A stretch of 44,837 nucleotides of DNA from Cylindrobasidium torrendii FP15055 ss-10 (taxonomy: Eukaryota > Basidiomycota > Agaricomycetes > Agaricales > Physalacriaceae), in assembly GCA_000934385.1 (NCBI GenBank), contig KN880632.1, forward strand, positions 1-44,837, in the 5' to 3' direction. The notes under the pieces are model-generated. The model was not told where the DNA came from and ran no database searches. It saw only the letters and a list, made by a program, of their open reading frames with translations. Positions within the stretch are counted from its first letter, which is position 1; every line of letters begins with the position of its first letter. The translations under genes and the position numbers were made by a program. Below, piece by piece: positions 1-44,837 of this stretch.

Positions 1-715
1 TGGATTTCCGAGCGTATTTCCTTTTATTTCTCATTATTTCTATATTCGGTAGTAGTGCGCAACCTCGGCGACCGGACCGATCCGCCGATCGTCGGTATCC
101 GGTCGGCACCCCGAGCCCTAGTCCCTCATCTTGACCTCTTGGTCTTTATTGGGATTAGGTGCGCCGTAGCGTAGTCCGCCTGTATACACAATCTAACTTG
201 GTCTTTATTGGGATTAGACCGCCGTCCGAGATCCGGTATTGAGATACCGAGGCATCCCCCGCCGCTCCCGCCTTCCCGCATCCCGATCCCGCCGATACAG
301 GCATCGGTACCGTCTTCCGACCTTCTCCGCGACAATATACGTCGCTAAAGTAATACTTGACATAGAGCCACTCCACAGTAGTTTCTTTCCGACTTCTCCT
401 GCAGCAATATTTCCAATGAAATGAGACGGGTGCTTTCTACACTATATCCAAAACAAACAGAAACGACAGGGCAAACTTCACACTCGAAAATCTAACCGTG
501 TCGCTCGAGCCCGTCTTGCCGCTGTCTTGCCGGATCGTTTGTTCGAATGCGGGGCTCTAGGTTCGCGCCCGATCGTTGACAATGTATACGTAGGACCACA
601 CATGCGGAATCGTGGGAGGCTGTAAGCCATTCACCGCACAATTTCCTCTGTATCAATATTCACGGTCATATAAGAGAAGCAGGCTTGCACTAGTCGTCAC
701 TTATCCTCCCTTCCC
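1..715. other. 5' intergenic stretch with no recognisable gene
   Basis: I see no coding region with domain-like sequence on either strand. The first 300 bases are rich in short CG-containing inverted words, and a 21-bp direct repeat occurs at 138-158 and 197-217. The last part is presumably the promoter of the velvet gene that starts at 716. Nothing else can be supported. Confidence 0.5.
138..217. repeat. 21-bp perfect direct repeat, two copies
   Basis: The word starting CTTGGTCTTTATTGGG and ending ATTAG occurs at 138-158 and again at 197-217, 59 bp apart, with no mismatch. The intervening sequence is not repeated. It may be a remnant of a tandem array or of a mobile element cut by the window edge. 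Function is unknown. Confidence 0.7.
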
Positions 716-1696
716 ATGAGCTACCCGTGTATCTTCAAGCAGAGTCCAGACGACTCGGGAGGGAGGGCCCTCCGGACGCAGCTGACGGTCCTTCAGTCCC
801 CCGTGCGAGGACGCAAGTGCGTTGAATTCCCATATTCACGACATGCGTTATAGGCCTGACTCATATCAGGATGTCGAGCATTCAGGCTGTACGCACGAAC
901 GGAAGCAAACTAGATGTTCGTCCGATTCAGCCGCCGCCTGTCGTACGGATCCAGCTCTTCGAGGCAGATAAGAGCGAGAGGGAGGTGGGGGACAGTGATT
1001 ACCAGTACGTCAACTACATCTTCGGCGTATATGGTAGCCCACCGCAAGCAGGGAATACGGTTTGGACGACGGTCGCACGATTATGCAAGCTTTGCTGTAC
1101 AAGGTGGAACCTACCAGGGTTTGCCTCACGCAGTGTGAGTATATGCACTGCCATGCCACGAGGATTGTGGCGACCAACTGCATTAGACGAACAACCTCTT
1201 GATTTCCACGATAATACACCTCCAAGAGTCCCGGAGTACACGGTGAGGGACTGTACGGCTCAAAACCTCCACGGAGATATGTTCGTCAGTGCAGTCAAGC
1301 TGCACAACTGGAAAGGCAAAGACATCTTCGTATGTCCGTTCGGGGTGCGTGCATCTTCCTCGCCGTTCACGCACCTTCGTTCACTTTGTCCGTGTAGAAC
1401 CTAGCTGTGCGCGAGGAAGGTGTCTTTATGCTTTGTTTTCGTGTATTTTCGGTGGGAAACCTCTGCGATCGTGTGCAAGGGCAGACGTGGAGTGACGAGT
1501 TCGAGATAATCCCTTCGAAGAGTGCATGTGCGCTCCCGCCGTCCACCGAACTCACGGATGTATGATATGTTGCTTTGAGGCCAGATTCAGCGGTGGCTCA
1601 TGTGAAATGCAGGCTTTGTCGGAATACATGGCCGACATGCACAAGAGGCGCGCCAGACTGAAGAGGCCCAGGAATGACGGGGAGGATGATGAGTAG
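716..1696 (+). CDS. velvet-domain transcriptional regulator
   Basis: Exons 716-816, 870-1004, 1052-1134, 1187-1344, 1398-1559 and 1613-1696 join to 723 nt (240 aa). All five introns are GT-AG, 47-53 nt, and the phases match. Velvet hallmarks run in order: an LTVLQSP strand (about residues 24-30), RPIQPPPVVRIQL (about 53-65) as the core DNA-contact segment, NLHGDMFVSAVKL, then LAVREEGVFMLCFRVF and TWSDEFEIIP. A basic tail (KRRARLKRPR) before an acidic end looks like a nuclear signal. Velvet proteins (VeA, VelB, VosA types) are fungal NF-kB-fold regulators of development and secondary metabolism. The protein is short, essentially only the domain. The subtype cannot be assigned. The fold is clear, but exact exon borders remain inferred. 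Confidence 0.82.
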
Positions 1697-2112
1697 GACG
1701 CAGACGAGCTGTAAGCATCGGTGCGGGAAATTAAACAACATTCGAGGCGGCGGGCACCGCTTGTTATTATTTAACGTGACACGACGAGTATAATATGCCA
1801 CTTCCTCGGGAACATCCGTTCAAGCCATTTCAGAGTGAGACGGGCGGCGAACAAGAGAAACAAGAGTGATGTCTCGTACCACAATAAATGATGCCACGTG
1901 ATGCGATTGCTTTTATTATGGCCTCGCGATCGACGGTGCTTGCAGGTCGGCCTCCTTCCCGCATTTTCCTCTGGTTATACCCCCATCTTTGGCATCCATA
2001 GTCACATCATCGAGCTGCGCAACGCTTCATCCTTCAATCACTGCTGTATTTCCTCGCGGAGTCCACATAGAACGAGCTATCGATCTTGCTTTCCACCTTA
2101 CACGAGCCCACC
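1697..2112. promoter_or_regulatory. intergenic region, velvet 3' end to MVD1 promoter
   Basis: About 416 bp lie between two genes on the same strand, so it must hold the velvet terminator and the MVD1 promoter. An open frame runs from 1898 into MVD1, but it has no domain-like residues and disagrees with the intron 1 phase of MVD1, so I read it as chance. A CACGTG-like CCACGTGATG word occurs near 1893. Confidence 0.4.
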
Positions 2113-3427
2113 ATGTCTGTCTTCCAAGCCACCGCCTCTGCGCCCGTCAACATTGCCTGTATCAAGTGAACTTGCTGCCCGTCTTCAAAGTCCTCATTTA
2201 ACGCGTATTTGTAGGTACTGGGGCAAGCGGGACACCAAGCTGATCCTGCCCACCAACTCGTCGCTGTCCGTCACCCTCGACCAGGATCACTTGCGATCCA
2301 CCACGACATCTCGCGCAGATCCGTCGTTCAAAAAGGACACCCTCTGGCTGAACGGCAAGGACGACCCCATTAAAGAGGGCGGACGTCTGGCGACATGCAT
2401 CAACGAGCTGAAGCGTCTTCGCAAGGTGTTGGTCGAGGACAAGGACGCCAGCGCGCCCAAGGTGCGTGGACACCAGCCAGCTGTTTTTTCTCAGCTAACT
2501 GATGCCATACAGCTTTCCACTTATGCCGTGCACATCGCATCATACAACAACTTCCCCACAGCCGCCGGTCTGGCATCCTCCGCGTCCGGTTTCGCCGCGC
2601 TCGTATCCTCGCTTGCAAAGCTCTACGAACTCCCCTCCACCCCATCCGAGCTGTCGCTCATCGCGCGCCAAGGATCCGGCTCTGCATGTCGCTCCCTCTT
2701 CGGCGGCTATGTCGCATGGGAAATGGGCACCAAGGCAGACGGCTCGGACTCGTACGCCGTCGAAGTCGCACCCCAATCCCACTGGCCCGAAATGCACGCT
2801 GTCATCTGTGTCGTGAACGACGCAAAGAAGGGCACATCCTCGACGTCCGGCATGCAGCGCACCGTCGAGACATCCGCCCTCCTCCAACACCGCATCAAGC
2901 ACGTCGTCCCCAAACGCATGGCAGACATTTCCGCTGCCATCCAGGCGCGCGACTTTGATGCCTTTGCACAAATTACCATGGCAGACTCAAATCAGTTCCA
3001 TGCCGTCGCGCTCGATACTGAGCCTCCGATTTTCTACATGAACGACGTGAGCAAGGCCATCATCGCACTCATCGTCGAGTACAACCGTGTCGCTCTGGAG
3101 AAGACTGGCCACCTCAAAGCTGCGTACACATACGACGCAGGTCCAAACGCGGTCATCTACACGCTACAGGAAAACGCGAAAGAGATTGTCGAGCTCATCC
3201 ACAAGTATTTCCCACAGAAGGAGGCTTTCAACGATCGCTTCCAGCTTTTCGGCGGTGAGGGCGTCAAAGGAAAGGTTGTGGAGGGATTCAACGAGGCAGT
3301 AGCGCAACCACATGAAGTCGATGCGGTCAAGGGCATCATTCACACCAAGGTCGGCGACGGGCCCAGGACCCTGGGGGCGGAGGAGTCGCTTCTGAACGCA
3401 GAGGGTACCCCAAAGACCCTTGCATAA
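2113..3427 (+). CDS. MVD1: diphosphomevalonate decarboxylase
   Basis: This enzyme performs the ATP-dependent decarboxylation of mevalonate 5-diphosphate to isopentenyl diphosphate, the last step of the mevalonate route to sterols and prenyl groups. Exons 2113-2165, 2215-2461 and 2513-3427 give 404 aa, the usual family length. The N-terminus contains the APVNIACIKYWGKRD motif split by intron 1 (49 nt, AA|GTGAAC to TTGTAG|G), followed by LPTNSSLSVTL. Residues about 114-125 are the GHMP-kinase-type ATP loop PTAAGLASSASG. The C-terminal half (RMADISAAIQ, DAGPNAVIY) is also typical. Intron 2 is 51 nt with no stop codon, so its retention would keep the frame. The start at 2113 is chosen because it alone gives the conserved N-terminus. 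GHMP-family identity is certain. Confidence 0.96.
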
Positions 3428-3832
3428 GTGCTCTGTAGGATCACAAAATGTTTACATACTAGATATACATATTAAAGGTTTCAATGACATGTAGCAATAA
3501 TGGAAACTTCGAAAGCCGCAATAAATGATGATGTATAGCATGTCGAGCGCTGCAAGCTTTCGTCAATTCGTTGCTGTAAACCTGGACAAGGACATCTTTT
3601 GTGCATGGCTTGCTTCCCTAAGCCACACATTAGCAGACATCCTCAGTGCACCAGACCTCACCTACACTGACCTCCGATTACCCATGGATAGGTGTGAGCC
3701 CGGCGATGACTCTTGAGCACGGACCCTAAAAACAGATACAAGAACAAGGAGAACTTTGATAAGAAAAAATACAGACAAATACGTATACGACGCAAAAGAA
3801 AACGGGTCCACAGCAGTATCAAAGGTATACAT
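3428..3832. other. intergenic region between convergent genes MVD1 and SNF2
   Basis: This stretch holds the 3' untranslated ends of two convergent genes. A 63-codon open frame at 3525-3716 has no similarity I recognise. I see no RNA gene or repeat here. Confidence 0.4.
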
Positions 3833-6800
3833 CTACTCTTCAAGGTCGGAAGGCGTCAGGTACTCTCCATCCTCATCATCGCTCAGAACCTGCTTTCTCC
3901 CACTGCCCCTTTTGACCGCGCTCGGCCTCGAAGACACCCCAACACTATCATCATCCCTCGCTGGCCCTAGTCCCGGTGCACCAGGCAGCCCACTGTTGTT
4001 CATGGCCCTCGCGTATGCCCTATCAAACACCTTCTCCATCTCAATGGCATCGGTGTACACCCATGAGCCCTCCTGATTATACGTCCGTGCATTGCTGAAC
4101 ATCAGCTTCCAGTCCGCGCGGAACATATCAACTGTCTTGTAGAATGCCCCAGTCATCCTCTTTTGGATCTGTTGCATCGAAATAGGCGACTTAATGAGCT
4201 GGTAATAGTCCGCATATGCCTACGTAGCTGTCAATATCATGGCAGAGCTGACAAACAGAGAAGAACGCACCTTCTTCGAAGGCAGGACCATGAAAAGCTC
4301 TCGTCTGAGCCGACCCTCTTCAGCCGAGCATTCCCATACCGCCGAATAACACTGGTCAAAGGCCGCCTTCATACGCTCGCGCACATGCGGGCTGACCTCG
4401 GGCACCTTCGCTTTGCGTCGCCTCTGTGTACCCGTCAGCTCTACACATTGGAACATAATAGCGAACATACCGGCGCCCGGTCATCATCGTCATCGTCGCC
4501 TGCAACAGACGGCGTCAGAGACTTCTGGCCGCCCCTCTTCCTTTTGCTACCTGTCGGCGTATCGTAGTCCATCGCAGGAGCCTTGCCCTTCTTGCCCCTG
4601 GGTTTACGGCTGCTGCCAACACCAATATCCGACGAAGGCGTCCCACGACCAGAATCATATCGTGGTGTCGCTGCAGCAACACCACGCTTTTTCCGTGGCC
4701 TCTCCAACTCCTCCAAGTCTTCGCCGTCCTCGAGCGCCTGATAAACGAGATCTTCAGTACAATAAAATCTTCGGACAGGATAAACTCACCCTCGCCCAGG
4801 TATCATCATCCAGATTGTCCGTGTAGTTGACCACATTCCGCTTGCGCGCACCACGTCCCTCCACGATTTCTTCCTCCGTCGGAGGCGCAAAGGGCTCATC
4901 ACTACGGTAAAGCTCAGGCAGCTCCTCCACAGCCATGAGTGGTGGTGGTGGCTTGCCGCGGTGTCCAGCGTTCCGCCAAGATTCTGCGAGCTCACGTTCC
5001 CTGTTTGCATCATATTCTCTGAACACCGCAGCTTCCTCTTCCGAACGTGCCAACAAGCCATTGAGCTCCTCGTCGTTCATGTCACCAGCCTCCTCGTTGT
5101 CTTCCTCCTGGTCAGCCTCGAGGATGGATCGCTGAAAATGATTCTTAGCGTAGGCCTCCACGGAAAGAGTAAGCTCTACACACCAAGAACTCCTCCTGTT
5201 CTTCCTGCGTCGACTTGTTGTCGAAACGACCAGCCTGGATGACCTTGTCATCGATATCGAGTTTGAATCGCGCGCGCTGGTACATGGCTTCCTCCACACT
5301 CTTCTCGGTGATGAAGCGCAGAATCAATACGGCCTTGGTTTGTCCAATACGATGCGCACGATCCTGAGCTTGCAAATCTGCGTGCGGATTCCAATCAGAG
5401 TCGAAGCTGTAAAGCAATGTCAAGACGATAAAAGTCATGGCAGAAGACGAACATACATGATGACAGTGTCCGCAGTCTGCAAGTTCAGACCAAGACCACC
5501 GGCACGCGTCGACAGGATGAAGACCTTATACTCGGATTCCTTCGCGTTGAATAACTGCACATACGACGCGCGCTCCTCCGTCTTCGTCCCACCGTCCAGG
5601 CGAAGATACTTCCAGCCCATCATTTTCAGGAAGTCCTCCATGATGTCCATCACCTTGGTCATTTGGAAGAAGATCAAAACCTGAGCGCCAGTTAACATAA
5701 TGGACACGGAGCGGGGGGCAGACATACTCTGTGGCCAGTCGCAAAGAATTTTGGAAGAATGCGGTTGAGCAACTCAAGCTTGCCGGACGCGCGAATGAGC
5801 TTGTCATCGATGAGACCAGTTGGGTTGACCTTGTCTTCCACACTTTCAAACAAGAAAGGATGCTGGCAAATCTTGCGAAGTTGCATAAGCTCGTTGCTCA
5901 AGCCCTTGATACCTGCTGTTCTCAGTCTACAGGAGTCCGTCAATACGATAGCATGATCTATGGATAAGAGCAACGTACCCTCCCTTGCCATTGGACTCCG
6001 CAATCATCTTGTACTTCTTCATTTGCTTGTAAAGCTGGCTCTGCAATCCGCTCATCTTGGTCTTCAAGACCTTCTCGACCTTGTCCGGCAGTTCCGACTC
6101 AACATCCTTCTTGAGGCGACGCAACAGGAAGGGACGCAGCACCTTGTGCAGACGACGAATAATGAGCAGGGCCTCTTCTTCGTTCAGTTCAATCTTGTCG
6201 CCGGTATTTGCGAAAGGCGTGTTGAACCACTCGTCAAACGACTTTACAGAGTTGAAGATCTTGGGCAAGACGAAGTTCAGGAGCGACCAAAGTTCGGGAA
6301 GATTGTTTTGCAACGGAGTACCGGTGAGAATGAGACGATGGCGGGTGTGGTAGAAAGTCGAGAGGGTTTGGGAAAGCTTGCTCTGGGTGTTCTTCATGCG
6401 ATGACCCTCGTCTGCGCATGGTGAGTTGTAAATCAACAAGGGAAACCGACAACGTACCAATGATCATGTGCACCCAACGGAACTTGGACAACACAGGACG
6501 GTCCTTAATGATGTACTCGTAGGTCGTAAGGAGAACCTGGAAATATCCTGGGCGAAGGTCGTTCTGGAGTGCGCGACGCTGGGCAGGATTTCCCTTGTAC
6601 GAAATCATCCTGATAGCTGGTGCCCATTTCGCAAACTCGCCGGACCAATTGGTTAATGTGGATAGTGGAACAATGACGAGGAAGGGGCCAGGTTGGTTCT
6701 TGGATTCAATCAGGAAGGAGATGAGGGATATGGTTTGGATAGTCTTTCCGAGACCCTGAATCCAATGTCAATGTCAGCGCACGCCAGCAAGACTCAGTAC

Positions 6801-8600
6801 GCACCATCTCGTCGGCCAGAATACCGTTCAGCCTGTTGTTGTACAAGCTGACCATCCACTGGAGACCCTTCAGTTGGTATTCCTTTAACTTGCCGCCAAC
6901 GAGAATCTGAGGTTGGGCAGTGATCTTCTCCGAAATGCGATGAGCCACAGAGTAGTAATCCACTTTGCCCTTCTCCTTCTTCGCGTCTTCGTCGACCTGG
7001 GCGCCGAAAGTGGCCTCGCTCGTTGGTCCACTCTCCTGTTCGAAGTTGCCCATTTCGACACCTCCACTCTCGTTCTGCTGCGCGACAACCGCTTGGGCAA
7101 GACCTTCGAGATACGCGTCGGTTTGCTTGAGGAGATGTGTGATACGGGTGTCTTTGGCCGTATCAATGAGCTTCATGTAAGCCTCTTCATCGTCGGCCTT
7201 GAGGGCCTTGAGACGTTCCTTCGAGATGCGCTCGATACGCTTCTGTTCCTCTTTTTCGGTATGTACATGGAACGCCAATACGGCCTTGCCCAACCGGTTG
7301 ACACGATCCTGTGCGGCACGGTTGACGTTGAGAATCTCGCGGCCGTGGTTGGTGATGACCCGAAGCTGCTCAACATGTTTGTGCTTCGCCCGGCGCTCGC
7401 GCTCCGCCCGCTGGTTGCGCTCGAGGGTCTCTGTTTGCCGAGTATCGCGGAGGGTCGGCTTTCGGGCACGCTTGAAGTCGGCACGATTGACTGGAAGCAT
7501 AGAGCCATGGACAAGGCGCTCAGCCACAGCCTGGCGCATCGCGCGCTGCTTTTCGACCAGACGCAGAGACTTGAGTTCGATGAGGGCACGCAGTTTCCCG
7601 TGCGAAGGCTGAAACAAAAGCTGCTTGTCGTCTTCCAGCAAATTCTCCTCCACCAGTCCGCCTTCACCTGCCGTTGATGGCAACTCTTCTAGCTCTGACA
7701 TGCGCTGCTGGATGCGCACGTCGACGTAGCGGTCACGCTCCTGCATTATTTGGTTGACGTCCAGACCAGCAGGCATGATAGATGGCACAAGCAGACGCTG
7801 AAGATGGGTAGCGAACGCTTTGGGATCTATGTCTGGTTGGCGCTTAAGGTGAGAGAATGGGTGGCGATATGCGTTGTAAGGATATATCCCCGAGTTTGTG
7901 TCTTCTTCGAGGAAGGGGCCAGTGGGGAGGTCTGTGGGCTCTGGCTGTCCATCGTCCTCCACCTCCATCATAGCAATGTCGCTGATCCCGGACGCGTCTG
8001 ATTCCACTTTGGCAACATTGACGACACTGTCCACTATCTTGGCATCGACGTCGGGCGCACCTGCAGCTCTTAGCTGCTTCTCGAGGTCGGCTATTTGAGG
8101 GCCAGTAACCAGCATTCGCTTGCGCACATGGTCGGGAACACGCTCTTGGCGGCTGATGGCTTTGAAGGCAGCAATCTGAGCGCGGAGAACATCAATTTGG
8201 TCGGGCGTGAACGACACCGGCGTGACCGACTGCGGTGGGACGTGGGGTGCAGGGCCGGTCCCGTTGAGTGGAGGACCGCCGTTCATCATGGATATTTGAG
8301 CGTTCTGAGCTATTTGACGTTGTTGGTTGACTGTTGGACCGTCAGCAAGTACACCGCGCGTACCAAGCGAAGACATACCTGAAGCAACCGCCCTCATCAA
8401 ATTCTCCATCTCTCCGGGCTGTCCGTCCATGGGGTTGGCTCGTAAGTGGTTAATGCGCTGGGTACACCGCTTAGAACATCTGTCAAGACAGGAACGAACG
8501 AATTTTGACGCACATGCATTACGCTTTGGAACTGCTGCGGGTTAAGGATTTGATTGGGCATTGTTGGCGGCATTCGACTCCCAGCCATCGGGTTTGACAT
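3833..8600 (-). CDS. SNF2/STH1: SWI/SNF- or RSC-type chromatin-remodelling ATPase (Snf2/Sth1/BRG1 family)
   Basis: The catalytic motor of a nucleosome-remodelling complex in the nucleus. Twelve exons: 8600-8514, 8457-8379, 8330-6805, 6755-6458, 6411-5979, 5926-5728, 5680-5457, 5406-5184, 5131-4790, 4737-4471, 4423-4271 and 4219-3833, giving 4218 nt (1405 aa) with consistent phases. Domain order: QLQ (about 96-130), basic helical HSA region (about 330-430), SNF2 ATPase starting at [11 protein letters not shown] with Walker A GLGKT (565-569) and DEGH (664-667), helicase C with [15 protein letters not shown] and [15 protein letters not shown], the acidic SnAC region, a basic AT-hook-like linker, and a C-terminal bromodomain (about 1240-1345) with the acetyl-lysine Asn in TYNQEGS. 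QLQ, HSA and bromodomain together separate it from ISWI, CHD and INO80. Whether it serves SWI/SNF or RSC cannot be told here. Intron 2 (8378-8331) is 48 nt and stopless. Confidence 0.95.
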
Positions 8601-8868
8601 CGCGACTCGACGCGCCTAGGAAATCTCGCGTCACAGTCCGACCGCGATTTCGGTGCTGGTGGCTCGGAGGAAACAGCTGTAAACAATCGCTGACTCAGCA
8701 CACCGGGCCGATCATACGTGCCCTCATGCCAAACACTGCAAGCGAAGTTCCCCATCTTCCACAGGGGAAGAAAATACTAAGGCTAGTACAATTAGACATT
8801 CGATATTGCTGACCGCGCACCTCAGCGCTGGCCCGCCGTCAGATCTCTGTGGCGCATCGCACCTGACA
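8601..8868. promoter_or_regulatory. divergent region between SNF2/STH1 and tRNA-Ile
   Basis: This 268-bp gap carries the SNF2/STH1 promoter on the minus strand and the upstream flank of the plus-strand tRNA. No TATA box is obvious. Confidence 0.4.
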
Positions 8869-8942
8869 GGCCGACTAGCTCAGTTGGTTAGAGCGTCGTG
8901 CTAATAACGCGAAGGTCTTGGGTTCGATCCCCACGTTGGCCA
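8869..8942 (+). tRNA. tRNA-Ile (anticodon AAU), copy 1
   Basis: A 74-nt cloverleaf without intron. The 7-bp acceptor stem GGCCGAC pairs with GTTGGCC through one G-U pair, and the discriminator is A. A and B box sequences (TAGCTCAGTTGG and GGTTCGATCC) are intact. The anticodon loop reads CTAATAA, giving AAU (inosine-modified), which decodes Ile. A run of six T residues at 8945-8950 fits RNA polymerase III termination. Confidence 0.96.
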
Positions 8943-9530
8943 TATTTTTTCTTTCCCTTGTTTTCGCCAAAGCTGTCTGAGGAGATCATTGATAGATGTG
9001 CCTGAGTTGAAATCTCATAATATGTGATATTCTATTCCGGACTTCATTTAGAATCTGGTGTTTTGTGGCCGAACGTACGTCCTGGTACTGAAGCAGTCTT
9101 GTTCACATAATGGGGAGATTGTAGAGTAGAATACAATTCATGCCGACAGGTATACAGAAAACCATGGACATTGGATTCAAAATGACAGCACAGTAAGCAA
9201 AACACCAAATGTGGAGCCATATTTCTGTCGTGAATGTACCATCAAGGCAAACATACTAACTTGTAGTAAGCACGTATGCACCTTGATGAGTGCTGGTACT
9301 CTAGACCACTGTGGCGCTCGGGCCGTTGCACCGTTGCTCGAGTCCGCTATGTCAAGCAAACCGCCGCACGGCGCAATAATATATATATATACATTTGCCG
9401 CTGCCGCAAAAAGTAAGCATTCCTGTCTAAGACTCAAAACTTTAGACTAGGAGACATAGGCCGCCAGACCCCAAGCTTCAAGACCTGTCATTGTTTTCTG
9501 GGCCCAAAAAATGGGACTACCGCCTTCGAC
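8943..9530. other. spacer between two convergent tRNA genes
   Basis: The 588 bp between the tRNAs contain no recognisable gene. The open frames near 9177-9450 on both strands are chance readings. A short (AT)n tract lies at about 9379-9392. Both ends contain T runs (seen on the transcribed strands) that suit Pol III termination. Confidence 0.5.
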
Positions 9531-9604
9531 TGGCCAACGTGGGGATCGAACCCAAGACCTTCGCGTTATTAGCACGACGCTCTAACCAACTGAGCTAGTC
9601 GGCC
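9531..9604 (-). tRNA. tRNA-Ile (anticodon AAU), copy 2, inverted
   Basis: This is identical over all 74 nt to the plus-strand copy at 8869-8942, read on the opposite strand, so the two genes face each other. Anticodon AAU, no intron, intact A and B boxes. On the minus strand a run of six T residues (9511-9506) lies about 20 nt downstream and may be the terminator. Short similarity upstream of both copies suggests an inverted duplication larger than the tRNA itself. Confidence 0.96.
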
Positions 9605-9716
9605 TGACGCCATGCGTCTGTGGCGTAGTCTCCGGTCGGCGGTCTGGCTCTATTTCTTGGACATTGACATTCATGGTTATTAATCATAGCTACAAGCCAT
9701 TATAGGATCCTTAAAC

Positions 9717-12700
9717 TCATGAAATGAAGAACTGTAAGACATGAACCATGAAAAGGGTCTTCCTTGAAGATGAGAAGGATGTACGCACCTTCTTCGCCTT
9801 GGATTCGGAGTAGTCCGACTCTCCGCCATGCTTCTCAGCCTCGCTCTCACTAATCAAACTGATATCCCTCCCGATGGCTTTAAGCTCACTCCAGAATTTC
9901 GCGTTGCCTGGACTCCCTTTGCACTTTTCCCTAAGCGCGACAAGGAACCTTTACCAACGGTCAGTAGTTGTTGGACATGCAGATCAAAAAGCGAGGCGTA
10001 CTCATTCCAGGCATCAATTTCATCCTCAGTGAGACACACCTCCCTCATCCTATACATGCACTCAATCATCTCAGCATGTCGCTTCGACGCGAAGGGCTTC
10101 ATAACCACATCTATCACCACATACGCCAGATCTTCCACGGCTTTCGTCACCAAGTCCTTTGCTTCCAAGTTCTTGTTAAAGTCTCGCAGCGGGTACGCGC
10201 TGCCCACAATTCTGCCAGTTTCAACGCCCCGGTCAACTTCAACATCCGACACATCCGCGGGAGACGGGGACCGTGCTGGCGTGGGCAAAGGCGCCTTGCC
10301 CTTAGATTTAGACGGCGGTGGGGTGCTAACTTTCTTGACTTGATCCAACAGCAGCTCGTCATCTTCATCTTCATCCTCCGTTTCACTATCGTGTCGTTCG
10401 ACAGGTTGTTTCGAGGAGGAGGAAGCCACGGAGGAGACGTGTATCTGGGACTGCGCCTTGGCTGGGCCGACTTTGTCGAGCAGGATGGTATCGTCATCAT
10501 CATCCCGAGCATGAGCGTGTCCGTCTTTCTTTGTCTTGGCGACCTTCTTCGGCACTGCAACGAAGATGAGTCCACTAGCTACTCGTACACGATAGATAAC
10601 ACTTGCCTTCTCGAACCTTAAAAGCGGCCTTGCACGCTTCAATCTCATCTCGTGCGCGTTTGAGCATTCTTCTTGGCGGCTCCATGTATTTGACCACTTC
10701 AGGATGAGGGGCGGGAATGGGGTTTGCATTGAGGTCGTTGACAACAGCGGAATGGAACATCGCCTGCTTTATGCGATGAAGAGCGGGATTGAAGGACTGT
10801 CGCGGGTCAAACCACGGTTCGCGATTCCTATAACATTGTCAATGTCGAGGAGCAACACCAGCTTAACGAGTCATATACCCTTCCTCGTCCTTCTCTCCTG
10901 CCGCCATGAGATCCATGGCATCCACGAAGTTGTCCATCGCGTCCTGTTGCTCGCTGGTGGGAATAAATGGGTGCTCCGTAACTGGTTCTCCCTTCTTGTT
11001 GTGGAGGTTGTCTAATGAAGGGAAGGTATATTTTCGCACATCGTCTGCGAACGGCATCTGCATCGAGATTAGGAATCAAGGAGGGTAGCCAAGTGCAAAC
11101 GTACTGGAGCCCAAATCAAACAGTCGACCTCCTCGAACGACACCGGCGAGAGGACGCCCATCTTTGGAGCTCTCTCGTCCTTCGAGACCCAGCGGGCAAT
11201 GGCATACACCTTTTTCTGCATCATACCGCGCACAAGTGAAGACATAGCGACTTGTTGATTCGGGTTCTCCGGTTCACCCCAGACATACTGAATCTCGCCC
11301 ATGGAAAGCTCGCGTCTAAACTAAGTCTTAATGTCAGTATCCAGTGATGCATCTCTGCGCGAATGAACTCACATGCTTGCGATGAAAGAAGCCGCAAATC
11401 GCCATCCCAGCTGTTGTTTTCAGCTTGTCGAATTCGCCATCCGGTGCAGGAATGTAGGTCGTCCCGTATTTGTACCCACGTACAAGGGTCTCCTTCTCGA
11501 CTTCCTCCATCCCGTCCATAGGGTCCTTCTGGGTCGCTTGTGTCTGCGTAGACTCCCCCATTTTGACGTCCCCGTCCCCGTCCTTATCCTTCAGACCATG
11601 GATGTCTACAACATACTTTGACGACAACCTCGTAGGGATGTAGATGGATGTGTCTTCGTCGTCTTCGTCTGTTCGCTGCTTGAGCGTGTACTTTCCCCAG
11701 CTCGCTGGACGTGTTTGCGCGGTGCACTTGCTCGTTCGGATGAGCATGATGATGGCCTCTTCGGGACGCGTCGTGCTGTCTCCAATATGGAGAGCACCGC
11801 GACTAAGCACGGATTTGGTTTCTTTCACGTCAGGCCGACTAACTTCTTGCAGGGCAAAGCCACAGGTGCCGATGAAACCGTTGTCCAATCTCTCAACGAA
11901 TTCATGGAAGAAGGCTTCGTTGATTTTCTTCATGTCAGGCTTGTTTTCCTCTTCGTAGATGTAGTCCGGTTCGTCAGAATCAAAGTCAACACCACTGGCA
12001 TGACGGTTAGTTGTCAGGTAGAGAGACTAGCGCGCGCACGCACACTAGAGTAAACCCAACATTCCAGTCGTTGAGCTTGTCTGCTGTAGCCTCCCAGTCC
12101 TCCAACTCCATAGGGCCTCTGCCATCTGTGACCACTACAAGCTTTCGTGTCCAGGTCGACTTTGAGGAGAGATGCTCGGCTTGCACAGTGGAAGCAACAA
12201 TTATACCGTCGATGGCTAAGAAGGAGTAAATGAGCGGAATCCTGGGTATCCAAATAGCCAACATACGATCTCCGGTCGATTTGGAGGGCTCGAGCTCATC
12301 GATGCGCGCAAGGGTTGCGGGAGTAGGGTGCTCAATGGGCAGGTATTCTACAACATTCTCGTAGCCTCCCTTTGCTTCCTCGTTTATGCAGTTGTCGGTG
12401 TCTACCGTGATTGTAAAGCCCGTGTAGGCGGTGGAATGTGTAGTTGCACGCACCATCAGAACCGAATATAACCACACCACACTGGTCGGTCTTGCGACCA
12501 TTGTAGATCTTGGCCAAGGTCAGCGATGAGCAGAAGGAGACGCAGATTGCGCACCATCTCTTGGATCTTGATCTTGACGAATTGCAGCGCCCATTGCAGG
12601 TTTGTCATTTCAACACTGCTCTCCTCGCCATTTGGACCAGGTGAAAGTTCGACGATCCTTGTGTCCCCCATAGACGCGGACACGTCAATGAGGAACATTG

Positions 12701-12777
12701 TAACGGTGTACTTCAGCCATCAGTATGAGGCGGAAAATAAATTGGCAAAGGCATACCCCAGCTCTTTCAGGCGGCAT
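9717..12777 (-). CDS. KU80: Ku80 subunit of the Ku DNA end-binding heterodimer
   Basis: Ku80 pairs with Ku70 to encircle DNA ends, starts non-homologous end joining and protects telomeres. Twelve exons: 12777-12757, 12710-12555, 12508-12454, 12401-12267, 12215-12044, 11994-11373, 11320-11105, 11057-10879, 10827-10607, 10554-10002, 9948-9789 and 9731-9717, giving 2505 nt (834 aa). The first exon encodes only seven residues (MPPERAG) and splices to YTVTMFLIDVSASMG, the start of the Ku-type vWA domain. The Ku core beta-barrel follows (GFFHRKHFRRELSMG, WFDPRQSFNPALHRIKQA). An acidic linker and a helical C-terminal region with DFNKNLE and KFWSELKAIGRD come last. Intron 9 (10606-10555) uses a GC donor, the only choice I found that keeps phase and gives KVREVPKKV. 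The last intron (9788-9732) is 57 nt and stopless, so a retained form ends at the same stop. Confidence 0.94.
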
Positions 12778-13739
12778 GATGGCAGGAGACAACCCCAGTC
12801 ATCGCGACCTCGGCGCGTCATTTCCGCCATCACGTGATCGGGCCTGCCGCCTGAGATGCCGAAAAGTCGCAAGTCGCGTACTTTCAGGCGTATTGATTTG
12901 GGCATTTGGCTCTGCGACTACTGACATTTCCCAAAGGCGGAAAAATTGTGTACTCGGGAACAGACGAAGAGCAAACGGCCCCGTGAATGCAGTGAACAAC
13001 GACTGGAGCTTTTCTCGACCTTCAGCATACCTCATTGATCATGCTGATTTTCCAGGTCTTAATGGCCATGGTTATGCCTCTGAAATTAATATCTCTGAGC
13101 CATGGCTGACGAGATATGCATTTTATGTAGCGCCTCATAAAACACTATCCAACGTGAATGCCTTCCGGCGGATGCCAAGTGGCCATCTGCTACGTCTAGA
13201 TAGTAGGTACTCAAATGCAGCGGCGAGATGTGAGATGCCTTTCTTGTTGCCCTTTTACCTGTCATCCCACGGTCACTGCGGTGGTGATGAGGATACAATT
13301 GCGGTAGTGCAATTCCTATTGATCATTATTCGATAGGCCAAGGTCCACGGTTGAAATATGGTAATGTTCAGCTCTCCCAAACTTGATACAGGGCCCTCAG
13401 AAGCGTGCTGACCCTGGTCAGGCAGTCCGAACTAAGCATACACTCTTGGTTGGGGCTTCGATGCAGACAGTCAAAGTCCCTTCCTTTCCAGTCGTGCTAG
13501 AAGATTACCTACGAATACAAATGCAATAAATAGCGAGTACAATTAATACTGTCCACAGACTGAGGTGTCTCTTTACGGGGTAGTAATGAATGTGGTTGGT
13601 GTACTATCGCATAATTGGGATGTACACTGTCCAGACGCGTCCTCCTTCACATGCGGTCGAGGCTATTTAGTAGGTAAATTGAATGCCCTCCTGTAATGAG
13701 TGAATGGGCTCACGACTGGCTCGCCGCTTGGGATAGACC
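12778..13739. other. intergenic region, Ku80 promoter and Stealth-gene 3' end
   Basis: This 962-bp stretch lies upstream of Ku80 and downstream of the Stealth gene, both on the minus strand. A plus-strand open frame at 12725-13336 overlaps Ku80 exons and has no domain-like sequence. I see no RNA gene or repeat here. Confidence 0.45.
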
Positions 13740-16125
13740 TCATGACGCCAGTTCCCATTCACCCTTATCCGGCCATCTCTCGTTGAACCATCCACGCAAG
13801 TACTTGTCCGCGGCCTTGACCTGCTTCTCGATATCTGCCAGGTCATCGTTGATACATAGTAGAGCGACGTCCTTCTGACGAGTAGTTTTCTCTAGCTGTG
13901 CTTGTGCATTCCGCAACGAGGTCATACCGAAGAAATGTGATGGTGTCTCGCCGGCGACATAGCTATAGCGGTGAATGAGACGAACGGCGAAGGCCCGGAG
14001 GTCGTGGACAGCGACAGGAAGCGCTGGATCAATCTCAGGTAACTGCACAGGTAGCGCGACAGGCATGAGTGCAGTACTAGCCGTGGAGTTTCCCGCAGGA
14101 AGGAAGATTTCGAGACCACCTGGGGCACCTTGCTGCTGAACGAGTGCGTTGATGAAGGCATCTCCACATTCAACGCGCGTCTGGGCCACTTTCATGAAAA
14201 GTGCCCATGCTGAGTTGTCGTCTAAGTCGAGACATTCACTGCGCGACAGTGTAGCTGCCAGCCTCGGAGTGACAAACCGGTGGGGATACCCGTCTTGCGA
14301 CACTGAACAGTCATTTAATCATGAGGCGTACAGTGTCCAGAAGGTACATACCGAATGAATACTCTGTAAAGGCTGCCGCGTCACGGTCCGATACTCGCGA
14401 GGATGCAAGTTGAGCACGCTCGAGCTGAACGTCGACATGATCGTGGGTGGTTCGTTTGGAAGCATCCAGGGAGATTTTATCGTGTTCAAGGCTACCACCC
14501 ATCTCGATCCACATGTCATCCCTTTTTGCACCGTTAAGTTGCCCATCTTCGCCGCCCCACTTGGCGACGATGTACGACCACAACAAGGCCTCGCGCCGGC
14601 GCTCAATGATCCAGTGTGTCGCTAAGAACACCGTGTTCAACTCGATTTCCCCTTTGCTAGCATCACTATGTGATCCACGGAATCGAGAGAGTGGTGTCGT
14701 TGAGAACACGGAGGGGAAGGCAAGAGATGCTTCGTGCAAGAGGGGACGCGACATAGAACGGGCATTATGGGAAACATATGCACGCTTGCGGCTTCCAAAG
14801 CGCTCGTCTGGAGAGCATGTCAAAGGCTGCCGCATTTTCTGGCAAATTGCAAAAAAAACACACTCAGCTGGTGGGCGCTCCATCCCAACCCGCGCCACTC
14901 GCCATTTCCGTCTGCTGTTCCTTTGGGATCACCAGAGACCATGAGTCCTTCGAGACGGAAAACTGGGCCATACAACGGGGTATGGAATGTCGAGGGCGCC
15001 ATAGGAAGTGTAAGAAATTGGTCGTCGTTCAAAAAGACACTGCGAGGTGTTGCGTCAAGCTTTAGCTGATACCAACACACGAAAGACTCACAAGTTCTCA
15101 GCGACAGTGCTTGGGTCCAAGTTGGGCAGCTGAGACTCAATCGCGAGGCTGTTGAACGTGGGCAAGACCTTGTCTTTCCAAGAGATGCTCTCCTCGACCG
15201 AAAGCGCATCACTGGTCGAATTGAAGAGGCGAAATAGGTTGATGTCTGCCGGGGATTAGCGAGCTTCAGGGAAGCAGGGAAAGCTGTCGTCTGCATACGC
15301 TCAATGATATTGATGGGCTGAACATCTAACTCCCTGTTGGTCGATGTAGCGTTTAGGTCCAGCCATTGCGGGACCAGCCCAAGATGACTACCAGAGTCTG
15401 TAGAATGAACGTCCGACGTAACAATATGCCAGAGACTCTTCCTCCAAGTCGACGTAGCCGCAGCAACAGAACGCAAGGAGTACTTGAGCTCATCATGTTC
15501 ACGGAAACGCGCCTCCTTCGGCTGCTCCCCAAGAGACAATAGGTATTCGTTGCGAGATTGTACATGCAACGGGTCGCTGTGTGCCAAATTAGATAGAGGT
15601 AAGGAGTGTAGTAAGGCAAACGCACGAGCCATTTACCCAGACCCAAATCACATCAATCAACGACTCTTTTACTCCATGGCACGGCGGCTCCCAGCGCCCT
15701 GTTGCAACCCAATGGTCGAGGCATGCATCAGGAATTTGATTGTATGCCGTGATGCGTTGGAGGTGATGGTTAGCCACCGACAGTGTGGGGTCGTTGGGTG
15801 TAAAGCGGTGGTAGGTATTCGTGCTATTGGGGGAAGGAAGGGCGACTACCGGGTTTGGCTTGTTAACCAGCGGTGTGGAGATACCAGTGCTTGGTTCAAC
15901 GAACGGCTCTGGAATGAGCTTCTCCAAAGTGCGAGGCTGAGGATAGTCAAGAAAAAAGAGTGCCGACAAGACAAGTACGACCACGAAGAAGGCCACTAGC
16001 AGACGAAACCGTGGGAGATTGGCATTTCGATACCAGAAGGATTTGGACGCATTACGCTCGCGAGTGTCGACATTACTTTGTGGAAGGAGACTTTCTTCGG
16101 GGCGCGTCTCGTAGGAAAAGTGCAT
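13740..16125 (-). CDS. Stealth-family (Xpt1-like) sugar-phosphate transferase, type II membrane protein
   Basis: Exons 16125-15626, 15576-15299, 15245-15092, 15039-14864, 14807-14352 and 14302-13740 give 2127 nt (708 aa). A cytosolic tail is followed by one membrane anchor (about residues 41-59, RLLVAFFVVVLVLSALFFL), the usual Golgi type II layout. All four Stealth blocks are visible: CR1 IDVIWVWVNGSDP (157-169), CR2 RFREHDELKYSLRS (190-203) with FNSLAIE and FLNDDQF (about 290-319), CR3 RFGSRKRAYVSH and SRPLLHEASLAF, and CR4 CINDDL (about 671-676). Stealth proteins transfer hexose-1-phosphate or xylose-phosphate to glycans. Cryptococcus Xpt1 is the known fungal case and acts on protein O-glycans. 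Substrate here is inferred only by family. The start was chosen for the type II topology; an in-frame extension upstream has no further signal. Confidence 0.85.
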
Positions 16126-17514
16126 ACCACTTGGTAGTGGGAGATTGAAAAAAAAAATGATAGCCTTGGACTTCGTGCGGCATACCGGAGCCGACTCCAC
16201 TGAAATCCATTGCGTTGGGCTCCCGGTCACTGGTTGAAACGACAAGTTGCGTATGCGCAGCACACTGCTAAGTAACATCAGACCCTAGAAGTCCAATTTG
16301 TTGGCCTGACGGCCTCAGGGCCTGACAGTTGACTTTCCAGCTACAGACTCAGAGCCTGTGCAGAGTTGTCAGGCTATGTACTGACCGGGACGTTCGTTAC
16401 CCGACGAGTGGAAGTTCAGGATTCTTTTGTGCGTTCCAAGTCTTCAGAAATTATTTGTGGCACACGCAGTGCACGAAAACTGGAGCTGAGCTTGAACATG
16501 GTTGTTTGAACTTTGAAATGTTCCAATCGGGAGCTCGCCGGTTTACCTCGAACTACCGACACTGATGGCGCATCATCCCGTCGTCACGTGCATGCAAAAG
16601 CAGCCAAGATTACGTCCTTCCACCGTCTCCATTGTCAACGATGTGAGAGAATTCCACTTTCGCGAGTTTCCTTTTTTTTTTCAAAAAAAAAACTTTCATC
16701 TAGTTTCCATCCCGTAAACTAACATTTTTTTTGAAGCGCTGGTCATTATCCCTGGGCTTCGCACAGCCATGACCTCGCCGCTTGATGAATCTCATGCAGT
16801 CAATGAGTGCTGCAACTGCTGTCATACCCCCAATAGCTGGTATTGAACGGGCTCTAGATGTGATATCGCATATCTTTTGCCATCTTAGCATCACTGGCAG
16901 GTGCTCACATCAGCGTTAACACTCCCCCGGCCGCGACCTTGCAAGGCGCACCATCCGTGCGCTGAGGCATACAGCGGAGTATAATCTGTGTGCGTCTGGT
17001 TTGGCCTCGTGGGACCCTTCTTTCTGTTCTATCAAATCCGGATTCCGGTCATGCCGCTTGCATTCCTTGTCAGGCAAGCCCATCACTAGATCAACACCCC
17101 ATTTTCTACCACCAACCACCATCACCACCAGCACCACTTGAGCCATTGCAGCCCAATCCAGGCGTCTGCTGTCCATTGCTCTGTCGGGAACGGCGTATAG
17201 CTGTCTGCGCCGACCGCTCGAGTAGCAGGAGCTGAACGTGTCGATTACCTTTCCGCCGCGCCGGCAGGGACCAGACCAGAACGTTCTGCCACATCTTGAA
17301 GCTCTCCCTCACCTAGTCCTCGAGGTACGACTGCCTTCTTATTTTCTCTCCGCTCTCTGGTTGTTCGTTCGTGCTCGTCTAACACGGCGCCCGTAGACCC
17401 CGCATTGTTGCTTTTCTGAACATCAACCCCCGCCGCATACGAATGGGCTACGTAGACGAGTGCGCAGACACACATCCACGTCAGCGCGCGCTAACGACGA
17501 TAAACAGATACACG
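16126..17514. promoter_or_regulatory. divergent intergenic region, Stealth gene / small unknown gene
   Basis: About 1.4 kb without a supportable gene. A T10/A9 run pair at about 16671-16691 could fold back. A possible 5' UTR intron of the gene at 17515 runs from a GTACGA donor at 17325 to CAG at 17507, with a CTAAC branch-site word near 17490. That would make part of this stretch transcribed leader. This is inference from splice-signal words only. Confidence 0.4.
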
Positions 17515-17994
17515 ATGGCCATCCCGTCCACATCCTACTCCTCCCTTCCCATGCACGCTGGCAGGCCCCAATTCAGCGACGACGAGTCGACAAAGCCAGT
17601 CTACATGGAAGCGTACACCTGCACAAAGTGCTTCACCGCACCCCGGCACGTCCGACTGTACTGGATCAACGCACACAACCCAACAACAGGAACAGCTGTT
17701 CAACAAGTTGTGCAAGTCGAGTGTGGAGGCCCACAGGTCTTCAAATTTTTCAATCTTATCGAGGCGCCCGCCGCGCCTCCCGTATACCATCTCGGGCACT
17801 TCACCCGGGACATGCGCGAGGCAATACTTGACATTGCAGAGGAAGTCGTCGATGGGCTGCTCAAGGAGCGCATCGGACGGTGCGAGTTTCCCCGACAGTG
17901 GATGAAAAGGGTTCAACATCGTATGTTCCATGAAGGCCTAATGCACGGAAGACTATCGGACATGGTCGCTCTTTCTGCCTTGTTACAATCATAA
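17515..17994 (+). CDS. small conserved-looking protein of unknown function
   Basis: A single-exon reading of 159 aa starting MAIPSTSYSS. I do not recognise a family. Residues about 38-60 contain one CTKC pair followed by a PRHVRLYWINAHNP strand, which could be half of a zinc-binding or beta-sandwich unit. The second half is helical (DMREAILDIAEEVVDGLLKER). An in-frame ATG exists at 17443, but a CTAAC branch-like word and a CAG acceptor sit between it and 17515, so the upstream ATG is probably in an intron. A GTATGT word at about 17921 could also start an alternative 3' intron. Codon choice is G/C-rich at third positions like neighbouring genes, which supports coding. Confidence 0.6.
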   Translation: MAIPSTSYSSLPMHAGRPQFSDDESTKPVYMEAYTCTKCFTAPRHVRLYWINAHNPTTGTAVQQVVQVECGGPQVFKFFNLIEAPAAPPVYHLGHFTRDMREAILDIAEEVVDGLLKERIGRCEFPRQWMKRVQHRMFHEGLMHGRLSDMVALSALLQS

Positions 17995-19363
17995 CACCCT
18001 CTTTTTTTCTCTCCTTGGCTGCTTCTACATATAGGTTGTAAAGGATATAGTTCATGCTTTTTTTCATTTCGTCTGGGTTGCTTTGTCGTTACTGTCCGTA
18101 TTTGCATGTACACATACAATGTTCCCTCGTCCCCCAAATATACATACAACAGTAGCATAATGGGAGCTACATCTCTGGGTTAATTTCACGAAATCCTGGG
18201 CTGTGTGCACGCGCCGCTGAGGACGGCAAGACCACTGATTTGACCTCGATGTCGACGCGCTGCAGGGCCTATGACCCCGGGTCCCAGAGACGTATGTAGT
18301 GAGGAGCGATGATCTGGGCAATGATGCTCAGTTGATGCAGCGCGAAGCCACATACAGATGACACCCATTAGACCTTGTAAGAAAGCCCCCAACCTATTAT
18401 ATTTTCCCCATGAAGATGGCGCAATGGCTTCCCCCGCCGCCCAGTCGAGGCTACTGTCCAATCTTGGGTGTGCTTGCTCAATGTCGCAGCGCTCTCGGCT
18501 CAGCTCAGACTTAGAATCGGCCCGTCAGCGCACCATAATTCGTATTAGAAGATGTCCTTTTGACCCCCCGAAGCAAGCACCGAGTTGTTGCTCCTAGTCA
18601 TGGGTCATGTTCCGCCACACCTTCGTCGGGACCCCAGCGATACTCAATCCGTTTAACTTTGTGTGGTATCTTCAATCATCAAGCATGCATCGTGCAAACT
18701 AGGGTGCGTCCAGAGGCTCTCCACCACTGATAGGCGCGGAAAACAAGCTGAGCCGCAGACATGCTACCTGTAGAATGTTCGCAGTACTTCTCCTCGGTAG
18801 AGTATGGGTGGGAACGCCCGCTAGGTACACGCAAGGGCGCCGAGCACACGGCCTCTTACTGTGGACGTCCCGTAATACGTACATACAGGGAGACCAGAAC
18901 GGAATGAATGAAAGGTCCTTGCAAGGCGTGCGAAGAGAACGTTGAACAAAACGCCGACCAGAGGGTCGCTGCTATCGATGTGGCGTATACACAGCGACTA
19001 TTCATAACTTGAGCTATCGAGCTGCTTTACGAGGAGCCCGAGGCGAAGCTATTGCACGGCTTCGAACCCACGCTCAACCCACGCCTGTGCCGCTTGGATC
19101 TGCGTCGGCAGATACCGAAACAGATTCTACCGTATCCATAATGGGCGACGCAGCATAAGAATCTCTCGACAGGGACTATCAAGCAATAATGTAAAGCTCT
19201 AGCCACCCGCTTACTTTTCTGTACCTTTTCGAGTCGTTGCTAATGTGCGTCCGCTTTTCCGTTAGGCCGCCACAATCTCGAGATTAGATAACATCAAATT
19301 CAAGAAGCTCAAGCGGAATCAGGTTTCTCCGCACCCTCCTCTTCCCCATACATCCATTATTCC
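17995..19363. other. intergenic stretch with no supportable gene
   Basis: About 1.37 kb. It begins with the 3' flank of the small gene and ends with the promoter of the EthD-like gene. A plus-strand tract around 19018-19141 reads as a coding-like peptide (LLYEEPEAKLLHGFEPT and onward) ending in TAA, but has no start and no recognised family. It may be a degraded exon. Nothing else stands out. Confidence 0.4.
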
Positions 19364-20161
19364 ATGGCAAAAGGTTTCCTCTGCGTCTTCGCCGAGCCTG
19401 GCACACAAGTCACGCTCGACGAATTCCAAGGCGTGTCTTCTATACAACAATCTCACCATCCTTTAGACAGACTGATCCGCTATAGATTGGTACAACAATG
19501 AGCACGTCCCGCTACGCCTGAACCATTTGAAGTCATTCCTCACAGGCGCGCGCTACTCTGCGGCAGATACCAAAGCACCTTCATGGGTTGCTCTGTATGA
19601 TATCGACGATACCTCAACCTTCCAGCATGAATCGTACACCTGCTTGCGTGCGAACCGTAGTCCGCGCGAGGCAGACCTAGTCAAGCGACTCTCCATCCTC
19701 GACCGCCGCACCGCGGAGTACGCGTACGACTCTGGGGAGGCATCGAGCACGACATCGTTCAGGCCGGAGAACCCGACGCCTGTCCTTATTACACACGGTG
19801 TCACACTTCAAGCGGACAAATCCATCTCGACATGGGGAGAAGAAACCACTGCGAAGCTCAAGGCTGTCGATGGCTGGGTACGAACCAGGGCTTTCCTGGT
19901 CTTTGACAGCCTCAAGACCGGCGTGGACGTTCCCGCAGGACCAGAGGCGCAGAAGGTGCCCAAGTATCTCGTCGTACATGGTCAGTTTTCTCGAGATGTC
20001 TAAATTGTCATGCCTCTCAAGCCTGTGTAGAATTCAGGTCAGCGACAGCGGCAGACGATGGAACCGTCAAGATCATTGTGTCTTCGTCTAGCGTGGAGGA
20101 GGTGCGAACTTGGAATCTATATCGTGCATATCCCTCCATAGCACAGGGGAACCTTCAATAG
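19364..20161 (+). CDS. EthD-like (dimeric alpha/beta barrel) protein
   Basis: Exons 19364-19430, 19486-19980 and 20031-20161 give 693 nt (230 aa). The first exon starts MAKGFLCVFAEPGTQVTLDEF, and joining to exon 2 gives EFQDWYNNEHVPLRL, the signature that opens EthD/ferredoxin-like dimeric barrel domains in fungi. A second barrel half (DGWVRTRAFLVFD, KYLVVHEF, EVRTWNLYRAY) follows, so it looks like a tandem two-barrel protein. Intron 1 (19431-19485) has a GC donor (CAAG|GCGTGT). No GT donor nearby gives the right phase. Function of fungal EthD-like proteins is mostly unknown; some sit near oxidative or pigment pathways. The next gene, SDO1, is convergent and its stop lies only 60 bp away. Confidence 0.78.
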
Positions 20162-20221
20162 CGGGAAGTGGATCAGGCTATAGGCCAAACACTGTATCAA
20201 CAAATAAGTTAAGTACATCAA

Positions 20222-21223
20222 TCAATTGCTCGCTGTTGCGGCGAACGCCAGAGTCTCCATACGCCCTTTGCCTTTACATTCCTTCTGTATGAGCTCGTTG
20301 ATGACACGGAATTGGCTTGGATCTATAAGCATTGTCTGGGTGCCATCAGGTAAGAATGCGTGCGCGAAAGGATAGACTGATAGACGCACCACTTCCCAAT
20401 CCGTTTCTCGCGACTCGTTGGATTCCACAGTCTCAGCAACTGCTAGGACTTTCTCACGTAGTGTCTCGGCCTCCTGGGTGGGCATCGTCACGCGAATTCG
20501 CATGCGCGCGCGCTGTAGCGGGAGTGTGGAATCTGTTTGGAGGATACGGATGCATTCCGTAACCTAATGGCAGGATGAGACGCTGGTACAATAGGAATGG
20601 GCATAACGTACCTGGCTTTTCGCGGTCTTGTTAGCCTTGACACTGTATCCTGCCTCTGTCATAGCTTTGTCGATGAGGCCGACTGGATGGGGGCGTTGGG
20701 TGGCGGGGTCTACGCATTTCTCGGCGACAAGTGTGACAATTTCCTTCCGAAGCGCAGAGAGATCATGGTCGCGCTCCTTCTCGTTGACTTGGACTTCTCC
20801 CTTCTTGAGAATCTATGAACTCTGGTCAGTCAAGCGGCGCAAGGCAGGACAGGGAACGCACTTCATCCACAATCGTCTCGATATCCGTGGTCCCAAATGA
20901 TTTCTTCAGGTCGTTGGTCTTCGCAACCTCACCCTTGGAGACGTTGATGAAGACATTGCTTATTTGCATCACGTCGTCTATGTTCTTCTCGACGCCGTTT
21001 CTCCATTCCTGAACTTTGTTCTTGTAACAGGCTACCTGACCGCTTGGTCAGCGCTATAAATCGACAGTGGAGATGATTACACACTTCATAGCGCTTTCCT
21101 CCTTTCTTCAGACGAACGATGGATACATTTGTAAGTCTGTTGGGATACTGTTCAATGCTGTATTGTCAGAGCATGCTCAGAGAGGGCGTACTTGATTTGG
21201 TTTGACGGTTGGTTGATAGGCAT
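20222..21223 (-). CDS. SDO1: ribosome maturation protein SDO1 (SBDS family)
   Basis: With the GTPase Efl1 it removes Tif6/eIF6 from pre-60S subunits in the cytoplasm, allowing subunit joining. Exons 21223-21192, 21136-21085, 21035-20862, 20812-20612, 20563-20390 and 20335-20222 give 747 nt (248 aa), the normal family size. The N-terminal FYSH domain reads NQPSNQIKLTNVSIVRLKKG and YKNKVQEWRNGVEKNIDDV. Then come DIETIVDEILKKGEVQV, the helical middle domain (HPVGLIDKAMTEAGYSVK) and the C-terminal ferredoxin-like part with RARMRIRVTMP. Intron 5 (20389-20336) is 54 nt without stop; splicing gives DWEVTMLIDPSQFR, the family form, while retention would add 18 residues. Its start is 553 bp from the divergent monooxygenase gene. 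Confidence 0.95.
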
Positions 21224-21776
21224 CGTATTCCAGGTATTACAGACAAGTAGGAGATTACAAAGTGCAGATATTATAGGATTTGGAAGCAGATAGACGGTGT
21301 CGCAGGCAACGATGAAAGTAAGAGAACAAGATGCGACTGATTTTGTGGAAGGCGATCGGGAACATGTAAAAGCTCCGCCGGTGCCGCGGAGTGAAAGTCA
21401 CATTTGCTCAGCGCTCACTTTCTGAGAGTCAGCGCATTCATCGGCCTCAAATCATCCTGTAAAAATCTGAGCCTTGGCCATAAGATTGGACTTGGCTTGG
21501 ACTTGTCGAAAATCGGCAGACGGACCGCATTAATATTCGCTGTGATCATCGGGCTGAGCACTTGACTTCGTCCCACCACGACACAAACCCTCTCTTTTCT
21601 GCTCCATTCTTTGGCCGAATTTGACGATGATAGATCGTAACCAGACGCTGGCCAGATTTTCCGCCAAAATTAACGACTCCCGGCCGCAATGTCGTGATAC
21701 TTGCGGATCGTGAGATGATTCCGATGGCATTCGATATCTTCACAAAAACACTGAATCTGCCTTTCCATCTGCCATC
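21224..21776. promoter_or_regulatory. divergent promoter region, SDO1 / flavin monooxygenase
   Basis: A 553-bp head-to-head gap that must contain both promoters. No TATA box or known operator is evident. Minus-strand open frames at 21530-21953 overlap the start of the monooxygenase and look like shadows. Confidence 0.4.
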
Positions 21777-23233
21777 ATGAGCGACCGTATTCTGATCATT
21801 GGCGCCGGTGTCGCTGGCCTCGTCACGTTGCGCAATCTCACAGAGAGGGGCGAGTATACGAATGTTCAGCTGGTGGAACGGCGCGACGATGTTGGTGGTG
21901 TCTGGTGCGTTATAAATCACATCATGCTGCTCTCGAGTCTTAGCTATTTTCATAGGTATCTAGACAACCCAGAAGAAAAAGAGGCCAAGCCCCGCTGGCC
22001 ATCTCCTGCATATCCCGGACTCATTGGCAACGTCCTGCCAGAATACCTGTCCATCTCAGGCTTTCCGTTCCCCGAACCTCCCATGACTCCCTACCAGCCG
22101 TTCCCGACTCTTGTCGAGACCCATGAATACCTCAAAAACTTTGCCAAACCCTACCTGGAGAATGGCAAGATTAGACTGAACATCGACGTCCAGGAAGTGC
22201 GAGAGTTGCCAGAGGGCCAGGGATGGAAGGTCGTCATTAAGGATTGGAACCAGGATGGAAAGGTCAAGGCGGAGATCTACGCCAAGGTTGTCATTGCAGT
22301 CAGCTGGTACGACAACCCTGTCTGGCCCAACACCGAAGGACTGGACGCCGTACGAGAAGAGGACCTAGCGGTGCATGCCAAGTGGTGGCGGGGGCCAACG
22401 GGGTACGAGGGAAAGGTGCGTACGCAATGTAGCTCGTGATACATAGCACTCATTCATTTTCCTAGCGCGCTCTGGTCATCGGCAATGCAAACTCATCGAA
22501 CGATATGGCTGCCCACCTGGCGCCTGTGGCAGAATCAGTGTACCGCAGCATCCGCCGTCCTGCATTCCCAGGATTCCCTAGCCTGCCAGACGAGCGCATC
22601 AAGGACGTTGCGCCCGTGGTCAAATACGAGGTTGACGAGGATAATAAAATCACTGCTACACTGAAGGATGGGACCATCATCCCCGATCTCGATGTTATTC
22701 TTGTTGGAACAGGCTACCAGGCATACCCATCGTTCGTCCGCGTCCTTGCAAATGACTTCAGTACTCGCTCCATCATGGATCCAGCACCAGACCCCCACCG
22801 GGTTCCGGGGCTGCATCGCTATATTCTGTACGCGCCCAACCCGAGTTTGGCATTCACCCTGCCGATGATGTGCTTTACGCCGTTCACTATGGCCGACCTT
22901 CAATCGACCTGGCTAGCACTTGCCTGGCGTGGTGAAGTCCCTGTGCCCGACACTGTCGAAGGCCGCCTGAAATTTGAGGCGGAGCGGCTGAAGGCAATCG
23001 AAGAGTGGGTGTCGTCAATAGACAACCCATCCGCGCTCTACGTTTACGGGGTCCTCGGCACGTACGAGCAACAGTATGCAATTGACCTCAAAGCGGATAT
23101 CGTCAAGGTCCGCCCTCAGTTGGAGAATGTCCTTCCGGAATGGAGCGACGAGAGGACGAAGAAGCGGGAGACGATGTATCCTGTGAAGTTGCAGTCCCTC
23201 TACTGGATGAAGAAGAAGGGTTTGCGGCGCTAA
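21777..23233 (+). CDS. flavin-containing monooxygenase
   Basis: An FAD and NADPH dependent oxidoreductase expected to oxygenate small nucleophilic compounds. Exons 21777-21904, 21956-22415 and 22466-23233 give 1356 nt (451 aa), typical for the FMO family. The FAD-binding Rossmann loop IIGAGVAGL (residues 7-15) and DVGGVWYLDNP follow the classic order. The HAKWWRGPTGYEGK region stands where the FMO fingerprint is expected, and the NADPH loop ALVIGNANSSNDMA lies at about 198-211. DLDVILVGTGYQAYPSF is the usual ATG-like strand. Intron 1 (51 nt) is stopless and a multiple of three, so an unspliced read-through frame exists. The substrate cannot be predicted. No biosynthetic partners lie beside it. 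Confidence 0.9.
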
Positions 23234-23748
23234 ACTCCTTGTTATTTTGTATTGTTATTATGTAGAGGTGATATATTTTGGGTAGAATATTGAATTGCGC
23301 TTGCTTGTTGTACACCACGCTGAGGGTAGGCAGTGTCATGTATAAGTATCGTGGTAGAGATGGGCTGTGTGGGGGCACAGTTGAGCATGTCTGGCGCGCG
23401 TCGCTCAAGCGTCCATCCCTGGGGGCGATGGTAGAAATCATTCAACTTGGACTATCGAATATTGAATTCATATATTGAATATCCATCGGATTTTTACTTA
23501 TATCGATGCCAAGTGGGCGGCTGTATACCGCGGTCAGTGAGAACACTGCTTCACGGTCAGGAGCGTGAGAAAGTGAAACATCCTCCTTGGTTACATGCCG
23601 CGCTTCACCCGGCCGCCCAACTGATATAAAAGTCGAGGGTGAATTCCTCTTTCCTTCTCTCCTTCATCCGCCTCTTTTTCGGCTTTCCGCCCATCCCTCT
23701 CGCTTGCTCTTATACTTCTTGGGCTTGACTTGCAGCTTATTTGTTTCG
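23234..23748. promoter_or_regulatory. chitinase upstream region with TATA box
   Basis: This 515-bp gap lies between tandem plus-strand genes. A good TATA box (TATAAAA) is at 23625-23631, about 118 bp before the chitinase ATG, followed by a pyrimidine-rich initiator-like tract (about 23645-23705). This promoter architecture suggests a regulated gene. Confidence 0.6.
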
Positions 23749-25183
23749 ATGTTGTCGAAAGCTTTGGCGCTGTCTGCGCTTCCAGCGCTTATTCGTGCCG
23801 CCTCTCCCATCACTGTTGGCTACTTTGCCGGCTTCCACGCTGATGATTTCACTGTGGGAGACATCCCATGGGACAAGTACGACGTCGTGAATTATGCTTT
23901 CGCGTCAGTCACAATTGCAGCCTCACCTAGTGTCGCCAGTCCTGATCTTCGTGCAGTGAAACCGCGTCGGACGTGTCTAGTCTCGAGCTCATCAACCAGA
24001 CATACATCCCTGAATTTGTCACTGCCGCCCATGCCAACGTTCGTCCGCCTCGGTGCCAAGGGCGGTGATATAGCAGCACTAACCATATGCTTCAACTTCC
24101 AGAATGTCAAAGCGGTCATTTCTTTGGGCGGATGGACAGGCTCTATCTTTTTCTCTTCCGCCGTCGCTACTGCCGAAAACCGCACTACCTTCGTCAAGAC
24201 GGTTACCGACTTGGCCGTTCAATGGGATTTCGACGGCCTCGATTTTGAGTGCGTTTGCTATTTCCGCCTTCCGCCTTTGCCCCGCTCTCTAGCTAATGCC
24301 TTGGCAGCTGGGAGTACCCCAATAGGCAGGGCCTCGGATGTAACACCATCAGCCCGAACGATACCTCGAACTACTTACTCTTCCTCCAAGAGCTCCGCCA
24401 GGACCCCATCGGCGCATCTCTGCTCATCACCGCCGCAGTTGGAATCAACCCCTTCAACGACGAGAATGGTACTCCCGGCACGGACGTCTCTGCTTTCGGC
24501 GAATTGTTCGACTTTGTGACTGTCATGAACTACGACCTCTGGGGCTCCTGGAGCACTGGTGTCGGCCCGAATGGCGCTCTGAACGATACTTGCGCCGCAC
24601 CAGCAAACCAACAGGGCTCTGCGGTCCACGCTGTCAACAAATGGACCGGTGCTGGCTTCCCTGCGAACAAGCTCGTCCTCGGTCTCCCGGCATACGGGCA
24701 CTCGTTCAGCGTCACCCCAGAGGATGCATTCAACGGGACAGAAACCATTGTGCCGTATACCAAGTTCAACGCGTCCGTGCACCCCGTTGGAGGTCCGTGG
24801 GACGACCCAGCTGGTGTCGACAAGTGCGGTGTTGCAACAGCGCAGGGCGGTGTGATCACTTTCGCAGCACTCATCGGAGCGGGATACCTCGACGAGAGCG
24901 GGGAGGTCGTCGATGGTGTGCCGTATGTCTGGGACGAGTGTTCGCAAACTGTACGTCTATCTACATACTACAAAGCTTGGATGGACACTGACAGTGTGTA
25001 TAGCCATTCCTGTATAACGCAACAACCGAGGTCATGATCTCCTTCGACAATGCCCAGTCCTTTGCCGCGAAGGGTCAATTCGCGCGCGACTCGGGCCTTG
25101 CTGGGTATGCGCTTTGGGAAGTGGGTGGCGACTACAACTCTATTCTCGTCAGTGCCGCGCGCGGTGACTCTGCTAGCTATTAG
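23749..25183 (+). CDS. secreted GH18 chitinase
   Basis: Hydrolyses beta-1,4 N-acetylglucosamine polymers, for wall turnover or for use of chitin outside the cell. Exons 23749-23903, 23957-24038, 24103-24248, 24308-24950 and 25004-25183 give 1206 nt (401 aa). A signal peptide is clear (MLSKALALSALPALIRAAS, cleavage near residue 18). GH18 strands follow: ITVGYFAGFHADDF, VKAVISLGGWTGS (SxGG motif) and the catalytic DGLDFDWEYP at 123-132, with E130 as acid/base. The catalytic motif is assembled across intron 3; the unspliced frame would read DFEC. Later motifs VMNYDLWGSWS and GLAGYALWEVGGD are also typical. There is no visible carbohydrate-binding module or C-terminal anchor, so it is probably a soluble class V-type enzyme. 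Confidence 0.94.
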
Positions 25184-25367
25184 GTGGTAAATTGGGTTGA
25201 CATATAGCATCAGCTGTAGTGTTTGTCTGGACATAGCGTCTATAATTATTTATCTCTTCAGACTTTGTCGTATACATAATTACCGTTCATTTGTCTTGTC
25301 ACAATCAAATTTCTTGGGATTACTTTGACAGCATGACCATAACTTCAATGAAATTCGTCGTCGCATT

Positions 25368-27150
25368 CTACAATACACCGCCCCTTGCGCCATAGTCCTT
25401 TAGATGGTACAACAGTACACGACCCTTGGTGTTACCCACCGCTAAATACTCACTGCGCGCAGAGAATCCCATGGACGACACATGCCCCAATGGCGTACTC
25501 GACGTCGGCCAGTTTCCATACACCGTCAACGACGGCAAATGTATCTGTCCTCACATCAGCTTGAGTCTCACACCAAACAAGAACACCACTAACCATCTTC
25601 ATTCCATCCTTTTTCTCCTTACTCGCCACTGCAAGCAACTGGCCGTCATGGTTGAACGACATTCCCGACACCGCCGTCGTCAAATTGCCCACCGCCTTCT
25701 TCGGCTTCGGCGTCGCATCTTGGTCCGCCTGGAACGCATCCTGCCCATACACATTCACAATCCCCGTGTTCCCACCAATCGCCATCCAGCTCTGCGAGCC
25801 CACCATCGCACGGCCCGTCCCACGGAAACCACCCTCATCCTGCCACCGACGAACGCACCGTCGCTCAGCAACGTCCCACAAGAAGACTTCCGCATCGCCA
25901 GTGAGCGCCATAAGAGTCTGATCTGATGTCCAAACGAGAGACTTGATGCCACCTCCTGCAGTCCCAGGACATTTCATCGTTCCGATGGCGTGTCCGCCGC
26001 CGCTGGCCCAGTCAATAAGCTGGATGTTCCCATTGCGGCCTGCTGATGCCAAAATGTCGCCCGTCGGGCTGAACGCAGTCAGTGCAAGGTTATCAGGCTT
26101 CTGCCGGTCGGTGCAGAATCGTGTAGATGAATGTGTGGTGGTTTGTGATGTCTGGAGGTCGTAGACGACGTAGGAGGGACGAGCGGCAGAGGTGAGGAGG
26201 AGCTGCGAGCCCGAGGGGTGGAAGGATAAGGAGTGCGAGTCGAACGGCAGAGAAGGTACATGAAGGGTTTGAAGCAACGGAGAAGTATGTCCGTCGACCT
26301 GTATTGTTTATGAGCAAGCGATGAGAGTAAAGTGAACAGGACACACATTATACAGGCGAACGCGTCTGTCTGTTGTTGCTACCGCCAAGACAGGTACACG
26401 GTCGCTGGGATGGAAGGACAGTGACTGGACGGCGCCGCATCCACTCTTCTGTGCAGACTGGTTGGCGTCCCGTTGGCGCTCAATGTTAAGCGTACCAGGC
26501 TGCAGTGTTGCGGACTTTCTCGAACCTCGAATGATACCGCTCGTCGATGCCAAAAGCCCATCCATGTCGTCCTCTTCCTCCGCGCGTCTGCGCTTCTTTG
26601 CCCAGGACGGTGCAGGATTTATCCGTTCGAACTGTCTACGCAGCCTACGCTCATATTCGTGACCGCTGACAGTACTTTCAGATGGCGCGTCTCGCAGTTT
26701 TCGCAATAGATTGGCTTCTAGAGAGACCGCAGGAGCGTCCGCAGGATCCTCCCATGCAGAACGTTGTGTTGAAGCTGTAGGCACTGGTGTGGGTACAGGC
26801 GCAATGGCCTCGGCTTCATCCGCTTCCTGAGCATCCTCAAGACTGGCCTGGGCTGTAGCGGGGACCCCGTCATCCAAGAAAAACAACTGAGTCAAAAGTA
26901 AGATTGAATCCAGAAAGACATGTTGTGACCGTACGTCTGAGTCGTTCATCGCGGCCATCTCTCCGCCCTCATCATTTTCCGCATCCTCCGCATCGTCTTC
27001 GAGGTTTATAACGTGTTCGGCGCCTTCAGGCTCGTATGGAACGCCAAAGAGCAGGCTTTCCAATCTGCGCTCCTCATCATCCTTTTCTTGGACAGCTTCA
27101 CTGGAGATTTTCTGCCGTTTCCGGGAGTCATTTTTGTTGCCCTTAGCCAT
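25368..27150 (-). CDS. UTP18: U3 snoRNP (SSU processome) WD40 protein UTP18
   Basis: A nucleolar component of the small-subunit processome needed for 18S rRNA maturation. Exons 27150-26935, 26886-26347, 26298-25594 and 25544-25368 give 1638 nt (545 aa; yeast Utp18 is similar). The N-terminal third is charged and low in structure, starting MAKGNKNDSRKRQKIS, with a conserved AWEDPADAPAVSLE segment and a RLRRQFERINPAPSWA helix. The rest is a WD40 propeller (VQSLSFHPSDRVPVLAVATTD, LSFHPSGSQLLLTS, TAFSPTGDILASAGRNGNI, MSFNHDGQLLAVAS, MGFSARSEYLAVGN). Intron phases are all zero and lengths 48-49 nt. The SDO1 gene nearby also serves ribosome assembly, but I see no sign of co-regulation. Confidence 0.9.
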
Positions 27151-30100
27151 GGCTCGGGAGTTGTTGGGGAAAAGAGTGATTGAGCAGGGCTCCGGCAAGG
27201 CGGGCGGTGAAGACGGCGGGAGGGAAGGAATTTTTGATCGCGATCGAGGATGGCACGTGAGTATAGAATCAAGTCTTTGCTCAGTGACGCCTATCTTACA
27301 CAAATAAGCCTGGTCTTCACTAGGTGCGAGGGTCACCCTCTTTCTCGTGTGTGTTCCCAGGTGTACCCTTTCTCAATAGACGCCGCCGTGATTGGAACCA
27401 ATCTGTACTTGTTCGGCGCCGAAGACGCTCTTTCTGCCTGCGCCTGTGCCCGACACACGTCGAGTCCTCTTCCCTCGCCATCCCAGCAAATTTCATTCCA
27501 TTCGCGTTCCCCATCACGACTGTAGCAGTTACTGCGTGCAGACCTGCTCGCCGGCGTCTTCACACATCGCGGACGAACGACATGGTGCGGCACACGACTG
27601 CCTCTCCACCCCTCTGGCCATGTATTATATCCTTAGCCTCCCAGAAATCCGATAGCTCTTTTCAGGCGCGTGTACACCCAACTGTTCCGTATGCTTCACT
27701 TCACATTTTCTATGCAATGCCTATCCATAAAACATCCGCAAAGCAATGTACGAAGCATTCCCTTCAGGATATTCGACGACCACATTTGCTCTGGTATGGT
27801 CCGGTGGGTGGGGGGTTTTCTTCACGCCGCTCGGCCATATGTGGCCTATGGAGAACCCACACAAGAACCTCTTCCTGCACCCTGGTTTGTTTTATGTGGG
27901 AAGCTAGCACCGCCGTGCTCAATAATCACACCGTACACATCCACACATCCGTTTTTCTGAAGGCCTTGTAGCGATGCTGACTTTCGACTTCTTCTCATTA
28001 CCATGCTGTACCCCCGCCTTATCCATCTCATCTATTAGTCTATGTCAATCTGCGATGGAACCAATCTCACCGAGGGTTTCAATAATGGGTCTTCCGAGAA
28101 GTCCAGGCCCTCCGAGTCTCTACGAAGTACTTACTAGAACCACATTTCTTCTCGGATATTTCGCATTTGCGCGGCGGCCACACTGGCACTGGCTTTAAAT
28201 TACTTAGCCTCATATGGACGTGTGAAGCCGAGCGTCTGTTTTGCATTGGGAAGAGCCATTACTTACATGTACAGATGGGCCTGGAAATACTTAGCGATTG
28301 AAGTGATAAGTGAAGTGGCGCAACTGAATATCCAATTCTGTTCACGTGAAACGAGACGGCATCCTCCAGTTCGAGTCCCAGTCTCTGGCATAGCGCATAC
28401 TATTTCAAAATACTTAAGGCATATAATCGGCCGAATCTGCTGCACAATAATAATGTCCATTTGCAGTTCGTTGGTTCTCCATAACTTGAAAGCCCCTTCG
28501 GCCTGTCACAGCTATGGATGTCTTTCCGACTCGGGCGACCCACTAGCAACAAGCAGGGTACACCCTCCTGCCATTCTCCTCCTGTTGGTTCAAAATTTCG
28601 GTGCAACGTCTGGTTCCACCATCTCCTCTTTTGATACCTCCGCAAAACACGCACTGTCTTTCTTCGATCCGTGGCACAGTATATTCCGGGAAACACTTGG
28701 AGACAAAGTGAACAATGTACTGCCAATTGATGCAAGAGACTATTGGATCTCGGACTGTTTGTGGTACCCTAGATGGCTCGTATGTGGACCCAATTGGGCT
28801 CGGATGGTGGTACAGTGACTTCATCCCGCCCCACCGTTGGCAGCACGTCTCGCGGGTCCCCTTTTCTCACTCTCTCTTTCTCGCTCCCCTCCATCTTCAA
28901 GGACAGATATACATCATTTGGGCCCTCGAGAGTGCCACTGACGAAAGCTGAAGTTGGAGCCGAACGCCTCCCGTGCTCGTATTTTGATAAGAACAAGCAT
29001 TACAGAAATGGTCTCTCGCGATAGGTAACATATGTGGCTGGCTAGTAGTAGGGAAAGGGAAAGTCAACATCCAAATGTCTGAATCGAACCTCGTGCTACG
29101 ACTGTCGAGCTCAGTCTAGCCACACCCAGTTGACAGACGCTTCCTTTTGTGTTTGCTCTCGTCTGAATCTATGGAGATTGAAGGGGGAGCGCCTCCCGCG
29201 AGGGCTGTCAGCCACCGACATGCAAGCAGATCCCTACGTACGCGTAAAACGCCGTCCGCTGTAGCTAGCCTGTCCGCCGTCGAAGATGCTCGTCGGCTAC
29301 GACATCGTGGGCGCGATGGGCACAATTGAACTCGGTGGACTCTGGGAGCAAGAACGGGGGAGATCCTAATGTATTGAGCTGAGTATACAATGCCTTATAC
29401 GTGCCCTATAATGCTTTGAAAGTCTAAAGTGATGTTCGCTGATGGAATATGTGTAACTTTAACTTTTCGAGGGTGACTGCTGGCGACGGGGACCTTTTTC
29501 GCGCCATGCTTTAGGAAGAGGCGCTTGGGCGCTGGGATATCGGCCCCAAGTGCGTCGTACGGTGGTCGTACGTCTAATGTACGTCTACAGCGCGAGGCTA
29601 CTTACATGTTTGATGGCAACAACCTACAATGGGACGAAATGAATGAACTTGACCATATTGGGCACCGAGTGGCACACGATCCTTCTTCTTCGTCGAACAC
29701 AAACCCCAAGTCAATGAAAGAATTAATAACTCGACTCGTCTCATTCGGGTATGAATTCCATGTGTGTCGGGCAGTGAGCACAGTTTTTCCAGTAAAAGGG
29801 TGGTCATTATGAGAGACCCGCCCTCCTATAGTGCATGCACAAGCGCAGAAACCACCATCCGGACAGGAGGCTACAGACCTGCGGGACGCGGAGGTAAATG
29901 AACTTGGGTGCGGCGCCGAGCGAGCGCGCGCGTACTGCGCAAAAAAGTCCATACGACGCGTCTTGGAGCACGTGCGGCCAATTTTTGATGTTCATCCGAC
30001 TAATAATCCGGGTTGGATTGGATAGGGCGCTTTGGCGTCAGCACCTCGTCAAAGCGGAGCGCTGACAACCCTGGAGGAAAGGGAGAAAAATGGAGACTTG

Positions 30101-30480
30101 GAGTGTTGTCGGGAGTTTACTGGAGTATCCATTGGAGTGGCCGCGGATGGCGCCCTGCCTGTGGCAGGTATGATGTCCTCAAGGTCGGGCTAGTACGGGT
30201 CTCAAGAGAGTCTCAAAGGTAAACAGACCGCCTCCAACGTAAGAAAATTAGGCGCTGCAAGTGTAAAGGATATATGAAGTGTGCGGAAAGTACAGGTTTG
30301 AGCGTAAAACGGCGGTCGTGTGCAAAGGTGTGTGATGTGAGTCGCACGGATCAATTCTGACTGTCGTCCGACGTGGCGCTTATGGACGCTGGCCACGTCG
30401 CCCGAGTCGCAGAAGTAATCCTGGAATTGTCTGCGTGGAAGTACACTGCGGTAAGACTTGCCAGCGGTTCAAAATCTACA
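27151..30480. other. gene-poor stretch left of the fold-back element
   Basis: About 3.3 kb in which I find no supportable gene. Several open frames of 60-215 codons (for example 27324-27971 and 28222-28818 on the plus strand) have no domain-like residues and overlap others on the opposite strand. The UTP18 promoter lies at its left end. A minus-strand word resembling a tRNA T-arm at about 29083-29093 is not part of a complete cloverleaf. Confidence 0.45.
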
Positions 30481-30505
30481 GGATAATCCACCTGAGAGAC
30501 CCACA

Positions 30506-30564
30506 TAACCCACCTAATTAGATGATGGGAATGGGGGCTCCCCACCATCTAATTAGGTGGGTTA
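30506..30564. repeat. subterminal hairpin in left end of element
   Basis: Arms 30506-30524 (starts TAACCCACC) and 30546-30564 are perfectly complementary over 19 bp. The loop can pair further through a GGGG/CCCC core. An identical copy lies in the right end at 33319-33377. It sits 17 bp from the tip, where a transposase would be expected to bind. Confidence 0.85.
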
Positions 30565-31205
30565 AGGCGTTTTCGCGTCTATTGAGAATAACTTGCATTT
30601 TTCAGGGCCGGAGACAGTATCCGAAGACGAAACCGCGTGGCGGAAGGTCTAGCATGCGGGTCGTCGGCACCAGCGAGCACAAGGCTTGCGCACACCAGAG
30701 TCCCGCCCCCGACACGGTCCCGCCATACCCGCCGTATATCAAAGGCTAGAAAATCCGTAAAATAGCCATAAATCTCAAATAAATTCCTACGCGCTCTTTC
30801 AGTGGACTCGTGTCCTTCCGTCTATTTTAAGAAGTATTGAACTCTGTTGGCGCGCCTTTCCGAGCAAACGTCCAACGCATGAGCGGGATGTATGGTGAGC
30901 ACCTCTGAGGAGTCTGTGGAATGAGCTTTCGAATGAATTTTGCTTATTCCTTGAAGTGCGTCACTTGCGCCGCGATGTCTGAGCCAGGTCTGAGCCTCAG
31001 AGCCACTTTCGTAGCATCCGGCGCCACCGATCGTTGTAAACTTGGCGCATCGACGCCCCATATTGTGCGCTACGTCTCATGGCGCTCACGCGAGTTCAAC
31101 ACTCGATGAATAAAGATATTTCGCTGGTAAAGCTCCTCTTATTTCTCCCAATTACATAACATAAGTGCAAAGAGGCGTTCAGTCGCGAACTGGCCATTCG
31201 ACAAA

Positions 31206-31246
31206 TAGCCAGTTCCCGAGAACAAGCTATTCTCGGGAACTGGCTA
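31206..31246. repeat. internal hairpin 1 of element
   Basis: Perfect 17-bp arms (TAGCCAGTTCCCGAGAA and its complement) with a 7-nt loop. Confidence 0.9.
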
Positions 31247-31386
31247 CATTGCGCCACCTTTGCAAGCCGGACGTCTGCCACTGGTTTACAATAGAGTGAA
31301 GTACAATAGGATCTCATTAACACTGGCATTGCTCACAACACAGCAAGTATTTCTTGAGCGCGACGTGAATGCGTACCTGGGCATTG

Positions 31387-31427
31387 TAGCCAGTTCCCGA
31401 GGAGAGCTTGTTCTCGGGAACTGGCTA
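31387..31427. repeat. internal hairpin 2 of element
   Basis: Perfect 15-bp arms with the same TAGCCAGTTCCCGAG core and an 11-nt loop of different sequence. Confidence 0.9.
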
Positions 31428-31557
31428 TTTTTTGCCATCCTTGTACAGTACAACGGAAGCCCCCAGTGTGTTCTGGCCTCAACGTGTGTGAAACATGATG
31501 ATCCTTGCTTATACTACTACAGGTATTATTTGAGCACAAAGGTATACCACATTATTG

Positions 31558-31598
31558 TGGCCAGTTCCCGAGACTTGTGCATTCTCGGGAACTGGCCA
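31558..31598. repeat. internal hairpin 3 of element
   Basis: Perfect 16-bp arms starting TGGCCAGTTCCCGAGA with a 9-nt loop. The outer A-T pair of the motif is changed to G-C on both sides, a compensatory change that keeps pairing. Confidence 0.9.
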
Positions 31599-32322
31599 TT
31601 CTGCGCCACCCAACCCCGCAATGCCAGGCTCACATAACTTGAGATATGCTTTCTGCACGTACTCCTCATTGTATTTAATGAAGGTAAGAAGCTTTGTGGC
31701 TTCATTGTGTTTCTGGACAAGTTTCAGCAAGTTCTTTGTGGGATATCGAGGTTTGGTGAAGACTGAAGAGGTTAATACTAGCAAGTTGGCGGCCACTTGC
31801 AGTGGCCCACGGCTTAGTACGCATATCTGCTTGAGCACCACACAATATGTTGAACTGTACAAGGTGAGCTTACTCATTCATTCTTATAAATCGAATTTCC
31901 GGTGAAAGAGAACCTTGACATTGAGATATAGTAAAGCCATTCTATGCATAGGCTCTCATCTTCGTGGTCTGAAAATGCGAAATGTGAGAATTGAGAAAAA
32001 CATCGAACCAGCTCAAGACGAACGTGACTTCACATGTCAACAACATATCCCCAAGTCGAGATGGTCATACCTGTTAAATTGCGTCCTACAGAGGCCATTG
32101 TTTCGCGAACTGGCTAGCCGCCGATCGGAAACTGGCTAACCACCCACCGATCGGGAACTGGCTGGGTGCCACTCGCGGCCTTGCTTCACGCAGCCATAAA
32201 AATCGCTGTGGCTGCAAGTTGTTACATATAACAGCACCGTCGCTGTCCGTAAACATTATGGCAGCTCAAAGGCTATGGAGCATACACATAGATTCGACGT
32301 CTCGAGAGGGCATAGTACATTA

Positions 32323-32363
32323 TAGCCAGTTCCCGAGATATACACATCTTCGGGAGCTGGCTA
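32323..32363. repeat. internal hairpin 4 of element (imperfect)
   Basis: The left arm TAGCCAGTTCCCGAGA faces TCTTCGGGAGCTGGCTA, so pairing is broken at two positions. Same motif family as the other hairpins. Confidence 0.8.
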
Positions 32364-32499
32364 ATGTATGGTTACATATCTAGTAGCTCTAACCGTTGTG
32401 CTGCACATAAGCAATACTTTATAACCTTGTTACTGGGGTGTTTGAAATATAATTTTGAGCCCTGCACGAAGGTGGTCCTTCATAGCAGATGACGCATGA

Positions 32500-32540
32500 T
32501 AGCCAGTTCCCGAGAATTGCGCATTCTCGGGAAATGGCTA
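32500..32540. repeat. internal hairpin 5 of element
   Basis: 17-bp arms of the TAGCCAGTTCCCGAGAA motif with one mismatch (GGGAAATGG instead of GGGAACTGG) and a 7-nt loop. Confidence 0.88.
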
Positions 32541-32639
32541 CAATGTGTTGACACACCTTCATGCTTGAATGATTATGTTTAGGGACCAATGCCAGTGGGA
32601 ACGAGTATTATGCTACACACAAGTTAAGGCTTCATCGCA

Positions 32640-33394
32640 ATGAAGGAAACCCGCTGAGCGAGGGTGGCGTACCATAGCCAGTTCCCGACAAGAGCTGATT
32701 CTCGGGAACTGGCTATTCTTTGAATGGCCAGTTCGCGGCTGAATGCCTGATTTGGGGCAAGTACAAGGAACTCTTATGAGCGAAATGCATGTATTTAACG
32801 GGCGGCAGACTCGCGCAAGCGCTGTCAGACTTAGCGCGCAATATGAGGCGTCGGTGTGCTAAGTTCACACCGATCGGCGGTGCTGGACTACGAAAAGCGG
32901 CTCAGAAATCGCGGCGCAAGCGGCGCGCTATACAAGACAAGTGAAGACCATACGAAAGCTCATTTCGGCGGCTCCTCAGATATACTCACCACACATTTCG
33001 CCCATGCGTTGGACGTTTGCTCGGAAAGGCGCGCCAACAGAGTTCAATACTTCTTAAAAAGACGGAAGGACACGAGTCCACTGAAAGAGCACGTAGGAAT
33101 TTATTTGAGATTTATGGCTACTTTACGGATTTTCTAGCCTTTGATATACGGCGGGTATGGCGGGACCGTGTTGGGGAGCGGGACTCTGGTGTGCGCAGCC
33201 TTGTGCTCGCTGGTGCCGACGACCCGCATGCTAGACCTTCCGCCACGCGGTTTCGTCTTCGGATACTGTCTCCGGCCCTGAAAAATGCAAGTTATTCTCA
33301 ATAGACGCGAAAACGCCTTAACCCACCTAATTAGATGGTGGGGAGCCCCCATTCCCATCATCTAATTAGGTGGGTTATGTGGGTCTCTCAGGTG
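32640..33394 (-). repeat. right long terminal inverted repeat
   Basis: Inverted copy of 30489 to about 31265. It ends exactly at CTCTCAGGTG before the duplicated GGATAATC. It contains the same subterminal hairpin (33319-33377). The inner limit is approximate. Confidence 0.8.
32675..32715. repeat. internal hairpin 6 of element
   Basis: 14-bp perfect arms (TAGCCAGTTCCCGA) with a 13-nt loop. By position it is the partner of hairpin 1 in the opposite arm of the fold-back. Confidence 0.88.
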
Positions 33395-33402
33395 GGATAA
33401 TC

Positions 33403-34358
33403 ACTTATGTTGGACTGATAATCGATGCTTGGGTCGTGTGCTCTGAATCTGCCGAAGAGTTGGGGCCAATAGAAGAATGCAAAGATCTCATCCATCCGAT
33501 TTGAAAGTTAGAAGTGAAGCGAGCGTGCCTTGCGAAGCGTAGCATCAGAATTTGGCTTAGCAGCTGCAGTAAAAAAAGAGGGATCAGCGACTACTTTCAG
33601 CGTCTCTGCGTGCACCGCCGCTCAGGAGGAGCAACCTCCTCCCCGACGACCGACTGCACGGTCTATTCACCATGCGGTAGCAGTACCCCGACTCGGCTAC
33701 GGAGTTGGCCCGGTTCAAATCAGCGACTGTACATATCAAAAAAGCACTGCAAATTGGTCCTCGGGGGATCTTTGACACGGGAGCATTGCCCGAGACGACC
33801 GTAACTTCGGACGAAAAGAGGGATCTACTAGCCAAGAAAAAGAATATCTGTTGCAATGGCCAGCAGACCATAAAGAAGAAGTAAAGAAAGAGAGAAATTG
33901 GATCAACGCTCTCTACCAGCGGCGGCAGGCGCTCGGCAGACGCTCGGCAGGCGGCGGCGATGGTAATTTGATGCGCTGGGATCGAATCCGCGTGGAAAAG
34001 ATCAATTTTGCCGCCGACGTGTTCAGGCTGCGCATGGTTCAGGTCGTCCTAGGTCGTCCCGGTCGCTCCTGTTGAGTGAAATGTGGTAAAATGTGCTCTT
34101 TGTCTCTTGTTCAACGATTAGCATGTCGACGACAACATGTTGCAGCAGTTGCCAACTCAGAAAGCCAGGTTTGGACTGCCTCGTGTCGTCTACGTTTTCC
34201 GTAAAAAGCCTCCGTGCCGGCATGTCAGTTACCTCCGCTAGGATGTGCACATGTTGGCCTATTGGATCTATCCAGGGGTAGATTTACACGCGGATGAGAT
34301 CTGGGCTGGAAAGCATAAATACCCCGAGCATGAACTGCTTTCGGGTCAGCTCCCCGTC
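33403..34358. other. intergenic stretch right of element, with promoter of FYVE gene
   Basis: About 950 bp. An open frame about 33778-34075 (QWPADHKEEVKKERNWINAL and onward) has no ATG start and no family I recognise. A TATA-like ATAAATA is at 34315-34321, about 40 bp before the FYVE-gene ATG. Confidence 0.45.
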
Positions 34359-35173
34359 ATGTCCTTCGCTCAGCTCGAAGTCGCGACTTTTACTCCTTCA
34401 TCCATCTCTAAGGCCCGGGTCAATGAGCACTTAGCTGTGCTTATGCCCAAGAGTCTCTGGAAGGTATGTTCAACATATAGTCCTGTCGATGTTGGTTGCT
34501 AACTTGACCGCAGCCAGACTCATCGGCCGTCACCTGCGACAACTTCTTCTGCAGACTGCGGTTTACGCTCCTCGAGCGCCGCCACCACTGCCGCAAATGC
34601 GGCGGTGTGTTCTGCCGCAGTTGCACGGCGCGCACGACCCCGTTGCTGGATACCTCCAGCCTGGATTTCGTGCACCCTCCCCCTAATGCACCCATCAACA
34701 GCTACGGTGCTCTCGTCTGCGATGCCCGCGTCTGCGACGACTGCTTCGACCAAGTCCACGGCAGCCCCTCATCGTCCCCACCCACGCCCGAGCTCGTGTA
34801 CGGTCCATCCCGTGCCTCGTCGCCGTCCCCACCGTCCATCATGTCGACCCATTCGACGTCCTCCTCTTCCTCTTCCTCCTCATCACCGTCTGTTCAACTC
34901 CATCTCAATGCCGAGCCCTCGTTTGGTGCGCTAGACGCGTATCCTCTCAAGCGCTCTTCCGTTCTTTGCAAAGCAACAGGCGGCGGGCGCTGGGAGCCCA
35001 AACCGTGCCAGGAGGCCCTCACTCGCATCGACGACCTCCTCCGCCGCAAGGAGGCCAAGCAGCGCAAGCGCAAAGACAATCCCGTCATCTGCGACGGCTC
35101 CATCCAGTATCGATTCCCCCGCGACCCAGAGCCAGAGCAAACCAACCGCATTAGCTGCTTCTCCACCTTCTGA
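34359..35173 (+). CDS. FYVE zinc-finger protein, PI3P-binding
   Basis: Expected to bind phosphatidylinositol 3-phosphate on endosomes. Exons 34359-34463 and 34514-35173 give 765 nt (254 aa). The splice joins LMPKSLWK to PDSSAVTC, restoring the W-x2-D start of a FYVE finger. Zinc ligands: C43, C48, C61, C64, C69, C72, C109 and C112, with the basic ERRHHCRKCGG motif at 56-66. The first pair is C-x4-C rather than the usual C-x2-C, and about 36 residues separate the third and fourth pairs. A Ser-rich, low-complexity linker (about 120-155) and a basic C-terminal segment (LRRKEAKQRKRK) follow, with no second known domain. The start was chosen because a TATA-like box lies just upstream; an in-frame extension to 34245 is possible. 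Confidence 0.82.
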
Positions 35174-37733
35174 TTATCCCCCTCTTGTTGTGTGTAAACC
35201 GTACCGCTGCGCTGCCTCTCCTCCCCATCCATTTCATAAGCTTTCTATCTATCTATCTATGGCCCGTCGTTGCTCGACATATGCCTCATGCTGTACATAT
35301 CGCACTGTATTACCACCCCCTCCACTATCTTGCTGTCGTATACCATACACTTTCCGTGTTATTAGTCTCTCCTTCTGGGCTTCCCGACGAGTATGTTTAA
35401 TTCGTATTTAGTCCCTATTTTTTAACCCTGCAAATGCCACCAGCATGCTTGCATCAACCAATAAGCAAGGCTTGAACTTGTTCCCGACTGCCCGAGTTAG
35501 GCCCGCACCAATACACATGAGGCCATTTATTTCCCTGGAGGTGCGGCACGCGCGCCGCCTCGAGTTACGTTGCCGCGCCTGGAGGCTGGCCGGAAAGTCT
35601 CTGGACATTGATATATGAATCACACGTTCAACATCCAACCTGGCTTTCGACAGATTGAGCCCTTTGGCTCACTCGGCGTCGGGGGCGGCTATCTACGTCC
35701 TGGGAGTGCAGGCACTGTGACGGGAAGTGGCACGACACCTCCTGGAGAATCTGAGTCTTCCGCGACGGTTGACTCCTTGGGTATCGTCGCCTCCACATCC
35801 TCAGGTCGTACGGAGCAGGGGGCGCTCATGTATGACGCTAGCAAGCCACTATTAGCAAGGTTCTCTCGAGTGGGAAAGGATTGGAGCTATCATATGTGCA
35901 GGGTGGGAGTGGACTTTCCCCGAACATAGCTCCCAGCCCTCCCACTTGTCTCCCACATGTCATCTCTAGTACAGTCAAAACTGCGTCTTAATTGACTCTG
36001 CATGAAAGTACCGACAAAGCTCAGTGCTCGCACAGTAGTCCGGCCAGAGCCGTACTGAACTTGTGCATATTGAGCGCCACTGATATCCTGCCTCTCTTGA
36101 ACGGCCAAAGCCGATTATTTCTCATACACCCTGTGCCCGGACCAGGAAAGCTTGAATGCGGGCGCTGAGAAGCAAAACTCACAGTATACACCGAAGTGGC
36201 GATGACTCGGAAAGTTGTGCCCGTGCTGGCTTTCTCGGGCGTCGTGCTGTGAATCTTCCACTGTGACCAGCAACTCACGGTAAGCTGTATGTATGTACAT
36301 AGGATTGAAATGCTCGGGCCAGCTGGGAAATCAAGTGTCGGGGTATCCCGGGGTCACCACGGTGTGTAGACCGGTGTGTTCGCATCTCGAGTTAAACGGC
36401 TAAGTGCCTTCTCCGTCTCTATCACTACAACTCAGTCACTGGCAGTGGAACCATACAGTAAAGAATCACCAGCTAGCGGAATGAGTGTATAGAGTGACTG
36501 TGATTCGATATCAGGACTCAGACTCGTGCTGCAGAGCTACGAGCATGTCGGAAATGGGCCGCGATCTCTTGGGGATGCCCATGAACGCCTTTGCTCGGGC
36601 TCTCACACTTGTAGGACCATACAAACCCACTCAGTAGGGTAGCTCGGACAATTTGCCTCTATTCGTGTAACCTACAATATCCTTTGTGGTCCGCGTCTGG
36701 CCGTAACCTTGACGCGTGTCCAATCGAAGGTGAGCTCGATTGCCAGTAGCTCCCAGTGGCACATATTCAAACCATAGCTTGTAGTTGATCATTCAAGGAC
36801 ACCATATATCCAACTTTAGAGGTAGCAGCTATGAGCAATCTGCCTGTCGGTGGCAGAGAACGCAGATCAGCTCTCTGTGCTGCGAAATCAAACAGGGCAT
36901 TGTAGTCATCATGGGCGTGTAGAGCGTCGCAAGCGAAGCGAACCTTAGGGCGCAAATCAAGGACTTAACTCGTTTCCTTTGCGAATAAGTACGCCGTGAT
37001 GCAGTAAATATTACTCGGATGCAGGGCGCAGAAGTCAAAGATAAGATAAGTCCAGGTTTAGAGGTCAACCTCAACAATGGCTGCAGGTTCGCAAGAGCAA
37101 ACTCGGTGGTTGCAGTGGCGGCTTGCTGCACTGGTGAACACGTCCACGTGATGACAAGCGCGTTACGAAACCACTTTAACCACGGCAGCACTTGGCGGAT
37201 CACCAAAGAGCATGGCAACCATGTGATTGGTGGTTGGACACACAAAATACCCACGGAGTCTCGATGTTTGAAAAGAGTGTGATATAGGTGAAACGTCGAT
37301 GACCAGTAAGCGTAAGGTTTAATGGTCTTGTCGCGTGGTCATACCGAGTCGTAAATTTTTGGCACCTGCGGGTCGCGCTAAAAGTCAACAAGACCGAAAT
37401 TGCGCGTGCCAAGTGGTTATGAGAGCGTTCATATGTTCATAGGAATGGGAAGTAGAACTGGACGGACACGCTGGCATCAAGTGGTTATTGTATAGGTCCT
37501 TTCTTTGGGCGGGCCAACAGACATTTGTCAGTGTCGAAGGTCGTTCTAGTCTGATCAGTCTGTACAAAGAGTTCGTAATGGAAGCTGACAACTCAGCCCC
37601 ACTCATTGGACCCGTTTAGGAAAAGACAACGTGCCCGGTATATATTCAGGCTGTGTCATCCTTCCCGATGCGATCAACTTCCCTTTCACTCTAACCACTG
37701 CGATTTCCGTTCCCAGAACCAGCAACTCTCATT
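35174..37733. other. intergenic stretch with no supportable gene
   Basis: About 2.56 kb. A short (CTAT)n tract lies at about 35245-35262 in the 3' flank of the FYVE gene. Open frames at 35615-35929 (+) and 36829-37254 (-) have no recognisable domain and no good splice partners. The right end holds the promoter of the unknown gene at 37734. Confidence 0.4.
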
Positions 37734-39023
37734 ATGGTCACTCAAAATCAAGTTCACTGCTCTCGTGAGTTCATACCGATGTACAACCATGATAGTCAAA
37801 GTTGTTGATTATCGCCAGCGCCGTGCACGAAGTCCATTGGAATGATGGGCACTTTCCGGGTGGAAAACTTCAAGCCGCAGGACCAGATGGAGCTAAATTT
37901 TGTTGAAAATGTTATGACTGGATACCAGGGTCTGTCGACTCGAAGGGACCCGGAACAAACACCCAATCGGCACTCGCCCAATATGTCGAAGAACAAAGAG
38001 AAGAAGGCGCAGATCAACGCAAAGGTACATCAGAAAAGTAGATCCATTGCCAGCAAAGGTTTTTGACGATTTTTGTTTAGACCGTTGACAATACTGATTT
38101 GCCCGAATCTGCGACCGTCGTTGCCTATGCCGCCGCCATTATCTCTGGAGTTGACCAATCCCCGCGTGATGCCATATTTGATAATTTTGATGTAAGGGCC
38201 CTTTAAAATAACCAAAGTGCTGTATTAAGTAGAATGTACAGGCTGCGCCAAAACGAGTGCTTGGGAAAAGATCTCGTCAGGATTCAACCAAATCCATAGC
38301 GACTCCCAGAGAGCCATCTGTTAAGGTATGTCTAATGAATGCAAACTTCACCCTCATGTAAGTGCTCATAGATTTTAGGACCCTACTCTGGAGCTACTGT
38401 CCGACATCCCGATCGAGGTATACGCAAAGGAAACCTCTGCCACAATACCGGGTAAGACCAACATCCCTGCGTTCGTCGTTCAAATTCAGGGTAACGAAAA
38501 ATGCTACTTCAGCGCACTGATTGCCCCAGCGCATAAGACACTGTCTGTGGTAACAAAGATGAACAGAAACACGCTGCCCAAGAGCTCATACTTCATCTTT
38601 AACCGGCAAGAGAAGAAACCGCTCATCCTGCGTCTTTGCTGTGTTTCTGAACATGCTCCTTCCGATGCGGATAGCTTCGTGCGTGCGGATTACGAGCAAG
38701 CCAGCATCGAAAGTGAGGCTCGGGTCATAGCCAGCATTAAAGCGCAGGCGCCTCGCTATTCTGCTCGCCTCCTGGAGACAAAGCGGCGACGCATTGGAAG
38801 AAATTCCGCTTCTCATGTTTCTGTCCCACAGGGCTCCAGTTCTGAAGAGGTCATGCTGGGGGAGTTGGATATGCTCGCATCGTCTGCTTGGACTAGTGGG
38901 AGTAGTACAGACATATTCGGAGGCCAAGTGAACCTGAACGGTATTGAAGAGATGGATCTTTTTGATGAGAAGCCCATGGTAGTCGACGACTCGCTGTTGG
39001 ACGGGGCCCTCTGGCAAATCTGA
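37734..39023 (+). CDS. protein of unknown function, five exons
   Basis: Exons 37734-37764, 37819-38024, 38081-38191, 38242-38325 and 38379-39023 give 1077 nt (358 aa). All introns are GT-AG, 50-56 nt and phase-consistent, which supports a real gene. I do not recognise a family. The N-terminal 140 residues are charged and low in complexity (MSKNKEKKAQINAK, AAPKRVLGKRSRQ). A compact central part follows (IPAFVVQIQGNEKCYFSAL, KMNRNTLPKSSYFIFNRQEK, PLILRLCCVSEHAP) that looks like a beta-rich domain. Then comes a helical, basic stretch (ARLLETKRRRIGRN, possible nuclear signal) and an acidic tail ending GALWQI. The tiny first exon (31 nt) is the least certain part; translation could begin at ATG 37842 instead. 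Confidence 0.65.
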
Positions 39024-39522
39024 ATGAACGGACACTGCGATGTCTCAATGACGCTGGGAAAACAGTCTTTCCTGCGAATAGCATTCATTCACAGATTTCC
39101 CATCGTGGTACCCAGCATCATACCTAGCGATTTTCGTGCTCACTTGTGCTCGTACCCCGCTGTGAATTCTTTCATTTAGAAGCACATTTTCCCCTCACAA
39201 TGATTACGCACCTTTCACGATACCTGTCATGTTATTTCTGTGGAGGCGCGGCGACCTACTACGATACGTAGTCTCGTTTTAAGCTATACTTATTAGCGTC
39301 GTTACATTCAACTTTACACTGTATCCCTTCCTGGCAGTGGACATCAAGCTTCGACGAGCGAAACAGCGGCCGGGATTTATCATCCTTGAGCGTTTGAACC
39401 AATCCACTCTTGCACGCAGCAGGATAGTACTGTCAGTCAAAATAAGGCTGGTTAAAGAATTTTATACTTGGCACTAGAAACAATGGTGTTTACATTGGTA
39501 TTCTCGCGGCCGCGAGTTCTTC
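39024..39522. other. intergenic region between convergent genes
   Basis: About 500 bp holding the 3' ends of the unknown gene and of SRP68. No gene, RNA or repeat seen. Confidence 0.5.
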
Positions 39523-41417
39523 TTACTTACCCCACCAACCACCTAGCAAGGCGCCCAAGCCTCCACGGCTCCCGGATGCCGGCACCACCTGCGGCTCTGG
39601 TTCGGGTTGCTTCCTTTCCTCTTGTTGCACCGTCGACCTCTTCTTCTCCTGTACGGGCTCTGGCTGCACATCCGGCACCTCCAGCCCAGCCCTCCTTGCC
39701 AACGCATCCATATCCATCTCGACATAGTTCACCGCAATGTTATAGAACGGCGGCTTCACGTATTTCTTCGGATCCAAGTCCTTCGAGCCTCCGTTGTACT
39801 GCAACCACTCGCGTTTGAACTGCTGCTCATCCACTCCAACAACTGCCTGGTGCTTCGCCAACTTATCCGGCGTGAGCTCGTAGAATGCCGCGGGCGGCGG
39901 CGACAAGTCGAGATGTGATTGCGCCTCCCGAACGTGGATTGCCGAGTGTTTGTACAATGTGAAGGCTTCCGCATACTGCTTGACATATCCAAAGCACCGC
40001 GCAAGATATAAGCAGCGTTCTGCCTTGGTGAATGCAATTCGCGCATCGACGCCAGCTGATAAGTCTGGATTATCGTCCACAATGCTGAGGATACGCATCT
40101 GATTGAGGGACTGCATGATAGCGTCGTAAAGCTTCACGACAGCGGAATAGACGCGACCGTCCCGAACGTCCTTTGCCTTTGATACCAGTTCGTGCACCAG
40201 GATGAGGTCGCGCTGGATGCGCCGCGAGAGAAGCTCGTACACAATATACGCATGGACGAATTGAATGTCGCGGGAGCCACTTGGTACAGCTGTTCCCGTT
40301 GTCTTCTGCGCCTCCATGAGCTTCCGCGCGACCTCCTCGGCATCGCTGAGAGCCAGCAAGATAGTGTCATACGCCGCGACACGCTTCTTCGAACTCATCT
40401 TCCCTTGTCCGTCCCTTTCTAGTTTTGCCTGCGCATCCTGCGCCTTCAAAAACACATCGACCAGCTCTGGGTTGCGAATAGGCACCGGCTCGCCCTCCCA
40501 AATTATCTGCTCCAGCTTTTGCCTCTTGTTTGACTCAGAGCCAACCTCCTCGGTCTTGAAAGTCTGGAGAAGTTGCGCACAGTCTTCAACAAGGGAGTCC
40601 CGGTGCTTGACACCCTCCTGCGCAACAATCTTGTCGATGTTGTATGATTCTGGGCGGCCAAGCTCGTGAGCAGAATAACGGATTTCGGGGCCAATGCTAT
40701 CGGCGAAGAGGACAGCGAGAGCCTGATCTTTGCTTGTGGTGGCGGACGCTGCAAGTTCATCCAGGAGATGACGGGCAACGCTGAGTTGTACAAGGGCATC
40801 GTCGAATGATTCGCGATAACGCTGGAAACGGCCATCCACAATGAGAGTGTAGACGTAGACTTCGAGGAGGCTCGCGGCAGAGAGACGGGATGCAGCAGTA
40901 AGTGCCTTGGCATGCGTGAGGAGTTCATTGGCCCATTTAACGCTGCGGCGGAAACGACCAGTTGCGTTGTGGCGGAGTGAACTTGCGTGGGCGTCGTCCT
41001 TGCGAGATTGAGCAAGCAAGTCCTGGGAATATGCCCAGGCGCGTTCTGATTCCATGAGGAGAAGTTCCAGACTGGATAAGGTTCAGTAGAACGGCAAATG
41101 CGACGCTGGGCACGCACTGTCCATTCTGTATCGCCTCCGTCTTCAGTGGCGGGAGAGCTTTGAACTCGCGGCCCTTCCCATGGGTCATTTTCAGCGTGGA
41201 TCTTAGACGATGTGTTCGGTTTGCGCAGTGTTTCCTAGCAAAAGTTGTAGTTTGCGTTGGGGGAAGTAGGCGCGGACTGACCTATAGCGTTCATAGTCGT
41301 GATATCGCAAGCCATATGCGTTACGTTGTTCATTGGATAGCTTGAGAGCTTTCCGGATTCAGCAGAGGCGATAAAAAGAGAGAGAAACACACCTCTGAAG
41401 GTCAACTTGTCCGACAT
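39523..41417 (-). CDS. SRP68: signal recognition particle subunit SRP68
   Basis: SRP68 binds 7S RNA and SRP72 in the particle that targets secretory proteins to the endoplasmic reticulum. Exons 41417-41393, 41348-41282, 41234-41118 and 41071-39523 give 1758 nt (585 aa), the normal family length. Joining the first three short exons gives ALKLSNEQRNAYGLRYHDY and ERYRKHCANRTHRLRSTLK, the highly conserved N-terminal RNA-binding segment. HLELLLMESERAWAYSQDL follows, then tetratricopeptide-like helices through the middle (AFTKAERCLYLARCFGYVKQ) and a conserved C-terminal PFYNIAVNYVEMD segment. A Gly-rich tail (RGGLGALLGGWWGK) ends the protein. Intron 1 is the shortest in the window (44 nt) with an AAG acceptor. 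The start lies 74 bp from a divergent gene. Confidence 0.94.
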
Positions 41418-41491
41418 GATGGCGGTCTGGACTAGGGTACGCGTTGGTCAAGTTTGGCTGCGATCTAGCATCTTACCACCACCATCCCATC
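41418..41491. promoter_or_regulatory. 74-bp bidirectional promoter between SRP68 and a small gene
   Basis: The start codons of SRP68 (minus strand) and of the small gene at 41492 (plus strand) are separated by only 74 bp, so the core promoters must overlap or lie within each other's leader or coding sequence. No TATA box is seen. Confidence 0.6.
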
Positions 41492-41900
41492 ATGAACTCA
41501 CCAGACGAGTCCCCGTCGATGTCTGACACGTCCGCCGACACTCCCCCGCCCGAAGATGGATTTCTGCTCGAGGGTTCAAGCGCCGGCGATTTCGCACAAG
41601 GATCATCGTCGACCTTGGGCCAGGGCCCGTCCTTGTCAGCGAAACGGCGCAACTTTAGCGGCAAATCTGGCCGCGATTCTAAAGCCGTGCGCCGCGAGAA
41701 CTCCCAGAGGGTGATGGTTGGTGGCTCGGGCGCGTGGGACAAAGAATCGGGCCCAAGGGAGAAGGATCTGGTCGATAACCAGTGGGTGGAATGGCTCAGA
41801 AAGGGTGCGTCGCTGACTTTGGAGTGCTCCAACCAACGTTAAGTACCAAACTTTTGCAGAAATTGGAGATCCTTTTGCTACTGCCACCACGGCGAAGTGA
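41492..41900 (+). CDS. small acidic protein of unknown function
   Basis: Exons 41492-41804 and 41860-41900 give 354 nt (117 aa). The intron (55 nt) is GT-AG and its phase gives a conserved-looking end, WVEWLRKEIGDPFATATTAK. The first part is Ser/Pro/Asp rich and disordered (MNSPDESPSMSDTSADTPPP), the middle basic (KRRNFSGKSGRDSKAVRREN). No family is recognised. It is divergent from SRP68 with a 74-bp gap, which suggests shared expression but not shared function. The splice solution and the short promoter gap support reality; homologue searches would decide. Confidence 0.62.
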
Positions 41901-42624
41901 CATCCCTTTCATTGGACTTCCAGACTTCTGCCCTTGACAGAACCTCCAACTATCCTTCGTTCCTCCCACTGTATCACTATTTGTACACGAATGCGCACAA
42001 GTTCATCACATGAAGCGACTCCACAGCTGTACTACCGGGAGGTTGGCGTTGCCCGGATATTATCCTTTCACACAGATTCCGCCTGGATTTCGCATGCTGC
42101 CATCGAAGACTCGCTTCTATAAGCATCCTTTATCATAGGACCTGTCTGGCGCTTTACAAGTGCGGCGTGTCATCGACTGTGTTATCTGTGAACCAACCAG
42201 TAGCCGACGTAAATTTCCATGATTCATCGCAGGATGGCATAGGCTATTGTCTATACAGACAAATCATGGCCAGAAACAGCGGCTCATCGTCAAATGAAGG
42301 GCATCGCACGTCACTAGTACTTCACTGGTAAGTAAACGGTGACCGGCACTATACTGCGATGAGCTCGATGTCTTCCCAATGTCCCCTTCGACTTCTCCGG
42401 TTTGCATATAAAAGTAGCACTCTATGAACGGGATATGATGTCAACTCACGGAGTGTGTGTCAACCGGAAAAAGACCACACCCACCCGACTTATAATTCGC
42501 TTACAACTTATCACAAACAGAGCCAGAAACGGAGTCCTGACCCCAGCACCTGGCGTGAGGTTGCATCTTCTTGTTACCCGTCGCTATTGGTAGCGTAGAC
42601 TGTGTTCATGAATCGACTAGTGCA
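41901..42624. other. intergenic stretch, nothing recognised
   Basis: About 720 bp between the small gene and the 3' end of the F-box-like gene. Short chance open frames only. Confidence 0.5.
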
Positions 42625-43688
42625 CTAAATCGCAGGCGGCGACCGGTTCCAGCTCGCAGTAAGATCTCTCTTCAACAGCGGGTCCGGCCACCACACCTCG
42701 AGAACTACATGATACTGAATGGTGCGTCCCGAATTCTCCTTCGTAAAGTAAAAACTGAGCGGGAAAAGAGGGCGTCTGGGCCACTCAAAAGTGGCATGCA
42801 CAGGTAAACCCAACAAGTCTCTAACGGCCTCTCCAGACAGCACGTACGGCGGATTCTTATTCTCCCAATACTCACGATGCAGTGTCATGTTCTGAACGGT
42901 GCGCATCGCCGCGTTTTTGGTGAGAAGCTCGACGACAACCACCTCGATCTTGGGAGGGAGCGTCAGGACGTCCAAGGTTTGCTGCAGATTCGGGAGGGTG
43001 GCTTTGTCGAGCATGATGTTGAGGGCGAGATGTGTGAGCGATGTGAGCTTCTTGAGTGCTTTCACATAGCGGGTTTTGGGACGTAGATGTCGTCCTGTCG
43101 GATCGTACTCACAGAAAATACGAAGATGTGTGAGTCGGTCGGGATATGCAGGAAAGAGAGCAGGAAGGCCGGTGAGCGGCACTGCATAATGGGTAAGATT
43201 GGGGAGTTCGAGCGTAACAGTATACGTTGGCCGTTCATCGTCTGTGTATGGCGAGATCGTGTGCCAGCAACGATCGTCTGGGATGAGCAGCGTGGTGATG
43301 TTGGGGCACGCTGCTATGAGCGTAAGCAGCTGCTTCATGCGCTTTTGCAAATACGGCAATGCAACGTAGTGCACGACTTTGACGGCCTGTCGGAAGAACG
43401 CTGGCTCGCGCCTGAGGCGCATACCTCGCCGAAGCGCCCACAGTGCTTCCTCGTCTGCACGGACGTCGATGACACGGTACAAGATTGGATCGACCCTTGT
43501 AATAGGTTATTGCACGGTGTATGGCCTATCATGTAGACACACCATTGCTTGACCGTCTTGGAAACAAGTACAAGGACTCTCGCCATGTGTATATCTTGCT
43601 CCGCTGATTCCTCAAACACGGAACGGGCCAAGTCTATAGTGAGCTGAGAAAAAGGGAATGACGGGACGAAGGATGTTTCGTTCATCAT
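42625..43688 (-). CDS. F-box-like protein
   Basis: Exons 43688-43543 and 43495-42625 give 1017 nt (338 aa). The N-terminus carries a degenerate F-box (LTIDLARSVFEESAEQDIHM, then ARVLVLVSKTVKQW) which the splice joins to VDPILYRVIDV, the arrangement seen in the very large F-box-like family of Agaricomycetes. The rest has scattered Leu-rich segments (LTLIAACPNITTLLIPDD, LTSLTHLALNIMLDK) suggesting a divergent leucine-rich-repeat array. Such proteins may recruit targets to SCF ubiquitin ligase, but substrates are unknown. Two adjacent ATG codons (43688 and 43685) could both start translation. Tail after about residue 300 is not recognisable. Confidence 0.78.
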
Positions 43689-43922
43689 GAACGGAGGAAA
43701 GAAGATGCAAAGAAACTGAGGTACAGCTCGACTCCAACTTATACTACTCACCGGGTCTGAAAACGTGCGACTACTCATAGAATCCGTCACCAATCTTCTT
43801 GTAAGCATGGCATGATTCTACCCTTGCCGTAGCCAATGACACGGAGAAGCAGCGCAGGGACGGGCTCACCGACCCACACTGCACTGCTTTCCAGAACTTT
43901 GTTTCATGGAAGAGCCGTGATA

Positions 43923-44598
43923 TACAGTCATCAACCGGCCACTGATACAACCAATTTATTGGCGCGGATTAGAGCAAAGGGGGCCGAATTTTTTGGCACA
44001 GAAGTATGTTAGAGTACTATAGAAGTCCACTGACCAAGTTTCGCACCGCATTCCTGCACTGAACATGAATGGGGTGCTTGTTTTTTTGAACAATTGGGCC
44101 CGATCAACGGACCGCCCACTGATACAGTCACAATCACGCCCGGATCAAAGAGATAAGATATGATAATGAGCCCGGCTTCAGCCAGAAACGGGCGCCCGTG
44201 ATTATCGGTGTAGCTGCCGAGCGTGACGTGACACGATCTCTTGATGTGTGCAGACACTGACTTATTTATCTTGCTTATTTGTAGCTGTCAGCTGCCCAGA
44301 AAAGTGGCGGAATTGGTTGTTATAGGATGCTCAATGACTACTCTAAATGCCTGTAATCCAATTCCCAATGCCTGGTTCTATGTACCCGGTTGAAATTTCA
44401 TTTTGGCTACCAAATCTGTTGGCCACTTCACCATCCTCAAGAACACCCAGAAATGCGGTCGGGAAAAATTATATACTCCATCTATAGTACTTATCTATCA
44501 AATGGAGGGCAATCCGGCCAGTTACACTAAGTTGTACTCGCAAATTTCGAGTTTGTATCAGTGGCCGATGGTGTATCAGTGGCCGGTTGATGACTGTA
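43923..44598. mobile_element. 672-bp miniature inverted-repeat transposon, TA target duplication
   Basis: Perfect 25-bp inverted ends, beginning CAGTCATCAACCGGCCACTG at 43925 and ending at 44596, are flanked on both sides by TA (43923-43924 and 44597-44598). A CAGT start and TA duplication fit the Tc1/mariner-pogo group. Extra partial copies of the end motif lie inside: about 44103-44126 in direct orientation, and 44553-44569 as a tandem duplicate at the right end. It contains no transposase, so it is non-autonomous. Confidence 0.85.
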
Positions 44599-44837
44599 GT
44601 TGAAAGCGGCTACAAATCGGATGGCACACCTCGAACCCGCGCGGGAAACCCAGTGCAGTTATGTTCCTCATGCAGAAAATATCCGACAAGTATATCGCGG
44701 GCATTGGTGGAATCGGTCTACGGCCATTGAGTCTTGCAAAAAATAGGTTCGGTTCAAGCCCTGGATCGAGCCGGACAAGTACCCGTTGGAAGGCAAGCTA
44801 CCCGGGTCCGGCTCGTATAAGGGGCTTGCTGCAAGAT
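44599..44837. other. right edge of window, no gene
   Basis: 239 bp with no coding sequence recognised. A 10-bp inverted pair CGAGCCGGAC / GTCCGGCTCG occurs at about 44767-44776 and 44807-44816. It may belong to a repeat continuing outside the window. Confidence 0.4.

What the first reader, a model, noticed from the sequence alone, without database searches (positions are those of the whole stretch)
31206..32715. Array of at least six short hairpins on a shared motif inside the element
Six inverted repeats use the same core (AGCCAGTTCCCGAG with its complement) but different loops of 7-13 nt, spaced about 130-720 bp, with further single half-sites at about 31185, 32100-32160 and 32723. Arms are conserved where loops and surroundings are not, and hairpin 3 shows a paired compensatory change. 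This suggests selection on dyad symmetry: a protein-binding array, a recombination or folding signal, or RNA hairpins feeding a small-RNA path. I know of no described fungal element with this pattern.
Basis: partly seen in the sequence, partly recalled or inferred. Interest (0 to 1): 0.87.

Follow-up and report, generated by a model that had tools for sequence, protein, structure and literature searches.

The report
Paired short sites in mushroom transposon
The six "hairpins" are pairs of a short 12-letter site set at a fixed distance inside a decayed mushroom jumping gene of the KDZ kind, and they look like docking sites for a protein rather than like RNA hairpins.

Summary
Six inverted repeats, each 41 bp (15-bp arm, 11-bp spacer, 15-bp arm), lie at 31206-32715 in a 2906-bp element (30489-33394) with long inverted terminal repeats and an 8-bp target duplication. 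The element is a decayed, internally deleted KDZ (Kyakuja-Dileera-Zisupton) transposon: it carries a frameshifted piece of KDZ transposase (31617-31863), and its ends resemble those of a KDZ element in the same genome (contigs C465/C211; Cylindrobasidium torrendii by annotation). That element carries the same core, CCAGTTCCCG, as tandem direct copies, not dyads. Exact close pairs of the core, direct or facing, were found in the 29.3-Mb assembly only in these two elements. The conserved unit is the half-site: close opposite-strand neighbours are always 25 bp apart, spacers vary, and compensatory pairing is not supported. Best reading: an array of dimer-binding sites for an element-encoded protein (transposase or accessory protein). 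A close rival is an anti-silencing target like plant VANC sites, since the KDZ relative also carries a TET-like gene. Small-RNA or folding roles are not supported. Subterminal site arrays are known in CACTA and hAT elements; I saw none reported for KDZ. No binding was tested.

The parts
30481..30488 (.). left copy of 8-bp target-site duplication GGATAATC
33395..33402 (.). right copy of 8-bp target-site duplication GGATAATC
30489..33394 (.). decayed non-autonomous KDZ transposon, 2906 bp, termini CACCTGAGAG..CTCTCAGGTG
   Evidence: termini and TSD; KDZ relic; terminal similarity to C211/C465
30489..30888 (+). outer layer of left terminal inverted repeat (first 197 bp perfect, 94-98% in the later 50-bp blocks to 400 bp)
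32996..33394 (-). outer layer of right terminal inverted repeat
30507..30563 (+). terminal hairpin (23-bp stem with one mismatch) in left inverted repeat; its stem varies in a compensating way among four KDZ-like termini
33320..33376 (-). terminal hairpin in right inverted repeat
31183..31194 (-). single half-site, 25 bp from the left half-site of dyad 1
31206..31246 (.). dyad 1 (15-11-15), arms 15/15 complementary
31387..31427 (.). dyad 2, arms 15/15
31558..31598 (.). dyad 3, arms 15/15, with the paired A-T to G-C change
31617..31863 (-). frameshifted relic of the C-terminal part of a KDZ transposase (P0002 residues 579-653); matches of other KDZ proteins extend it to about 31995
32103..32114 (-). 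half-site 1 of the central direct cluster
32125..32136 (-). half-site 2 of the central direct cluster
32151..32162 (-). half-site 3 of the central direct cluster
32323..32363 (.). dyad 4, arms 13/15
32500..32540 (.). dyad 5, arms 14/15
32675..32715 (.). dyad 6, arms 14/15
32727..32738 (+). single half-site, 25 bp from the right half-site of dyad 6

Best explanation
The element is a decayed deletion derivative of a KDZ DNA transposon. Its conserved unit is a 10-12 bp half-site (about TRGCCAGTTCCCGA). Two half-sites facing each other, start to start exactly 25 bp apart, form a site for a protein dimer, and three such sites sit in the inner part of each end, about 650-1110 bp from the termini. 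An element-encoded DNA-binding protein (the KDZ transposase or an accessory protein) binds them to recognise the element's own DNA and to help assemble the transposition complex on both ends. Shown: the sites, their fixed geometry, their conservation, their confinement (as exact close pairs) to two elements of this genome, and the KDZ relic. Inferred: that a protein binds, that it is a dimer, that the element family encodes it, and that its role is in transposition.
For: KDZ origin: 8-bp TSD and long inverted repeats; frameshifted KDZ transposase relic, E 4e-15 with P0002, the transposase of C465, and hits at or next to the same place by 16 of 163 query proteins against 1 in the reversed control; terminal similarity to C211 (68% over 95 bp, E 3e-4 in a search of five sequences, reversed control nothing at E 1), the contig whose first 219 bp equal the start of KDZ contig C465. 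KDZ identity of C465: PF18758, 1.4e-64 for P0002. Binding array: the same core in both elements, 17 half-sites here and 9 in C465; exact close direct pairs of CCAGTTCCCG only in C465/C211 (11 matches, control 0) and exact facing pairs only here (8 matches = 4 dyads on both strands, control 0). Fixed spacing: the 8 opposite-strand neighbour pairs closer than 100 bp are all exactly 25 bp apart (positions). Location: about base 750-870 from the terminus in C211/C465, and from base 695 (left) and 657 (right) here. Conservation of cores over surroundings between the two halves: 0.967 of 60 against 0.665 of 480 positions; 3 of 540 circular shifts, the true one included, reach it.
Against: The sites are far from the ends for a transposition complex. 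C465 also has four half-sites at 5674-5757, over 6 kb from the left terminus, and the window element has a central cluster; end recognition does not explain these. The arrangement differs between the two elements. In one terminus-like locus no array is seen and in others the ends were not reached. No binding protein is identified and no binding was tested.
Confidence: 0.42

Rival explanations
1. The sites are targets of an element-encoded anti-silencing protein, as VANC sites are in Arabidopsis VANDAL elements: a protein binds clusters of the motif in non-coding stretches and brings about removal of DNA methylation there, perhaps with the element's own TET-like enzyme.
For: In C465 the exact cores lie in two arrays, one inside the terminal repeat and one between an open frame ending at 5487 and the stop of the TET-like gene just below 6071; none lies in the gap between the starts of the TET-like and transposase genes (7019 to 8809). 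They are direct and dense, as reported for VANC21 targets (PMC5735166, passages). C465 encodes a TET-like protein: best fold match CcTet of Coprinopsis cinerea, E 2.7e-9, TM-score 0.57, 13% identity, with H172, D174 and H225 invariant in 22 aligned sequences, itself included.
Against: The window element uses mostly dyads at fixed spacing. Three one-mismatch copies of the 10-mer (4632, 4845, 6361) lie in open frames of C465, where 0.7 such copies are expected in the whole contig. No DNA-binding anti-silencing protein is identified. P0001 itself has no Pfam hit. Other gene models of C465 are open frames only.
Confidence: 0.28
2. A host protein binds the half-site, and the element family has multiplied it.
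For: The motif is short and well kept, as host sites can be (inference).
Against: Outside the two elements the 13-mer is not enriched: 37 matches against 56 in the control; no exact close pair elsewhere.
Confidence: 0.1
3. The dyads act as hairpins, in RNA feeding a small-RNA path or in extruded DNA.
For: Arms are 13-15 of 15 complementary in all six. Copies that are few and alike leave little room for covariation to show (11 of 15 pairs never vary).
Against: No covariation above shuffles; direct, unpaired copies in the relative; no Rfam match at gathering threshold in 30400-33500; spacer length is fixed at 11, which an RNA loop does not need.
Confidence: 0.08
4. A neutral by-product: a repeat unit was duplicated inside the element and the copies have no function.
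For: The unit is repeated and the element is decayed and found once.
Against: Flanks and spacers have lost their similarity while arms have not, and cores outlast their surroundings between the two halves. The same core recurs in a diverged KDZ element in another arrangement.
Confidence: 0.12

Closest known systems
CACTA (En/Spm-type) subterminal repeat arrays, e.g. soybean Tgmt* and Tgm1 (PMC2613891, passages read)
   Same: Direct and inverted copies of a short motif in the subterminal regions; Tgmt* can form 12 and 2 stem-loops; the motif differs between families; in En/Spm an element-encoded protein (TNPA) recognises the repeats.
   Different: Tgmt* has 13-bp CACTA termini and a 3-bp target duplication; this element has long inverted repeats, CACCTGAG termini and an 8-bp duplication. 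Plant, not fungal.
hAT subterminal repeats, e.g. Hermes (PMC10368747, passages read)
   Same: 8-bp target duplication; short sites in both orientations, two pairs palindromic; BED domains of the transposase bind a quasi-palindromic pair.
   Different: Hermes sites have 4-bp cores, densest near the tips; here 10-12 bp cores about 650-1110 bp from the ends. The coding relic is KDZ.
VANDAL21 / VANC21 motif arrays (PMC5735166, abstract and passages read)
   Same: Element-specific short motif, dense in non-coding parts.
   Different: Plant elements (VANDALs are MULE-type, recalled); same-orientation tandem copies; no fixed-spacing dyads in the passages I read.
KDZ1-3 of Cryptococcus neoformans (PMC12810828, passages) and Zisupton (PMC12730594, outline with abstract, passages and section 3.2.1)
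   Same: KDZ transposase, inverted repeats, 8-bp target duplication (KDZ1, Zisupton).
   Different: KDZ1 has 241-bp inverted repeats; the word 'subterminal' occurs 0 times in the main text of both papers.

Membership tests
KDZ (Kyakuja-Dileera-Zisupton) DNA transposon, non-autonomous | KDZ transposase gene, or relic of one | tested here: met
   Frameshifted C-terminal relic at 31617-31863, E 4e-15. The KDZ catalytic domain itself was not found in the element.
KDZ (Kyakuja-Dileera-Zisupton) DNA transposon, non-autonomous | 8-bp target-site duplication (Zisupton, KDZ1) | tested here: met
   GGATAATC on both sides.
KDZ (Kyakuja-Dileera-Zisupton) DNA transposon, non-autonomous | Termini shared with a KDZ-coding element of the same genome | tested here: met
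   68% over 95 bp with C211, joined to KDZ contig C465 by an exact 219-bp overlap; the join rests on that overlap and could be to a close copy.
KDZ (Kyakuja-Dileera-Zisupton) DNA transposon, non-autonomous | Moved in trans by a KDZ transposase | not testable with these tools
   Needs an excision assay.
Kyakuja branch | 7-bp duplication and no inverted repeats (PMC12730594, section 3.2.1) | tested here: not met
   8 bp and long inverted repeats.
Zisupton branch | Place of the transposase in the KDZ tree | not tested
   No tree was built.
CACTA (En/Spm) | CACTA termini, 2-3 bp duplication | tested here: not met
   CACCTGAG termini, 8-bp duplication.
hAT | hAT transposase | not tested
   No hAT search was made; the 8-bp duplication alone would fit.
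VANC-type anti-silencing target | Element-specific motif clustered in non-coding DNA | tested here: met
   three weaker copies in C465 open frames.
VANC-type anti-silencing target | Bound by an element protein that removes methylation | not testable with these tools
   Needs binding and methylation data.
RNA hairpin array | Compensatory changes in the stems above chance | tested here: not met
   1 two-sided change in 15 pairs, 84 of 500 shuffles reach it.

The most novel reading that the evidence does not exclude
Fungal KDZ transposons that carry TET-like dioxygenases mark their own non-coding DNA with family-specific arrays of a short site, and an element protein bound there directs demethylation to the element: a fungal counterpart of the plant VANC system, built independently.
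Probability: 0.15. Interest if true: 0.8.

Novelty: new variant of a known kind. Interest (0 to 1): 0.5.

Why it matters
KDZ transposases turn up in many mushroom genomes and KDZ elements move in Cryptococcus (PMC12810828, passages). I saw no account of which DNA sites such elements use to recognise themselves in the paper listings and passages. A 10-12 bp core, two arrangements of it and a 25-bp rule give a site that can be tested directly by mobility shift or by a mini-transposon assay. The TET-like gene on the relative also makes targeted demethylation a testable question.

Tried and rejected
RNA hairpins: no covariation above shuffles, no Rfam match. Plasmid collection: no match, as expected for a fungus. 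Other genomic copies: none found for the whole element or its first 122 bp, so copy-by-copy decay could not be measured; left-right comparison within the element was used instead. Nucleosome-like spacing of about 175 bp (181, 171, 177, 175): noted but not claimed, because dyads 1/6 and 2/5 align as mirror copies, so only about two intervals are independent. Site arrays in other KDZ loci: tandem-repeat scans of 12 KDZ loci (L044-L055) and L088, and a repeated-10-mer scan of 10 of the 12 and L088, gave no array of the present kind, only a hexamer repeat of 4.5 copies (seen in L047 and L052, the same place), two-copy repeats, and one 10-mer three times far apart in L049; these loci are 3-5.5 kb pieces around the transposase and need not reach the ends, so this says little. 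KDZ relics in 11 loci with similar termini: none at E 1e-4, but four of them hold only 114-227 bp of the element; the KDZ nature of the C79/C229/C334/C492 and C87 termini rests on terminal similarity only. The terminus pattern with three mismatches is close to chance (119 matches, control 110). A homology search with the TET-like open frame, still holding intron and out-of-frame parts, gave only its own protein; repeated with the annotated protein it gave 44, itself included. A tblastn with a gapped copy of P0001 gave nothing and was repeated correctly.

Full report
What is there. The window is contig C202 of a 29.3-Mb, 494-contig assembly. A protein of an 11,687-bp contig, the length of C465 in this assembly, is recorded as from Cylindrobasidium torrendii FP15055 ss-10, a mushroom of the Agaricales. 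The finding lies in an element of 2906 bp, 30489-33394, flanked by GGATAATC on both sides. Its ends are inverted repeats: the first 197 bp are identical, the 50-bp blocks to 400 bp are 94% or more, and beyond that similarity is 52-86% per block, the alignment ending at dyad 2 on the left and dyad 5 on the right.

The six dyads. All are 41 bp: 15-bp arm, 11-bp spacer, 15-bp arm. Mean pairwise identity is 0.956 and 0.911 in the two arms, 0.473 in the spacer and 0.285 and 0.292 in the 70-bp flanks. Three dyads are perfect, two have one mismatch and one has two. With the single half-sites there are 17 copies with at most two mismatches to GCCAGTTCCCGA. From the positions, all 8 pairs of neighbouring half-sites on opposite strands that lie closer than 100 bp are exactly 25 bp apart, start to start: 31183/31208/31233, 31389/31414, 31560/31585, 32325/32350, 32502/32527, 32677/32702/32727. 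The central three, at 32103, 32125 and 32151, are direct copies 22 and 26 bp apart.

Not pairing but half-sites. Over the six dyads, 1 of 15 pairs has a change on both sides, 84 of 500 shuffles reach this, and 74 of 500 reach the covariation score; 11 of 15 pairs never vary, so the test has little power. The compensatory change in dyad 3 is real but is no evidence for pairing. The left and right halves of the element, compared outside the well-kept outer 400 bp, keep 96.7% of 60 half-site core positions and 66.5% of 480 others; 3 of 540 circular shifts, the true position included, reach this.

A relative with the same site in another arrangement. A genome-wide scan for GCCAGTTCCCGAG with up to one mismatch gave 55 places against 56 for the reversed control; 12 lie in this element, 5 in C465, 1 in C211 and 37 elsewhere, so the site is not enriched in the host. 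Exact close direct pairs of CCAGTTCCCG (8-30 bp between) occur 11 times, 7 in C465 and 4 in C211, control 0. Exact facing pairs (5-35 bp between) occur 8 times, which are four dyads read on both strands, all in this element, control 0. C465 and C211 share their first 219 bp exactly, in opposite orientation, so the 4 pairs in C211 are the same sequence as 4 of those in C465. C465 bases 229-390 reappear inverted at its other end with one mismatch, so C465 is an element with long inverted repeats, and C211 holds one outer end of it or of a close copy. That end, CACCAGTGTGACCCACAT reading inwards from C211:904, aligns with the end of the window element at 68% over 95 bp, E 3e-4 in a search of five sequences; the reversed control gave nothing at E 1. 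The array in C465 sits at about base 750-870 from that terminus; in the window element the sites begin at base 695 (left) and 657 (right). A second array, 5674-5757, lies between an open frame that ends at 5487 and the stop of the TET-like gene just below 6071. Three further one-mismatch copies of the 10-mer, against 0.7 expected, lie in C465 open frames.

C465 is a KDZ transposon. Its predicted protein P0002 has the KDZ domain (PF18758, 1.4e-64), and a search with joined pieces of the gene gave 307 relatives among the 7994 candidates scored; the 120 listed all carry PF18758. The genome search gave 36 KDZ matches on 21 contigs, a lower bound. The second gene, P0001, has no Pfam hit, but its predicted structure (mean pLDDT 84.1) matches the Coprinopsis dioxygenase CcTet best (E 2.7e-9, TM-score 0.57, 13% identity), then other TET-type enzymes, then more distant oxygenases such as AlkB. 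One relative, P0156, has a Tet_JBP match below the curated cut-off.

The window element is a KDZ derivative. Between dyad 3 and the central cluster, on the minus strand, lie two pieces of the KDZ transposase C-terminus in different frames (31617-31724 and 31729-31863, P0002 residues 618-653 and 579-619, joint E 4e-15). Of 163 proteins searched (120 KDZ-type, 43 TET-like), 16, all KDZ-type, hit this stretch or its continuation to 31995; the reversed sequence gave 1 hit, by a TET-like protein. No open frame of 150 aa or more lies within the element.

How it most likely works. A short site repeated in one element family, in dyads of exact spacing here and in tandem there, found as close pairs only in these elements and better kept than its surroundings, is what a protein that recognises the element would need. 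I favour recognition for transposition, by the transposase or an accessory protein, because the sites lie in the inner part of the ends of both elements and are kept in a deletion derivative. The second array in the middle of C465, the placing of the arrays in non-coding gaps and the TET-like gene keep an anti-silencing role, as for VANC in Arabidopsis (PMC5735166, passages), close behind. Neither was tested.

What is known. In the soybean CACTA element Tgmt*, direct and inverted copies of a 17-bp motif can form 12 and 2 stem-loops in the two borders, and En/Spm's TNPA recognises such repeats (PMC2613891, passages). In Hermes, subterminal repeats, some palindromic, bind BED domains, in a pair at one site (PMC10368747, passages). 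KDZ1 of Cryptococcus is about 11 kb with 241-bp inverted repeats and 8-bp duplications (PMC12810828, passages); Zisupton makes 8-bp and Kyakuja 7-bp duplications, the latter without inverted repeats (PMC12730594, passages and section 3.2.1). Of paper searches for subterminal sites in KDZ or basidiomycete transposons, one search listed 10 of 103 papers, none with the word Zisupton; one search listed 3 of 3, none with both KDZ or Zisupton and 'subterminal'; one search found 0. The library lacks most subscription papers, so this is weak evidence of novelty. The kind of feature is known; its occurrence in KDZ elements, the two arrangements and the 25-bp rule I have not seen reported.

Limits. One copy only, an assembly broken at repeats, a join by overlap, no other fungal genome at hand, gene models of C465 known only for two proteins, and no experiment.

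Noticed in passing
window 30507-30563 and 33320-33376; C211 830-886 (minus), C229 153-209 (minus), L069 1519-1575: A terminal hairpin just inside the ends of four KDZ-like termini keeps its stem through compensatory changes: 8 of 23 pairs with two-sided changes, 11 cells, each reached by 1 of 500 shuffles. The four were picked by eye, so the count leans towards pairing; still, here dyad symmetry itself seems to be kept, unlike in the six dyads.
   Followed up: partly
C465:6071-7019 (L041/L043): TET-like dioxygenase gene inside the KDZ element, diverged beyond Pfam's Tet_JBP model but with a TET-like predicted fold.
   Followed up: partly
L069:1602 (C87): A third KDZ-like terminus has one exact copy of CCAGTTCCCG (minus strand) about 100 bp inside its end.
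   Followed up: no
G000 contigs C79:104759 and C334:114: Identical KDZ-like termini whose outer flanks, CGCCTTGC and its complement, look like the two 8-bp duplications of one insertion split over two contigs.
   Followed up: no
window 30489-31428 against 32499-33394: The inverted repeat has two layers: outer 400 bp nearly identical, then a sudden fall to about two thirds identity, as if the outer part had been homogenised or replaced.
   Followed up: no
window 32121-32128, 32147-32154, 32870-32877: The palindrome CCGATCGG overlaps two of the central half-sites and recurs once in the right inverted repeat.
   Followed up: no
window 31206, 31387, 31558, 32323, 32500, 32675: Within each set of three the dyads are 171-181 bp apart, near a nucleosome repeat length (recalled); only about two of the four intervals are independent.
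   Followed up: no
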